This document shows, one piece after another, positions 1 to 58,200 of a DNA stretch of 58,200 nt. The notes under the pieces are model-generated. The model had not been told where the DNA came from and ran no database searches. It was given only the letters and a program-made list of their open reading frames with translations. Each line of letters opens with the position of its first letter. Within the stretch, counting starts at the first letter, position 1. Source of the stretch: Pseudomonadota bacterium (GTDB lineage: Bacteria > Pseudomonadota > Gammaproteobacteria > Steroidobacterales > Steroidobacteraceae); the NCBI GenBank assembly GCA_021792555.1, contig JAJYUL010000019.1, positions 1 to 58,200 on the forward strand. Direction: 5' to 3'. The position numbers were made by a program, and so were the translations under genes.

Positions 1-43
1 GCCGCCAGCGTTCAATCTGAGCCAGGATCAAACTCTTCACTTG
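1..43 (-). rRNA. rrs: 16S ribosomal RNA, 5' end only
   Basis: The first bases are the reverse complement of the universal 16S 5' region (the 27F primer site, GAAGAGTTTGATCCTGGCTC), continuing through the conserved bases that follow. Transcription runs leftwards off the window, so only the first ~43 nt are present. The mature 5' end is placed about five bases before GAAGAG by comparison with E. coli and could be off by a few bases. This is a chromosomal rrn operon whose remainder lies outside the window. Confidence 0.97.
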
Positions 44-76
44 AAGATTTTGAGAATCAACAAAGTCAGAGTGGAT

Positions 77-110
77 CCAAAATGGCTCCAGTTACTGCTG
101 GACATTTTGG
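77..110 (-). other. rRNA leader hairpin upstream of 16S
   Basis: CCAAAATG at 77-84 pairs with CATTTTGG at 103-110, and TCCAG/CTGGA (87-91/98-102) extends the inner stem. It lies in the 16S leader about 35 nt from the mature end, where rRNA leaders usually form secondary structure for antitermination and processing. The exact role is inferred. Confidence 0.6.
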
Positions 111-171
111 TCACTCGGTCTTAAGCGCCAAAGGCTCATTGACACGAGTCCCCACACAAATTACCTGCCAA

Positions 172-185
172 ACTTTTAAAGATCA
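172..185 (-). promoter_or_regulatory. boxA-like antitermination element of the rRNA leader
   Basis: Read on the minus strand this is TGATCTTTAAAAGT, close to the bacterial boxA consensus TGCTCTTTAACA, and it is followed by the GTGTGGGGACT stretch typical of gammaproteobacterial rRNA leaders. BoxA recruits NusB/NusE in rrn antitermination. The call rests on sequence similarity and on its place between promoter P2 and the 16S start. Confidence 0.65.
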
Positions 186-262
186 GCCACGTGGCCGGCA
201 CGTGGTGCTTCGAGCTGAAAGGCTCCGCTTGCGGTAGCGCTCTCGCTCTCGAAGGGGCGGGC

Positions 263-290
263 AGTATATCCATCGTTTCGCGCCCGTCAA
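263..290 (-). promoter_or_regulatory. rRNA promoter P2 (sigma-70)
   Basis: On the minus strand TTGACG (290-285) is separated by 16 bp from TATACT (268-263), followed by a GC-rich discriminator (GCCCGCC). This is the promoter nearer to the 16S gene. The GC-rich discriminator is the feature known to make rRNA promoters sensitive to ppGpp/DksA. It resembles P1 not only at -35 and -10 but also just downstream of -10. Confidence 0.85.
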
Positions 291-363
291 CCTTCTTTTT
301 CGCCGCTTCCTCGGCGACCTTCGCATCCGCCGGCGCAATGGCCTGTGGCTGCAAGGGGCGCGC

Positions 364-391
364 AGTATAGCCCTGATTGGGGCCTTGTCAA
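364..391 (-). promoter_or_regulatory. rRNA promoter P1 (sigma-70)
   Basis: A perfect TTGACA (391-386) and TATACT (369-364) with a 16-bp spacer read leftwards towards 16S, with a GCGCGCC discriminator. The region just upstream (GAAATGATTGCAATG) is more AT-rich than its surroundings and may act as an UP element. P1 and P2 lie 101 bp apart with identical spacing, the tandem arrangement typical of rrn operons. Confidence 0.9.
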
Positions 392-592
392 CGCATTGCA
401 ATCATTTCGTGCAGGGGCGGGGTGGGACCCGCTGCCGCGGGGGCGCCGGAGGACGCAGCGCGCCCGCGGGCGCGGGATGGATCTGCCGGAAACTCAAGGG
501 GTTACGGCAACCAGCCAGCGCCTTCCCCACCCGGCTGCGCCGCAGGATGCGCCCTGCGCGGCCGGCGCAATGCGGCCCGCTGCGCGGAACGG
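392..592. other. Intergenic region between tyrS and rRNA promoters, no gene seen
   Basis: About 200 bp of GC-rich sequence upstream of the rRNA promoters and downstream of the tyrS stop. Reading frames that cross it lack start context and recognisable protein. There is a short palindrome (CCCGCGGGCGCGGG, near 460-473) but no T-tract to call a terminator. Activator sites for the rRNA promoters could lie here but none is recognisable. Confidence 0.5.
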
Positions 593-1798
593 TCAGCCTG
601 CGAGCTCGAGCTTAATCCTTGCAAAACGCCGGGAACCCAGCTGAAGCACCACATCCGCTCCCGGCTTGAGCATCAGCGCGCGGTCTGTGACTTTCTCACC
701 ATCGATACGCACCGCGCCCTCCTCGATCTTGCGGTTCGCCTCCGAGGTGCTGGCCGCAAGGCCCGCCGCCTTGAGCAGATTCGCGAGCCGCAGGCCTTCG
801 GCCGCGACCGACAGGGACTTCGGCGGCAGATCGGTCGGCACCGCCCGCTCGCTGACGCGCGCCAGAAACTCGCGCCGGGCCTGCGCGGCGGCCTCCGCGC
901 CGTGGAATCGCGCCACGAGTTCATGCGCGAGCTCGAGCTTGACGTCACGCGGATTGCGCCCGCCGGCGACCGCCTGTCTGAGCGCCGCCAGGTCCGCCAG
1001 CGGCCGGAACGACAGCAGCTCGTAATACCGCCACATCAGCGTGTCGGAAACCGACATCACCTTGCCGAACATCTCCCCCGGCGGCTCGGCAATGCCGATG
1101 TAGTTGCCGAGGGATTTCGACATCTTGTTGATGCCGTCGGTGCCCTCGAGCAGCGGCACGGTGAGCACGACCTGCGGCTCCTGGCCATAGGCGCTCTGCA
1201 GCTGCCGCCCGACCAACAGGTTGAATTTCTGATCCGTGCCGCCGAGTTCGACGTCGGCCTTCAGCGCCACCGAGTCGTAGCCCTGCGCGAGCGGATAGAG
1301 GAACTCGTGGATCGCGATGGGCTGGCCGGCCTTGTAGCGCTTGGCGAAATCGTCCCGCTCGAGCATGCGCGCCACGGTGTAGTGCGCCGCCAGACGCACG
1401 AAGTCGGCCGCCGTGAGCGCGCCCAGCCAGCGCGAATTGAATTCAACACGGGTGCGCTCGGGATCGAGGATCTTGAAGACCTGCTGCTCGTAGGTGCGCG
1501 CGTTGACCTGCACCTCCTCGGGGGTGAGCGGCGGGCGGGTCTGGTTGCGCCCCGTCGGGTCGCCGATCAGCCCGGTGAAATCCCCGATCAGGAAGATCAC
1601 CTCGTGACCGAACTGCTGGAACTGGCGCATCTTGTTGAGCAGCACCGTGTGGCCGAGGTGCAGATCCGGCGCGGTCGGATCGAACCCCGCCTTCACGCGC
1701 AGCGGCGTGCCGCGGCGCAGCTTGCGGGTGAGGTCGGCGGTGAGCAGCACCTCGTGGGCGCCGCGCTCGAGTTCGGGCAGCTGTTCATCGGGGGTCAT
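593..1798 (-). CDS. tyrS: Tyrosyl-tRNA synthetase
   Basis: Charges tRNA-Tyr with tyrosine in the cytoplasm. The 401-residue protein has the class I signature HLGH at residues 47-50, the KMSKS loop at 225-229 and a C-terminal S4 RNA-binding domain (about 335-401), matching the ~400-residue TyrRS subtype. The ATG at 1798 gives [10 protein letters not shown] and the normal N-terminus; the open frame extends 70 codons further but that part is low-complexity and overlaps the divergent ppk1 start. It sits alone, divergent from ppk1 and upstream of the rRNA operon. No clear Shine-Dalgarno or regulatory leader is visible. Confidence 0.96.
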
Positions 1799-1940
1799 GG
1801 GCGTCAGATCGGCAGTCCAGGTCGCGCGGGCCCGCTCGGCCGCGCCGCCAAGTGTATGCGAACGGGCGGTCCGGCAGGAATCGGGCCGCCGGGGCGGCCC
1901 GCGCATGCGCGCCGGGCCGAACTCTGCTTTACTCTGGCCA

Positions 1941-4031
1941 ATGGACGCGCAGGACCTGAAGTCGCCGCAGCTGTACATCAACCGCGAGCTCTCGCTGCTC
2001 GAGTTCAATCAGCGCGTCCTCGCACAGGCGTGTGAGGAGTCGGTGCCGCTGCTCGAGCGGCTGCGCTTCCTCGCCATCGCCTCGGGCAACCTCGATGAGT
2101 TCTTCGAGATCCGCGTCGCGGGGCTGAAGCAGCTGCAGGAGCTCGGCTCCGGGCTCAGCGCCGCCGATGGCCTGTCGATCGAGGAGCAGCTCGGGGCCAT
2201 CCACGAGCGCGCCGCACGGCTGGTGGCCGGACAGTACCGCTGCCTGAACGAGATGCTGCTGCCGCAGCTCGCCGAGCACGACATCCTGCTGCTCGGGCAC
2301 AGCGACTGGACGGAGGCTGCGCACAGCTGGCTCGAGCGGTATTTCGAGCTGGAGGTCGAGCCGGTGCTGAGCCCCCTCGGGCTCGATCCGGCACGTCCCT
2401 TTCCGCGCATCCAGAACAAGAGCCTGAACTTCATCGTGCGGCTCGAGGGGCGCGATGCGTTCGGCCGCGACAGCGAACTGGCGATCGTGCAGGCGCCGCG
2501 CTCGCTGCCGCGCGTGGTGCCGGTGCCGACCGAGGGGCCGCAGCGCATCCTGGTGCTGCTCACCGGCATCGTGCAGGCGTTCGTGCAGCGGCTGTTCACG
2601 GGCATCCGGGTGCTCGGCTGCTACCAGTTCCGCCTGACGCGCAACAGCGACCTGTTCGTCGACGAGGAGGAGATCGACGACCTGCGCCGCGCGCTCGAAG
2701 GCGAGCTCGCGCACCGGCGCTACGGCGCGGCGGTGCGGCTCGAGACCTCAAGCGACTGCCCGCCCGACATCGTGCAGTTCCTGCAGCGCCAGTTCGCCCT
2801 CGGGGAGCTCGACACCTACCGCATGAGCGGACCGGTCAATCTCAACCGTCTCTCGGCCGTGTACGAGCTCGTGCCGCGGCCGGACCTGAAATATCCGCCG
2901 TTCACGCCGGGACTGCCGCGGCGGCTCGCCGGCGGCGCCGACCTGTTCGCGGCCATCCGGCACGAGGACCTGCTGCTGCACCACCCCTATCAGAGCTTCG
3001 CCCCCGTGATGGATTTCCTGCGCCAGGCGGCGGCCGACCCGCAGGTGCTCGCGATCAAGCAGACCCTGTACCGCGCCGGGAGCGACTCGCCGATCGTCGA
3101 TGCGCTGGTGGCCGCCGCCAATGCCGGCAAGGACGTGACCGTGATCATCGAGCTGCGCGCGCGCTTCGACGAGGAGGCGAACATCGAGCTGTCGAACCGG
3201 CTGCAGGAGGCCGGCGCGCACGTGATGTACGGCGTGGTCGGCTACAAGACCCACGCCAAGCTCGCCATGGTGGTGCGGCGCGAGCCCGGCGGCATCCGCC
3301 GCTACTGCCACCTCGGCACCGGCAACTACCATCCGCGCACCGCCCGGCAATACACCGATTACGGGCTGTTCACCTGCCGCGACGAAGTCGGCCAGGACGT
3401 GCACGAGCTGTTTCTCGAGCTCACGAGCCTCACGCGCACCCCGCGCCTGCACTGTCTGATGCAGTCGCCGTTCGGCCTGCACGAGGCGATTCTCGCCAAG
3501 ATCGAGCGCGAGAGCGGGCACGCGCGCGCCGGACGCCCGGCGCGCATCATCGCCAAGATGAACGCGCTGGTCGAGCAGCAGGCGATCGAAGCGCTCTATC
3601 GCGCCTCGCGCGCAGGGGTGAAGATCGATCTGATCGTGCGCGGCGTGTGCGCGCTGCGCCCGGGGGTGCCCGGCGTGTCGGAAAACATCGAGGTGCGCTC
3701 GATCGTCGGCCGCTTCCTCGAGCACTCGCGCGTGTTCTACTTCGAGAACGGCGGGACGAGCGAGATCTATTGCGCAAGCGCTGACTGGATGGAGCGCAAC
3801 TTCTTCCATCGCATCGAGGTGGCCTTCCCGATCGGGCGGCCCTCGCACCGCCAGCGCATCCTCGAGGATCTGCTGCTCGCGCTCAGCGACAACTCGCAGG
3901 CCTGGCGGCTGCTGCCCGACGGCCGCTACGAGCGGCTCACGTCCCCGGAGCAGACGCGGGTCAGCTCGCAGGGCGAGCTGCTCGCGCGCAACGCCGCCGG
4001 CACACTGTTCGGCCCGCCGGGCAGCGCCTGA
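1941..4031 (+). CDS. ppk1: Polyphosphate kinase 1
   Basis: Reversibly makes inorganic polyphosphate from ATP at the inner membrane or cytosol. The 696-residue length is standard for PPK1. The N-terminal domain begins [16 protein letters not shown]; the phospholipase-D-like catalytic domain carries HLGTGNY with the phosphorylated histidine at H457 and a second conserved histidine at H623 in [12 protein letters not shown]. The ATG at 1941 is chosen because the upstream extension of the frame is antisense to tyrS. There is no Shine-Dalgarno, but TTTACT lies 7 nt upstream, a -10-like element compatible with a leaderless message. It converges on ppx, its degradative partner, with only 13 bp between the stop codons. 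Confidence 0.97.
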
Positions 4032-4044
4032 GCGGCCCGGCGGC

Positions 4045-5598
4045 TCAACGCCGCCGGCGCGTCAGGCGCAACCGCAGGCCGACGGCGCGCAGGTACTGCT
4101 CCTCCTGACGCAGATCGGCCTCGGTGAGCGGATGATCGGCCAGCCAGCGTGACGGGAAGGCGAGCTGCAGCGATCTGGTGCCCGCGGTGAGTTTGATCCG
4201 CGGCAGCGGGCCGCGCTCGCGCCCGCGGTGCAGCAGCACCGCGAGGCGCAGCAGCACGATCAGGTGCAGCGCGGCGCGATCCCAGGGCGGCACCAGCTCA
4301 GCGAGCCCCTCGCGCGAGAGCTTGCGCCGGTGCGCGCCGACCACGCGCGCGAGCAGGCTCTGCTCGCCGCGGGAAAATCCGGGCATGTCGGCGTTTTCGA
4401 GCAGATAAGCCCCGTGGCGGTGGTAGCCGCTGTGGGCCACATCGAGGCCGATCTCGTGCAGCCGCGCGGCCCACTTCAGCATCAGGGCGGCCTCAGGCTC
4501 GGCGCGCAGCTTCCAGGCATCGCGCACGCCAGCGAGAAACTTCAGCGCCGTCGCCGCCACGCGCTCGGCCTGCTCGCCGTCGACGTGATAGCGCAGCTGC
4601 ATGCTGCGCACGGTGCGCTCGCGGGCATCCTCGTCCGTGTTGCGCCCGATCATGTCGTAGAGCAGACCCTCGCGCAGCGCGCCGTCGGCGATGCGCATCT
4701 CCTTCATGCCGAGGACCGCAAACACCTCGGCCAGAATGGCGAGCCCGCCGGGGAACACCGGACGGCGGTCATCGGTGACCGTCGCGAACTCGAGCGCCCG
4801 GGTGTGGCCGGCGGCCACCACCGCATCCACCAGGCGCTCGAGCCCCCCGGCGGTGATGAGCGTGGCGCGGGGACTTAACTCGCGGATCGCCTCGCCGATG
4901 GCGCGCACTGTGCCGGAACTGCCGGCGCAATGCTGCCAGCCGCGCCGCCGGAACGCGTTGCGCACCGGCGCCAGCTGCATCCGCGCGGCGAGCCGCGCCG
5001 CCGCCATGCGTTTGGCGGAGATCTTCCCGTCGCCGAAGTACCGCTCGCTCAGCACGACGCACCCGACGCGCAGGCTCTCCAGCTCGAGCGGGTGCAGCCC
5101 CTGGCCGATGATCAGCTCGGTGCTGCCGCCGCCGATGTCCACGATCAGCCGCCGGCCGGGCTCGCGCGGCAGGTTGGTTGCGACGCCCGCATAGATCAGG
5201 CGCGCCTCTTCGCGGCCGGAGATGATCTCGATGGGATGGCCCAGTGCCGCGCGCGCGCGCGCGAGGAACGACTCCTTGCGGTGCGCGAGCCGCAGCGCGC
5301 TGGTGCCGACCGCGCGCACGCTGCCGGCGCGCATGGCGCGCAGGCGCTGGCCGAAGCGCTGCAGACAGGCGATCGCGCGCTCCGCCACCGCCGGATCGAT
5401 GCGGCCGTTTTCCTCCACCCCGGAGGCGAGCCGCACCATCTCGCGCAGCCGGTCGATGATGACCAGCTGGCCGTGGGAGTACCTCGCCACGACCATGTGG
5501 AAGCTGTTGGAGCCGAGATCGACCGCCGCGAGAACCTCGGGGCGGTAGCGGGTGGTGCTGCGGGCGGTGCGGGGTGTGCGGGTGTCGGCCGGACGCAC
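4045..5598 (-). CDS. ppx: Exopolyphosphatase (Ppx/GppA family)
   Basis: Hydrolyses terminal phosphates from polyphosphate (Ppx) and possibly pppGpp (GppA); the two are hard to separate by sequence. The 517-residue protein has the ASKHA-fold phosphate loop DLGSNS at 27-32 and a second loop VDIGGGSTELI, followed by a C-terminal HD-like region (MLKWAARLHEIGLDVAHSGY), which fits full-length Ppx. The start is GTG at 5598, 16 bp after the erpA stop, so it is probably the last gene of tyrA-rppH-6030-erpA-ppx. No Shine-Dalgarno is evident and a slightly later start is possible. Its position opposite ppk1 supports a role in polyphosphate turnover. Confidence 0.93.
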   Translation of the reverse strand: MRPADTRTPRTARSTTRYRPEVLAAVDLGSNSFHMVVARYSHGQLVIIDRLREMVRLASGVEENGRIDPAVAERAIACLQRFGQRLRAMRAGSVRAVGTSALRLAHRKESFLARARAALGHPIEIISGREEARLIYAGVATNLPREPGRRLIVDIGGGSTELIIGQGLHPLELESLRVGCVVLSERYFGDGKISAKRMAAARLAARMQLAPVRNAFRRRGWQHCAGSSGTVRAIGEAIRELSPRATLITAGGLERLVDAVVAAGHTRALEFATVTDDRRPVFPGGLAILAEVFAVLGMKEMRIADGALREGLLYDMIGRNTDEDARERTVRSMQLRYHVDGEQAERVAATALKFLAGVRDAWKLRAEPEAALMLKWAARLHEIGLDVAHSGYHRHGAYLLENADMPGFSRGEQSLLARVVGAHRRKLSREGLAELVPPWDRAALHLIVLLRLAVLLHRGRERGPLPRIKLTAGTRSLQLAFPSRWLADHPLTEADLRQEEQYLRAVGLRLRLTRRRR

Positions 5599-5614
5599 GC
5601 GGCTTGCCGCCGGC

Positions 5615-5968
5615 TCAGGCGGAGAACGAGGAGCCGCAGCCGCAGGTAGTCGTGGCGTTGGGGTTGCGGATGACGAACTGCGCGCCGTCCAGCCCCTCGC
5701 GGTAGTCGATCTCCGCGCCCATCAGGTACTGCACGCTCATCGGATCGACCAGCAGCTTCACGCCCTGATTCTCGATGCAGGTGTCCCCGTCCTGGACCTG
5801 CTCATCGAACTCGAACCCGTACTGCAGGCCCGAGCAGCCGCCGCCCTGCACGAACACCCGCAGCATGAGATTGGGATTGCCTTCGCCGCGGATCAGGTCG
5901 CCGACCTTGCGCGCGGCCGCATCGGTGAAAACGAGGGCGGCGTCCGAGGTCATTTCGGTGGTGTTCAT
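5615..5968 (-). CDS. erpA: Iron-sulfur cluster insertion protein ErpA
   Basis: A-type carrier that delivers [4Fe-4S]/[2Fe-2S] clusters to apo-proteins such as the isoprenoid enzymes IspG/IspH. The 117 residues show the three invariant cysteines C45 ([11 protein letters not shown]), C109 and C111 (TCGCGSSF). Length and the acidic [11 protein letters not shown] segment fit ErpA rather than IscA. There is no Shine-Dalgarno; instead a TTGACC/TAGACT promoter lies directly upstream with its -10 six bases from the ATG, so translation may be leaderless. ppx follows after 16 bp. Confidence 0.95.
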
Positions 5969-6003
5969 GCGAACAGTCTAGGAGCTGCGCCCGCGCAGGT
6001 CAA
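5969..6003 (-). promoter_or_regulatory. erpA promoter, probably giving a leaderless mRNA
   Basis: On the minus strand TTGACC (6003-5998), 17-bp spacer, TAGACT (5980-5975), then GTTCGC and the erpA ATG. Initiation 6-8 nt after the -10 would begin the transcript at or within a base or two of the start codon. Both hexamers match sigma-70 well and the spacing is ideal. Confidence 0.7.
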
Positions 6004-6029
6004 AACCCCCTGCCGTGCACCGGCCGCGG

Positions 6030-6755
6030 TCACGGCACCGATACCGCGCTCCAGGGGTAGGTCTGAATGAGTGGCGCGATGTTCGAGCGGCTCGAGCGCA
6101 CCGTCACGGTCAGGTGCGCGGGCTTGAATCCCGGCGGCAGCACGAGCTCCTCCTTGAACTCCTGGTAGTAGCGGAAGCGGTATTTCAGGTCGGCGCGCTT
6201 GCCCGTGAGCAGCTGATTGCCGAGCGTCGCGCCGCCCGGACCCTCGCCGCCCGCGCTCAAGCTCAGCGTACCGCTCACCTCGCCGTCGGGGCGGCCGGTG
6301 CGCAGCAGCGAGATGTCCACGCGGTAGTGCAGCGGCCGCTTGCCCGGGGAGAGCAGCACCTCACCGACCCGCAGGCCGATCGGCGGGGCCCCCTGGGCGA
6401 CCACGCCGCGATAAAACGCCAGCTTCTCGCTCTGGCGGGCAATCTGGGCCTGCAGCTGCGCAATAGTCCGGGTGACGACCTGCTCAGCGTGCGCGTGGCC
6501 CGCGTTGATGGTCTGCAGCTCCACCACGCGTGTCTGCAGCGCGCGGTTGTCGCTCTTCAGCAGCGCGATCTCGTTGCGCAGGACGTCGCGCTCGTGCATC
6601 GCCGCGAGGATGCTGTAACCGGCAGTGTTGCGGCCGATCTCGAAGGCCAGGTAGAGCACGAGCAGCGCGCCCAGCGCAAGGGCGGTGGTCAGCGCGCGCG
6701 TTCGCCACACTGCGCCGTGGGCCTGGGAAGCGGGAGGCAAGGTCGGCTCGTTCAC
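6030..6755 (-). CDS. Membrane-anchored coiled-coil protein of unknown function (DUF6776-like)
   Basis: A 241-residue protein with a short cytoplasmic N-terminus, one transmembrane helix (about residues 23-42, ALTTALALGALLVLYLAF), a coiled coil (about 54-105, RNEIALLKSDNRALQTRVVEL) and a beta-rich periplasmic domain. This layout matches a conserved proteobacterial family usually found near erpA; the family name is from memory. Its start overlaps the rppH stop by 4 bp (ATGA), so the two are translationally coupled. The bactofilin gene I would expect beside it in related genomes is not in this window. Function is unknown; an envelope role is an inference. Confidence 0.75.
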   Translation of the reverse strand: MNEPTLPPASQAHGAVWRTRALTTALALGALLVLYLAFEIGRNTAGYSILAAMHERDVLRNEIALLKSDNRALQTRVVELQTINAGHAHAEQVVTRTIAQLQAQIARQSEKLAFYRGVVAQGAPPIGLRVGEVLLSPGKRPLHYRVDISLLRTGRPDGEVSGTLSLSAGGEGPGGATLGNQLLTGKRADLKYRFRYYQEFKEELVLPPGFKPAHLTVTVRSSRSNIAPLIQTYPWSAVSVP

Positions 6756-7351
6756 GGGGTCTCATCCATCGCAGCGGCGGACGGACGGGGCCGCTGCGTC
6801 AGTTCATCCCACCACTGCGGCAGCGCGGGCAGCCCGGTCGGGAAGGCGAGCGGCGCCAGTTCCGTCAGCGCGCGCTGATAGACCCTGCGCTTGAAGTAGA
6901 TCACCTCGCGCACCGGCTCCCAGAACTCCGCCCAGCGCCACTCGTCGAATTCCGGCTCCGCGGTGCTCTGGAAATCGAATGCCGCCACCTCATGGCGCAG
7001 CCGCAGCAGGAACCAGCGCTGCTTCTGCCCGATGCACAGCGGATGCCGGTTGCGGCGGATGTAGCGCGCCGGCAGCCGGTAGCGCAACCACCGCGTGGTG
7101 GACCCGAGCAGCTCGACGTCCTGGGAGGCGAGCCCGATCTCCTCGTGCAGCTCGCGGAAGAGGGCCTCCTCGAGACTCTCCCCCGTACGAATGCCCCCCT
7201 GCGGAAACTGCCAGCCCTTGCCGCCGGCGCGCCGGCCGAGAAACACATCGCCGTCGCGGCGCATCAGCACGATGCCGACGTTCGCCCGGAATCCGTCGGA
7301 ATCGATGAGGTCCCCGCCTGCGCCGCTGTCTGGCCCGAGTGCATTCATCAC
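6752..7351 (-). CDS. rppH: RNA pyrophosphohydrolase RppH (Nudix)
   Basis: Removes pyrophosphate from the 5' triphosphate end of mRNA and so triggers RNase E decay. The Nudix box GX5EX7REUXEEXGU spans residues 52-74 (GGIRTGESLEEALFRELHEE followed by IGL), and the frame around it (KGWQFPQGG, WRWAEFWEPV) is RppH-type. The protein is 199 residues if it starts at GTG 7351; the next codon is ATG (7348), and either could be the start. It lies 10 bp after tyrA and overlaps the downstream gene by 4 bp. Confidence 0.93.
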   Translation of the reverse strand: MMNALGPDSGAGGDLIDSDGFRANVGIVLMRRDGDVFLGRRAGGKGWQFPQGGIRTGESLEEALFRELHEEIGLASQDVELLGSTTRWLRYRLPARYIRRNRHPLCIGQKQRWFLLRLRHEVAAFDFQSTAEPEFDEWRWAEFWEPVREVIYFKRRVYQRALTELAPLAFPTGLPALPQWWDELTQRPRPSAAAMDETP

Positions 7352-7361
7352 GTTGGCATCC

Positions 7362-8486
7362 CTAGGCGCGCCGCTCGGCGGCGCTGCGCCGATCCTCCAG
7401 GTACTCGCGGCCCTGGCGCATCAGCGCGACGAACGTATCGTGATCGCGCGAGAGCACGGCCGTGCGGATGCGCTCGACCGCCTTGACCAGCGCCTCGAGC
7501 GACTCCGCGCCGTAGTCGTTTAGGCTCTGGATCTCGTAGTACAGATCCGGGCTCTCCTGCGCCACGCAGCTCGCCACGTCGAGCTGCGCATCGAAGGTGG
7601 TGCTCGACATGCGCGCCAGTTTCGGGGCCGCCTCGCCGCTTTCGGCAAGCGCGGTGAAGAAGGCGATGTTCACGGCATGCGACAGCCCGAGCACGTAGGC
7701 GATCAGCCGGTCGTGATCATCGAGGCTCATCACCACCTGTTCGGCCATGGTCGGCGCGAACAGCTCGCGCGCCGCGGCGAGCGCCTCGGCCTGGCCGAGA
7801 TCGACGAAAATGACGTGCCGACCGGAGAGCAGATCGGTGTCCGGTCCGAACATCGGATGCACCGAGGTCACGCGGCAGCCGTGCGACTTCAGCGCGAGCA
7901 GCCCGGCGCGCAGGGGCGACTTCAGCGAGCCGACGTCGAAGATGACGCCACGGGGGCGCCGCAGCGCCAGGTCGCGCAAGATGGCGTCGGTCGCCGCGAG
8001 CGGCGTGGCGAGCACGATGAAGTCGTGCGTCAGATCGCTGCCGCGCCAGTCCGCCACGGCGGGCACCCCATCGGCTCCGCCCTGCGGGTCGGCCACCTCG
8101 ACGGCAAAGCCCTGGGAGGTGAGAAACTGGACGAACCAGCGGCCCATCTTGCCCGCGCCCCCGATCACGAGCGCGCGCCGGCCCGAACCGGCGCCGTGCG
8201 CCGCGACGCTCGCCTGCTCCTGCGTGGTGAGTGAGGCGCGGATCAGCAGGCGCAGCAGCTCCTCGGCGAGCGCCGGGGAGACGCCGAGCTCGGCCGCGGC
8301 GTTGCGCGCGCCCATGAGCACGTCGCGTTCGCGGCCGTAATCCCGGGTCGGGTGGCCGGTGGCGCGCTTGACCCGCGCCACCTCGGCGCTCAGCGCCTTG
8401 CGTTCGGCCGCGAGCTCGATGAACTGGCGGTCGAGCGCGGTGAGCCGGCGGCGCAAATCCTCCAATGTCACATCGTCCCGGGTCAT
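7362..8486 (-). CDS. tyrA: Bifunctional chorismate mutase / prephenate dehydrogenase
   Basis: Converts chorismate to prephenate and then to 4-hydroxyphenylpyruvate for tyrosine synthesis. Residues 1-95 form an AroQ-type chorismate mutase ([20 protein letters not shown], with the catalytic-type R/K spacing), and residues ~105-374 a prephenate dehydrogenase with the NAD-binding GGAGKMG at 109-115. The 374 residues match E. coli TyrA (373). The ATG at 8486 follows a GGAAAG ribosome site by 6 nt. First gene of the run leading to ppx, divergent from pdxH. Confidence 0.95.
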
Positions 8487-8606
8487 GCAGGGCTTTCCGA
8501 AAGGTTGACCATCGCAGCAGCCTTTTCCTTGTATCGGGCCGGCGGCGGCATCGCAAGTCGAATTTCAATCCTGCCGTGCGGCGCGCCGATCCCGTACCAT
8601 GGCCGC

Positions 8607-9293
8607 ATGCCCACCTCCAACGAACTCTCCGGCGCCACCCCGCCGGCCGACCCGCTCGAGGTACTCGCGCGCTGGCTCGCCGAAGCCGAGGGCCGGCGCA
8701 CGCAGCCGAACCCCAATGCCATGGTGCTGGCCACCTGCGACGGCGACGGCCGCCCCTCGGCGCGCGTCGTCCTGTGCAAGGGCCTGGCGGTGCAGCCCGG
8801 CTACCTCGCCTTCTACACCAACTACCAGTCCCGCAAGGGGCGCGAGCTCGCCGTCAACGCGCGCGCCGCCGCGGTCTTTCACTGGGACGCGCTGCACCGC
8901 CAGGCGCGCATCGAAGGGCCGGTGCTCAAGGCGCCGTCGGCCGACAGCGACGCCTATTTCGCCTCCCGCCCCTGGCAGAGCCGGCTCGGGGCCTGGGCGA
9001 GCGCCCAGAGCGAGCCGGCCGAATCGCGCCAGGGGCTCGAGCGCTCCCTTGCGGCGGCGGCCGAGCGGTTCGGGGCGCCGGTGCCGGACACGGCGGGGGC
9101 CGATGCGGCCTTCGCGGGCGCGATCCCCCGCCCGCCACACTGGGGCGGCTACCGGCTGTGGGCCGAGTCGGTCGAGCTGTGGGTCGAGGGTGCGGCGCGC
9201 ATCCACGACCGGCTGCTGTGGACCCGGCCTCTGGCGCCCGCCGGCGAGGCGTTCAGGGCCGGACCCTGGCGCGTAAGCCGTCTGCAGCCCTGA
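8607..9293 (+). CDS. pdxH: Pyridoxine/pyridoxamine 5'-phosphate oxidase
   Basis: FMN-dependent oxidase producing pyridoxal 5'-phosphate. The 228-residue protein shows the PdxH signatures MVLATCDGDGRPSARVVLCK, the FYTNYQSRKGREL FMN-binding segment and the C-terminal substrate region (HWGGYRLWAESVELW, then RIHDR). The ATG at 8607 is chosen since the family N-terminus begins here and the upstream frame is antisense to tyrA. There is no Shine-Dalgarno; TACCAT sits 6 nt upstream, consistent with a leaderless start. It is monocistronic and converges on rsmE. Confidence 0.96.
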   Translation: MPTSNELSGATPPADPLEVLARWLAEAEGRRTQPNPNAMVLATCDGDGRPSARVVLCKGLAVQPGYLAFYTNYQSRKGRELAVNARAAAVFHWDALHRQARIEGPVLKAPSADSDAYFASRPWQSRLGAWASAQSEPAESRQGLERSLAAAAERFGAPVPDTAGADAAFAGAIPRPPHWGGYRLWAESVELWVEGAARIHDRLLWTRPLAPAGEAFRAGPWRVSRLQP

Positions 9294-9302
9294 GCGGGCG
9301 CC

Positions 9303-10034
9303 TCACAGGTCCCCGAAGCGCTGCTGCAGCAGGGTGAGCGCCACCACGGCGGCCGTCTCGGTGCGCAGCACCCGCGGGCCGAACCGCACCGGCAGAAACC
9401 CGCGGGCGAGCGCAGCGCCCGCCTCCCGCTCGGTGAGACCGCCTTCCGGCCCGATGAGCACGAGCGCCTCGGCGGCGGCCGGCGGCAGCGCCGCGAGCCC
9501 CTCGGCGCCCTGCGGGCTCGGCAGCACCCTCAATCCCCCCTCCGGCAGCGCCGCCAGAAACGCATCGAGCGTGAGCGCGGCGGCGACCTGCGGAAGACGG
9601 CTGCGCCCGCTTTGCTCGCAGGCTGCCACGGCGATGCCGTGCCAGTGACGCTGCTTGTTGCGCGCCTGAGCCGCATCGAGCCGCACGACGCTGCGCTCGG
9701 TCAGCACCGGCACGATCCGCTCGACCCCGAGCTCGACGGCTTTCTGCACGACCCAGTCCATGCGCTCGCCGCGCGAGACGCCCTGCGCCAGGGTCAGCCG
9801 AAGCGGCGATTCGGTCTCGCCCTCGCGCCGCGCCCCGAGCGCAACCACCACTTCACCCTTGCGCACCGCCTCGATACGGGCGCAGTACTCCCCGCCCGCG
9901 CCGTCGAACACGGCCAGCGAGGCGCCGACGCCGAGCCGCAGAACCCGCGCGATGTGGGCGGCCGCATCGCCCCGGACGGTGCACAGGCTCCCTGCAGCGA
10001 GCGGTCCGGGCACATGGACGCGGGTCAGGCGCAC
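9303..10034 (-). CDS. rsmE: 16S rRNA (uracil1498-N3)-methyltransferase
   Basis: SPOUT-class enzyme methylating U1498 of 16S rRNA. The 243-residue protein has an N-terminal PUA-like domain (HIARVLRLGVGASLAVFDGA) and the C-terminal knotted SAM site with LIGPEGGLTEREA and the LRTETA motif. The GTG at 10034 starts RLTRVHVPGPL, the usual family N-terminus, and overlaps the end of bioA by 10 bp, so the two genes are co-transcribed and probably translationally coupled. Confidence 0.95.
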   Translation of the reverse strand: MRLTRVHVPGPLAAGSLCTVRGDAAAHIARVLRLGVGASLAVFDGAGGEYCARIEAVRKGEVVVALGARREGETESPLRLTLAQGVSRGERMDWVVQKAVELGVERIVPVLTERSVVRLDAAQARNKQRHWHGIAVAACEQSGRSRLPQVAAALTLDAFLAALPEGGLRVLPSPQGAEGLAALPPAAAEALVLIGPEGGLTEREAGAALARGFLPVRFGPRVLRTETAAVVALTLLQQRFGDL

Positions 10035-11380
10035 GTGGCGAGCTCGATGCCCTCGCGCGCCACCTCGACCATCAGATCGATCTCCTCCGGTGTCACGACA
10101 TAGGGCGGCATGAAGTAGACGACGTTGCCCACGGGGCGCAGCAGCACGCCACGGGCGAGCGCGTGCCGGTAGAGGGTCAGACCGCGCCGCTGCTGCCACG
10201 GATAGGGCTCGCGGGTGGCCTTGTCGCGCACGAGCTCGGCCGCGACGATCATGCCGCGCTGGCGCACTTCCGCAACGTGGGGATGGTCCTGCAGCGTGCG
10301 GGCCCGCTCGCCGAGATGCGCGCTGAGCGCGCGATTGCGGCCGAGGACATCCTCGCTGCGGAAGATCTCGAGGCAGGCGAGTGCCGCGCTGCAGGCGAGC
10401 GGATTGCCGGTAAAGCTGTGCGAGTGCAGGAACGCGTTGAGCTTGACGTACTCGTCATAGAACGCCGCATAGACCGGCTCGCTCGTGAGCACCGCCGAAA
10501 GCGGCAGGTACCCGGCGGTCAGTCCCTTCGAGAGGCACATCAGGTCCGGGCGGATCCCCGCCTGCTCACAGGCGAACATCGTGCCCGTGCGCCCGAAGCC
10601 GACGGCGATCTCATCGGCGATGAGGTGCACCTCGTGCCGGTCGCAGGCCTCGCGCAGCAGCGTCAGGTACACCGGGTCGTACATGCGCATCCCGCCCGCG
10701 CACTGCACCAGCGGCTCGAGGATGACCGCGGCCGTCTCGTGCGCGTGCCGCGCGAGCGCCGCCTCCATGAGCGCGAATTTGCGCCGCGTGTGCTCCGCCC
10801 AGCTCTCCCCCGGCTCGCGCTCGTAGCAATCCGGCGACGGCACGGTGATCACGTCCATCAGCAGGGGCTTGTAAATGTCCTTGTACAGATCGACGTTGCC
10901 CACGGCGAGCGCCCCTAGGGTCTCGCCGTGATAGCTGTTCGAGAGCGTGATGAAGCGGCGCTTGGCGCCGCGGCCGACGTTGCGCCAGTAGTGAAAGCTC
11001 ATCTTCACCGCCACTTCGACCGCCGAGGAGCCGTTGTCGGCGTAGAAGCAGCGCGTCAGGCCAGCGGGCGCCACCGCGGTCAGCGCCTCGGACAGCCGGA
11101 TCACCGGCTCGTGCGTGAACCCGGCGAGGATCACCTGCTCGAGCCGCTCGAGCTGCGCGCGCACCGCGGCATTGATGCGCGGATGGGCGTGGCCGAACAG
11201 ATTCACCCACCAGGAGCTGATGGCGTCCAGGTAGCGCTTGCCCTCGAAGTCCTCGAGCCAGGCGCCCTCGCCGCGGCGGATGGGGATGAGCGGCACGTGC
11301 TCGTGATCCTTCATCTGCGTGCACGGGTGCCAGACGTGCGCCAGGTCGCGCTCGACGTAAGCGGCGTTGTCGGTTCTCAT
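10025..11380 (-). CDS. bioA: Adenosylmethionine-8-amino-7-oxononanoate aminotransferase
   Basis: PLP enzyme that transfers an amino group from SAM to KAPA to make DAPA in biotin synthesis. The 451 residues show WHPCTQMKDHE near the N-terminus, the PLP aspartate in ADEIAVGFGRTG (D256) and the Schiff-base lysine K285 in CLSKGLTAGYLPLS. The ATG at 11380 gives the correct N-terminus; CACAAT lies 6 nt upstream with no Shine-Dalgarno. Other bio genes are not in the window. rsmE follows with overlap. Confidence 0.96.
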   Translation of the reverse strand: MRTDNAAYVERDLAHVWHPCTQMKDHEHVPLIPIRRGEGAWLEDFEGKRYLDAISSWWVNLFGHAHPRINAAVRAQLERLEQVILAGFTHEPVIRLSEALTAVAPAGLTRCFYADNGSSAVEVAVKMSFHYWRNVGRGAKRRFITLSNSYHGETLGALAVGNVDLYKDIYKPLLMDVITVPSPDCYEREPGESWAEHTRRKFALMEAALARHAHETAAVILEPLVQCAGGMRMYDPVYLTLLREACDRHEVHLIADEIAVGFGRTGTMFACEQAGIRPDLMCLSKGLTAGYLPLSAVLTSEPVYAAFYDEYVKLNAFLHSHSFTGNPLACSAALACLEIFRSEDVLGRNRALSAHLGERARTLQDHPHVAEVRQRGMIVAAELVRDKATREPYPWQQRRGLTLYRHALARGVLLRPVGNVVYFMPPYVVTPEEIDLMVEVAREGIELATCA

Positions 11381-11490
11381 GGCGCGATTGTGGCATGATC
11401 GGCTCAGAAGGCGGGACGCGCTCCCGCCGCGGCGGGCCTGCGCGCCCGCGCCCGACACGCGTGACCCATCCGATCCAGCCACTGCAGATG

Positions 11491-12096
11491 GATGCCGCCA
11501 CCGGCCTGCTGGCCGGCGTGCGCCAGGTGCTCTCGCCGCACTGGGATGCGCGCCCGCCGGGCGCGCAGCCGGAGCTCATCGTGATCCACGGCATCAGCCT
11601 GCCGCCGGGGCAGTTCGGCGGTCCGTGGATCGACCGGCTGTTCACGGGCAACGTGCCGGCCGATGCGCCCGCCAGTCTGCGCGAGGTCGCGGGGCTGCGG
11701 GTCTCGGCGCACGCGCTGGTGCGGCGCGACGGCACGGTGACGCAATACGTCGGCTTCGGGCAGCGTGCCTGGCACGCCGGGCGCTCGCAGTACCGCGGCC
11801 GCACGGCCTGCAACGACTTCTCCATCGGCATCGAGCTCGAGGGCACGGACACCACCCCGTACACCGAGGCGCAATACGAGAGTCTCGCGGCGCTCGTGGC
11901 GCTGCTGCTCGCCACCTACCCCACGCTCTCGAGCGAGCACATCGCCGGCCACAGCGACGTCGCCCCCGGGCGCAAGAGCGATCCGGGGCCCGCTTTCGAC
12001 TGGCCGCACTGGCGCGCGCTGCTGAGCGGCCGTCTGGAAGGGGCGCGGCAGATGGCGTTGCGCCGAAGCAACGGTGACGCGGAATCGCTTGACTGA
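11491..12096 (+). CDS. ampD: 1,6-anhydro-N-acetylmuramyl-L-alanine amidase AmpD
   Basis: Cytoplasmic zinc amidase of muropeptide recycling; its loss derepresses AmpC beta-lactamase in species that have ampR. Motifs IVIHGISLPPGQFGGPWID, RAWHAG, CNDFSIGIELEGTD and HSDVAPGRKSDPGPAFDW include the metal ligands and match AmpD rather than AmiD. The ATG at 11491 aligns with the E. coli start (201 residues); an in-frame GTG at 11461 is an alternative, and neither has a strong ribosome site. The stop codon overlaps the -35 box of a promoter for a downstream RNA. Confidence 0.93.
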   Translation, partial: DAATGLLAGVRQVLSPHWDARPPGAQPELIVIHGISLPPGQFGGPWIDRLFTGNVPADAPASLREVAGLRVSAHALVRRDGTVTQYVGFGQRAWHAGRSQYRGRTACNDFSIGIELEGTDTTPYTEAQYESLAALVALLLATYPTLSSEHIAGHSDVAPGRKSDPGPAFDWPHWRALLSGRLEGARQMALRRSNGDAESLD

Positions 12097-12116
12097 GCCC
12101 CTGAGGGCGATACCAT
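12089..12116 (+). promoter_or_regulatory. Sigma-70-like promoter at the ampD 3' end
   Basis: TTGACT (12089-12094), 16-bp spacer, TACCAT (12111-12116). The -35 box covers the last two codons and stop of ampD. It points at a ~140-nt unit that ends in a strong intrinsic terminator, so it likely drives the RNA described next. Confidence 0.5.
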
Positions 12117-12122
12117 CCGAGC

Positions 12123-12265
12123 AACATCGCCGCACCGAAAACAGCAATCGGCGAGGTAGGGCGGAGCCCCGGAACAATAAGAGAGGATTGCGCCAGCTGA
12201 TCAGCCCGGCACAGGTCGAGGGGGGAGACAGGGCCGCGTGAGTCATCACGCGGCCTTGTTTTTTT
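12123..12265 (+). ncRNA. Candidate small RNA downstream of ampD
   Basis: A promoter-to-terminator unit of about 143 nt without a credible ORF. It contains four GGA motifs (near 12162, 12171, 12185, 12227), one of them in a GGGC-GGA-GCCC mini-hairpin as seen in CsrA/RsmA-binding RNAs, and an A-rich AACAATAA (12173-12180) of the type bound by Hfq. A TTG-initiated 17-codon frame at 12188-12241 ends inside the terminator stem and has an ill-spaced ribosome site, so it is unlikely to be coding. I cannot match it to a named RNA family; it could also be the remnant 5' leader of a lost gene. Confidence 0.45.
12232..12265 (+). terminator. Strong rho-independent terminator
   Basis: A perfect 10-bp stem, GGCCGCGTGA (12232-12241) and TCACGCGGCC (12246-12255), with a GTCA loop, followed directly by TTGTTTTTTT. 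It ends the candidate sRNA and any ampD read-through. Confidence 0.9.
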
Positions 12266-12486
12266 CAGGGCGGCGCACGGTCAGCGGAAATCTGCCGCTG
12301 CGCCGGAACTCTGCGCACTGCGCGGGTCAAACACCTTGGGCACGTCCCGCGGCGCACCGTCTCTCGGTTGGGGGACGCGCTCGCACCCTCCATGGGCGCA
12401 AGATGATCGAACGGCCGCCGGCGCAGTCCATACGACATCGCACGACGGCTCGATGAGCGGACGTTGTGCGAGCCTGAGGGAGGGCG
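12266..12486. other. Intergenic region, nothing recognised
   Basis: About 220 bp between the terminator and the CBS-domain gene. No supported ORF or clear promoter is visible; a GGGAGGG ribosome site lies at its right end just before the CBS gene. Confidence 0.5.
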
Positions 12487-13068
12487 ATGATGTTTGACAG
12501 AGAATCCGACAGCGAGGAGCACGCCGTCATCACTCGGCCCGGCGATTCGCTGGCCGCCGAGCCGGCCTTCGCAGCGAGGGAGATGCCGCGGCGGCCGGGG
12601 CCGCCGACCGCCCGGCGCGTCGCGCCGACGGACCCGGCGATGAGCGTGATGACGGACTTCACCGCCCAGCCCCCGGTGCTCGTCGCCCCCGAGCGACTGA
12701 TCGATGAGGCGCTGCGCGACATGATGGTGGCGGGCGTGCGCGCGCTGTTGGTCTCGCGCGGGGAAAAGGTGATCGGCCTGATTACCTCGTACGACATTCA
12801 GGGCGAGCGGCCCCTGCAGTTCCTGAACAACTCCAATTTCACGCGTCACGACGAAATTCAGGTCGGCCACATCATGACGCCCTGGGAGCGCGTGCCCACG
12901 CTCGAGTGGCAGACGGTACGCGCGGCGCGCGTTCAGGACATCGCCGAGCGGTTCAGAGCCGAACGCACGACGACGCACATCGTCGTGCTCGAGCGCGCCG
13001 AGCCGGGCGGCACCGTGGTGCGCGGTCTGTTCTCCCGGACGCAGCTCGAGCGTCAGCTCGCAAGCTAG
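12487..13068 (+). CDS. Tandem CBS-domain protein
   Basis: A 193-residue soluble protein. After a proline/arginine-rich N-terminus (1-50) it has two CBS motifs, about 52-115 (VMTDFTAQPPVLVAPERLID, then ALLVSRGEKVIGLITSYDI) and about 128-192 (IMTPWERVPTLEWQTVRAAR and VVRGLFSRTQLERQL). CBS pairs bind adenine nucleotides and regulate partners, but there is no attached catalytic domain and no partner nearby, so the target is unknown. A strong AGGGAGGG ribosome site precedes ATG 12487 (a second ATG follows at 12490). Confidence 0.85.
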   Translation: MMFDRESDSEEHAVITRPGDSLAAEPAFAAREMPRRPGPPTARRVAPTDPAMSVMTDFTAQPPVLVAPERLIDEALRDMMVAGVRALLVSRGEKVIGLITSYDIQGERPLQFLNNSNFTRHDEIQVGHIMTPWERVPTLEWQTVRAARVQDIAERFRAERTTTHIVVLERAEPGGTVVRGLFSRTQLERQLAS

Positions 13069-13097
13069 CGCGCCGCAGGGCGGGATCGCCCCGCGCA

Positions 13098-13134
13098 CAA
13101 AAAGCCGGGCCGCGTGCAGCGCACCGCGACCCGG
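13098..13134 (-). terminator. Rho-independent terminator of the GIN-domain gene
   Basis: On the minus strand the arms CCGGGTCGCG and CGCGGCCCGG form a long stem, followed by TTTTTGTG. It lies 35 bp beyond the GIN-domain stop and between two convergent genes. Confidence 0.75.
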
Positions 13135-13169
13135 ACGACCCAACTGTGCAGGCAGATCGAGGCGACGGC

Positions 13170-13859
13170 TCAGGCCGAAGGCACGCGGGTCACTTCGCCG
13201 GCACCGTCGATCTCGGACGACACGTGCGGCGGATTGGAGTGCAGCCGCACGTCTCCGGCTCCGTTGATGTCGACCGACACGCTGTCGGTCGGGGCGATGG
13301 CGACCCTGCCGGTGCCATTGATCACCACGCGGGCGTGCTGCTCGGTCATCCCGGCGAGGTGAATGCTGGCGGCGCCGTCGATGCGCACCTCAAGATCCCT
13401 CACCGACCCGCTGCCGTGCACCGAGCCGCTGCCGTCGATCTTCACGGCGAGCCGGTTCTGATGCAGCTGCTCGAGCCGGATCCGGGCGGCACCCTCGACT
13501 TTGACGGCGCGCAGCGCCGGGCCGGTGAGCGCTACGTGCACCTTGCCCCGGATGGCCGTGCCATAGCCGATGCACAGCGGAATGAGCGAGAAGCAGCCGT
13601 GCGATTCGGCCGTGATGCGCCCGTTGTCCACGATGAGATGGCGCAGCGTGCTCGCCGGGGCGGTGATGGTCATCCGCCAGGTGGGGCCCGGATGGAAAGC
13701 GACATCGGCCGGAACGGCGAGGGTCAGCCGGCCCGAAGTCCACGGATAGGTGCGCGAGAGCTCCGCGGCGCCCGCGTGCGCCACCGCCGGCTGCACCACG
13801 GCGAGCGCGCCGAGGCCGACGCAAAGACCGGTCACGGCGAATCGGATCATGCGGTTCAT
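13170..13859 (-). CDS. Exported GIN-domain (DUF2807-type) protein
   Basis: A 229-residue protein with a signal peptide (MNRMIRFAVTGLCVGLGALA, cleavage probably after AVAHA near residue 28) and repeated beta-helix-like strands rich in D-G-A/G-S (VKIDGSGSVHGSGSVRDLEV, VRIDGAASIHLAGM, VDINGAGDVRLHS), the pattern of the head GIN domain. Such proteins are found in the periplasm or at the surface; their function is poorly known. The ATG at 13859 has GGAG 7 nt upstream. Monocistronic with its own terminator. Only two cysteines (CFSLIPLC) are visible outside the signal peptide, close enough to form a loop. Confidence 0.8.
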   Translation of the reverse strand: MNRMIRFAVTGLCVGLGALAVVQPAVAHAGAAELSRTYPWTSGRLTLAVPADVAFHPGPTWRMTITAPASTLRHLIVDNGRITAESHGCFSLIPLCIGYGTAIRGKVHVALTGPALRAVKVEGAARIRLEQLHQNRLAVKIDGSGSVHGSGSVRDLEVRIDGAASIHLAGMTEQHARVVINGTGRVAIAPTDSVSVDINGAGDVRLHSNPPHVSSEIDGAGEVTRVPSA

Positions 13860-13939
13860 GAGCGTCTCCGTTGCAGGATGAGCCCAGAACACACCAGCCG
13901 GCGGAAAGTTGCACGGCGCCTGCGGCGCGCCCGCGGCGC

Positions 13940-14497
13940 TCAGCGGCCCCCGCGCTCGTGCCGCCAGAGCACCTCGCTGCCGCGCTCGTGGCGGGCAAGG
14001 ACGCGCGCGAGGACGAACAGCAGGTCGGACAGCCGGTTCAGGTACTGCAGCGCGTACGGATTGACCGGCTCGCAGGCCGCGAGCGTCCAGACCCGCCGCT
14101 CGGCGCGCCGCGCGACCGTGCGGGCCAGGTGACAGGCCGCCGCCGCCGCTCCGCCACCGGGCAGAATGAACTCCTTCAGCGGCGGCAGGCTCTCGTTGAA
14201 CGCATCGAGCGTGCGCTCGAGCCCGGCGATCTGATCCGCCGCGAGCACCGTGTGCCCCGGGATGCACAGCTCACCGCCGAGATCGAACAGCTGATGCTGC
14301 ACTTCGGTGAGGCACTCGAGGATGTCCGCGGGCAGCGCCGGCACCGCCAGCAGCACCCCGAGCGCACTGTTGAGCTCATCGACGGTGCCGAACGCCTCGA
14401 CCCGCGCGCTGTCCTTGCGCACCCGCGTGCCGTCGCCGAGCCCGGTGGTGCCGTCATCGCCGGTGCGCGTGTAAATCTTGCTCAGTCGATTGCCCAT
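13940..14497 (-). CDS. Corrinoid adenosyltransferase, PduO type
   Basis: ATP:cob(I)alamin adenosyltransferase forming adenosylcobalamin. The 185 residues carry the N-terminal ATP-binding signature TRTGDDGTTGLGDG (10-23), VEAFGTVDELNSALG, and the helical bundle motif ARTVARRAERRVW followed by NRLSDLLFVLAR. Standard PduO length. The start ATG 14497 follows AGAGG by 7 nt. No cobalamin riboswitch or other B12 gene is present here, so it probably serves corrinoid salvage (inference). Divergent from the 14590 gene. Confidence 0.93.
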   Translation of the reverse strand: MGNRLSKIYTRTGDDGTTGLGDGTRVRKDSARVEAFGTVDELNSALGVLLAVPALPADILECLTEVQHQLFDLGGELCIPGHTVLAADQIAGLERTLDAFNESLPPLKEFILPGGGAAAAACHLARTVARRAERRVWTLAACEPVNPYALQYLNRLSDLLFVLARVLARHERGSEVLWRHERGGR

Positions 14498-14589
14498 GGA
14501 GCACCTCTGAGGGCATTCTGCCAGAGCGCGCGATTGACAGCCGCGCGGACGAACGGCAATTTGGGCGCCCCCTCATCGCAGCGACCCGC

Positions 14590-15351
14590 ATGCCCTCCCC
14601 CGAACTGCAAGCCGCCCTCGAGGCCGCCCGCGCCGCCGCCGGGGTCATCCGCGGCTACTACCAGCGCAACCTGCAGATCCGCACCAAGGCGGACCAGAGT
14701 CCGGTGACCGAGGCGGACGTGCGCGCCGAGGAGACCATCCGCGCCATTCTCACCGAGCGCTTTCCGGGCTACGGGTTCTACGGCGAGGAGACCGGCCGGC
14801 ACGATGCCGGAGCCGAGAACGTGTGGCTGGTCGATCCGATCGACGGCACGAAGTCCTTCGTGCGCGAGTGCCCGTTCTTCTCGACGCAGATCGCCCTGCT
14901 GCGCGGCGGACGGCTGGTGCTCGGGGTCTCGAGCGCTCCGGTCTACGGCGAGCTCGCCTGGGCGGAGGAAGGCCGCGGGGCGTACCTGAACGAGCGGCCC
15001 ATCCGGGTGAGCGCCACGAGCGAGCTTGGCGCGAGCATCGTCTCGACGGGCAATCTCAAGACGCTCGCCCGCTCGGGGCAGTGGCAGAAGCTCGGCGCTC
15101 TGATCGGGCGGATCAGCCGCATCCGCGGCTACGGGGACTTCGTGCACTACCACCTGCTCGCGCGCGGCTCGCTCGATGTGGTGATCGAATCCGACGTCAA
15201 CATCCTCGACATCGCCGCGCTCGCGGTCATCGTGCGCGAGGCCGGGGGCCGATTCACCGATCTGGCCGGCGGCGAGCTCACCGTGGATACGACCTCGGTG
15301 CTCGCGAGCAACGGTGCGCTGCACGCGCCCGTGCTGGCCGCGCTCGCCTGA
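14590..15351 (+). CDS. Inositol monophosphatase-family phosphatase (HisN-like)
   Basis: Mg-dependent phosphomonoesterase of 253 residues. Metal-site motifs are GEE (65-67) and DPIDGTKSF (82-90), with the C-terminal ESDVNILDIAALAVIVREAG providing the last aspartate. The N-terminal TKADQSPVTEADVRAEETI and the DPIDGTKSF variant are close to histidinol-phosphatase HisN, but inositol-1-phosphatase and CysQ-type activities share this fold, so the substrate is not fixed. A weak promoter (TTGACA 14534, CAATTT 14557, 17-bp spacer) precedes it. Confidence 0.85.
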   Translation: MPSPELQAALEAARAAAGVIRGYYQRNLQIRTKADQSPVTEADVRAEETIRAILTERFPGYGFYGEETGRHDAGAENVWLVDPIDGTKSFVRECPFFSTQIALLRGGRLVLGVSSAPVYGELAWAEEGRGAYLNERPIRVSATSELGASIVSTGNLKTLARSGQWQKLGALIGRISRIRGYGDFVHYHLLARGSLDVVIESDVNILDIAALAVIVREAGGRFTDLAGGELTVDTTSVLASNGALHAPVLAALA

Positions 15352-15363
15352 GGGCCCCGCCGG

Positions 15364-16710
15364 TCATTCGCCGGAGAACAGCCGCGCGGCATCCGCGCCG
15401 CTGAGCGGCTCCTGCTCCTGCCGGTACGGCTTGCCCTCGTACATGGCGTTGTCGGCAACCGCATAGAGCCGATCCGCATCCTCGCCCTCGGCCGGATACA
15501 TCGAGAAGCCGACGCTGGCGCGGATCGCCAGCTGCCGGCCCCGGGCGACCATCCCGCCGGCGAGCGCTCCTCTGAGGCTCTGCGCGATGCGCTCGGCCGC
15601 AGCGCGATCGGGAACGTCGCTCAGCACAACCGCGAATTCATCGCCGCCCAGGCGGGCGAGCACATCCTTCGGGCCGAGCTGCGCGCGGAACTGCCGCGCT
15701 GCCCATTGCAGCACTTCATCGCCGACGGCATGGCCGAGCGTGTCGTTGATTTCCTTGAAACCGTCGAGGTCGATGACCACCAGCGCCAGCTGCGTGCCCG
15801 CGGCCTTGGTGCGCCGCATGCTCTCGTGCAGCTGGCGCACGAGCAGGCGCCGATTGGCGAGCCCGGTGAGCGCATCATGCAGCGAGGCGTACTCCGCCTT
15901 CGAGAGCTGCTCCTCGAGCAGCGTGAATGTCATGCCGGTGGCGACCAGGAACTTCGGCAGGTTCCAGACTTCGGCCGCGACGTGCACGTGAGGCCACAGC
16001 ACCGACATCAGCTGGCTCACAGGAAAAACGAATGCCCAGGCGATGAAGCTGATCGTCGTGAAGCGCACGCTGGCCGAAGGCTGCGGGGCGGTCATCCGGT
16101 ACAGCGCCGCGACGGCGAGGTAGTGCCAGGCCAGCATCCAGTTGAGCGTCTGTTGCGGGTGGTGCAAACCCAGCAGCGCACCCTGCACCGCGTAGACGGT
16201 CACGACGAGCGAGGTGCGCCAGCGCAGCGTCGGCCGTCCGGTCGGGCCGTGCCAGGCGCGCATCATCCACAGTGTGGAGGCGGCTCCGGCGACGGTCAGC
16301 AGCGCATACAGCCAGCCGGCCTGCACGTCGTAGAAGACGCAGGTCAGCAGGATGACGTCGGGCACGGCGCTGAACACCACCATCGAGAGGTTGCGCCAGC
16401 GGATCTCGAGCTGATCGCTGCTCGCCCACATGAAGGCATTGGCGGTGAGCACCAGCATCGAGACCGCCACGGAATACGCCCCGTCGGCGCTTCCCCGGCT
16501 GTTGTCGGCCACGAACAGCGCCAAGATGTGAATCAGCAGCAGCCCCCAGCCGACCAGCCAGAAATTCAGGCGGCTTTGCCGGGTGCGCCGCAGCAGCGTC
16601 CAGAAGACGGCAACCAGGCCACTGATGGCGACGAAGTCTGGTAGGACCGAGAAATTCACGCGAATGCCGGGAACCCGCCTCGCTATGAGGGTGTGATCGA
16701 GGCACTGCAT
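15364..16710 (-). CDS. Membrane diguanylate cyclase (GGDEF)
   Basis: A 448-residue protein with about eight hydrophobic helices in the first 265 residues and a C-terminal GGDEF domain. The catalytic GGDEF is intact at 355-359, preceded by DLDGFKEINDTLGH, so synthesis of c-di-GMP is expected. The inhibitory I-site RxxD is degenerate: the residues five before GGDEF read GPKD, lacking the arginine. The start at ATG 16710 has only a weak ribosome site; a GTG 17 codons downstream (VNFSVLPDF) is possible. It lies just downstream of the pil-chp operon, suggesting but not proving a link with pilus control. Confidence 0.88.
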   Translation of the reverse strand: MQCLDHTLIARRVPGIRVNFSVLPDFVAISGLVAVFWTLLRRTRQSRLNFWLVGWGLLLIHILALFVADNSRGSADGAYSVAVSMLVLTANAFMWASSDQLEIRWRNLSMVVFSAVPDVILLTCVFYDVQAGWLYALLTVAGAASTLWMMRAWHGPTGRPTLRWRTSLVVTVYAVQGALLGLHHPQQTLNWMLAWHYLAVAALYRMTAPQPSASVRFTTISFIAWAFVFPVSQLMSVLWPHVHVAAEVWNLPKFLVATGMTFTLLEEQLSKAEYASLHDALTGLANRRLLVRQLHESMRRTKAAGTQLALVVIDLDGFKEINDTLGHAVGDEVLQWAARQFRAQLGPKDVLARLGGDEFAVVLSDVPDRAAAERIAQSLRGALAGGMVARGRQLAIRASVGFSMYPAEGEDADRLYAVADNAMYEGKPYRQEQEPLSGADAARLFSGE

Positions 16711-16848
16711 CCCTGCCGATGGTCACGGAGGCCCCGCGCGGGGCGACATCGGAGTGCCTCTTGATGTCTCAGGAATCGGCCGGCGGAGCGGAACCTTGAG
16801 TGCTTTTTCGCCATCGGCCGCGCTCCAGTTGACGCTCGCGCGCTCCGC

Positions 16849-17313
16849 TTACGCCGCGACGCGCGTCTCCTCCGCGATCATCTCTTCGAGCCGCTCCAGG
16901 TCCGGCACCAGCGGACTCTCGTTGGCCATGCGCAGCTGGCAGAGCACGGGCGAGCGCTCCGGAAAGCTCGCCGTGCCCGGGCGGATGACATCCGAGCTCA
17001 GCCGCACCAGCTGCGGGAAGCCCTGCGAGATGAGCGCGAAGTGCGTCAGGCGCGTGCCCAGACCCACGAACACCACCATGCGGGCGCGGCCGGAGGGCGG
17101 CGGAATGCTCTTGCCGCAGGCGCCCTCGAACGACACCAGCGGCACCGCCCGGCCGTTCCACGGCACCGTGCCGACGTACCACGGCGGTGCCCCCGTCATC
17201 TCCGAAGGCACCGGCAGCCCGGCCACTTCCGCCACACAGGCGCGCGGCACGATCAGCCGCCCCTCGGCGAGCGGAATCAGCAGACTGTAGATCTCCTGGA
17301 CCCTCTCGGCCAT
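16849..17313 (-). CDS. CheW-like adaptor of the Pil-Chp system (ChpC-like)
   Basis: A 154-residue CheW-fold protein (YSLLIPLAEGRLIVPRACVA, WYVGTVPWNGRAVPLVSFEG). CheW proteins couple receptors to the kinase. The ATG at 17313 begins MAERVQEIYSLL; the longer frame overlaps chpA in antisense and is ignored. It is 10 bp downstream of the chpA stop, hence the last gene of the operon and equivalent in position to chpC of Pseudomonas. Its sequence is divergent from the PilI-type gene at 24137. Confidence 0.85.
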   Translation of the reverse strand: MAERVQEIYSLLIPLAEGRLIVPRACVAEVAGLPVPSEMTGAPPWYVGTVPWNGRAVPLVSFEGACGKSIPPPSGRARMVVFVGLGTRLTHFALISQGFPQLVRLSSDVIRPGTASFPERSPVLCQLRMANESPLVPDLERLEEMIAEETRVAA

Positions 17314-17323
17314 GGCGCCTCCG

Positions 17324-20300
17324 TCACTCGCCCTGCGCGGCCGCCGGGCCGGTCTCGGCGTCCACCTCGCCGCGCCGCGCGGTGCGGGACCGCTCGACCA
17401 GCGGGGCGATCGCCTCGAGCAGCTCGGTCTCCTGGTAGGGCTTGCCCAGATAATCATCGACACCGAACTCGATCGCCCGGGCGCGGTGCTTCTCGCCGAC
17501 CCGCGAGGTGATCATGATGATGGGTACGTCGCGCAGCCGCGGGTCATTGCGCACGTGCGCGGCGACCTCGTAGCCGTCCATGCGCGGCATCTCGATGTCG
17601 AGCAGGATGATGTCCGGCACGTGGTCCTGCAGCAGCGCGACCGCATCCATGCCGTCACGGGCCGTGAGCACGCGCATGCCGTTGCGCTCGAGCAGCCGCT
17701 GCGTGACGCGGCGCACCGTGATCGAGTCATCGACCACCAGCGCGAAGATGCGCCGGTCGGCCTGATCGCGCTCGGCGGGGGCGAGCCCGCGGCCGCGCCA
17801 CTCGGCGCGCACCAGCGCGCCGATGTCCAGAATGATGACGATGCGCCCGTCACCGAGGATGGTCGCGCCGGAGATGCCGCGGATGCCGGCGATCTGCGGG
17901 CCGACCGACTTGACGACGATCTCGCGGTTGCCGAGCAGCTCATCGGCCACGAGCGCCGTGGAGTGCTCTCCGGCGCGCACCAGCACCACCGGAACGGTCG
18001 CCTCCTGATCCGGCAGCGGCGAGGGCGGCAGGCCGATGAACACCGCCAAGTGCTGAAAGCGGTAGTGCTGACCGCCGTATTCGAACGTCGCCGATTCGGC
18101 GCCCAGATACTGGTTCACCTGCTCGAGCGGCAGCCGCAGCACGCCCTCGACGGTCGGCAGCGGCAAGGCATACAACTCATCGCCCGCGCGCGCGATGAGC
18201 GCGTGGCTGATCGCGAGCGTGAACGGCAGACGGATGGTGAACTCGCTGCCCTCACCCGGGCGGGTCTGCATGTGCAGCGCGCCGCCGAGCCGCTTGATCT
18301 CGGTGGCCACCACGTCCATGCCGACACCCCGGCCGGCCTGTTGCGTCACGCTGCCGGCGGTCGAGAAGCCGGGCTCGAGAATGAGCTGCATGGCCTCCTC
18401 GTCGCTCACCGGCCCGGGCGGAATCAGCCCGAGCGCGCGCCCCTTGGCGCGGATGGCCTCGAGGTTCATCCCGGCGCCGTCGTCGATCAGCCGCACCACC
18501 ACCTGGGCGCCCTCGCGGCGCAGCTGCAGCTCGATGCGGCCGACGGGCGGCTTGCCCCGCCGCGAGCGCTCCTCGGGCGACTCGATCCCGTGCACCACGG
18601 CGTTGCGCAGCATGTGCTCGAACGGCGGCAGCATGCGCTCGAGCACCTGGCGGTCGAGTTCTCCGGTGGCGCCCTCGACGAGCAGTTCGGCGCGCTTGCC
18701 GGTATCCGCCGCCGCCTGGCGCACGATGCGCGAGAGGCGCTGCACATGCTGCTGGAACGGCACCATGCGCGTGCGCATCAGGCCGTTTTGCAGCTCCGTC
18801 ATGGTGCGGGCCTGCTGCTGCAGGAGCGTGTGCGCGTCCTTGGTCAGATTCTCCAGCAGCTGTTGCAGGCTCGCCACGTCGTTGGCGGTCTCGGCGAGCG
18901 CCCGCGAGAACTGCTGGATCGAGGAATAACGGTCGAGCTCGAGCGGATCGAAATCGCTGCGGTGGCCGCTCTCCGGATCGTGCCGGTGCAGGATCTGCGC
19001 CTCGGTCTCGATCTCCAGGCTGCGCAGCTGCTCCTTCAGACGCGTCACCGTGCGCGACAGCTCGCCGAGGTTGAAATCGATGGAGCTGATCTGCTGATCG
19101 AGCCGCGAGCGGGCGATGCTGGCCTCGCCGGCGACGTTGAGCAGCTTGTCGAGCAGCTCGGCGTCGACCCGCGCCATCTCCTGCCGCTCGGCCGGCGCGA
19201 CAGGCTCGCGCCCGGGCGGCACCGGCAGCGGCGAAGCCAGCGGCTCTGCCGGTGCGCCCGGCGTCAGCGCGGCCGGCGGCGCCCCGAGCAGGGGCTCCTC
19301 GCGCATCTCGGCCGGCTGCAGCACCGGGACCGCATCCGGATCGACCTCGGGCAGCGCGGGCGGTTCGGCCACCAGAGCGCTCGGCGCGGCCTCCTCGGCC
19401 AACCCGCTCACGACCTCGGCAGCCAGCTCGCCGCCGGCGGGTGCGAGCACGGGCGGCTCGACGGCGCGCTCGGCGAGTCGCTCGGGCTCGGCGGCGGGCG
19501 CCGCCGGTGGCGGCGCCGCTGGTGCGGCCTCGGCCGGCGCCGCTGCGGGCGCGCCGGGCTGAGTCAGGGCGCGGATGCGCGCGATCATCGCCTGCGCCGG
19601 CGGCACGCCCTGTCCATTGACCACGGCCTCGCGCATGCCCGCGAGGTGATCGAGGCTCGCCTGAATCACATCGAACACCGCGTCGCTGGCGGCGAGAGAG
19701 CCGCTCTCCGCCTGCCCGACCAGTGTCTCGAGCTCATGCGACAGATCGCCCATGGCCATGATGCCGGCCATCCGCGCGCCGCCCTTGAGCGTGTGCAGCG
19801 CGCGCTTGAGCGCAAAGGCGCACTCGCCGCTGCCCGGCGCGGCGCGCCAATCCACGAGCGCGCGCTCGGAGCCCTCGATCAGCTCCAACGCCTCTTCAGT
19901 GAATACGGCCGCCACTTCCGGGTCATAGTCGATGGCCGCCTCGGCCTGCGCCGGCGGTTGCGCCTCGGGCGGGCCCACCGGCGCCACAGCCGCTGCGGGC
20001 GGCTCGGACGCCGCCGCCATCGGTGCGGGCTCCGCCGGCGTCTGCTCCAGGGGCGGCTCGGCCGCCGCGATGCGTTGATCGAGCGCCTTCTCCGCTTCGG
20101 CCAGCCGCTCGATCAGCAGCAGATGGCTCGCGAAATAGCCGGTCGGCTCCTCCAGGTGCTCGGCGACCGTCTCCATCGCGGTCATGCAGTCGGCGAGCAG
20201 GGTCAGATCCGCCGTGCGCAGGCCGGCGCCGCTCGTGAACACGCGCCGGATCCAGTGATCGAGGGGCTCGGCCAGACGCACGCCGTGGCGCGCCTGCGCC

Positions 20301-22768
20301 GCCTTGGAGCTGCCGGCCAGGGTATGACAGGCCCGATAGACCTCCTCGGGCAGCGCATGCGGCTCCGGCGCCTGCGCTTCGCCCTTGAGGTACGCGCGGA
20401 TCGTCGCGACGTGCGTTTCGGTCTCGCGCGCGTAGATCTCGCGCAGCGCCTCGTCCATCTCCCCGGGCGCGGGCGGCGGCGCCTCAGCGGCAAGCGCGGC
20501 GCCGTCGGACTGTCCATCCGCCTCGCGGCCTGCCGCCATGGCGTGGGCGGCGGCGGTGATGCCCGCCACATCGCTCGCCACCGGGCGGCCCGACTGCAGG
20601 TGCTCGATCAGCTGCGGCAGCGCGGCGATCGCCTGGCGCAGCTCCTCGAGGATGCCCGGGCTGCGCGTGAGGGTGTTGTCGAGCAGCCGGTTGAGCAGGC
20701 TCTCGACCGACCAGGCGAGTTCGCCGAGCTCGCGCGCGCCGACCATGCGGCCGCTGCCCTTGAGGGTGTGGAACGCGCGGCGCACGACCTCGAGCGCATC
20801 GCGGTCGAGGGGATTCTGGTCCCACAGCGGGAAGTGGCGCCGGATCCGGGCGAGCTCCTCGTGCGCCTCCTCGATGAACAGCTTGATCAGCTCGGGGTCG
20901 GCGTTCTCGGCCAGCGCGGCGAGCTTGGCGGTCGAGGATAGGGATGGAGCCGCGGGGGCCGGCGCCGGGGCGAGCGCCAGGTCCGGAACGGTGGCGGACA
21001 CCTGGGTTTCCCCCGGGGGCGTCATCAACACCGTCTTGGCGAAGGCGGACGGCTCTATCGGCGCGAGCGCCACGGTCTGCGGGGTGCGCTCGAGGAACTG
21101 CAGGCAGGACTGGGCGTTGTCCAGCATGTACCACGGATCGCTGCGGCCGGCCTGCAGCGTTTCCATGTAGTACTCGATGCTGACGATCGCATCGGCCAGA
21201 CGGTCGAGCCACCCCGGGGGCACCGGCGCGGCGCCCGGGCGCATGATCCGGCGCAGCTGCGTCGCGATGCCTTCGACGACTTCCACTGCGCGCGTCTTGC
21301 CGAGCATCAGCAGCGCCGCCTTCAGCCCGGTGATCAGGCCCTGCCAGCTGTCGAGCGCGGCCGGGTCCGGCGAGCCGCCGATGCTCTGCGTGACCGCTTC
21401 CTTGATCCAGGCGAGATTCTGGATGCACTCGCGCAGCACTGCGGCCTGCACCTGCTGGAACTCACGGTCCTCGCCCTCACCGCCGCCTTCGGCGCCGCCG
21501 GGCGGCAGAATCATCCCGACCAGGTTGTCATCCAGACGGTCCTCGACCGCGATCAGCGCCGCGGCGACCTCGACCAGCACGGACTCCTCGAGCGGCTCGG
21601 CGCCGCCGAGAATCCGCTCCAGCCGGTCGGTCTGGGTCTGCACCGTGGCGCGCTGCGCGCCGAGACCGAGCACCCCGAGCGTGTCGCCGATCTTGCGCAG
21701 CAGCGCGACCTGCGGGCGCAGCTCCTCGCTCTGGGCCGCCCCCCGCCGCCCGAACTGCTCGAGGACTTCCTTGACCTTGGCGAGATCCTCGCGGATCGCC
21801 ACCGCCACGGTCTGCATGAGTTTGACGTTCGGCGCCGAGAGACTCTCGCGCTCCTGCTCGATGCTCTCGTCCACCGGCAGCAGCTCGTTCAGGCGGAACG
21901 AGGCGCGCACCGCCGCAACGCGCGCGCCGCTGCTGCCCGAGCGGCCGACGTAGTAAAGGAGGTTGTTCAGCAGATCGACCGGCGGACTCTGGCAGTAGCG
22001 CGGCTCGCCGAGCTCGTAGAGCCGGCGGATCTCGCGGTCGGCGAGGCCGAGCAGCCGTTTGACCGACACGCCGCCCTCGAGCCCGCCCTCGCGCAGCGCC
22101 TCGATCACCGCGCCCACCACCCACCAGAGCTGGAAGACCGGCTGGCGCGTGGCGCTCTGCTCGAGCTTCTCGGCCACGCTCGCGAGCGCACCGAGGTTCT
22201 GCTCGATGCGCTCGCCGCGAATCCAGCCGATCAGGCCCGCCTGGAACTGCGCGCGCAGGCGGCGGCACCATTGCTCGACGGTGAGGTTCGGTTCGCCGGG
22301 CGAGGGCGCGTGCGGCTGAGCCTGCTTGTCCGACTTCAGGTTCAGCAGCAGCAGCGTCCCTTCCGACAGCAGCGCGCTGCCGCGCACCGCGCGCAGGTCA
22401 TTGAGCAGCGGCAGCAGAACGAGCGCGATGTCGCGGCCGCCGGCGAGCACCCGCTCGAGATATCCCGGCAGCTGCACCAGCGCGCGCAGCAGCGCGTCCA
22501 GACTCTCGGCCTGGCCCTTGCGTTCGGTGACCGTGGCGAGCAGGTAGTCGGCGACCAGCTCCATTTCCTCGGCGAGCAGCGCCGCGCCGTAGATCTCGAG
22601 CACGCGCAGCACGCCCTGCGCCTGATGCAGCTCCTGTTTGCAGCGCTCGAGCAGCGTCACGTTGTCCGGCTGCTCGAGGTAGTTCTCTATGGCGGCACGC
22701 GCCTCTCCCAACGTCTGGGCGAGCTCGTGCCCGACCAGCTCGAGCGTCTGCGAAGCGACTTCCGACAT
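17324..22768 (-). CDS. chpA: Hybrid histidine kinase ChpA of the type IV pilus chemosensory system
   Basis: The CheA-type kinase that controls twitching motility and pilus-linked cAMP. The 1814 residues contain an N-terminal degenerate Hpt-like region (about 1-600, with ELHQAQGVL in place of HTLKG), three canonical phosphotransfer domains (H667 in FHTLKGSGRM, H815 in CHTLAGSSKA, H992 in LHTLKGGARM), a dimerisation helix from ~1199, an ATPase domain (MLRNAVVHGIESPEER, ~1388), a CheW-like domain and a receiver domain with phospho-acceptor D1724 (LLDIEMPRMDGYE). Low-complexity Ala/Pro linkers separate the Hpt domains. The ATG at 22768 (MSEVASQTLELVG) lies 22 bp after pilJ. Pseudomonas ChpA is about 2470 residues with more phosphotransfer domains, so this is a shorter version. 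Confidence 0.93.
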   Translation of the reverse strand: MSEVASQTLELVGHELAQTLGEARAAIENYLEQPDNVTLLERCKQELHQAQGVLRVLEIYGAALLAEEMELVADYLLATVTERKGQAESLDALLRALVQLPGYLERVLAGGRDIALVLLPLLNDLRAVRGSALLSEGTLLLLNLKSDKQAQPHAPSPGEPNLTVEQWCRRLRAQFQAGLIGWIRGERIEQNLGALASVAEKLEQSATRQPVFQLWWVVGAVIEALREGGLEGGVSVKRLLGLADREIRRLYELGEPRYCQSPPVDLLNNLLYYVGRSGSSGARVAAVRASFRLNELLPVDESIEQERESLSAPNVKLMQTVAVAIREDLAKVKEVLEQFGRRGAAQSEELRPQVALLRKIGDTLGVLGLGAQRATVQTQTDRLERILGGAEPLEESVLVEVAAALIAVEDRLDDNLVGMILPPGGAEGGGEGEDREFQQVQAAVLRECIQNLAWIKEAVTQSIGGSPDPAALDSWQGLITGLKAALLMLGKTRAVEVVEGIATQLRRIMRPGAAPVPPGWLDRLADAIVSIEYYMETLQAGRSDPWYMLDNAQSCLQFLERTPQTVALAPIEPSAFAKTVLMTPPGETQVSATVPDLALAPAPAPAAPSLSSTAKLAALAENADPELIKLFIEEAHEELARIRRHFPLWDQNPLDRDALEVVRRAFHTLKGSGRMVGARELGELAWSVESLLNRLLDNTLTRSPGILEELRQAIAALPQLIEHLQSGRPVASDVAGITAAAHAMAAGREADGQSDGAALAAEAPPPAPGEMDEALREIYARETETHVATIRAYLKGEAQAPEPHALPEEVYRACHTLAGSSKAAQARHGVRLAEPLDHWIRRVFTSGAGLRTADLTLLADCMTAMETVAEHLEEPTGYFASHLLLIERLAEAEKALDQRIAAAEPPLEQTPAEPAPMAAASEPPAAAVAPVGPPEAQPPAQAEAAIDYDPEVAAVFTEEALELIEGSERALVDWRAAPGSGECAFALKRALHTLKGGARMAGIMAMGDLSHELETLVGQAESGSLAASDAVFDVIQASLDHLAGMREAVVNGQGVPPAQAMIARIRALTQPGAPAAAPAEAAPAAPPPAAPAAEPERLAERAVEPPVLAPAGGELAAEVVSGLAEEAAPSALVAEPPALPEVDPDAVPVLQPAEMREEPLLGAPPAALTPGAPAEPLASPLPVPPGREPVAPAERQEMARVDAELLDKLLNVAGEASIARSRLDQQISSIDFNLGELSRTVTRLKEQLRSLEIETEAQILHRHDPESGHRSDFDPLELDRYSSIQQFSRALAETANDVASLQQLLENLTKDAHTLLQQQARTMTELQNGLMRTRMVPFQQHVQRLSRIVRQAAADTGKRAELLVEGATGELDRQVLERMLPPFEHMLRNAVVHGIESPEERSRRGKPPVGRIELQLRREGAQVVVRLIDDGAGMNLEAIRAKGRALGLIPPGPVSDEEAMQLILEPGFSTAGSVTQQAGRGVGMDVVATEIKRLGGALHMQTRPGEGSEFTIRLPFTLAISHALIARAGDELYALPLPTVEGVLRLPLEQVNQYLGAESATFEYGGQHYRFQHLAVFIGLPPSPLPDQEATVPVVLVRAGEHSTALVADELLGNREIVVKSVGPQIAGIRGISGATILGDGRIVIILDIGALVRAEWRGRGLAPAERDQADRRIFALVVDDSITVRRVTQRLLERNGMRVLTARDGMDAVALLQDHVPDIILLDIEMPRMDGYEVAAHVRNDPRLRDVPIIMITSRVGEKHRARAIEFGVDDYLGKPYQETELLEAIAPLVERSRTARRGEVDAETGPAAAQGE

Positions 22769-22790
22769 CCAGTGGCTCCGGGCGGAGGGT

Positions 22791-24140
22791 TCAGTTGCCG
22801 CCCGCGGCGGTGATGGGAGCGGCGCGCCCCGCGGCCGCGGCAGTGTCCGGGCGCTTGTACGCGCCGGTGGCGCCCGGCGGCACGCCGCCGGGCAGACGGA
22901 AACCGGCGGCCGCGCGGCGCAGTCCCGCCGACAGCTCCGCCAGCTGGGCGATGGCCGCGGAGGTGGCGTTGGTCGACTCGGCGGTCTGCACGCTGATCTC
23001 GCGCAGCACCTGCATGTTGCGCGCGATGTTCTGCGCGCCGCTCGCCTGCGCGCGCGCGCTGGCGGAGATGTTCTGCACGAGACTGGCGATCTGGTTCGAG
23101 ACCTGCTCGATCTCATCGAGCGCCGCTCCGGCGTTCTCGGCAAGCAGCGCCCCGCCGACCACGTCGGTGGTGCTGCGCTCCATCGAGACCACCGCCTCGT
23201 TGGTATCGGTCTGAATGGTGCGCACCAGCACCTCGATCTGCTTGGTGGCGTTGGCGGCGCGCTCGGCGAGGCGCTGCACCTCGTCGGCGACCACCGCGAA
23301 GCCGCGGCCGGCCTCCCCCGCCATCGACGCCTGGATGGAGGCATTCAGCGCCAGGATGTTGGTCTGCTCGGCGATGTCGTTGATCAGCTCGACGATGTTG
23401 CCGATCTCCTGGGAGCTCTCCCCCAGCCGCTTGATGCGCTTGGAGGTCTCCTGGATGGTCTCGCGGATCGTGTTCATGCCGTCGATGGTGCGGCGCACCG
23501 CATCGCCGCCCTTGTGGGCGATTTCCACCGAATGGCGCGCCACGTCGGCCGCCCGCTCGGCGTTGCCCGAGACCTCCGCCACCGAGTTCGCCATGCCCGA
23601 TGCCGATTCGGTGGCCGAGGCGATCTGCTTCGACTGCGCGCTGCTTGCCTTGGCAAGGTGCTGCGAGAGCGCCTGGGTCTGCCGCGCGGCGCTGTCGAGC
23701 TGGATGGCCGAATGATTGATGGTCGTGACCAGGCCGCGCAGCGCGTCGACGGCGTAATTGATCGAATCGGCGATCGCGCCGGTGATCTCCTCGGTGACCG
23801 TCGCCTGCACGGTCAGATCGCCGTCGGCGAGGCTCGAGAGCTCATCGAGCAGACGCAGGATCGCCTGCTGGTTGCGGTCGTTCTCCTTGCGCTGCGTCTC
23901 GGCGGCGAAGCGCTGGTCCTGCACCGTCTTCTCGATGCGCCCGGCGAGCACGATGGCGGCGCCGAGCGCTGCGATGGCGAGCACCGCGAGGAGGAGCGGA
24001 CCGAAGCGGGCGAGCGCCGAGGCGCCGCTGCCGGCGGCGAAGTAGGCGCCCGCCGCGCCGAGCAGCATCAGTCCGGCGCTCGCGGCCAGCAATCCGGCGA
24101 GCGTGCGCGATTGGGCGGCGAGGGCCGGCTGTGCGCTCAT
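22791..24140 (-). CDS. pilJ: PilJ-type methyl-accepting protein with minimal periplasmic part
   Basis: The chemoreceptor of the Pil-Chp system. At 449 residues it is far shorter than the ~680 of Pseudomonas PilJ. Two transmembrane helices (about 12-35 and 46-67) are separated by only ~10 residues, followed by a HAMP-like segment ([14 protein letters not shown]), coiled coil and the conserved signalling tip ([32 protein letters not shown]). The large periplasmic PilJ domain is absent. The ATG 24140 overlaps the pilI stop by 4 bp. Confidence 0.92.
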
Positions 24141-24700
24141 GCTGCCGCTTCCGCAAACGCGGGGCTTTCCAGCAGCGCGCGCAGGCTGAGCACGGGCCAC
24201 TGCTCCCCGGCACGCCGGAACGCCCCGGCGAGATAGTGTTCACAGCGCGCCATGGTCGGCGGCGCATCGGCGGAGAATTCCGCTTCGGCGAAGCGGCGGA
24301 ACCCGAGCACCTCGTCGACGAGCAGCCCGGCGGGAATCTCCCGGTGGTTCACCGCGACCACGCGGGTGGTGCGCCCGATCGGGGTGGCGCCGCTGCCGAG
24401 AAACTGGCGCAGATCGATGATCGGCAGCAGCTGGCCGCGCACGTTCGCGAGCCCCTTGATCCAGCTCTTTGCGCCCGGCACGCGCGTGATCCCCGCCGGC
24501 ATCCCCAGCACCTCGCGCGTCTCCTCGCGCGCCACCAGATACAGGTCCCCGGCCATGCGCAGCGCGACGCCCACCCACTCGCGCTCCGCGGCGCCGTCCT
24601 GGCCGGGCTGCGCCGAGACCGCGCGGGCCCGCCGTTCGAGCTCGCAGAGCAGCTCGAACGGCCGGTCGCGCAGGGATTCGAGCGGCGGGGCGTCACTCAT
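24137..24700 (-). CDS. pilI: CheW-like coupling protein PilI
   Basis: Links PilJ to ChpA. The 187-residue protein is a CheW domain preceded by a ~35-residue helix ([20 protein letters not shown]); motifs include [36 protein letters not shown] and [13 protein letters not shown]. Length agrees with PilI (about 178). ATG 24700 follows pilH by ~55 bp, and its stop overlaps pilJ by 4 bp. Confidence 0.92.
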
Positions 24701-24755
24701 ACCGGGGTGTAAAGCTGGGGGTTGATGGGTCTGAACGGTGCGGCATGGATCGCTT

Positions 24756-25130
24756 TCAGCTCGCCAGCGCCAGACGCGCCTTGGCGATCAGCTGGTCGGG
24801 CGATACCGGCTTGACCATGTAATCCACCGCCCCCTGGCGCAGCCCCCAGATCCGGTCGGTCTCCTGTCCCTTCGAGGTCACCATGATGATCGGAATCTGG
24901 CGCGTGCGCGGATCGTTGACCAGCGCCCGGGTCGCCTGGTAGCCGTTCATGCCCGGCATGACGATGTCCATGAAGATCAGATCGGGATTCATTTCGCGGG
25001 CGAGGCGCACGCCCTCGGCACCGTCCCCGGCCGCAGCGGTGCGAAACCCATGCTTCTCGAGCGCCGCCTGCATCACGTGCACTTCCGTCGGCGAGTCGTC
25101 GACGATGAGAATCAGCGCCATGGCCGTCAT
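24756..25130 (-). CDS. pilH: Response regulator PilH
   Basis: Single receiver domain of 124 residues with acid pocket DD (VDDSPTE), the phospho-acceptor Asp in LIFMDIVMPGMNGYQATR, a conserved Thr (MVTSKGQETDR) and Lys (MVKPVSP). In the Pil-Chp pathway PilH accompanies PilG and modulates retraction through phosphate flow. The start at ATG 25130 overlaps the pilG stop by 4 bp; an ATG four codons in (25121) is possible. Confidence 0.92.
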   Translation of the reverse strand: MTAMALILIVDDSPTEVHVMQAALEKHGFRTAAAGDGAEGVRLAREMNPDLIFMDIVMPGMNGYQATRALVNDPRTRQIPIIMVTSKGQETDRIWGLRQGAVDYMVKPVSPDQLIAKARLALAS

Positions 25131-25525
25131 CTCCCGATATGCGTCTCGATCGCGCTGAGCAGCTCGTCCTTGGTGAACGGCTTGGTCAGATAGTGCTCGG
25201 AACCGACGATCCGCCCGCGCGCCCGGTCAAACAGGCCGTCCTTGGACGACAGCATGATCACGGGGATGGAGCGGAAGACCTTGTTGTGCTTGATCAGGGA
25301 ACACGTCTGATAGCCGTCGAGCCGCGGCATCATGATGTCCACGAAGACGATGTCCGGCTGATGGTCGGCGATTTTCGAAAGCGCGTCGAAACCGTCGATC
25401 GCCGTGTACACCTCGCACCCCTCTTTGGCGAGAAGCGTCTCGGCCGTCCGGCGTATCGTCTTGCTGTCATCGATCACCAGGACCTTCAGGCCCTGGAGTT
25501 TCGTGTTGCTGGCATTCACGGCCAC
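25127..25525 (-). CDS. pilG: Response regulator PilG
   Basis: Receiver-only regulator promoting pilus extension. About 132 residues, with IDDSKTIRRTAE, the acceptor Asp in IVFVDIMMPRLDGYQTC and the Lys in YLTKPFTKDEL. GTG at 25525 is preceded by AAGGAG 4 nt upstream; a second GTG at 25519 is 10 nt from the same site, so either is possible, and the 132-residue form is close to the 135 of Pseudomonas. First gene of pilGHIJ-chpA-cheW, divergent from gshB. Confidence 0.9.
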   Translation of the reverse strand: MAVNASNTKLQGLKVLVIDDSKTIRRTAETLLAKEGCEVYTAIDGFDALSKIADHQPDIVFVDIMMPRLDGYQTCSLIKHNKVFRSIPVIMLSSKDGLFDRARGRIVGSEHYLTKPFTKDELLSAIETHIGR

Positions 25526-25708
25526 GCAACTCCTTATACTGTCGAGGCGAGGCTCGGGCGGCCGCCACGATGGCGGATCCCGCCTCGAGTCCCGAGCGTA
25601 CACGCAATGCCCGAAGCGGCGCCAATGGCTGTGCGGGCCCCGAGAACTCACGCAGATTTTCTTTTAACATATCGGATGGACCCCCGCCATGCCGGCTGCG
25701 TCACGGTT

Positions 25709-25725
25709 TTGGCATGTGCTTTGCG
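25709..25725 (+). promoter_or_regulatory. Possible sigma-54 promoter upstream of gshB
   Basis: TTGGCATGTGCTTTGCG has GG and GC exactly 10 bp apart and agrees with the -24/-12 consensus at most fixed positions (the C of TGGCAC is T). It points towards gshB, whose ATG is 50 bp downstream. Chance matches occur in GC-rich DNA and no activator site is obvious. Confidence 0.3.
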
Positions 25726-25775
25726 CCCGCCCAACCGGGCCGGACAGCGGCGGCAGGTCCTGGCATCATCCCGCT

Positions 25776-26738
25776 ATGTCCGTTCGTCTCGGCGTGGTCA
25801 TGGATCCGATCGACGCCATCCATTACGCCAAGGACTCGACGCTGGCGATGCTGCTCGCGGCCCAGGCCCGCGGCTGGTCGCTCGCCTACCTCGAGCAGCG
25901 CGACTTGTGGCTGCGCGACGGCATCGCCTGGGGCCGCACCCGGGCACTGACCGTGAAGGCCGACCCGGCGGGCTGGTTCGAGCTCGGCGAGCCCGTAGCG
26001 AGGCGTCTCGGGGAGCTCGATTGCATCCTGATGCGCAAGGACCCGCCGTTCGATACGGAATACATCTACACCACCTATATCCTGGAGCGGGCCGAGCTGC
26101 AGGGCGCGCGCGTGGTCAACCGCCCGCGCGGGCTGCGGGACATGAACGAGAAGGTCTACACGGCCTGGTTCCCGCAGTGCTGCGCCCCGACGCTGATCAC
26201 CCGCGACATGGGCGACATGGCGGCATTCCTCGCCGAGCACGGCAAGGCCGTCTGCAAGCCCCTGCACGGCATGGGCGGACGCTCGATCTTCGTGCTCGAG
26301 CAGCACGACAAGAACATGGGCGTGGTCTTCGAGACGCTCACGGACTACGGGCAGCGCTTTGCCATCGTGCAGCGCTACCTGCCGGAGATCGCCACGGGCG
26401 GGGACACTCGGGTCCTGCTGGTCGACGGCGAGCCGCTGCCGTACGCGCTCTCCCGGATCCCCCTGCCGCACGACAACCGCGGCAACCTCGCCGCCGGGGC
26501 CCGCGCGCACATACGCCCGCTCAGCGAGCGGGAGCGCTGGCTCGCCGCACAGATCGGCCCGACGCTCGCGGCCGCGGGCATGCTGTTCGTCGGCCTGGAC
26601 GTCATCGGCGGGTACGTCACGGAAATCAACGTCACCAGCCCCACCGGCATCCGCGAAATCGAAAAGCAGCACCCCTTGGACATCGGCGGGCAGCTGATGG
26701 ACGCGATCGAGCGGCGGCTGGCGTCCGCCGGCCGGTAA
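25776..26738 (+). CDS. gshB: Glutathione synthetase
   Basis: ATP-grasp ligase joining gamma-glutamylcysteine and glycine. The 320 residues begin with MSVRLGVVMDPIDAIHYAKD, show the LMRKDPPFDTEYIYTTYILE signature, the ATP-binding KPLHGMGGRSIFVL loop and the C-terminal GLDVIGGYVTEINVTSPTG followed by IREIE, all typical of bacterial GshB. ATG 25776 gives the family N-terminus; the longer frame upstream is unsupported. Start of the plus-strand run gshB-tonB-yqgE-ruvX-pyrB. Confidence 0.96.
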   Translation: MSVRLGVVMDPIDAIHYAKDSTLAMLLAAQARGWSLAYLEQRDLWLRDGIAWGRTRALTVKADPAGWFELGEPVARRLGELDCILMRKDPPFDTEYIYTTYILERAELQGARVVNRPRGLRDMNEKVYTAWFPQCCAPTLITRDMGDMAAFLAEHGKAVCKPLHGMGGRSIFVLEQHDKNMGVVFETLTDYGQRFAIVQRYLPEIATGGDTRVLLVDGEPLPYALSRIPLPHDNRGNLAAGARAHIRPLSERERWLAAQIGPTLAAAGMLFVGLDVIGGYVTEINVTSPTGIREIEKQHPLDIGGQLMDAIERRLASAGR

Positions 26739-26747
26739 AGCTGCACG

Positions 26748-27617
26748 ATGGCCGCTCAGTCCGCATCGGTTCAGGCCGGCCGGGCCCCGCGTGACCGCCT
26801 GCTGGCGATGCTGTTTCTCGCCGCCCTCCTGCACGGCCTGCTGATTCTGGGCGTGACGTTCAATACCCCGCTCGCCGCAGGCCGAGGCGCACCCGGCCTG
26901 CGCGTGCTGCTGGTGTCGGACCAGTTGCCGAGCGCCCAGCGCAACCCGACCGCAGCCTATCTGGCGCAGCGCACCCAGCTCGGCTCGGGCAACACGCGCC
27001 GGGACGTGCAGCCGAATACCCCCTCGCTGCGCGCGGGGCTGCCGGCGGCCGCACACGGGGGGCGCGCCGCGGCCCCGCCCGGCCGCCCGGCCCAGGGCGG
27101 CGCGGAGCGGGTGCTCACCACCACCGGCTGGAGCACCCGCGTCACCTACCGCATCAGCAGCGCGCCGGGATCGCTCGACGGGGCGCTCACGCAGGGCGCC
27201 GACGGCGCGCTCGGCTCGAGCGCGCACGGCCCGGTGCGCCTGCGCGGCCCGAAGCGCGAGCTGTGGGTGAGCCCGGACACCCGCTCGGCCATCGTGGCGC
27301 CCTATCTGGTCGCCTGGCGGCGCAAGGTGGAGCGGATCGGAACGTTGAATTTCCCGGTGGCGGCGCGCGCGGCCGCTCCACACGCCAATCCGGTGATCGA
27401 GGTCGCGATCGATTCCAGCGGGCGGCTGGTGCGCGCGGTGATCCGCCGCTCGAGCGGCGATCCGGCGCTCGATCAGGCGGCGCTCGCGATTCTGCACCTC
27501 GCCAGCCCCTTCGATCCGTTTCCACCGGATCTGGCCCGGCGCTACCGCATCCTGCGCTTTACCTACGAGTGGCAGTTCGAGGACGGCCGGGTCCGCGGGT
27601 CTGTTCGCGCGCCTTGA
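26748..27617 (+). CDS. TonB-like energy transducer
   Basis: A 289-residue inner-membrane protein: one N-terminal transmembrane helix (about 19-36, LLAMLFLAALLHGLLILG), a periplasmic linker rich in Pro/Arg/Ala, and a C-terminal TonB domain (EVAIDSSGRLVRAVIRRSSG ... YRILRFTYEWQFE). It follows gshB by 9 bp in the conserved gshB-tonB-yqgE order. It would couple the proton motive force to outer-membrane transport, but no ExbBD or receptor is nearby, so the partner is unknown. Confidence 0.85.
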   Translation: MAAQSASVQAGRAPRDRLLAMLFLAALLHGLLILGVTFNTPLAAGRGAPGLRVLLVSDQLPSAQRNPTAAYLAQRTQLGSGNTRRDVQPNTPSLRAGLPAAAHGGRAAAPPGRPAQGGAERVLTTTGWSTRVTYRISSAPGSLDGALTQGADGALGSSAHGPVRLRGPKRELWVSPDTRSAIVAPYLVAWRRKVERIGTLNFPVAARAAAPHANPVIEVAIDSSGRLVRAVIRRSSGDPALDQAALAILHLASPFDPFPPDLARRYRILRFTYEWQFEDGRVRGSVRAP

Positions 27618-27648
27618 GCCGCGCGCACTCCGTCCCCATACTGCACGT
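27614..27648 (+). promoter_or_regulatory. yqgE promoter, probably leaderless
   Basis: TTGAGC (27614-27619, overlapping the tonB stop), 17-bp spacer, CATACT (27637-27642), then GCACGT and the yqgE ATG. The transcript would start at or beside the ATG. No Shine-Dalgarno is present. Confidence 0.6.
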
Positions 27649-28323
27649 ATGAGCGAGCACAGCGGCAAGCCGCGCACAGGCGCACAGCCCAAGGCCGAGC
27701 CCGGTCCGGGCAAGGTCCACGCGCGGGGTGAACGCGCCGATCCCGGCGCAGAGGGCGCAGCGGAAGGCTTCGCGAGCCTGACCAATCACCTGCTGATCGC
27801 CATGCCCTCGCTGACCGATCCGAATTTCTCCCAGACCGTCGCGCTGATCTGCGAGCACACCGACCGAGGCGCGCTCGGCATCGTGCTCAACAAGCCGCTG
27901 CCGATGCGCCTCGCGGAAGTGTTCACGCAGATGCAGCTCACCGCCTCGAGCGAGCACATCGCGGCGCAGCCGGTGCTGCGCGGCGGACCGGTGCACACGG
28001 ACCGCGGCTTCGTCCTGCACCGGCCTGGAGGCCGCTGGGACCACACGCACAAAGTCTCCGAGACGATCCAGGTCACCACCTCCCGCGACGTGCTCGCGGC
28101 CATGGCGCGCGGGGAAGGCCCCGAGGATGCGTTCATTGCGCTCGGCTACGCGGGTTGGGACTCCGGACAGCTCGAGCAGGAAATTCTCGACAATGCGTGG
28201 ATATCGGTGCCGGTCGACGCCCGGGTGGTGTTCGAGCTGCCCTTCGAGCGGCGCTGGAGCGGCGCCTGGGACCTGCTCGGCGTGAATGTCGGCCAGCTCA
28301 GCCTGACCGCCGGACATGCCTGA
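27649..28323 (+). CDS. yqgE: YqgE/AlgH family protein
   Basis: A conserved protein of 224 residues with an alpha/beta fold of uncertain biochemical role; AlgH was named from alginate regulation in Pseudomonas. Signatures: LTNHLLIAMPSLTDPNFSQT, ICEHTDRGALGIVLNKPL, RGGPVHTDRGFVLH and the C-terminal RWSGAWDLLGVNV. The first ~40 residues are low-complexity and could be a lineage-specific extension, or the start may be internal. It overlaps ruvX by 8 bp. Confidence 0.93.
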   Translation: MSEHSGKPRTGAQPKAEPGPGKVHARGERADPGAEGAAEGFASLTNHLLIAMPSLTDPNFSQTVALICEHTDRGALGIVLNKPLPMRLAEVFTQMQLTASSEHIAAQPVLRGGPVHTDRGFVLHRPGGRWDHTHKVSETIQVTTSRDVLAAMARGEGPEDAFIALGYAGWDSGQLEQEILDNAWISVPVDARVVFELPFERRWSGAWDLLGVNVGQLSLTAGHA

Positions 28324-28765
28324 ACCGATCCTGCGGGTCCTCGCCTTCGACTTCGGACTCAGACGCATCGGCATTGCCACCGGGGACACCCTGACGGGCA
28401 CCGCCGCGCCGCGGCCTGCGGCGCCCGCTCGCGAGGGTGAGCCGGACTGGGAGTCGATCGGGCGTGAAATGCGCGCGTTCAATCCCGGACGAGTCGTCGT
28501 GGGAGCCCCGTATAATGCCGATGGCACGGGCGGCGCCCTGTTGCCGCGCGCTCGGCGCTTCGCGGCCGAGATCAAGCACCGCTTTGCGCTGCCGGTGAGC
28601 CTGGTCGATGAGCGCTTCTCCTCCCTCGAGGCGAGCGATGCGCTCAAGGCCCGGCGGGCGCGTGGCGAACGGCGGCGCCTGCGGCGCGAAGACATCGACA
28701 GCGCCGCGGCCGCGGTCATCCTGGAGCGCTGGCTGTCCGGAGAGCCTGGAGAAGAACTGCCATGA
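28316..28765 (+). CDS. ruvX: Holliday junction resolvase-like protein RuvX
   Basis: RNase H-fold nuclease (YqgF family) linked to pre-16S rRNA 5' maturation. The 149 residues include LAFDFGLRRIGIATGDTLTG, VVVGAPYNADGT, LVDERFSSLEA and the final RREDIDSAAAAVILERWL, covering the acidic catalytic positions. Its start overlaps yqgE by 8 bp, and its TGA overlaps the ATG of a 25-codon ORF leading into pyrB. Confidence 0.94.
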   Translation: MPEPILRVLAFDFGLRRIGIATGDTLTGTAAPRPAAPAREGEPDWESIGREMRAFNPGRVVVGAPYNADGTGGALLPRARRFAAEIKHRFALPVSLVDERFSSLEASDALKARRARGERRRLRREDIDSAAAAVILERWLSGEPGEELP

Positions 28766-28839
28766 AATCCATCATCCCGCTCGAGCGGGCTCGGCCCCGG
28801 GCCGCCCCGCCGCGGGCCACCGCATCGGAGAGTGCATGA
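28762..28839 (+). CDS. 25-residue ORF bridging ruvX and pyrB
   Basis: A short frame (MKSIIPLERARPRAAPPRAT, then ASESA) whose ATG overlaps the ruvX stop (ATGA at 28762-28765) and whose TGA overlaps the pyrB start (ATGA at 28836-28839). GGAGAAG lies 7 nt before its ATG, a good ribosome site that is absent just before pyrB apart from GGAG inside the ORF. The exact double overlap suggests it acts as a coupling or leader ORF for pyrB. The peptide is Arg/Pro/Ala-rich and not recognised. In many relatives pyrR or a pyr leader occupies this place. Confidence 0.5.
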   Translation: MKSIIPLERARPRAAPPRATASESA

Positions 28840-29792
28840 GCGGGCAATTGCGCCCCGATGGCTCGTTGCGCCATCTCCTGACGCTCGAGGATCTGCCGCG
28901 GGCGCTCATCGAACGGCTGCTCGAGCGGGCCCAGAGCCTGGTCCGGCCGCTCGGGGAGCGGCCGCCGGTGAGCCGCGCGCTCGCGGGCTGCACCGTGGCG
29001 AACCTGTTTACCGAGCCCTCCACCCGCACGCGCGTCTCGTTCGAACTCGCCGCAAAGCGCCTCGGCGCGGATGTGGTGAACCTGGAGGTGCAGCTCTCCT
29101 CGCGCGTCAAGGGCGAGAGCATGCTCGACACCGTCTATACCCTTCAGTCCCTGCACGTCGATGCGCTCGTGATCCGCGATGCCGAAATGGGCGTGCCGGG
29201 AACGGTCGCCGCAAACGTCGCTGCGCACGTGAGCGTCCTTTCCGCGGGCGAAGCGCATGTGGCGCATCCGACGCAGGGCCTGCTCGATGCGCTGACGGTG
29301 CGCCAGCACAAGCCGAACCTCGAGGCGATCGCCATCGCGATCGTCGGCGACATCCGTCACTCGCGGGTCGCCCGCTCGGCGTTGCACGTCTTCAGGGCCC
29401 TTGGCGTGCGAGATGTGCGCATCGTCGCGCCGCCGGTGCTGATGCCCGAACCGCAGGAGTTCGCCGGCTGTTCGCGCCACACCAGCCTCGAGAGCGGGCT
29501 GAAGGATGCGGACGTGGTGATGATGCTGCGCATCCAGAAGGAACGCATGGCGCAGGCTGAACTGCCGGATGCGGACCGCTACTACGCCAGCTACGGGCTG
29601 ACGCCCGAGCGGCTAGCCCTCGCGCGGCCCGACGCGATCGTCATGCATCCGCAGCCGATGAATCGCGGCATCGAAATCGCCTCGGCTGTCGCCGACGGCC
29701 CGCAATCGGTGATTCGCGACCAGGTGCGCAACGGCGTCGCGGTGCGCATGGCCGTGTTGAGCGAGGTGCTCGCCTGGAGAAGCGCGGCATGA
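28836..29792 (+). CDS. pyrB: Aspartate carbamoyltransferase catalytic subunit
   Basis: Forms carbamoyl-aspartate in pyrimidine synthesis. The 318 residues include the carbamoyl-phosphate motif STRTRVSFE (62-70), [12 protein letters not shown] and [12 protein letters not shown]. No regulatory pyrI and no dihydroorotase-like pyrC' follow. The ATG at 28836 overlaps the stop of the 25-codon ORF; the last four bases overlap the next gene, so the cluster is tightly coupled. Confidence 0.96.
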
Positions 29793-30664
29793 GCCGTGAT
29801 CAGCGCGGCACGCTGCACCTGGAGGATGCCCGCATCGTGCGCCAGAGCGCCTTCGAGGCCGAACAGTTCGTGCTGCGCCTCGCCGCTCCGGCCTGCGCGG
29901 CGCGCGCCGAGCCGGGCAGCTTCGTGCACCTGACGTGCGATCCGGCCATTCCGATGCGCCGGCCGCTGTCGATCATGCGCGCGGACCGGGAGGCCGGCTG
30001 GATCGACCTGCTCTACAAGATCGTCGGCCCCGGCCTGCGCGCACTCGCGGCGCGCAAGCCGGGCGACACGGTGAGCGTGATCGGCCCGATCGGCCGCCCG
30101 TTCACACCGCGTCCCGAGCGGCCGCGCACGGTGCTGATCGGAGGCGGCGTCGGCATACCGCCCATGATCTTCCTCGCCGAGCGGCTGCGCGCGCAGCCCG
30201 TGGGTGGCCATCGGCCGCTCGTGCTGATGGGCTCGGAGATCCCCTTTCCGTTCCATCCGCGCCCCTCGACGCTGATCGTCCCGGGGATGCCGGCGGGCAC
30301 CATCGCCGCCATGCCGCTGCTCGAGGAATGGGACATCCCGAGCCGGCTTGCGAGCCGCGCGGGCTTTCCCGGCTGCTTCGACGGCTACGTCACGGAGCTC
30401 GCCGGGCAGTGGCTGGGGTCGCTCACGAGCGCGCAGCTCGCCGAGGTCGAGCTGTTCGCCTGCGGCCCGACGCCGATGCTGGCGGCGGCCGCGCAGCTGG
30501 CCCGCCGCTACGGCGTGCCCTGCCAGGTGTCGCTCGAGGAATTCATGGCGTGCGGGGTCGGTGGCTGCGCCGGCTGCACCGTGCGGGTGCGCACGAGCGA
30601 AGGCGATGCGATGAAGCGGGTGTGCGTGGACGGGCCGGTGTTCGACGCGCTGCAGGTGTTCTGA
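29789..30664 (+). CDS. Dihydroorotate dehydrogenase electron-transfer subunit-like flavoprotein (PyrK-like)
   Basis: A 291-residue ferredoxin-reductase-fold protein: FAD domain ([20 protein letters not shown]), NAD domain ([28 protein letters not shown]) and a C-terminal [2Fe-2S] site with C255, C260, C263 and C279 (CGVGGCAGC...CVDGP), the PyrK arrangement. PyrK pairs with a class 1B PyrD to pass electrons to NAD, but no pyrD is present in this window. The 4-bp overlap with pyrB supports a pyrimidine role; a different redox partner is possible. Confidence 0.85.
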
Positions 30665-30670
30665 GGGGGG

Positions 30671-30699
30671 CTGAAGGGGGCCGCGCCGCCGCCGGCCCT
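30671..30699. terminator. Possible bidirectional hairpin between convergent genes
   Basis: AAGGGGGCCG and CGGCCCTT arms face each other in the 34-bp gap between the PyrK-like and PilT-like stops. The U-tracts are very short, so the terminator call is weak. Confidence 0.3.
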
Positions 30700-31829
30700 T
30701 ACCCGAAGTTGATCTTCGCCTCGAGATTGGCGCGCGAATCGGCGTGGGTGAGCGCGTCGGCGAGCTCCACCCGGCCGAGCCTGTACAGCTCGTGCAGCGC
30801 CGCATCGAAGCTGCGGATACCCTGCTCGGCGCTCGCCGCGATGGCCTCCTTGACGCCCACGACGTCGCCCTTGTTGATCAGGTCGGCGATATGCGGGGTG
30901 TTGATCATCACTTCGACCGCGGCGACGCGGCGGCCACCCTTGCCCATCACCAGGCGCTGCGCCAGGATGCCGCGCAGATACTGCGACAGATCGAGGAAGA
31001 TCTGCGCGTGCTGCGCGGGCGGGAACATGTTGATGATGCGGTCCAGGGTCTGCGCGCAGTTGTTCGCGTGCAGCGTCGCCAGCACCAGATGCCCGGTGCC
31101 GGCCAGATGAATCGCCGCCTCCATGCTCTCGCGGTCGCGGATCTCCCCGACCAGAATCACATCCGGCGCGGCGCGCAGCGCGCCGCGCAGCGCGCGCGCG
31201 AACGACCTGGTGTCGCCGCCGACCTCGCGCTGGTTGACGATCGAGCGCTTGTTGGCGTGCAGAAACTCGATCGGATCCTCGATGGTGAGAATGTGATCCG
31301 AGGCCGTCTCATTGCGCAGGTTGATCATGGCGGCGAGCGTAGTCGACTTGCCCGAGCCGGCCGCGCCCACCACCAGCACCAGGCCGCGCTTGTGCAGCGC
31401 CAGATCGCCGACCGCCTCCGGCAGCCCGAGCGACTCCAGGCGGGGCATCTCGGCGGTGATGTAGCGCAGCACCACGGCGGGGTAGCCGCGCTGCATGAAC
31501 GCGTTGACCCGAAAGCGCCCGAGACCCGGCTCGGAGATGGCGAAGTCGAGCTCGAGCTCGCGTGCGAATTCCTCGCGCTGCTCCGGCGTCATCAGCCCCA
31601 GGGCTGCCTGACGGACCATCTGCGGGGTGAGCACCTGCTTGTTGATGGGGTAGATCTGCCCTTCGATCTTGATCTTGATGGGCGCGTTGCTGGTGAAGAA
31701 CAGGTCGGACGCGTTGCGCTCGACCATCAGCTTGAACAGCGGCTTGGTGTTGATGTGCAGCGCCGCGGCGTCCTCGCCCTTCGGCTCCTGCGGCGCCGCC
31801 CCTGTGCTCTCGGCGGCCGGCTCGCTCAT
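30699..31829 (-). CDS. PilT/PilU-family retraction ATPase paralog (third copy)
   Basis: A 376-residue secretion ATPase with Walker A GAAGSGKSTT (155-164), Asp box LTIEDPIEF, Walker B DVILVGEIRDRES and the His box HLVLATLHANN. It is closer to PilU than to PilT (no AIRNLIRE motif; instead HIADLINKGDVVGVKEA). An N-terminal Ala/Pro-rich tail of ~25 residues is extra. Its ATG overlaps the pilU stop by 4 bp. All catalytic boxes are intact, so it should be an active ATPase; its specific role beside PilT and PilU is unknown. Confidence 0.88.
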   Translation of the reverse strand: MSEPAAESTGAAPQEPKGEDAAALHINTKPLFKLMVERNASDLFFTSNAPIKIKIEGQIYPINKQVLTPQMVRQAALGLMTPEQREEFARELELDFAISEPGLGRFRVNAFMQRGYPAVVLRYITAEMPRLESLGLPEAVGDLALHKRGLVLVVGAAGSGKSTTLAAMINLRNETASDHILTIEDPIEFLHANKRSIVNQREVGGDTRSFARALRGALRAAPDVILVGEIRDRESMEAAIHLAGTGHLVLATLHANNCAQTLDRIINMFPPAQHAQIFLDLSQYLRGILAQRLVMGKGGRRVAAVEVMINTPHIADLINKGDVVGVKEAIAASAEQGIRSFDAALHELYRLGRVELADALTHADSRANLEAKINFG

Positions 31830-32983
31830 GGCTTGTGATCCTCCTGCTCGTCCATGATCGCCAGGCTGCCGTCATCGAGCGCCGGGCTTTCCCGATGGCT
31901 CTCGAGCTTCACGCGCAGCCGCAGCTCGTTCTTCGAGTCTGCGTTGCGCAGCGCGTCCTCGTAGGAGATGAAGCCGGCCTCGTACAGCTCGAACAGCGAC
32001 TGGTCGAAGGTCTTCATGCCGAGGCGGTTCGAGCGCGCCATGACGTCGCGGATCTTGACCACCTCGCCCTTGAAGATCAGGTCCTGGATGAGCGGGGAGT
32101 TCAGCATGATCTCCATCGCGGCGATGCGGCCCGAGCCGCCCTCGCGCGGCACCAGCCGCTGCGATACGAACGCGCGGATGTTCAGCGACAGATCCATCAG
32201 CAGCTGCTCGCGCCGCTCATCGGGGAAGAAATTGATGATGCGGTCGAGCGCCTGGTTGGCGTTGTTGGCGTGCAGCGTGGAGAATACCAGGTGGCCGGTC
32301 TCGGCGAACTGGACGGCGTACTCCATGGTCTCGCGGTCGCGGATCTCGCCGATGTAGATGACGTCGGGCGCCTGGCGCAGCACGTTCTTCAGCGCCACCT
32401 GCCAGGAGTCGGTGTCGACGCCGACGTCGCGGTGCGTGATGACGCAGCCCTTGTGCTGGTGGATGAACTCGACCGGATCCTCCACCGTGACGATGTGGCC
32501 GCGCGTCTTCTCGTTGCGGTAGCCGACCATGGCGGCGAGCGTGGTCGATTTACCCGAGCCGGTGCCGCCGACCACCACCACGAGGCCGCGCTTGGACAGC
32601 GAGAGCTCCTTGAGGATCGGCGGCAGATCGAGCTCCTCGAAGCTCGGAATCTTCGCGTTGATCATGCGGATCACGCAGCCGACGGCGCTCTGCTGCACGA
32701 ACGCGCTGACGCGGAAGCGGCCGATGCCCGGCGGGGCGATCGCGAAATTGCACTCCTTGGTAGCGTCGAATTCGCGCGTCTGCCGGTCGTTCATCAGCGA
32801 GCGCACCAGCGTAGCGGACTGCTCGGAGGTGAGCGCCCGCTCGCTCTGCGGCCGGACCTCCCCGTCGATCTTCAGCGCCGGCGGAAAGCCGGCCGTGAGG
32901 AACAGGTCGGAGGCCTTGCGCTCGACCATCCGGCGCAGCAGATCGTGAATCAGCTTGATGGCTTGATCGCGGTCCATAGGCAT
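31826..32983 (-). CDS. pilU: Type IV pilus retraction ATPase PilU
   Basis: Accessory retraction motor working with PilT. The 385 residues show Walker A GGTGSGKST (139-147), VEDPVEFIHQHKGCVITHRD, DVIYIGEIRDRETM and HLVFSTLHANNANQALDRII, which match PilU closely, plus the acidic C-terminal tail (DEQEDHKP) usual for PilU. GAGGGGG lies upstream of ATG 32983. Middle gene of pilT-pilU-pilU-like. Confidence 0.93.
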   Translation of the reverse strand: MPMDRDQAIKLIHDLLRRMVERKASDLFLTAGFPPALKIDGEVRPQSERALTSEQSATLVRSLMNDRQTREFDATKECNFAIAPPGIGRFRVSAFVQQSAVGCVIRMINAKIPSFEELDLPPILKELSLSKRGLVVVVGGTGSGKSTTLAAMVGYRNEKTRGHIVTVEDPVEFIHQHKGCVITHRDVGVDTDSWQVALKNVLRQAPDVIYIGEIRDRETMEYAVQFAETGHLVFSTLHANNANQALDRIINFFPDERREQLLMDLSLNIRAFVSQRLVPREGGSGRIAAMEIMLNSPLIQDLIFKGEVVKIRDVMARSNRLGMKTFDQSLFELYEAGFISYEDALRNADSKNELRLRVKLESHRESPALDDGSLAIMDEQEDHKP

Positions 32984-33028
32984 ACTCAGGCGCGCCCCCT
33001 CGTCAAACTCGGCTCGCAGCGCACGGCA

Positions 33029-34066
33029 TCAGAGGCTGTCCTTATTCTGCGCCTTGAAGCGCGCCTCCTCCTTGCTCACCAGACCCTTGGTGAGCAGCTC
33101 CGCGAGGCACTGATCGAGCGTCTGCATGCCCGAGGCCTGGCCGGTCTGGATCGCCGAGTACATCTGGGCGATCTTGCCCTCGCGGATCAGATTGCGGATG
33201 GCGGGCGTACCGATCATGATTTCGTGCGCGGCGACGCGCCCGCCGCCGATGCGCTTCAGCAGCGTCTGGGAGATCACGGCGCGCAGTGATTCGGAGAGCA
33301 TCGAGCGCACCATGTCCTTTTCGGCCGCGGGGAAAACATCGACCACGCGGTCGATGGTCTTGGCGGCGGAGCTGGTGTGCAGGGTGCCGAACACCAGGTG
33401 GCCGGTTTCGGCGGCGGTGAGCGCGAGACGGATGGTCTCCAGGTCGCGCATTTCACCGACCAGCACGACATCGGGGTCCTCGCGCAGCGCCGAGCGCAGC
33501 GCCTCGCTGAACCCGAGGGTGTCGCGGTGCACCTCGCGCTGATTGACCAGGCAGCGCTTCGAGTCGTGCACGAACTCGATCGGATCCTCGATGGTGATGA
33601 TGTGGTCCGGCCGGTTGTCGTTGCAGTGATTGACCATCGCGGCAAGGGTGGTCGACTTGCCCGAGCCGGTCGGGCCGGTGACCAGCACCAGGCCGCGCGG
33701 CAGCATGCACAGATCGCGGAAGATCTTCGGCGCGTTCAGGTCATCGAGCGACTGGATGTTCGAGGGAATCGTGCGGAACACCGCCCCGGCGCCGCGGTTC
33801 TGGTTGAAGGCATTGACGCGAAAGCGCGCCAGCTTCGGAATCTCGAAGGAGAAGTCGGTCTCGAAGTACTCCTCGTACGCCTTGCGCTGCTTGTCGTTCA
33901 TGATGTCATACACCATGCTGTGCACCTCCTTGTGCGCAAGCGGCGGCATATTGATCCGCTTCATGTCGCCGTCGACGCGGATCATGGGCGGCACCCCCGC
34001 GGAGAGGTGCAGGTCCGAGGCATTGTTCTTGACGGCAAAGGCGAGCAGTTGCGCGATATCGACCAT
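33029..34066 (-). CDS. pilT: Type IV pilus retraction ATPase PilT
   Basis: Hexameric motor that depolymerises the pilus for twitching. The 345 residues (standard ~344) have Walker A GPTGSGKSTT (131-140), ITIEDPIEFVHDSKRCLVNQ, DVVLVGEMRDLETI, HLVFGTLHTSSAAKTIDR and the PilT-specific AIRNLIREGKIAQM near the C-terminus. ATG 34066 has GGAG 6 nt upstream; the longer frame is antisense to yggS. Divergent from yggS; a -10-like TATACT lies at 34126-34121 but without a matching -35. Confidence 0.96.
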   Translation of the reverse strand: MVDIAQLLAFAVKNNASDLHLSAGVPPMIRVDGDMKRINMPPLAHKEVHSMVYDIMNDKQRKAYEEYFETDFSFEIPKLARFRVNAFNQNRGAGAVFRTIPSNIQSLDDLNAPKIFRDLCMLPRGLVLVTGPTGSGKSTTLAAMVNHCNDNRPDHIITIEDPIEFVHDSKRCLVNQREVHRDTLGFSEALRSALREDPDVVLVGEMRDLETIRLALTAAETGHLVFGTLHTSSAAKTIDRVVDVFPAAEKDMVRSMLSESLRAVISQTLLKRIGGGRVAAHEIMIGTPAIRNLIREGKIAQMYSAIQTGQASGMQTLDQCLAELLTKGLVSKEEARFKAQNKDSL

Positions 34067-34148
34067 CGGGTCTCCGATCGGAGTCGGTTCGAGCGCTTCC
34101 CGCGCCTGACCATTCGTCGCAGTATAACGGAGGGGTTCGCTCATCCAT

Positions 34149-34853
34149 ATGATAAGGGCTTCGCAGAATTTGCCCGAGCGCGTGCGCGTGCTGCACGAGC
34201 GGATCGCCGCGGCGGCGGCGCGCGCGGGCCGAAATGTGGCCGACATCACACTTCTGGCCGTGTCCAAGGCACAGCCGGCCGAATCGGTGCGCGCGGCGGC
34301 CGCGCTCGGCATTGCCGATTTCGGCGAGAGCTACCTCAACGAGGCGCTCGGCAAGCTCGAGGCGCTTGAGGCGCTCGGGCTGACCTGGCACTTCGTCGGC
34401 CGGGTGCAGGCCAACAAGACCCGCCCGATCGCCGAGCGTTTCCAGTGGGTCCACGGTCTGGAGCGGCTGCACATCGCCGAGCGGCTCGCCGCGCAGCGCC
34501 CGGTGCATGCCCCGCCGCTCAATGTTTGTATCCAGGTCAACCTCGCCGGCGAGGCGAGCAAGGCTGGCGTCGCGCCCGCGGAGCTGCCGGCGCTCGCCGC
34601 CGCGATCGGCCTGCTGCCCCGGCTGCGGTTGCGCGGCCTGATGTGCATTCCGCCGGTCGAGACTGATCCGGCGCGCCAGCGCGCCTGGTTCGCGCGCCTG
34701 CGCGAGCTACGCGACGCGCTGAACGCCCAGGGTGAGAGGCTCGACACCCTCTCGATGGGCATGAGCGGGGACTTCGAGAGCGCCATTCTCGAGGGCGCCA
34801 CCGTGGTGCGCATCGGCACGGCGCTGTTCGGCCCGCGCGCCCCGCCGGCATGA
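34149..34853 (+). CDS. yggS: PLP homeostasis protein YggS/PLPBP
   Basis: Binds pyridoxal phosphate and buffers it; no catalytic activity is known. The 234 residues have the PLP lysine K40 (LLAVSKAQPAE), the IADFGESYLNEALGK segment, WHFVGRVQANKTR and the C-terminal LSMGMSGDFESAILEGATVV. It starts the conserved yggS-proC-yggT-yggU order and is divergent from pilT. Confidence 0.94.
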   Translation: MIRASQNLPERVRVLHERIAAAAARAGRNVADITLLAVSKAQPAESVRAAAALGIADFGESYLNEALGKLEALEALGLTWHFVGRVQANKTRPIAERFQWVHGLERLHIAERLAAQRPVHAPPLNVCIQVNLAGEASKAGVAPAELPALAAAIGLLPRLRLRGLMCIPPVETDPARQRAWFARLRELRDALNAQGERLDTLSMGMSGDFESAILEGATVVRIGTALFGPRAPPA

Positions 34854-34896
34854 ACACAGCGCGGCGGCGCGCTCCAGCCGTTACAATTGCATACCT

Positions 34897-35724
34897 ATGA
34901 ATCATCTTGATCTGGCGGTGCTCGGCGGCGGCCACATGGGCCGCGCCCTGATCGGCGGGCTGCTCCGCCAGGGGATGCGCCCCGAGCGCCTGGCGGTCGG
35001 GGAGCGCGAGCCGGCGGCCTGCGCGGCGCTGCAGCATGATTTCGGTCTGACGGCCGCGGCCGACAATGCCGCTGCGATACGGCATGCGCAGGTGGTGGTG
35101 GTGGCGGTCAAGCCGCAGGATGTCGCCGCGGTGCTCAGCCCGCTCGCTGGAGAACTGGCCCGTACGCGCGCCCTGGTCCTCTCGGTGGCCGCGGGCGTGC
35201 GCATCGCGGCGCTGCAGCACTGGTGCGGACCTGAGATCACGGTGATGCGCGCGATGCCCAATCGTCCGGCGCTGGTGGGCGCGGGTGTCACGGGGCTGTT
35301 TGCGCCGGCCGAGACCCGCCCGGCGCTCATCGAGCTCGCCGAGCAAATCATGCGGTCGGTCGGCGAAGTGGTGCGGGTCGACTCCGAGGAGGCGCTCGAT
35401 GTGGTCACCGCGCTCTCCGGCAGCGGACCGGCGTACTTCTTCCTGCTGGCCGAATGCATGGCGCAGGCGGGCGTCGAGCTCGGCCTGCCCGCCGCCGCGG
35501 CGCGCACGCTCAGCGTGGCGACGCTGCACGGCGCGGGCGTTCTGGCGCACAGCGGCGCCGGTGAGCTCGCGCAGCTGCGCGCAGAGGTCACTTCCAAAGG
35601 CGGCACGACCGAGGCGGCCCTGCGCACGTTCGAGGCCGCCGGGCTCGGCCGGATCGTCTCGCGCGCCGTGCAGGCCGCGGCGGTGCGCAGCCGGGAACTC
35701 GCCGAGCAGTTTCGTCCCGCCTGA
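34897..35724 (+). CDS. proC: Pyrroline-5-carboxylate reductase
   Basis: NAD(P)H-dependent last step of proline synthesis. The 275 residues start with the Rossmann motif LAVLGGGHMGRALIGG and include VVVAVKPQDVAAV, MRAMPNRPALVGAGVTGLF and the C-terminal VTSKGGTTEAALRTFE. The ATG at 34897 has no Shine-Dalgarno; TACAAT lies 9 nt upstream, so transcription may begin very near the start codon. Confidence 0.95.
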   Translation: MNHLDLAVLGGGHMGRALIGGLLRQGMRPERLAVGEREPAACAALQHDFGLTAAADNAAAIRHAQVVVVAVKPQDVAAVLSPLAGELARTRALVLSVAAGVRIAALQHWCGPEITVMRAMPNRPALVGAGVTGLFAPAETRPALIELAEQIMRSVGEVVRVDSEEALDVVTALSGSGPAYFFLLAECMAQAGVELGLPAAAARTLSVATLHGAGVLAHSGAGELAQLRAEVTSKGGTTEAALRTFEAAGLGRIVSRAVQAAAVRSRELAEQFRPA

Positions 35725-35745
35725 ACACGCCTGCGGACACCGTCT

Positions 35746-36276
35746 ATGAGCGCCCTCATCTACATCATCGAGACGCTGCTTTCGCTGGCACTGTTCGTGG
35801 TGCTGGCGCGGCTGCTGCTGCAGCTGGCGCGCGCGGACTTCCGCAATCCGCTCTGCCAGGCGATCGTGCGCCTGACCAATCCGCTGATTCGCCCGCTGCG
35901 GCGCATACTGCCGCCGGTCGGCAAGGTGGACACCGCCTCGGTGGTGGCCGTGATCCTGGTCGCCGCGATCGAAGTGGCGGTCGTGTTCGCACTCGAGGGC
36001 ATCGGCTGGGCGGGGCCCTGGGTGTGGCTGCATGCGGTCGCGCTCGAGATCGTCCGCACCCTGCTGTGGACCTATTTCTACGCCATCATCCTCTACGTGC
36101 TGCTCAGCCTGGTGGCCCCGGGCGGCTACTCGCCTCTGCAGTCGATACTCGCTGCGCTGTGCGAACCGGTGCTGCGGCCTTTCCGGCGTCTGATCCCGGC
36201 GATCGCGGGCATCGATCTGTCGCCGCTCTGGGCTTGCATCCTCATCCAGGCGCTGCTGATCCTGCTGCACGCGTGA
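35746..36276 (+). CDS. yggT: YggT family membrane protein
   Basis: A 176-residue integral membrane protein with two repeats of the YGGT unit: helices around 3-25, 62-83, 100-123 and 155-175, with FRNPLCQAIVRLTNPLIRPL and LCEPVLRPFRRLIPAIAGID as the repeated amphipathic loops. The family is linked to osmotic or cation stress in E. coli but its biochemistry is unknown. It sits 21 bp after proC in the conserved cluster. Confidence 0.9.
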   Translation: MSALIYIIETLLSLALFVVLARLLLQLARADFRNPLCQAIVRLTNPLIRPLRRILPPVGKVDTASVVAVILVAAIEVAVVFALEGIGWAGPWVWLHAVALEIVRTLLWTYFYAIILYVLLSLVAPGGYSPLQSILAALCEPVLRPFRRLIPAIAGIDLSPLWACILIQALLILLHA

Positions 36277-36330
36277 GGCGCGGCCGCTGCATCCGGTGCG
36301 TGGGTGCGCTCCGCGAAGCTGAACCGTGCC

Positions 36331-36651
36331 ATGCACGACACATCAACCAATAGCGCCAAGAGCCGGAACTGGTTGGAAATTCGCGGGGACGATTGTCTGC
36401 TGCGCATACGTATTCAGCCGCGCTCGTCGCGTGAGTGCATTGACGGCGTACGCGACGGGAGGCTGCTCGTAAGAGTGAGTGCACCTCCGATAGACGGCGC
36501 AGCCAACGAGCGGCTCATACGCCTCCTATCACATGCACTTGGCGTGCCGAAATCGGACGTTTCTCTGCTTCGCGGCGCAAAAAATCGCGACAAGGACGTC
36601 TGGGTGCGCGGCGCGGCCTCTTCCGCCGCGCAACTGCTCGGTAAAATCTGA
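36331..36651 (+). CDS. yggU: DUF167/YggU family protein
   Basis: A 106-residue small protein with IRIQPRSSRECIDGVRDGRL, VSAPPIDGAANERLIRLLSH and the C-terminal SLLRGAKNRDKDVWVRG, the family core. Function unknown. The ATG 36331 is preferred; an in-frame GTG at 36304 would add nine residues, and neither has a clear ribosome site. Codon use is less GC-biased than in neighbouring genes (ATA, CGT, TCA are frequent), though its position in the conserved cluster argues against recent transfer. Confidence 0.88.
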   Translation: MHDTSTNSAKSRNWLEIRGDDCLLRIRIQPRSSRECIDGVRDGRLLVRVSAPPIDGAANERLIRLLSHALGVPKSDVSLLRGAKNRDKDVWVRGAASSAAQLLGKI

Positions 36652-36724
36652 CCCGCGGGTCCGCGGGCGACGCAAAACCCTTTTAAAAAAGCCGTTTCAG
36701 CATTCGCGCGAGCAAAAAAAACAG

Positions 36725-36752
36725 TTGCGCAGATGCGCCCATGTGCTATTTT
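36725..36752 (+). promoter_or_regulatory. Probable promoter of the HU-like gene
   Basis: TTGCGC (36725-36730), 16-bp spacer, TATTTT (36747-36752), within an AT-rich stretch unlike the surroundings, giving a leader of about 65 nt with GAGGAG before the ATG. Confidence 0.45.
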
Positions 36753-36822
36753 CCGCGGCGATTCGTACTTTGCGCGGCTGCACAACAGCGCGCACATTCA
36801 TTTATTCGAGGAGTGGCGCAAT

Positions 36823-37137
36823 ATGGCGAAAAAGGGTAGCGCTCCGACCAAGTCGGAAGTCCTGACTCAAATTTCCAAAGACACGGGGCTCTCGCGCAAG
36901 CAGGTCGGCAGTGTGTTCGATTCGCTGAACGGCGTGATCAAGAAGAGCCTGCGCAGCAATGGCCTGTTCACCATGCCTGGGCTGCTGAAAATGAAGGTCG
37001 TGAAGAAGCCGGCCACGAAGGCACGTGAGGGCGTCAACCCGTTCACGGGCGAGAAGATGATGTTCAAGGCAAAGCCGGCCAGCAAGAAGGTCCGGGTGAT
37101 GCCGCTGAAGAACCTCAAGGCGATGGTCAATTCCTGA
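36823..37137 (+). CDS. HU-family DNA-binding protein
   Basis: A basic 104-residue nucleoid protein. TKSEVLTQISKDTGLSRKQV is the HU dimerisation helix, and VKKPATKAREGVNPFTGEKM is the DNA-binding arm with the NPFTG motif in place of RNP-TG. The N-terminal MAKKGSAPTK adds lysines. It corresponds to a divergent HU-like family seen in xanthomonad-type bacteria rather than HupA/B or IHF. GAGGAG 9 nt upstream supports ATG 36823, and an intrinsic hairpin follows. Confidence 0.88.
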   Translation: MAKKGSAPTKSEVLTQISKDTGLSRKQVGSVFDSLNGVIKKSLRSNGLFTMPGLLKMKVVKKPATKAREGVNPFTGEKMMFKAKPASKKVRVMPLKNLKAMVNS

Positions 37138-37160
37138 TCGCGTTCGAGATGTAAGGTTCG

Positions 37161-37185
37161 ACGGGGTTCGCGGAGCGAACCCCGT
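37161..37185 (+). terminator. Hairpin terminator after the HU-like gene
   Basis: An 11-bp perfect stem, ACGGGGTTCGC (37161-37171) and GCGAACCCCGT (37175-37185), with a 3-nt loop, followed by TCATTTCG. The U-tract is short but position and stem strength fit. Confidence 0.7.
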
Positions 37186-37218
37186 TCATTTCGCGGCGCT
37201 TGGCGCGCCCGGCGCCGC

Positions 37219-37875
37219 TCAGAGGTCGCGATTCATGAACTGCACGACCGCCTCGCGCAACTCGTGCAGCCGCCCATGGAAGAAGTGCCCCGCCCCTGCA
37301 AAGGTGCGCAGCACGGGCGGATTCGCCTGACGCACCGCCCATTGCAGCACATCGGCCGGCTCGATCACTTCGTCGGCATCGCCCTGGGCCAGCATCCAGG
37401 GGCAGCGCGGCGAGGGCACCCCATCCATCGACACCCGCGTGACGCCCGGCGCCACCAGCACCAGCCGCGCCGGTGAGACGCGCGCGGCGGCCCGCACGGC
37501 GACCGCCCCGCCGAAGGAAAAGCCCGCGAGCCACAGCACCGCGGCAGGCCAGCGCGCCCGGCCGTAGGCGATTGCCGCGAGCGCATCCTCGGTCTCGCCA
37601 CGGCCCGCGTCATAGGCTCCGGCGCTCGACCCAACTCCACGGAAATTGAAGCGCACCACCGGGGCGCCGCATTCCTCGAAGGCGCGCGCCAGCGTGTACA
37701 CCACCTTGTTGTCGAGGGTCCCGCCATAGAGCGGGTGCGGATGGCAGACGACGCCGAAGGCGGCGGGCGCGGCAGATCCGCTCGCGCCGCTGTCCGCCAC
37801 CGGCGTCTCGACCAGAGCCTCCAGATCACCGGCCGGCCCCGGGATGACCAATCGTTCGGCGCGGGGCAGCTTCAC
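37219..37875 (-). CDS. Alpha/beta hydrolase (COG2945-type)
   Basis: A 218-residue hydrolase of unknown substrate. The nucleophile elbow is GFSFGG with S120; [20 protein letters not shown] is the family signature near the oxyanion hole, the acid is in GDADEVI and the histidine in GAGHFFHG. The complete triad suggests an active esterase or peptidase-like enzyme. The start overlaps the htpG stop by 4 bp, so it is co-expressed with the chaperone. Confidence 0.87.
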
Positions 37876-39788
37876 GCGGCGTGGCCTGCCGCGAGCTCGA
37901 CCAGCAGCCGGTTCAGCCGCTGGACGAAATCGGCGGGATTGCCGAGTTCGCCGCCCTCGGCGAGCTCCGCCTGCTCGTAGAGCAGCAGCGCGAGCGCTTC
38001 GAACCGTCCGGCATCGGCGAGGCCGTCGAGGTATTTCACCAGCGGATGCGCCGTATTGAGCTCGAGCGCCGGCTTGGATTGCGGCACGTTCTGTCCTGCG
38101 GCGGCGAGGATCTTGCGCATGCCGGCGCCCAGATCGTGCTCGTCGCGCACCAGACAGGCCGGAGAGTCCTTCAGGCGGGTGCTCGGACGCACTTCCAGGA
38201 CGCGCTCACCGAGGGCGTCCTTCACGCGCTTCAGCAGCCCTTTGCTTTCCTTCAGCGCCGCATCGCGCTCGCGCCGGTCCGCCTCGCTCTCCAGGCCGCC
38301 GAGCTCGAGCTCCCCGCGGGCCGCGTCCTTGAAGCGTTTGCCCTCGAAATCCTCCAGTTGCCCCATCATCCACTCGTCGATGCGGTCCCCGAGCAGCAGC
38401 ACCTCCACGCCCCGCTCGGCCAGACGCTCGATGTAGGGGCTGCGGCGCGCCGCGGCGACGCTTTCTGCCGCGATGTAATAGATCCGCTCCTGGCCCGGCT
38501 TCATCCGCGTCACGTACTGCGCGAGGCTCACCGCGGGCTCCTCGCCCGCCTCGTGCGTGCTCGCAAAGCGCAGCAGTGGCAGCAGCGCGGCGCGATTGGC
38601 CGTGTCCTGACCGACACCCTCCTTGAGCACCAGGCCGAATTCCTTCCAGAACGCGGTGTATTTCTCCGGCTCGTCCTGCGCCAGCTTGGCGAGCATGTCG
38701 AGCACGCGCTTGGTGAGGCTGCCGCGGATCGCCTCGACCTCCGGCTCGCGCTGCAGCAGCTCGCGCGAGACGTTCAGCGGCAGATCGCTCGAGTCGACCA
38801 CGCCCTTGACGAAGCGCAGATACAGCGGCAGGAACTGCTGGGCGTCGTCCATGATGAACACGCGCTTGACGTACAGCTTCAGCCCATGCGCAGCCTCGCG
38901 CTGCCACAGGTCGAACGGCGCGCGGCCCGGGATGTAGAGCAGGCTGGTGTACTCGCGCTTACCCTCGACCCGATTGTGGCTCCAGGCGAGCGGGTCGGTG
39001 AAATCGTGCGCCAGGTGCTGATAGAACTGGCGGTACTCCTCCTCGGTAATCTCGCTGCGCGGCCGAACCCACAGCGCGGTGGCCTGGTTGACCGTCTCGT
39101 ACTCGAGGGAGGCCTCACCTTCCTTGCGCATGCGCACAGGAAAGGCGATGTGGTCCGAATACCGGCGGATGAGCGTTCGCAGCCGGAAGGGGTCAGCGAA
39201 CTCCTTCGCCTCGGGCTTCAGATACAGCTTGACCGCCGTGCCGCGTGCCTCGCGCGTCACCGTCTCGACGGTGAACTCTCCGTCGGCGCGCGACTCCCAG
39301 CGCACGGCAGCCGCGGCCGGCTGCCCCGCCCGGCGCGAGAGGACTTCGACCCGGTCGGCGACGATGAATGCCGAGTAGAAGCCCACGCCGAACTGGCCGA
39401 TCAGCTGGGCGTCCTTCTGGCGCTCTCCCGAGAGCGAGCGGAAGAATTCGGCGGTCCCCGAACGCGCAATGGTGCCGAGATTGGCGATGGCCTCCTCGCG
39501 CGTCATGCCGATGCCGTTGTCGATGATCGTGACCGTGCCCGCCTCGGGGTCCGCCTCGACGCGGATACCGAGCTCCGGGTCGCTCTCGAGCAGCTCCGGC
39601 GCGCCGATCACGGCGAAGCGCAGCCGGTCATTGGCGTCCGAGGCGTTCGAGATCAGCTCGCGCAGGAAGATCTCCCTGTGGCTGTACAGGGAGTGGATCA
39701 TGAGCTTCAGCAGCTCGCGCACCTCCGCCTGAAAGCCGTGCGTCTGGCGGTCGGAAGTTGTGCTCGATGGGGTCTCTGGGCTCGTCAC
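37872..39788 (-). CDS. htpG: Chaperone HtpG (Hsp90)
   Basis: ATP-dependent cytosolic chaperone. The 638 residues have the GHKL ATP site ([43 protein letters not shown]), the middle domain and the dimerising C-terminus ([13 protein letters not shown]). The GTG at 39788 is selected since AGGAG lies 6 nt upstream and the ATGs further up fall inside the promoter. Followed by the overlapping hydrolase gene. Confidence 0.96.
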
Positions 39789-39818
39789 GGTCCACTCCTG
39801 ATTCTCTTCGGAGCGGAA

Positions 39819-39848
39819 CATTTTGGGCACGGCGGGCTGATTTTCAAT
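39819..39848 (-). promoter_or_regulatory. Sigma-32-like heat-shock promoter of htpG
   Basis: On the minus strand ATTGAAAA (39848-39841), 12-bp spacer, GCCCAAAATG (39828-39819), resembling the sigma-32 consensus CTTGAAA and CCCCATNT. Transcription would begin about 25 nt before the GTG start with AGGAG included. HtpG is a known heat-shock protein, so the fit is functional as well as positional. Confidence 0.6.
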
Positions 39849-39948
39849 GCATCCGGGGCCGGACCGTGCCGACCGGGCGCATGGGGGGCTCCCCCGGCGG
39901 GAGCGCGCGGCGTTCAGATCCGCGATTTGGAGGGGGCGATCGGGCGGA

Positions 39949-40101
39949 TCAGGCCGGCAGGCGCAGCCACTGGCCGATCAGGCTGCCCCAGGCAGGCGGG
40001 GGCGGGAAGGCGATCACCTCCTCGAGCGCCGCGCGGGCGATATGGCCGAGCGCGGCCACCATATCATCGAGCTCGTCCCACCAGAGCATGACGCATTCCA
40101 T
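39949..40101 (-). CDS. Small protein, 50 residues, unknown function
   Basis: [20 protein letters not shown] begins a 50-residue frame with a helical, Trp- and acid-rich N-terminal half and a Pro-rich middle (AFPPPPAWG). A GGGAG ribosome site lies 8 nt upstream of ATG 40101. It follows the 86-residue ORF by 16 bp. The amphipathic helix could bind a membrane or a partner. I do not recognise a family. Confidence 0.55.
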
Positions 40102-40117
40102 CAGGGTTCTCCCGTGC

Positions 40118-40378
40118 TCAATGATTCGGCGGAGTCGACGGGCCGCCGAGCGGCGCTTCTTCTGCGGCCGGCTCCTCGCTCCACGTATTGCGCATGCGCT
40201 CGGCCCAGCTCTTGTAGTTCGACCAGGTATTGAGATTGCGGGTGATTGCATCGTGCCGGGCGCGAACGTTCTGCATGCGTTCGACCCAGCTCGGGAACGA
40301 TGCGCTCGCCGCACCGTTGCCGTCGGCCTCCTCTCGAGCGCCGGACGGAACGCCGCGCTCCCTGAACGATGAACTCAT
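40118..40378 (-). CDS. Small protein, 86 residues, with repeated SWxERMxN motif
   Basis: ATG 40378 with GAGG 7 nt upstream begins MSSSFRERGVPSGAREEADG. Two copies of a Trp motif, SWVERMQN and SWAERMRN, lie in the helical middle about 29 residues apart, followed by an acidic and Pro/Gly-rich tail. It is probably co-transcribed with the 50-residue gene 16 bp downstream. No family recognised; cytoplasmic by lack of signal peptide or membrane segment. Confidence 0.5.
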   Translation of the reverse strand: MSSSFRERGVPSGAREEADGNGAASASFPSWVERMQNVRARHDAITRNLNTWSNYKSWAERMRNTWSEEPAAEEAPLGGPSTPPNH

Positions 40379-40487
40379 GGACGCACCTCGGACAACGGGA
40401 GTCCAGGGTACGTTCCGCACGCTCCGTGCGCAGGTACTGGTTCACAGGCGTCCTCGCTCGCCGACGGTGGAAAACCGAAATGCCCGG

Positions 40488-40517
40488 CTTATGAAACATT
40501 CAAATTCATTATGTCAC
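40488..40517 (-). promoter_or_regulatory. Possible promoter of the small-protein pair
   Basis: GTGACA (40517-40512), 18-bp spacer, CATAAG (40493-40488) on the minus strand, inside an AT-rich intergenic stretch between ppnN and the small ORFs. Confidence 0.35.
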
Positions 40518-40554
40518 ATTGATGCGGCCTCATCCGCCGCAGGCGAGCCCGCCG

Positions 40555-41940
40555 CTAGGCGACCAGCCGATACACAGGACGGTAGATGCTGCCCGGCAGC
40601 TTCATGCGGCCCTGCTCGACGAACGCGGCGAGCAGCTCATCGAGCAGGCGCATGATCTCCCGGTCGCCGGCGAGCTCGTACGGGCCGAGCCGCTCGATCG
40701 CGTGGATGCCGTGCTCCTTGACGTTGCCGGTGACGATGCCGGAGAAGGCGCGGCGCAGATTGGCGGCCAGCTCGTGCACGGGCTGCTCGCGGCCGAGCGC
40801 GAGCGCGCGCATCGACTCATGCGTGACCTCGAACGGATGCTGAAACTCCGGCCGGATCGACAGCAGCCAGTTGAAGTTGTACGAGTCCTTGCGCTGGTGG
40901 CGGAATTCACGCACCGCCTCGATGCCGCGCACCATGTGCCGGCCGACTTCGGCCGGATCGTCGATCACGATGGTCAGGCGCGCGAGCGCCGCTTCCCCGA
41001 GCGTGCCGCCAATGAAGCGGCGGATATGCTCGAAATACCCGGCGCTCGTGCGCGGCCCGGTAAGGACCACCGGGAAGGGCTGCTCGCGGTTGGCCGGATC
41101 GAGAAGAATGCCGAGCAGATAGAGGATCTCCTCCAGCGTGCCCGCCCCGCCCGGCAGCACCACGATACCGTGCGCGAAGCGCACGAATGCCTCGAGGCGC
41201 TTCTCGATGTCCGGCATGATGACCAGGTGATTGACGATCGGATTGGGCGGCTCGGCGGCGATGATTCCGGGCTCGGTGATGCCGATGTAGCGGCCATGCT
41301 CGATGCGCTGCTTGGCGTGCCCGATGGTTGCGCCCTTCATCGGCCCTTTCATCGCCCCGGGGCCGCAGCCGGTGCACACGTCGAGGCCGCGCAGACCGAG
41401 CTCGTAGCCGACGCGCTTGGAGTACTTGTACTCCTCGTTGCCGATCGAGTGCCCGCCCCAGCAGACCACGAGATTGGGGCGCGCCTTGCACTCGAGCATC
41501 TGGGCGTTGCGCAGGATGTGAAACACCGCGTTCGTGATGGAGGCCGAATCGCTCAGCTCGAACCGGCCGGGCGCCAGGATCTCATTCGAGGTGAACACCA
41601 CATCGCGCAGCACGGCGAACAGATGCTCCTTGATGCCGCGGATCATCTGGCCATCGACGAAGGCGGCCCCCGGGGCGTGGTGCATCTCCAGGCGGATTCC
41701 CCAGGGCTGGCGCATGATGCGGATGTCGAAGTCGCGGTAGCGGTCGAAGATCTCCTTGGCGTTGTCGGTATCGGCACCGCTGTTGAGCACCGCCAGCGCG
41801 CACTTGCGGAACAGCGGGTACAGACCGCCCTGCCCGGAGTCGAGCAGCTTGGCGATTTCCGCCTGGGAGAGGTTCTCGAGACTTCCGCGAGGGTGAACGC
41901 GCGCTGCGATGAATTCGGGCTCGAGGTCGTTGTTTTCCAT
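40555..41940 (-). CDS. ppnN: Pyrimidine/purine nucleotide 5'-monophosphate nucleosidase PpnN
   Basis: Cleaves nucleoside monophosphates to base and ribose 5-phosphate; E. coli PpnN is a ppGpp-binding enzyme. The 461 residues match the full-length enzyme: N-terminal domain (SQAEIAKLLDSGQGGLYPLF), central LOG/Rossmann domain (VCWGGHSIGNEEY, TGCGPGAMKGPMKGA, VLPGGAGTLEEILYLLGILL) and C-terminal domain ending KLPGSIYRPVYRLVA. It follows the L,D-transpeptidase by 16 bp. Confidence 0.94.
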   Translation of the reverse strand: MENNDLEPEFIAARVHPRGSLENLSQAEIAKLLDSGQGGLYPLFRKCALAVLNSGADTDNAKEIFDRYRDFDIRIMRQPWGIRLEMHHAPGAAFVDGQMIRGIKEHLFAVLRDVVFTSNEILAPGRFELSDSASITNAVFHILRNAQMLECKARPNLVVCWGGHSIGNEEYKYSKRVGYELGLRGLDVCTGCGPGAMKGPMKGATIGHAKQRIEHGRYIGITEPGIIAAEPPNPIVNHLVIMPDIEKRLEAFVRFAHGIVVLPGGAGTLEEILYLLGILLDPANREQPFPVVLTGPRTSAGYFEHIRRFIGGTLGEAALARLTIVIDDPAEVGRHMVRGIEAVREFRHQRKDSYNFNWLLSIRPEFQHPFEVTHESMRALALGREQPVHELAANLRRAFSGIVTGNVKEHGIHAIERLGPYELAGDREIMRLLDELLAAFVEQGRMKLPGSIYRPVYRLVA

Positions 41941-41956
41941 CAGGAACCGGACGGGG

Positions 41957-42499
41957 TCAAGGCTGGATGTCGATGCGCATGCCGTCGCGGGTCATCATCC
42001 AGATCTGCATCATGTCGGCGTCGGACACGGCGATACAGCCGTCGGTCCAGTCGCTGTGCAGATAGTACGACAGCGGGCTGTTCAATCGGTTCGGCAGGCC
42101 GTGGATCATGATTTCCCCGCCTGGCTGCCAGTGGTGCGCGCGGGCGCGCGCGAGATCGGCCCGGTTGGGATAGGAAATCTGGATCGACAGGAAGAATTCA
42201 CTGCGCGGATCGCGCCGTATCAGCCGATACCAGCCCACGGGGGTGCGATAGTCGCCGGAGCGCTCTTTCGGCCCGTTCGGCATCAGACCCAGGTGGATCC
42301 TGAACGCGCGCACCACCTTGTCGCCGTTCATCAGATACAGCCGCCGCGCGGACTTCTTCACCAGGACGTATTGCACGTGCGGCAGGCGCGGGTCCGCGAG
42401 CAGCGGGACGCGGCCGACCCGAGGCGCGGGCGCGGCGTATGCTAGCGCGGCGACGGACGCGAGCGCCGCGGCTGTCAGGATGATTTTCGGCAGACGCAT
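41957..42499 (-). CDS. L,D-transpeptidase (YkuD domain)
   Basis: A 180-residue exported enzyme: signal peptide MRLPKIILTAAALASVAALA (cleavage about AYA-APA), then a YkuD domain with HGLPNRLNS and the active-site segment DWTDGCIAVSDADM, where TDGC stands for the usual SHGC and the Cys nucleophile is kept. It would make 3-3 peptidoglycan cross-links or attach lipoprotein. The start has no Shine-Dalgarno but a perfect TATAAT lies 6 nt upstream. Confidence 0.88.
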   Translation of the reverse strand: MRLPKIILTAAALASVAALAYAAPAPRVGRVPLLADPRLPHVQYVLVKKSARRLYLMNGDKVVRAFRIHLGLMPNGPKERSGDYRTPVGWYRLIRRDPRSEFFLSIQISYPNRADLARARAHHWQPGGEIMIHGLPNRLNSPLSYYLHSDWTDGCIAVSDADMMQIWMMTRDGMRIDIQP

Positions 42500-42505
42500 G
42501 CGTGC

Positions 42506-42511
42506 ATTATA
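42506..42511 (-). promoter_or_regulatory. Consensus -10 box six bases before the L,D-transpeptidase ATG
   Basis: TATAAT on the minus strand, then GCACGC and ATG. No good -35 is visible at 16-18 bp. If used, the transcript would begin at the ATG. Confidence 0.5.
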
Positions 42512-42539
42512 GACATCGCTCGAGCCGCGCGGCGCCCGG

Positions 42540-45185
42540 TCAGCCGGCGGCGCGCGTCGGGACGATGCGTGGAATGACCAGCTGGGTTCCGGGGTGCAGA
42601 GTGAAGAAATCGGTGTTCGGGTTGTACTGGCGCAGCAGCCACGCCGGCAGCCCGTCGAAGCGCTGCGTCAGCGTCCACAGCGAATCGCCGCTGCGGGTCA
42701 CGTAGGTCCGCGTGCCGTCGATGCGGTGGCTGGCGAAGTAGCTCGCCTCCAGAGCACGATGATAGGCGATTCGCCGCTGCTCGAACTGCTGCGGGGTCAC
42801 ATGCCGGAAGTCGAGCCGGATCCGCTCGCCGATACGCACCGGCTGGCTGAAGGCGAGATGATTGATGCGGCGCAGGTCCATGGCGCTCACGTTCAGCCAC
42901 TCGGCGTAATAGCCGAGCGACTCGGCCGCTGCGACCCGGATCGTGCCATCGGGCGCCACCGTGTAATCCGTGGGGTCGACGCTGTCCGCCGGGACGCCCT
43001 CGGGGCCGAGCATCGGGCCGAGCGCCTCGGCCTGGTTGGCCGAGACGGGCTGCGGATCGCTGGCGGAATCCGCGCGCGCGCCGGGAGTGCCGAGCCGTGC
43101 ATCCGCCAGCGCCTGATTCGGGCCCGACGCCAGACGGGATGCCGCGGGCGGCAGCGCCAGGCGGTCAGCCGCGGTATTGGCGGCGAGAACAGTACCGGCC
43201 GGCGGCCGCAGTGCGTGAGTGGCCGCCGGAATATCATCAGCCGTGAGCGTCGCGGCACTGCCCGGCAGATGCAGCGGCTCGCCAATGCGCAGCACGCTGT
43301 TGAGTGCGATGTCATTGAGCCGGGCAAGCACCCAGGGGCTCACGCCGAAGCGCACTGCGATGCCCGAGAGCGTGTCGCCCGGATGTACCCGATAGACCGC
43401 CGGCTGCACCGCCGGCGCCGCGCCTGCGGCCGCCAGCTGCGCCCCGGGGGCGCCGCTGCCCGGCAGATGCAGCGGCTCGCCAATGCGCAGCACGCCGTTG
43501 AGCGGCAGGTCATTGAGCCGGGCAAGCACCCAGGGGCTCACGCCGAAGCGCACTGCGATGCCCGAGAGCGTGTCGCCCGGATGTACCCGATAGACCGCCG
43601 GGCGCACCGCCGGCGCCGCGCCTGCGGCCGCCAGCAGCGCCCCAGGGGCGCCGCTACCCGGCAGATGCAGCGGCTCGCCAATGCGCAGCACGCCGTTGAG
43701 CGGCAGGTCATTGAGCCGGGCGAGCATCCCGGGATTCACGCCAAAGTGCGCCGCGATTCCCGAGAGCGTGTCGCCCGGCTGAACCCGATAGACCGCCGGC
43801 CGCGCCACGGGCGGGCCTGCCGCAGCCGCCAGCTGCAGCGGGGGCCGGCTCACGCCCGGCAGCCGCAGGCGCTCCCCGGCGCGAAGCACCCCGTTGACGG
43901 GCATGCCGTTGAAGCGGGCCAGGGCCCAGATGTCGAGGTGGTAACGGGCGGCGATGCCCGAGAGGGTGTCACCCCAGCGCACGCGGTACACGGGAGGCCG
44001 CAACTGTGCTGCGAGCAGCGCCTGCGGCCCGAGGCGCGCGGTCAGCTGCGCCACGCTCCAATCCGGCCCGCTCTCCGGTAGGCGCAGTCGATAGCCTTTC
44101 GGCACATCGAGCTCGCCATCCCAGACCGGCGGCAGCAGCGCCGGGTTGAGCTCACGCAGTTTCGCGGGGGTGACCCCGAGCGCCCCCTCGATCGAGGCCA
44201 CCGAGACGTAGCCCGGCAGCGTCACCTCGTGGAAGTGCTCCTCCGGCAGTCTGTGCAGGTGGCCGAAGTAGCGCTGGGCATGCTGCTCGACGTACAGCGC
44301 AGCGAGAAACGACACGTAGAAATTACGCGAGGCAAACCCGAATGTCGGGGCGTGGTAGCGCGCGACGATGGTGGCGATATTCCGGGTACCGAGAGTGTGA
44401 ACCGCGCGCAGCATGCCGGCCACACCCTGGTTGTAGGCCGTGATGGCCAGCGGCCACGTGCCGAGGACCCGATAGTTGTAGGCAAGCAGCTGCGCAGCCG
44501 CCACGGTGGCGCTGAAGGGGTCGAACCGCTGATCGATCGCCGCGCCGATGCGCAGGAAAGGCCGCGCCGTGCCCGGCATGAACTGCCACAGGCCCGCCGC
44601 GCCGTCCTTGGAGTACGCTCGCGGGTTGTAGGAGGACTCCACCAGAGGCAGCGCGGCCAGCTGCGCCGGCAAGCCTTGCTCGGCAAGAGCGCGCGCGATG
44701 GCATGATGCCAGGCGCCGGAGCGGATCAGCCCAGCCCGGAAGCGGTTGGACTGGCCGAGTTGGAAACGGATGTCGTCCGCCGCCTCGCGCAGCCTCGCCG
44801 CACTGACATGCGGCCCCCACAAGGCCAGAATGTGCCGCTCCTGTGGCGTCAGCGGCCGCACTCCCGCCGCGATGCTGCGCAGTTCCGCGGCCAGCCGATC
44901 ACGCTCGGCATTGACGATGCGCTGACGCTCCCACGGCGAGCTGCCGGGAGCGAAATGCACCGTCTCGTAGACGACGCTGAGGTTGTTCGGGTCGTGCAGA
45001 AAGCCTGCGTTGGTATCGATCTGCGTGTAGACGCGAATCCAGAAATTCACCGCGGGGCGCAGCTGCGGCGGACAGGGTAGTGCCGCATCGGCCGCAAGCG
45101 CCTGAGCCGCGAATGCCACCAAGAAACCCACCCAGAACAGGCGCAACACGCCGGGCACCGTCCTGGAACCGCCCGTCGATTTCAT
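42540..45185 (-). CDS. mltD: Lytic transglycosylase with multiple LysM domains (MltD-like)
   Basis: Cleaves peptidoglycan glycan strands in the periplasm. The 881 residues contain a signal peptide (to about AQALA-AD, residue 31), a family-1 SLT domain with catalytic E183 (LPLVESSYNPRAYSKDGAAG, LWQFMPGTA, AYNQG), and about six LysM modules: four in tandem (VYRVxPGDTLSGIAxxFGV), one degenerate (YYAEWLNVSAMDLRRINHLA) and one at the C-terminus (TRSGDSLWTLTQRFD). E. coli MltD has two LysM, so this is an expanded form. No lipobox cysteine is evident. ATG 45185 is preceded by GAGG. Confidence 0.92.
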   Translation of the reverse strand: MKSTGGSRTVPGVLRLFWVGFLVAFAAQALAADAALPCPPQLRPAVNFWIRVYTQIDTNAGFLHDPNNLSVVYETVHFAPGSSPWERQRIVNAERDRLAAELRSIAAGVRPLTPQERHILALWGPHVSAARLREAADDIRFQLGQSNRFRAGLIRSGAWHHAIARALAEQGLPAQLAALPLVESSYNPRAYSKDGAAGLWQFMPGTARPFLRIGAAIDQRFDPFSATVAAAQLLAYNYRVLGTWPLAITAYNQGVAGMLRAVHTLGTRNIATIVARYHAPTFGFASRNFYVSFLAALYVEQHAQRYFGHLHRLPEEHFHEVTLPGYVSVASIEGALGVTPAKLRELNPALLPPVWDGELDVPKGYRLRLPESGPDWSVAQLTARLGPQALLAAQLRPPVYRVRWGDTLSGIAARYHLDIWALARFNGMPVNGVLRAGERLRLPGVSRPPLQLAAAAGPPVARPAVYRVQPGDTLSGIAAHFGVNPGMLARLNDLPLNGVLRIGEPLHLPGSGAPGALLAAAGAAPAVRPAVYRVHPGDTLSGIAVRFGVSPWVLARLNDLPLNGVLRIGEPLHLPGSGAPGAQLAAAGAAPAVQPAVYRVHPGDTLSGIAVRFGVSPWVLARLNDIALNSVLRIGEPLHLPGSAATLTADDIPAATHALRPPAGTVLAANTAADRLALPPAASRLASGPNQALADARLGTPGARADSASDPQPVSANQAEALGPMLGPEGVPADSVDPTDYTVAPDGTIRVAAAESLGYYAEWLNVSAMDLRRINHLAFSQPVRIGERIRLDFRHVTPQQFEQRRIAYHRALEASYFASHRIDGTRTYVTRSGDSLWTLTQRFDGLPAWLLRQYNPNTDFFTLHPGTQLVIPRIVPTRAAG
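43261..44052 (-). repeat. Four 198-bp tandem repeats encoding LysM modules
   Basis: Unit boundaries fall at 43261, 43459, 43657 and 43855, a constant 198 bp (66 codons). The first three units are nearly identical over long stretches (the CCCGGCAGATGCAGCGGCTC block recurs at each), while the fourth, nearest the catalytic domain, is diverged. High identity at DNA level implies recent duplication or gene conversion. Confidence 0.9.
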
Positions 45186-45365
45186 TTACACCTCGAGCTA
45201 CCTAAAATTTACGAGTTCACTCAATGTGTTAAGACCGCTTCAGCCCTATCTGCACAGATTAAGACAGCGGAATCGCGTCGAATTTTCTTACATTCGTAGG
45301 CATCTGAGCCGTCTCGCAACTCGCCTGCCACATCATCGCGCAAAGAATATGGGAAATCAGTTCGT

Positions 45366-45380
45366 GTAAGTGCACATTAC
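45366..45380 (+). promoter_or_regulatory. Dyad upstream of the sigma-54 promoter (possible activator site)
   Basis: GTAA-GTGCACA-TTAC is an inverted repeat centred at 45373, about 95 bp before the predicted transcription start, where an enhancer-binding protein would be expected. The match to a specific activator is not clear. Confidence 0.35.
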
Positions 45381-45441
45381 GTCACATTCGTGCCGGGATA
45401 CAGTGCCGATATGCCATGAGAGCGAGCTGGGACGATGGCCT

Positions 45442-45458
45442 GGCACAGGTATTGCTGG
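45442..45458 (+). promoter_or_regulatory. Sigma-54 promoter
   Basis: CTGGCACAGGTATTGCT matches the -24/-12 consensus YTGGCACGrNNNTTGCW at all fixed positions except the G after TGGCAC, with GG (45444-45445) and GC (45456-45457) ten bases apart. It points to the right and is followed ~160 bp later by an intrinsic terminator with no coding frame in between. Confidence 0.7.
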
Positions 45459-45468
45459 TAGTTCCTTA

Positions 45469-45645
45469 CTTCGGGCCGCTCGCCCGTCCAAGGGGGAAGA
45501 ACAAGCGATAGCAAGGAAATTCCGAGAAAGCACGGGCTTGCTGCGCACACAGACGCATGCTGTACCGTGCCGACCGATAAAAATAAGAAGCACGACTCGA
45601 TGCAAGCAAGCGACCGACCCCGCGCAAGCGGGGTCTTCTTTTTTC
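45469..45645 (+). ncRNA. Candidate sigma-54-dependent small RNA
   Basis: A ~177-nt transcript is predicted from the sigma-54 promoter to the terminator. It contains AAGAACAA (45497-45504), AAAAATAA (45579-45586) and AATAAGAA (45582-45589), all fitting AANAANAA, the CA motif through which CrcZ/CrcY RNAs sequester Hfq-Crc in Pseudomonas. A frame crossing it (45370-45669) runs through promoter and terminator and is not credible; a 7-codon frame at 45557 lacks a ribosome site. By architecture it resembles CrcZ-type or NrsZ-type RNAs, though it is shorter than CrcZ and homology is not established. Confidence 0.5.
45616..45645 (+). terminator. Rho-independent terminator of the candidate sRNA
   Basis: GACCCCGC (45616-45623), GCAA loop, GCGGGGTC (45628-45635), then TTCTTTTTT. 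A classic GNRA-type tetraloop terminator. Confidence 0.92.
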
Positions 45646-45665
45646 CGCAGGCCGCTGCACTGCAC

Positions 45666-46850
45666 CTAGGAGGCGGGTCGCCGGCGCGCCACGAGCTCCA
45701 CCGTGCCGAACAGCAGCGCAGCGAGCAGGGCAGAGGCAAACGCATAGAAGTACGGCACCGCCTGGCCGAACAGGAACAGCGCCCCCATGATCAGGTTTGA
45801 GAGGAACTGACCGATCGCGCGCGAGACCGACAGGAACCCCATGCCCCGGCTCAGGCGCGTGTGGCTGACCAGCGAGGACACCAGGGTCGGCTCGAAGGTC
45901 TCGACCGCCCCCATCCCGAAGCCCAGGACTGCGACGGCCGCGTAAGTCGCCAATGCCTGCATGTGCAGTGCGACGCTGAGACCGATCAGACCCGAGCCGA
46001 GCGCCGAGGGCGCATAGCCGAGCAGCCACAGCGCGCGCGCAGAGGATCCGCGGCGTGCGCCGAGCACGTAACCGCTGAGCGCCGAAACGCCAAGGTAGAC
46101 CACGTAGGCGAGCACGCCCCACTCGTAGCCCGCCGCGGCATGCGCCTCGGTGGCCGTCACGATCGGGAAGCCGAGGTTGTAGAAGCTGAACCCATAGAGC
46201 GTGGCGGAAATCAGCAGCGCCCCGAGCACTAGGCGCGGCGGAGCGCGCGTGCCGACAGCAGAGGTGTCGGGTGTCGGCTGTGCATAGACCTCGCGGCGGC
46301 GCACGAGCAGCAGCAGCAGCGTCGAGACCAGCAGCGGCACGACCGCCCACAGCATCACCGTGGTGATCCGCACCTTCAGCCACAGCGCGCCAAGTGCAAT
46401 CAGCGCCGAAAGCATGCCGCCGCCGATATCGAGCGCGTGCAGCGTGCCGAATGCGCGCCTGCGCTCGTGCGGCGGCGTTGCGCTCACCAGCAACGCCCGC
46501 CGGGACGGGCTGCGGAAATAGCGCGCCCACCAGCCGAGGACGTACAGCAGCGCCGAGAACCCGAGGGAATGCGCCAGACCCGCGAGCGCCATCAGCGGGA
46601 TCAGCGCATTGCCGGTGACCGCCACGCGCTTGCGGTCGAAGCGGTCGCCGGCCAGGCCGCCGAAATACGACACGAACGCGCCCCCGCCGAACGCGATGGC
46701 CGTGACCAGTCCGTACGCATAGAGCGAGGCGTGCAGCTGAAAGACCAGATAGAGCGGGAACAGGGCGGTGATGCCCTGGTATCCGAGGTCGGCGCTGAAG
46801 GCCGAGAAGCACAGCAGCCAGGCATCACGGGGTAAGGTTTGTCTGCTCAC
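45666..46850 (-). CDS. MFS transporter
   Basis: A ~394-residue major facilitator protein with about 12 membrane helices. The loop 2-3 motif is GGLAGDRFDRKRV, and the second half has DIGGGMLSALIALG and ALLFGTVELVARRR. The start is taken as GTG 46850 since GGAGG lies 9 nt before it; the ATG at 46859 touches the GGAGG and is badly spaced. Substrate unknown. Its stop is 20 bp from the sRNA terminator on the opposite strand. Confidence 0.83.
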   Translation of the reverse strand: MSRQTLPRDAWLLCFSAFSADLGYQGITALFPLYLVFQLHASLYAYGLVTAIAFGGGAFVSYFGGLAGDRFDRKRVAVTGNALIPLMALAGLAHSLGFSALLYVLGWWARYFRSPSRRALLVSATPPHERRRAFGTLHALDIGGGMLSALIALGALWLKVRITTVMLWAVVPLLVSTLLLLLVRRREVYAQPTPDTSAVGTRAPPRLVLGALLISATLYGFSFYNLGFPIVTATEAHAAAGYEWGVLAYVVYLGVSALSGYVLGARRGSSARALWLLGYAPSALGSGLIGLSVALHMQALATYAAVAVLGFGMGAVETFEPTLVSSLVSHTRLSRGMGFLSVSRAIGQFLSNLIMGALFLFGQAVPYFYAFASALLAALLFGTVELVARRRPAS

Positions 46851-47012
46851 CAGGACCATCCTCCTGCCGGCGCGCTATCGTTTCTCGCTGCACATTGCGG
46901 CGGCGAGCGGCCGCTCGGCATGAGGCTCACCCGGGCCGTCGGCCAATTCGCGGCACATCGTACCTGCGCAGCTTCCGGCATGCGACCCTGACTCGCCAAA
47001 GATGGCGCCCGC

Positions 47013-47032
47013 ACCGGCGTCAGGACGCCGGT
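47013..47032 (-). other. Perfect 9-bp hairpin downstream of the FAD oxidoreductase
   Basis: ACCGGCGTC-AG-GACGCCGGT. It sits 20 bp beyond the oxidoreductase stop but has no U-tract, so it could be a rho-dependent or mRNA 3' structure. Confidence 0.4.
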
Positions 47033-47051
47033 CGCGCGGCCCAAGGGCACG

Positions 47052-48167
47052 CTAACGGAGCGTTGCGCAGAGCGCGGCCACCTGCGCTGCAATCGCCAAT
47101 GCCGCCGTGAAGCCGGGCGATTCTATGCCGTACAGATTGATCAGATTCGGCACGCCGTGATCCCGCGGTCCCTGGATGAGAAAATCACCGGGCGGCGCGC
47201 CGGGCGGCGTTATTTTCGGGCGAATGCCCGAATATCCGGGATGCAATGCTCCGTCGGGCAACTGTGGCCAATAGCGACGGATGGCACCATAGAAGCGATC
47301 AGCACGCGCCGGGTTCACCGCGTAATCGAATGAGCTCACCCATTCGACATCCGGTCCGAAGCGCCCCTGCCCCGCCAGATCCAAGGTCAGATGGATTCCC
47401 AACCCACCCGGCTCGGGAAGCGGATAAATCAGGTGCGTGAACGGCGCTGTGCCGCGCAGCACGAAATAGTTGCCCTTGGCGTAATACGCAGCGGGGATAT
47501 GCGAGCGCGGAAAGCCTTCCAACGCGCGCACGAGCTCCTGAGCCTGCAATCCGGCGCAGTTTATGGCCAGCGCGGCTTCGAGCGTGGTGAGGCCATCGCT
47601 GCTATCCACCTCGAGAACGATGCCGCCGCGTTCGCAGCGGCCGCGCCGCACCGCGGCCCGGAGAGCCACCCAGCCCCCGGCACGCTCCAGATCACCCTGA
47701 AGAGCGACCATCAGACCATGAGTGTCGAGGATTCCGGTTGACGGCGAATACAGCGCCGCGCAGCAACTGATGGCCGGCTCGAGCTGCCGGGCCTGCGCGC
47801 CCGACAGCCAGCGCAGATCATCGACGTCATTGGCGCGCGCCGCGGCATCGATCGCCTGCAGCGCGGGCAGCTGCTGCGCGTCGGTCGCTACGATCAATTT
47901 GCCGCAGCGCCGATACTGCACGCCGTGCGAATCGCAGAATTCGTACAGCCGGCGCTTGCCGGCCACGCACAAACGCGCTTTGAGTGAATCTGCCGGGTAA
48001 TGAATGCCCGCGTGGATGACCCCGCTGTTGCGCGAACTCGTCTGCGTGCCGATTGCGCTCTGCGCTTCGAGGACGAGCGTTTCGCGACCGCTCAGTGCCA
48101 GCTCGCGTGCCACCGCCAGGCCGACCACGCCCGCGCCGATGACAACACAGTCGATCCGCTCCGCCAT
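47052..48167 (-). CDS. FAD-dependent oxidoreductase, L-2-hydroxyglutarate dehydrogenase-like
   Basis: A 371-residue DAO-family enzyme. The FAD-binding motif is [20 protein letters not shown], followed by [20 protein letters not shown], the stretch typical of LhgO/L2HGDH, and [15 protein letters not shown] near the C-terminus. It probably oxidises L-2-hydroxyglutarate or a related 2-hydroxyacid and feeds electrons to the respiratory chain (inference from family). ATG 48167 has GGAG 10 nt upstream; a TTG-initiated extension of six residues is less likely. Confidence 0.85.
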
Positions 48168-48386
48168 CTGAACGCCACTCCGCAAGAGAAGGGGGCGCCC
48201 GCCGCCTCCCGGTCCGCAGCACGTCGCAGCGCATACGCCAGTGCGTCTGCCACCGCAATCCGCTGCGGTCCCGGCAAGTCAGCGCAAACGCCGGCAGCGG
48301 ACATCGAGCAGCGATTGCTCTTTGGGGTGCGGCCGCGCTGCAAGCCTGCGCGTTTCGCGCGCAGACTGCGACCCGGGCGAGCCCCT

Positions 48387-49022
48387 CTACGCTTTGCGGG
48401 CTACGGCATCGATGAGCGCCGATCGGCCCCGATGGCCGCTGCCTTCGGCGAGCACCGCCTCGTGCTCCGCAAGCTCCAGCCACTGTGCCTGCGGCAGCAG
48501 CTCGCGCAGCAGGTCAGCCGTGTACAGATGATCGAGCCTTCCCGGCCCGCCGGTGCCGTACTCGAGCTGCTTCGGCGCATATCCCTGGATGAGCAGCAGA
48601 CCGCCCGGCTTGAGCGCCCGCCACATGCCCGCAAACAGCGCGGGGCGCTGCGCCGGGGGCGCGAATTGAATGAAAATCGCCGCGACCGCATCGTACTGTT
48701 CTGCCGCCCAGTCCCAGGTATCGGTCCCCGCGACGTGGTAGTCGATCGATAGTCCCCGCTCCGCCGCCAGCGCGCGTGCCTTCTGCACCGCGACGGGAGA
48801 CAGATCGAAGGCGGTCACCTCGTGGCCCTGCGCGGCAAGCCAGGTGCTGTTGCGCCCCTCGCCGTCCGCGACGCACAGCACGCGCGAACGAGGCCGCAGA
48901 CGCTCGCTTTGCTTGACGAGAAAGGCATTCGGCTCCAGTCCGAACAGGTAACCTGGCTGCGAAAAGCGCTCGTTCCAGCGCTCGAGCGCGTCGTTGAAGC
49001 CCTGCGGTGCCGATGGTGTCAT
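48387..49022 (-). CDS. SAM-dependent class I methyltransferase
   Basis: A 211-residue Rossmann methyltransferase related to TehB/UbiE-like proteins: LEPNAFLVKQSERL, the SAM motif VLCVADGEGRNSTWLAAQGH, and FDLSPVAVQKARALAA. Motif I is VADGEGRN rather than the usual GxGxG. Such small enzymes detoxify tellurite or thiols or act on unknown substrates. ATG 49022 gives the family start; TAAGCT lies 7 nt upstream with no ribosome site. Confidence 0.83.
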   Translation of the reverse strand: MTPSAPQGFNDALERWNERFSQPGYLFGLEPNAFLVKQSERLRPRSRVLCVADGEGRNSTWLAAQGHEVTAFDLSPVAVQKARALAAERGLSIDYHVAGTDTWDWAAEQYDAVAAIFIQFAPPAQRPALFAGMWRALKPGGLLLIQGYAPKQLEYGTGGPGRLDHLYTADLLRELLPQAQWLELAEHEAVLAEGSGHRGRSALIDAVARKA

Positions 49023-49318
49023 GATCGGCAGCTTACCAGGGGCGCGCCGGCGCGCAATCATCACGGAGGATGTGCGCCGGTGCGTGGATGGTGTGGCGTC
49101 TTCGTGACACCGGGCGATGGCATGGTGAAAAATTCGCGCGGCGGGAACCTTGCGCAGAACGGCCCTTCTAAGGGGACATCGGGCACCGCGTAGCGGGCCA
49201 TCCTGCTCAGCGCGACTCCCGTCGATGCCGGCCCGCCGCAATCGACCCTGAAGGTCAGGGCAAATCCAAGATCGGGCGTCGGGGCCGGCCGCTGGAACAG
49301 GCTGTTCTTGGGGGTCAC
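49023..49318. other. Intergenic region between divergent genes, no gene seen
   Basis: About 296 bp between the methyltransferase and the PAP2 pair. The minus-strand side holds TTGCGC (near 49057) and TAAGCT (near 49035), a weak promoter for the methyltransferase. GGGGG just before 49319 is the likely ribosome site for the PAP2 gene. No further elements recognised. Confidence 0.5.
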
Positions 49319-50167
49319 ATGAGTGCAGCGATCGAGACGAGATGCGGGACCGTCGCGAGGAACAGGCCGTTTCGCAGAGCATTGCCTGTCGTGCCGCTCG
49401 CCGTGTTGATGGCCCTCGCGCCTATGCAGGCATACGCCGGCAGTGAACCGCGCAGCGCCGACCCTCCGCCGGCCTCCAAGGCGCCGGCACCGGCCAAGAA
49501 GGCGCACAAGATGCAGTTGGGCGCCCACGCCTGGTGGCGCAAGCCGTGGGTGCTGCCGACCGCGGGCGCAGTGGCCTTCCTCGCCGCCATGCGCATCCAC
49601 GAAGGCAGCAGTCACGGACCCTTCGGCATCGACTACCGGCTGAAGGCGCAAGACAAAAACGGCTTCTTCTCCCGCTCGAATCAGCTCGGCCTGGAGTTCG
49701 GCACCGTGGCCTTCGAGGCGGCCGGCGCCCTGTTCCTCGGCAATCACAAGGGGCTCGGCCACGTGTTCTGGCAGTCGGCAGACGCATCGGTGTTCGCCGG
49801 CTTCGCCGCCGATGCTCTCAAATACACCTTCCGCCGCGCCCGTCCCTTCCAGAGCAAGGGCCCGAACGCCTTTTTCCAGGGCACCGATCAAAGCTTCCCG
49901 AGCGGCGAGGTCACGCTGCAGGCGAGTTTCGTCACTCCCTTCATTCTGCACTACCGCCACCGCTATCCGTGGATCTGGGCCGCCGAGCTGCTGCCGGTCT
50001 ACGACGCCTATGGACGCATGAAGAGCCAGGGTCACTGGCAATCGGATGTCATCGCCGGCTGGCTGCTCGGCACGGCCTTTGGCTATTGGGCGTCGCAGCG
50101 CAAAGTCCCGCTGCTTGTTGAGATCCTGCCGCACGGGGTGTCGGTCGGCTTCTACAAGAGGTTCTGA
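49319..50167 (+). CDS. PAP2-family phosphatase with PSGE in place of PSGH
   Basis: A 282-residue protein with an N-terminal hydrophobic stretch (about 21-41, LPVVPLAVLMALAPMQAYAG, signal-like) and a PAP2 domain: motif 1 KYTFRRARP, motif 2 SFPSGEVTL and motif 3 SQGHWQSDVIAGWL. Motif 2 has Glu where the catalytic proton-donor His normally stands; the motif 3 His and Asp are kept. Family members dephosphorylate lipid phosphates at the periplasmic face. The next PAP2 gene begins on the base after its stop. Confidence 0.83.
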   Translation: MSAAIETRCGTVARNRPFRRALPVVPLAVLMALAPMQAYAGSEPRSADPPPASKAPAPAKKAHKMQLGAHAWWRKPWVLPTAGAVAFLAAMRIHEGSSHGPFGIDYRLKAQDKNGFFSRSNQLGLEFGTVAFEAAGALFLGNHKGLGHVFWQSADASVFAGFAADALKYTFRRARPFQSKGPNAFFQGTDQSFPSGEVTLQASFVTPFILHYRHRYPWIWAAELLPVYDAYGRMKSQGHWQSDVIAGWLLGTAFGYWASQRKVPLLVEILPHGVSVGFYKRF

Positions 50168-50980
50168 ATGCGCCGGCTGCGGGCAGTCGTTCTGCTGGCG
50201 GCGCTTGCGCTCGCCGGCTGCGCGACGCTGCCGGGCGGCCCGCACTGGGGGCAGAACGTCACCGTGCGCCCCGGTTGGGCCCGGGTACGCCGGGCGGCGG
50301 TGACGGCGGCCACCGACCCCTGGGTGTGGGGTCCGCTCGCGGGCGCGGCGGTGCTGCAGGTGGACAACCTCGACCACCGCATCTCCCGCTGGGGCCGCAC
50401 GCATACGCCGATTTTCGGCTCGAACGCAAATGCGACCCGATGGAGCTACCGGCTGCGCAGCGCCTCCGTCGGTGTCGACATCGCCGCCCTGCTGTTCGCG
50501 CCGAGCGGCCCGTTCGGCAAGACCTGGCTCGAAGATAAGGCCAAGGGATACCTCGTCAACCTGGTCGCGGCCACGACGGCGATCGAGTCCAACACGATGA
50601 TCAGCCGCATGGTGCGCCGCGAGCGGCCGAACCACGTCAACGACCACAGTTTCCCCTCGAATCACACCACGGCATCCGCCGTGTACACGCGGCTCGCAAT
50701 GCTCAATCTGCAGCAGATTCCGATGAATCACGGCTTCCGCGACGCGCTCGACGTCGGCCTGCACGGCCTGACGTTCGCCACCGCCTGGGCGCGCATCGAG
50801 GGCGGCTGGCATTATCCCTCGGACACGCTCTTCGGCATGGCGCTCGGCAACTTCTGCGCGGATTTCTTCACCGACACGTTCATGGGCTTCAACCGCAGCC
50901 CGCGCGAGCGCGTCGCGTTCTCGCCGCTGCCCGGCGGCGGCCTGCTCACTTTCTCCCTGGCGCTCGGCCAGCAGCGCTAG
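50168..50980 (+). CDS. PAP2-family lipoprotein
   Basis: A 270-residue protein with a lipoprotein signal (lipobox LAGC, C18) and a PAP2 domain: RRERPNHVNDHSFPSNHTTA gives motifs 1 and 2 (PSNH, His present) and ARIEGGWHYPSDTLFGMALG gives motif 3. Probably membrane-anchored in the periplasm. It starts immediately after the 49319 gene, so both are made from one mRNA. The pairing with a PSGE paralog suggests related or complementary roles, which is inference. Confidence 0.82.
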   Translation: MRRLRAVVLLAALALAGCATLPGGPHWGQNVTVRPGWARVRRAAVTAATDPWVWGPLAGAAVLQVDNLDHRISRWGRTHTPIFGSNANATRWSYRLRSASVGVDIAALLFAPSGPFGKTWLEDKAKGYLVNLVAATTAIESNTMISRMVRRERPNHVNDHSFPSNHTTASAVYTRLAMLNLQQIPMNHGFRDALDVGLHGLTFATAWARIEGGWHYPSDTLFGMALGNFCADFFTDTFMGFNRSPRERVAFSPLPGGGLLTFSLALGQQR

Positions 50981-50999
50981 GACGCCGCGCCGGCGCCGA

Positions 51000-53078
51000 T
51001 CACTCGTAGCGCAGCGCCTCGATGGGATTCAACGCCGCGGCCTTGCGCGCGGGGTAATAGCCGAAGAACACTCCGACGACCGCGGAGAACACGAACCCGC
51101 CGAGCGCGGCCGAGACCGACAGCTCGATCGGCCAGCCCGCCACCGCGGAGACCAGCTCCGAGGCGCCGACGCCGATCAGGATTCCGGCTGTGCCGCCGGC
51201 GGCGCTCAGGAAGACTGACTCGGCGAGAAACTGCAGCATCACGTGCGCGCGGCGCGCGCCGAGCGCCATGCGCAGTCCGATCTCACGCGTCCGCTCGGTC
51301 ACGGACACGAGCAGAATGTTCATGATGCCGATGCCGCCGACCAGCAGCGAGATCGATGCGACGGTGGCCAGCAGCAGCGCCATCACCCGACTGCTGCCCT
51401 CCGCGGCGCTGGCGATCTGGCTGAGATTGCGCACGCTGAAATCATCCGTGTCGCCCGGGCGGATGTTGTGACGCCGGCGCAGCGTCGCGGTCACTTCCTG
51501 CATTGCCTGCGGCACGAGGGCCGCGCTGGCGGCCTGGACAAAAATCGCGTTCACATAGCCGGTCAGACGCGGCTGCATCCCGAACGGGTTGGGCGCCGGC
51601 AGATAAGTCGTGCCGGCGTTCTGCGCCTCCGATTGGGTAGGGGCCGCCACTCCAAGTACCCGCCGCTCGGCCGTCGTGAACGGAATGACCACCAGATCGT
51701 CCTGATCCTGGCCCATCGGCGACTGGCCCTTCGACTGATAGACCCCGATGACTTTGACCGGCACACCCTTGATCAGGATCGTGGCGCCGACGGGGTTTTC
51801 ATACGGCTGGAACAGCTCCCGGGAGACCGTCTGCCCGATGTCCGCCACGAGTGCTGCCGAATCGACGTCCGCGGCATCGAAAGCGCGCCCCGACGCGACA
51901 CGCCAGTTGGTGATGGCTGCATAGTTGGCACTGGTGCCGAGAATCGCGGTGCTCCAGTTCTGATTGCGATACTGCACCTGTCCGCTCTGGCGGATCATGT
52001 AGCCGACCCGCGCGATCGCCGGGTCATCGCGCCGCAGCGCGGCGGCGTCGGCCACGGTGAGCGTCGAGGCGCTGCCGAACCCGGCGCGCACGCCGCCGGC
52101 GGTCCGCGCTCCGGGAACCACGACCATCATATTGGTCCCGAGGTTCTGGATGAGCTCCCCGACGGCCCGGTTGGCCCCCTGTCCGACCGCCACCATCGCA
52201 ATCAATGCCGCAACGCCGATCAACACCCCGAGGGTGGTCAGTCCCGAACGCATCTTGTTGCGACCGATCGCCTGGATGGCGCTGCTCACGATCATGCGCG
52301 TGAACGGCAACGTATGCGCGTGCACGGGCTGCGGCCGGGTCGGCGGCTGCGGTGCCTGCGGCGCGGCCTGCGCCTCCGGCGCGCGCCGCTCGTCTGAGAC
52401 GATCTGCCCATCGCGCATCGTGATCACCCGATCCGCGTAGGCGGCGATGTCGGCCTCGTGGGTCACCACGACGACCGTGACGTGCCGCTCCCGATTGAGT
52501 CTGACGAGAATCCGCATGATCTCGTGAGAACTGCGCGTGTCGAGATTGCCGGTCGGCTCGTCCGCCAGCACCACGGCGGGGACGTTGATCAGCGCCCGCG
52601 CAATCGCGACTCTCTGCTGCTCGCCGCCGGAGAGCTGTGCGGGAGTATTGCGCTCCCGGCCGCCCAGACCGACCTGATTGAGCGCCTCCCTGGCGCGCGC
52701 GGTTCGCTCCGCGGCGTTTGCCGCCCCGCGCGGATCATAGTAAAGAGGCAACGCGACGTTTTCGAGCGCACTGGTCCTGGCCAGCAGGTTGAAGCTCTGA
52801 AACACGAACCCCAGCCGCTCGCTGCGCAGGCGCGCCAGCTCCGTCTCACCGAGCGCGGCGACCTCCGATCCCTCCAACCGGTACAGTCCACTGCTCGGTC
52901 GATCCAGACAGCCGAGCACGGCCATCAGGGTCGATTTGCCCGAGCCGGACGCGCCCATGATCGCCACCAGCTCGCCCCGCTCGATCGTCAGGCTGACGCC
53001 CGCCAGCGCCACGACCTCGACGTCACCGGCGCGGTATACGCGCCGCAGGTCGCGTGTCTCGATGACCGGAGCGTTCAC
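51000..53078 (-). CDS. macB: Macrolide/toxin efflux ABC transporter MacB
   Basis: A 692-residue fusion of ATPase and permease. ATPase: Walker [10 protein letters not shown] (42-50), signature [15 protein letters not shown], Walker [14 protein letters not shown]. Then one TM helix (~275-300), a large periplasmic domain (MacB_PCD) and three C-terminal helices ([20 protein letters not shown] ...) ending [17 protein letters not shown]. In Gram-negatives MacAB works with TolC, which is absent here. Starts with GTG, 18 bp after macA. Confidence 0.94.
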
Positions 53079-53096
53079 CTGGAGCAGCCCCCGCCG

Positions 53097-54377
53097 TCAC
53101 AGGAACGGCGAGCGGCGGCGGGGCGCGGTTCCCGGCTTGTTCTGTGCGTTATCGCCGGCGCGCTCGCCGATGATCACCGATTCCCCGACCCGAAGCGCAC
53201 CGGATTTGATCTGCGCGTAGGCGTCGTCAGTGACGCCGGCCACCACGGGCACTGCGACCGGGCGTCCGTTACGCAGTGTCCAGACGTTCTGAGTCGCCGC
53301 TCGGTCCTGCACGCTCTTGGGTACCGACTCCGGCCAGTAGCGCAGGGCCTCCACCGGAACGCGCAGAGCATCGGGTATATCCGTGGTCACGATGCGCACG
53401 TCTGCGGTCATGCCCGGCTTGAGAAGCAGCTGCGGATTGGAGGCAGCGACGACGACATCGTAGGTCACGACGTTCTGAATGGTCTGCGGAGACTGCCGCA
53501 CCTGCGTCACCCGCCCCTGGAAGACATGAGCCGGAAATGCTTCGACCGTAAATGAAGCGATGTCGCCGACCTTGACCTGACCGATATCGGACTCGCTGAC
53601 GTTCGCGTCGACCTGCATCTGCGTCAGATCGGTCGCGATGAGAAAGAGCGTCGGCGTCTGAAAGCTCGCAGCGACCGTCTGCCCCTGAGTCACATTGCGC
53701 GTCACGACGATGCCATTGACGGGCGAGGTGATGCGCGTGTAGCCGAGATTGACCTCGGCGGCACGCAGGTTGGCCTGGTGCTGCCGGATCGTCGCCCGGT
53801 CGAGATTCACTTGAGCACGCAGCTGCTCGTACGCGCTGCGGGCCGAATCCGCGGCATCCTGTGAGGTCAGATGATCGGCGAGCAGCCGCGCCTGGCGCTC
53901 GGCGCTCGCGCGCGCATAGGCCAGACTCGCCTCGTCTTTGACCAGCTGGGCGCGCGCCGCGGCGAGCGCCGCCTGATCCTGGTCGACGACCACCTGATAG
54001 GGCCGTGGATCGATGCGCGCGCACAGCTGCCCGGCCTTGACCTGCGTGTTGTAGTCGCAATACAGGTCCTGGATCACCCCTGAGACGTAGGTGCCGACCT
54101 GGATGGTGACCACCGGGTTGACGCTCCCGCTCGCCGTGACGTAGGGCGCCACGCGTCCCCGGCTCACCGGGGCGGTCATGTAGGTGACGCGGGGGGGCGG
54201 CTTGAAGTAGCGCCAGAGGCCGAACGAGACCGCCGCGACGAGCACGATCGCGAGCGCAACGCGCACGGCCCAGGAGCGCCTGCGGGGCCGGCCACCCGGG
54301 GCCGCGGAGACGCCGCGACTGACGCCCGGCGCGGCGGGCGATGCCGTTTCGTGACTCGGTCCTGTGGGAGTGTCCAT
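53097..54377 (-). CDS. macA: MacA-type periplasmic adaptor (RND/HlyD family)
   Basis: Membrane fusion protein of 426 residues: cytoplasmic Pro/Ser-rich tail (1-35), one TM helix (about 38-57), lipoyl halves (PYVTASGSVNPVVTIQVGTY and ITSPVNGIVVTRNVTQGQTV), a coiled-coil hairpin (about 135-205) and C-terminal beta-barrel domains. Partner of the following macB. The tail is longer than in E. coli MacA. Transcribed after the P1B-5 ATPase across a 127-bp gap, so it may have its own promoter. Confidence 0.92.
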   Translation of the reverse strand: MDTPTGPSHETASPAAPGVSRGVSAAPGGRPRRRSWAVRVALAIVLVAAVSFGLWRYFKPPPRVTYMTAPVSRGRVAPYVTASGSVNPVVTIQVGTYVSGVIQDLYCDYNTQVKAGQLCARIDPRPYQVVVDQDQAALAAARAQLVKDEASLAYARASAERQARLLADHLTSQDAADSARSAYEQLRAQVNLDRATIRQHQANLRAAEVNLGYTRITSPVNGIVVTRNVTQGQTVAASFQTPTLFLIATDLTQMQVDANVSESDIGQVKVGDIASFTVEAFPAHVFQGRVTQVRQSPQTIQNVVTYDVVVAASNPQLLLKPGMTADVRIVTTDIPDALRVPVEALRYWPESVPKSVQDRAATQNVWTLRNGRPVAVPVVAGVTDDAYAQIKSGALRVGESVIIGERAGDNAQNKPGTAPRRRSPFL

Positions 54378-54504
54378 TGGATTTCCGGCCCCTCGGAGCG
54401 ACGATACGGCGGGCGGGAGCGACGGTTAAGACGCATTTGTGCGTATGAGCTCGGATGGAATCGTCCGCTGCGGCGGTGCGCACATCCGATGGCGACGGAC
54501 GAGG

Positions 54505-56820
54505 TCAGGCTGAAAGCAGACTGTACAGCTCGTCTTCCTGGGCGAAATGCAGGGTGAGAATCGCGTGCAGGCCGTAAAGGAGGCGGCGGATGTCGCGCAG
54601 GTCCTCCGCGGTGGGCCCCGCCGGGGGCAGTTGCGCCACCCGACGCGCGAAGAGCCGGCTGAGGCGGCGGATCTCCCCGTGGGTGTGGATCAGCGGTCCG
54701 GTGGGATTCTCGTCCGCAAGCATGTTTTCGAGAATCGGATACACGGTCTGCTGCTCGTCGTTCTCGTGCGGCAGCAGTTCCTCCTCGATCATCCGCGCAG
54801 TCTGCTGCAGCCTCACCCGGGCCTCCGCCGGCGGCAGGCTGTCCAGCCGCATGGCGAGCTCGGCCAGTTCGCTCACCCGAGGACGGAGCGAGCGGTGAGT
54901 CGTGTCCAAAGCCTGCGCGAGGCGCTTGGCCTCCGCGCTGCCGGCGAGACCGGCGCCGCGGCCGGCCAGAGCGCGCAGCGCGTTGAGAATGACGAGCACG
55001 TCGATGCCTTCCTGCAGCAGTGCGCCCGTGATCGGTGGGATGTACCCTGCCGCAGCGAATCCCATCGCGATGACCGACAAGCCCATGCCTACCCAGACAC
55101 TCTGCAGCGCAATACGGCGAGTGCGCTGCGCAATGTGCACCGCGCGGGCCACACCCTCGAAGCGATCCGACATGAGCACGATGTCGGCCGCTTCCGAGGC
55201 CGCAGTCGCGCCGCGTGCGCCCATGGCGATACCCACGTCCGCGAGCGCCAGTGCGGGTGCGTCGTTGATCCCGTCGCCGACCATCGCCGTGATGCCATCC
55301 CGGCGAGCCGCACGAACCACGTCGACCTTGTCCTCCGGTGCACGCTCAGCAAACAACCGATCGATGCCGAGCGCGTCGGCGACCAGTTCGCCGACGTCGG
55401 GGCGGTCGCCCGTGACCAGATGGATGCGGCGTACGCCGGAGCGGCGCAGCGTGCGCAGGACACGCGGCGCCTCCGGCCGGATATGATCCTGCAGCAGCAG
55501 CACGCCGGCGAGCGCGCCGTCGATGGCGACGAACACGCAGGATGAGCCATCCGCCGCCGCGCGCAACTCGACGGCACGCACGGCCGCGGTGCGAGCGGTT
55601 CCGGACGTCACGAAATCGTGTTGGCCCACGGCGACGCGGCGGCCATCGACCATACCGCCGATGCCGGCGCCCATCTGCTCGTGGACATCCGCGGGGAAGG
55701 CCAGCTTCAGGTGCCGGGCGTGCGCTTCGGCGAGGATGGCCGGCGCGAATGGATGAACGGAAAGCTGCTCCAGCGACGCCGCGTGCCGCAGCAGATCGTC
55801 GGGCGTGGTCGCACCGATGGCCTCCACCGCCACCACGGCGGGCCGCGCGGCGGTGACGGTCCCGGTCTTGTCGAGCAGAATCACCCGCGCTCGGGCCAGG
55901 GTCTCGAGCGGCGCGCCGCCTTTCATGATGATGCCGTTGCGCGCCGCGCGCGATACGCCAGCCATGATCGCCGCAGGCACGGCAAGAATCAGCGGGCACG
56001 GCGTTGCGACCACCAGAACCGCCAGCGCCCGCTCGGCATGCCCGCTGATGAGCCACGCCGCCGCAGCGAGTGCGAGTGTGGCGGCGAGGAACCCCAGCGC
56101 GTAACGGTCCGCGAGCCGCGCAAAGGGCGCCTTGGAGTCCTCCGCGGCCTGCACCAGGCGGATGATGCCCGCGTACGTGCTGTCAGCGGCGGTGGCCGTG
56201 ACCCGCAGTTCGAACGGTCCGCCGGCGTTGGCTCCCCCGCTGCGCAGCGGTGCGCCGGCCTCCAGCTTGACCGGCCGGGATTCGCCGGTGAGGGACGATT
56301 CGTCGACGACAGCGCTTTGCGTCACGATGATGCCGTCCACGGGCACGACCTCCCCGGGCTTGACCATCAGGACATCCCCGACGCGCACCTCCTGCACATC
56401 GATGTCGGCATAGTGATCCGCGCTGCCGCGGTGCGCGACCCGCGGCGCACGGCTGATCAAGCTGCTCAGCTCACGGCGCGCGCGCGTGATGGCGTACTGC
56501 TCGAGCGCCATGCCGCTGGCGAGCATCACCGCAATGATGGCGCCGGCGAGATATTGTCCGAGCAGCAGCGCGCCGATCATGGCGAGCAGCGCAATGATGT
56601 CGACACCGATCTCCCCGCGCAGCAGCTCACGCGTGCTGCCGTACGCGGTGACGGCGATGACGGCGGCGGTCAGTGCAATGAGTACGCCGCGGCTGAGCAG
56701 CGCAGCACCGAGGAGCGCCGCGGCTCCGGCAATGCCGAGCGCGGCCAGCACCGCCCCGAGCAGTGCAAACTGCCGATACGGTACCGGCCGCGATATCGCG
56801 GTATCAGCGGGGCGCGTCAA
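54505..56820 (-). CDS. P1B-5 metal-transporting ATPase with C-terminal hemerythrin domain
   Basis: A 771-residue heavy-metal P-type ATPase: TGES (178-181), transmembrane metal motif TPCPL (273-277), phosphorylation site DKTGT with D317, HP motif (H356-P357) and hinge VGDGINDAPAL. No N-terminal metal-binding domain. Residues ~625-771 form a helical hemerythrin-like domain with His/Glu ligands (LLPHENDEQQ, LIHTHGEIRR, GLHAILTLHFAQEDE, H752/H758). TPCP with a C-terminal hemerythrin is the P1B-5 signature; characterised members export Ni and Fe. The start is TTG 56820, 30 bp after the Q-rich protein; no ribosome site is clear. Confidence 0.9.
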   Translation of the reverse strand: MTRPADTAISRPVPYRQFALLGAVLAALGIAGAAALLGAALLSRGVLIALTAAVIAVTAYGSTRELLRGEIGVDIIALLAMIGALLLGQYLAGAIIAVMLASGMALEQYAITRARRELSSLISRAPRVAHRGSADHYADIDVQEVRVGDVLMVKPGEVVPVDGIIVTQSAVVDESSLTGESRPVKLEAGAPLRSGGANAGGPFELRVTATAADSTYAGIIRLVQAAEDSKAPFARLADRYALGFLAATLALAAAAWLISGHAERALAVLVVATPCPLILAVPAAIMAGVSRAARNGIIMKGGAPLETLARARVILLDKTGTVTAARPAVVAVEAIGATTPDDLLRHAASLEQLSVHPFAPAILAEAHARHLKLAFPADVHEQMGAGIGGMVDGRRVAVGQHDFVTSGTARTAAVRAVELRAAADGSSCVFVAIDGALAGVLLLQDHIRPEAPRVLRTLRRSGVRRIHLVTGDRPDVGELVADALGIDRLFAERAPEDKVDVVRAARRDGITAMVGDGINDAPALALADVGIAMGARGATAASEAADIVLMSDRFEGVARAVHIAQRTRRIALQSVWVGMGLSVIAMGFAAAGYIPPITGALLQEGIDVLVILNALRALAGRGAGLAGSAEAKRLAQALDTTHRSLRPRVSELAELAMRLDSLPPAEARVRLQQTARMIEEELLPHENDEQQTVYPILENMLADENPTGPLIHTHGEIRRLSRLFARRVAQLPPAGPTAEDLRDIRRLLYGLHAILTLHFAQEDELYSLLSA

Positions 56821-56850
56821 ATGACTCGCGCGTCGGCCAGGTGGATGCCG

Positions 56851-57702
56851 TCAGCCCGGTGGGCGCTCGCCTGGGCGGCGCTCGTGCTCGCGGTCGCGCC
56901 GCTGCTGCTCCTGGTTTCGCCGCTGCTGCGGCTGCTGCTGGTGGCGTTGCGGGGGCTCATGACGCTGCTGTTGCTGCTGATAGCGTTGCTGTTGCTGTTG
57001 CTGGTAGCGCTGCGGAGGCTCATGACGCTGCTGTTGCTGGGAGCGCTGCGGGGGCTGCTGGTAGCGCGGCTGCGGCCTCGGGGGTTCGCGGCGCTGCAGA
57101 TTCGGTTGTCGGCGCTCGGGGAACGGGTAGAAGCGGTTCTCCAGGCTGCGCTGCTCGCGCGGGCCCGGATAGCGGTCATGCGGGTAGTCGCGCTGATAGC
57201 GCGGCAGGGGTGCGCGCGGCGGGAGCGCGCCGCGGTTCCAGCGATCCCAGTCCGGGCGGCGGCGCCGCCATTGCGGGCCCCAATGCTCGCCCCAATGCGG
57301 GGGCTGGTGGCGATTCCAGTAGCGGAAGAACAGCGGCGGTCGCCGATAGAAGCCCACTGGAATGCGCAGGATGAAATCCGGCACCTGGTCGGGCGAGACG
57401 AGGTACCAGGGTCCGTTGTACCAGGTGCTCGAGTACCACTCGTCGTTGGCGAACAGCCAGTACAGGCCATCGTAGAAGAAGAGATTGACGTCCAGCTGCG
57501 GCGCATAATAGACGGGATAGCCGGGCACAGGAACGAGTTCGGGGTAGGCGGGAATATTGATGCCGATGCGCGCGCCGGGCAAGGCGATGCCGACACCGAC
57601 CCCGATGCGCACCTGGGCAAACGCCGTCGTGCTCATGCCGCCGAGCAGACACAGCGCGATAAGCGCCCCGCGGATGGTTCGTCTGAGATGATCCTGTGAC
57701 AT
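56851..57702 (-). CDS. Exported Tyr/Trp-rich protein with Gln-rich repeat tail
   Basis: A 283-residue protein. Signal peptide MSQDHLRRTIRGALIALCLL to about residue 29 (FA-QVR). The middle (30-135) is rich in Tyr/Trp/Pro (YPVYYAPQLDVNLFFYDGLY, then WLFANDEWYSSTWYNG), the type seen in small periplasmic proteins of proteobacteria. The last ~90 residues are low-complexity: repeats of RYQQQQQ and RHEPPQR, then HERRPGERPPG. It precedes the metal ATPase by 30 bp and may be co-transcribed. Function unknown; His/Arg/Gln in the tail could bind metal, but that is speculation. Confidence 0.72.
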   Translation of the reverse strand: MSQDHLRRTIRGALIALCLLGGMSTTAFAQVRIGVGVGIALPGARIGINIPAYPELVPVPGYPVYYAPQLDVNLFFYDGLYWLFANDEWYSSTWYNGPWYLVSPDQVPDFILRIPVGFYRRPPLFFRYWNRHQPPHWGEHWGPQWRRRRPDWDRWNRGALPPRAPLPRYQRDYPHDRYPGPREQRSLENRFYPFPERRQPNLQRREPPRPQPRYQQPPQRSQQQQRHEPPQRYQQQQQQRYQQQQQRHEPPQRHQQQPQQRRNQEQQRRDREHERRPGERPPG

Positions 57703-57950
57703 GAGTCTCTCCCGGATGAAGCGGTTCGATACACGCGCGCATCCCCGGGCGGGGGGGGGCGGCGATCGTCCCGGCGGGGCCGGGCCAATTGCTTGAGGCA
57801 CACACTTTCCTCCGGCGCGTGAGCCTGCGCATCAGATGAACTACTTATCCGGCGCGCCCTGCCCTCGCCGCAGCCTGCCTCTGCGCCGCGGATCCCCCTA
57901 CTTTCTCCCAGGTTTCAAGCAGTTGCGGACGCACCGCCGCGGCGCAACTA
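57703..57950. other. Non-coding region between the Q-rich gene and an insertion sequence
   Basis: About 250 bp holding a run of 10 G near 57751 and no supported ORF. An upstream region for the minus-strand operon should lie here but no clear sigma-70 pair is seen. Confidence 0.45.
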
Positions 57951-58200
57951 GTGGCCTGTCACATTCATTTGTAGACTGCTATACTGGCGTTCATGAGCAA
58001 CGCCATTCACCTGACGAGCGTGGAGCGTATGGAACTGGAGCGGCGGGCGGCGAGCAGAACGGGACGCGCGGAGGATGCGCGCCGAGCTCGACTGATCCTG
58101 CTGTTGTCCGAGGGCCATACGTGGGATGAAGCCTGCGAGCGGGTGCCGTGCAGCCGTGGGTTTGTGGCCAGCTGGACGAAGCGCTTCGAGGAGCAGCGTC
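57951..58200 (+). mobile_element. IS630-type insertion sequence, left end (partial)
   Basis: The element seems to start after the TA at 57949-57950 with GTGGCCTGTCACATTCATTT, the sort of end found in IS630 elements, which insert at TA. A transposase begins 42 bp further in. The right end is outside the window, so terminal repeats and completeness cannot be checked. Confidence 0.65.
57993..58200 (+). CDS. IS630-family transposase, N-terminal part
   Basis: An open frame of 69 codons cut by the window end: MSNAIHLTSVERMELERRAA, then a helix-turn-helix (ARRARLILLLSEGHTWDEAC, FVASWTKRFEEQR) matching the winged-helix N-terminus of IS630/Tc1-mariner transposases. The DDE catalytic part lies beyond the window. 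Confidence 0.8.
   Translation, partial: MSNAIHLTSVERMELERRAASRTGRAEDARRARLILLLSEGHTWDEACERVPCSRGFVASWTKRFEEQR

Follow-up and report, generated by a model that had tools for sequence, protein, structure and literature searches.

The window, that is, the entire 58,200-nt stretch of DNA analysed here, contains a single unit that consists of a -24/-12 element (45441-45456), an RNA of about 177 nt with no conserved open reading frame (ORF), and a terminator (45616-45645). We favor, with a probability of roughly 0.6, the reading that this unit is the gene of a sigma-54-dependent, Hfq-type regulatory RNA that would belong to the PEP-CTERM/exopolysaccharide regulon of its lineage and would be expressed via PrsR-type activation. 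The gene unit, the promoter, the boxes upstream of it and the hairpin, together with their conservation and synteny, are seen directly in the genomes compared, and from these we infer that the RNA is transcribed. Specifically, an NtrC-type activator (by precedent PrsR, phosphorylated by PrsK) would bind the two upstream boxes and fire the -24/-12 promoter; the RNA, with its stable hairpin and intrinsic terminator, would accumulate and load Hfq through its AAN tract and U-tail; and the element AAGCAAGCGACC, joined by an anti-Shine-Dalgarno CUCCUC(C) in most relatives outside the window's sub-lineage, would pair with target mRNAs and change their translation. PrsR as the activator, Hfq binding, base pairing and the targets are all predictions made from sequence.

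Where individual items have to be told apart, genomes are labelled G, loci L, genera g and families f, with G000 denoting the window's own assembly. The features of the locus are as follows.

42540..45185, minus strand: mltD-like gene (SLT transglycosylase plus LysM; Pfam SLT and LysM), the divergent, near-constant neighbor
45175..45190, plus strand: distal motif-1-like box, GTCGATTTCATTTACA; exact, together with the proximal box, in 28 of 33 loci
45277..45292, plus strand: proximal motif-1-like box, GTCGAATTTTCTTACA, 17 nt when position 45276 is included; exact in 46 of 50 same-genus loci
45366..45380, no strand assigned: dyad GTAA-N7-TTAC, GTAAGTGCACATTAC, from the original prediction; palindrome kept only in close relatives
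45381..45386, plus strand: conserved GTCACA element; [GA]TCAC[AG] in 47 of 49 same-genus loci
45441..45456, plus strand: sigma-54 -24/-12 promoter element, TGGCACAGGTATTGCT; exact consensus match, conserved
45468..45645, plus strand: predicted noncoding RNA; start placed from the promoter, end from the terminator
45472..45486, plus strand: 5' hairpin in the MFE fold of the window RNA; 5'-end hairpins in several relatives
45530..45570, plus strand: central hairpin GCACGG...CCGTGC with a bulged A; covariation
45576..45590, plus strand: AAN-rich tract, a possible Hfq-binding site; positionally conserved A-rich stretch
45603..45618, plus strand: 3' element, CAAGCAAGCGACCGAC, a possible seed; invariant in 20 sequences up to ...GACCG
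45616..45645, plus strand: intrinsic terminator; stem 45616-45635 of 8 pairs, then a T-run; pairs included in the covariation count
45666..46859, minus strand: MFS transporter gene (Pfam MFS_1), the converging neighbor in the window's sub-lineage only

Promoter, noncoding unit and synteny

The promoter element is the only match in the window with at most one mismatch, and it is exact. Because 1.42 matches at this stringency are expected by chance per shuffled window, the element taken alone is weak evidence, and the promoter call is decided by conservation: TGGCA[CT]-N5-TTGCT is present in the window and 19 relatives (L002-L021), that is, in 20 of 20 loci after L022 is dropped. The element that the original prediction described as near-perfect is perfect and widely kept. 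One mismatch is found in the promoter that precedes the 3' module in G016. A check for loss of the element among relatives with conserved flanking genes did not refute the claim; the sole exception named is L052 in G076, a degenerate copy in which the promoter is not matched and the 3' element is mutated. A chance combination of promoter and terminator, or the terminator of a neighboring gene and nothing else, agrees with the expectation of about one sigma-54 near-match per window but is at odds with the fact that every one of the elements is conserved in different species and genera, and is very unlikely, indeed next to negligible.

The ORF list includes a GTG frame of 99 codons (45370-45669), but the corresponding stretch carries in-frame stops in five of the six relatives inspected, and in the sixth (L009), it is open and has no start codon. 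The longest ATG frame among the 49 same-genus loci is 58 codons long and no frame is kept throughout, so that a coding gene at this locus was rejected and the initial assessment that there is no credible ORF stands. The stretch 45366-45645 is also, as noticed at the outset, less GC-rich than its flanks (0.56 vs 0.70 for mltD and 0.68 for the MFS gene; 0.69 for the window).

The RNA is represented in 50 of the 58 genomes of the same genus, and in every one of the 28 good genomes among them, when blastn, covariance models and a scan of the locus are combined. Blastn with the region matches 21 of 60 genomes, the window's own included, and every match lies within the same genus; the match in G036 (L022) is, by eye, a groEL-like terminator and was dropped from the counts, the true copy in this genome being located elsewhere. 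The covariance model R1, which extends from the hairpin to the terminator, has matches in 47 of the 58 same-genus genomes and 26 of the 28 good ones. G001 and G016, the two good genomes that R1 does not match, contain the 3' module (79 and 72 bits, respectively, with the model R2 described below), and the G009 copy was added by blastn and the locus scan. R1 matches in g19 (L134, L135) are, by eye, lysine-rich coding ends and were dropped as well. G005 has two copies of the RNA (L115, L116), with mltD seen beside only one of them. A DNA pattern scan of named genomes returns 46 stretches, mostly from MAGs of Proteobacteria or Gammaproteobacteria and four from Steroidobacteraceae, along with matches in Weissella, Halorubrum and others that are unrelated and look like chance; the scan points to a Steroidobacteraceae-like lineage as the carrier of the RNA.

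A homolog of mltD is located beside 62 of the 71 loci examined (some genomes being counted twice), in g1, g20, g21, g29, g34, g40 and g41, and the locus is divergent from mltD across these seven genera. The nine loci without mltD are L012, L020, L116, L120 and five g38 loci. In six of the genera (g1, g20, g29, g34, g40, g41), the loci beside mltD are RNA-only, and across the mltD-linked loci of the family, the RNA is between 82 nt (g40) and 190 nt long. The original prediction suggested a search for a promoter-terminator unit conserved between mltD and the MFS gene; the unit and mltD are kept in relatives, and the MFS gene was seen in the window's sub-lineage alone.

Structure of the RNA and comparison with CrcZ

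Compensatory changes preserve the central hairpin. In the R1-based alignment, which comprises 50 matches in 49 distinct rows, includes the false match L022 and leans to the model, 95.8% of the cells pair and 19 of 22 pairs (14 in the hairpin, 8 in the terminator) change on both sides, vs 9.2 in shuffles. A structure-blind MAFFT alignment of 13 relatives yields four covarying pairs vs 1.0. On the 3' side of the hairpin, the AAN tract is followed by AAGCAAGCGACC and then by the terminator, which was recognized as strong and intrinsic from the start and indeed combines an 8-pair stem with a T-run. Bidirectional use of this terminator by the MFS gene was rejected, no T-run being visible by eye on the other strand.

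The near-invariant AAGCAAGCGACC element is present also in g20, g21, g29, g40 and g41; the exceptions outside the 20-sequence alignment are L052, L053, L118 and L123, and the g34 RNA has no such element. In most relatives outside the window's sub-lineage, AAGCAAGCGACC is preceded by CUCCUCC (CUCCUC in g21), a complement of the Shine-Dalgarno sequence; the window's sub-lineage is devoid of CUCCUCC and carries ACGACUCGAUG in its place. When the 13-mer complementary to the 3' element was used as a target signature, 42 matches with at most one mismatch were obtained in 8 genomes, compared with 47 for the reversed control; 8 of the 42 are the RNA loci themselves, and no common target gene was seen among the 21 matches inspected.

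Both the terminator with its U-tail and the A-rich motif that characterize Hfq-dependent trans-acting sRNAs are present. The AANAANAA motifs reported in the original prediction are found at 45497, 45579 and 45582, three when overlaps are allowed and two without overlap; the A-rich tract near 45579 is conserved in position, and the match at 45497 is shared only with some close relatives. These motifs bring up the main mechanistic rival of the favored reading, under which the RNA would be a sponge that titrates Hfq (or Hfq-Crc) through AAN motifs in the manner of CrcZ, without base pairing and with PrsR in the place of CbrB. AAN-type motifs are present in most RNAs of the class, sigma-54 control is what is seen in CrcZ, and 18 relatives outside g1 contain on average 2.8 AANAANAA vs 0.5 in shuffled sequences, at loci that were picked by a model containing the A-rich part. 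The motifs are few, however: the non-overlapping count is one or two in the window's sub-lineage, 0.8 on average in the sister sub-lineage and zero in five g38 loci. Moreover, the strongest conservation is in the 3' element, and we consider a sponge to be on the unlikely side.

CrcZ and NrsZ are sigma-54-dependent RNAs of pseudomonads; GlmY/GlmZ and Qrr, like NrsZ, are sigma-54-dependent sRNAs, and Rfam holds families for all of these, CrcZ included. The window RNA resembles NrsZ, GlmY/GlmZ and Qrr in its sigma-54 promoter, short length and terminator, and differs in that it has no Rfam match at the gathering score, nor do sixteen relatives. The likeness to CrcZ/CrcY, seen here at the level of sequence, encompasses a sigma-54-dependent -24/-12 promoter, a noncoding RNA, activator sites upstream, AAN-type motifs and a terminator of its own. 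Unlike the window RNA, which is flanked by mltD and the MFS gene and preceded by PEP-CTERM-type boxes, CrcZ is activated by CbrB and encoded beside cbrAB; further differences are the conserved 3' element and the Rfam result, with no CrcZ among the matches up to an E-value of 5. In the sections of the literature that bear on this, CbrAB is described as unique to Pseudomonadaceae (PMC8871633), and the Azotobacter CrcZ and CrcY are credited with 6 and 5 AANAANAA, respectively (PMC8871633, PMC5429807), compared to two non-overlapping or three overlapping in the window RNA. Given the lack of an Rfam match and of a cbrAB context and the low number of motifs, homology to CrcZ was rejected: in the way it would work, the RNA is partly CrcZ-like, yet it does not belong to that family. 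Of the interpretation originally proposed, one part is supported, namely a putative small RNA driven by sigma-54, equipped with AAN-type motifs, located outside Pseudomonas and kept with its promoter and terminator in relatives. The carbon- or nitrogen-responsive role is not supported: what is conserved upstream agrees with the PEP-CTERM box, cbrAB is not adjacent, Rfam gives no match and CA motifs are too few.

Upstream boxes and the candidate activator

The two GTCG-N7-TKACA boxes are the only exact matches in the 58.2 kb on both strands; the original prediction missed them, as it did the covarying hairpin and the conserved 3' element. The proximal box mostly starts 163-168 nt before the -24 element, a near-fixed distance. 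Exact copies are present in 17 of 19 loci from the window's sub-lineage and in 29 of 31 loci from the other sub-lineage, where the two box-less loci have no sequence that far upstream. A second box is located about 102 nt further up in 28 of the 33 loci examined, from g1, g20, g29 and g41, and the paired boxes are 99-104 nt apart in 27 of these 28.

The text of Haft 2006, in the part that concerns these promoters, describes a 17-nt motif 1 ending in TTTACA, sometimes repeated, before proteobacterial PEP-CTERM genes; it places motif 1 32-92 nt (mean 62.8) before the sigma-54 site (motif 2) and names PrsR as its predicted binder (PMC1569441). The window boxes, which end in CTTACA and TTTACA, appear to fit this motif as it is described in the text. 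The locus thus combines a sigma-54 site with an upstream 17-nt box ending in TTTACA, and the -24/-12 type is the same as that of PEP-CTERM gene promoters. It differs from them in that a noncoding RNA would be driven, in the presence of two boxes about 102 nt apart, and in the 148-nt spacer between box and promoter in the window, outside the 32-92 nt range. The same kind of arrangement occurs elsewhere in the family: a box, 40-70 nt and a sigma-54 site are found at 10 places in 15 genomes, with none for the reversed control. Of these, seven are followed by an ORF whose end is PEP-CTERM-like (canonical in 5, variant in 2), two by another ORF and one by none; the spacer is 62-65 nt in six of the seven PEP-CTERM-type places, and two places share their contig with matches to PrsR and exosortase. 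In a study on Aquincola, a PEP-CTERM gene is reported to depend on RpoN, and such an enhancer is mentioned (PMC9850573).

The distal box spans the start codon of mltD (CAT, 45183-45185), and TCAT is kept in every distal box found although the neighboring bases vary; therefore, the activator bound there may also affect mltD.

Other elements lie between the boxes and the promoter. The dyad at 45366-45380 is present as originally described; its palindrome, however, is kept only in close relatives and, not being kept beyond these, was rejected as an activator site. The wider conserved core is [GA]TCAC[AG], directly 3' of the dyad. By eye, a CRP-like reading of the dyad region, TGNGA-N6-TCACA, fits some relatives. 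An ATGTC-like element (45409-45415 in the window), between GTCACA and the promoter, is seen in 35 of 49 loci and in some relatives sits inside a CGACA-N3-TGTCG dyad.

PrsR (TIGR02915) scores over the cut-off in 18 of 20 genomes tested, and an exosortase is found in 11 of 15. In G000, no PrsR scores over the cut-off (best, 350 vs 502.6 bits), which sets the window's own assembly apart from the PrsK/PrsR system, and an exosortase is not found there, nor in G030, G222 and G230. The 11.4-kb PrsR/exosortase contig of the sister genome has no counterpart in G000, where its matches are limited to prsR and correspond to other activators (69-79%, with shorter stretches reaching 97% over 32 nt). The boxes being intact although neither PrsR nor exosortase was found, the window's species may have lost the cluster recently and been left with an orphan box, its assembly may have a gap at the cluster, or its boxes may serve a different activator. 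In G222, the other tested genome in which PrsR was not found, the box is present only with a mismatch, which fits PrsR dependence, in one genome of 85% completeness.

A rival explanation is that another NtrC-type protein drives the RNA, the boxes being look-alikes or relics in the window's species: PrsR was not found in G000, PF00158 has 15 matches in this assembly, the spacer is long, and conserved elements (GTCACA, 47/49; ATGTC-like, 35/49) intervene between box and promoter. Nevertheless, we regard it as rather doubtful in view of the identity, pairing and near-fixed spacing of the boxes, of the sharing of the box with PEP-CTERM promoters of the family, and of the box state in the single, 85%-complete G222. 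Among the NCBIfam families listed for them, none of the eight activators tested passes a curated cut-off. One sigma-54 activator in G000 (L030 and L033 on C39) is split over two reading frames; its best NCBIfam score, below the cut-off, is for RtcR.

Against PrsR-type regulation of a base-pairing RNA, the favored reading, stand the lack of PrsR and exosortase in the window's assembly, the long 148-nt spacer, the lack of a shared target among the matches inspected, the degenerate G076 copy and the absence of CUCCUCC from the window's sub-lineage.

Coding counterparts, wider spread and biological meaning

In g21, a PEP-CTERM coding sequence (5 translated, 2 more by geometry), divergent from mltD, occupies the slot of the RNA between the same promoter and box set and the same 3' module, with a box-promoter spacer of 128 nt (6 loci) or 138 nt (1 locus). 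The g21 stop codon falls within GATAA(C), which many stand-alone RNAs keep. The RNA could, accordingly, be viewed as a relic of a lost PEP-CTERM gene, a left-over promoter and 3'UTR with no function of its own, as both the g21 arrangement and the shared GATAA(C) would have it. This explanation is hard to reconcile with a hairpin that shows compensatory changes, with the persistence of the RNA in 50 of 58 species, and with the RNA-only state in six genera vs one clade with a coding sequence, and we deem it highly improbable. On the MltD tree, g21 forms one clade beside g20 and g40, so gain of the coding part in g21 is the simpler reading, although with the midpoint root used, the direction is not proven. 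sRNAs derived from 3'UTRs are a known class, and the g21 module (AAN, CUCCUC, AAGCAAGCGACC, terminator) is, likewise, the 3'UTR of a protein-coding sigma-54 transcript; the window's genus differs in having no coding part.

R2, a covariance model of the 3' module, was run over 396 genomes of the order. It finds 53 places with at least 56 bits in 52 genomes, all within the family, and the rest score at most 34.4 bits; the tally of matches with E<=0.001 in 44 of 72 genera is misleading, given that only 53 places reach 56 bits. Of the weaker places, 70 from a longer list were fetched and read, under the rule that sigma-54 site and box each have at most one mismatch, with the box 50-200 nt upstream. 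Both elements are present in 28 of the 70 (20 with an exact box), compared with none when read backwards. This count is independent of the selection because box and promoter are not part of R2; AAN richness in the weak places is not, because R2 selects for it. Nineteen of the 28 belong to six other families (f4, f5, f7, f9, f15, f16), six to g38, two to g35 and one to g34; in L240, L257 and L272, which are among the 19, both elements are weak. No complete ORF within the 28 RNAs exceeds 63 codons with any start or 46 with ATG.

Several of the places read deserve separate mention. The g38 loci (L158-L160, L162, L163, L241) are diverged RNAs of about 235-260 nt with box and sigma-54 site, with no AANAANAA in the five counted and mltD not found beside the five tested. 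The f16 loci (L220, L242, L249, L255) form a set of related RNAs, apparently a family of their own, with the common stretch CACCACCGCCGGACC before the terminator. A further three of the 70, L165, L222 and L230, represent the 3'UTRs of PEP-CTERM genes, and L246 and L265 have a similar appearance; all five, from other families, have AAN-type repeats before the terminator in 3'UTRs of PEP-CTERM-like genes.

The PEP-CTERM/exosortase system is known for protein sorting and for floc and exopolysaccharide formation, with PrsK-PrsR and sigma-54 as predicted regulators (PMC1569441 for PrsR). Within the portion of the openly licensed literature that surfaced, we found no description of a regulatory RNA linked to this system, and none of such an RNA tied to RpoN and exopolysaccharide or to sigma-54 and Steroidobacter.

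Tentatively, and at somewhat less than even odds, we propose an order-wide noncoding arm of the PEP-CTERM/exosortase system: most lineages that have the system would have one or more box- and sigma-54-controlled RNAs of 80-260 nt with AAN-rich tracts, the same promoter and 3' module could carry either RNA or PEP-CTERM protein as an interchangeable payload, and sorting of surface proteins would be coupled to Hfq-level control. If real, the RNA would be a post-transcriptional arm of the system; a compact promoter-RNA reporter would allow the Prs signal to be read; the syntenic site, where promoter and 3' end are common to a noncoding RNA and a protein gene, would make a traceable case; and a CrcZ-like design would be seen to operate with another activator in bacteria other than Pseudomonadaceae. 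An RNA that is conserved in a family of soil bacteria, encoded beside a cell-wall enzyme gene and equipped with an on-switch common to PEP-CTERM genes suggests that the envelope programme also has an RNA arm.
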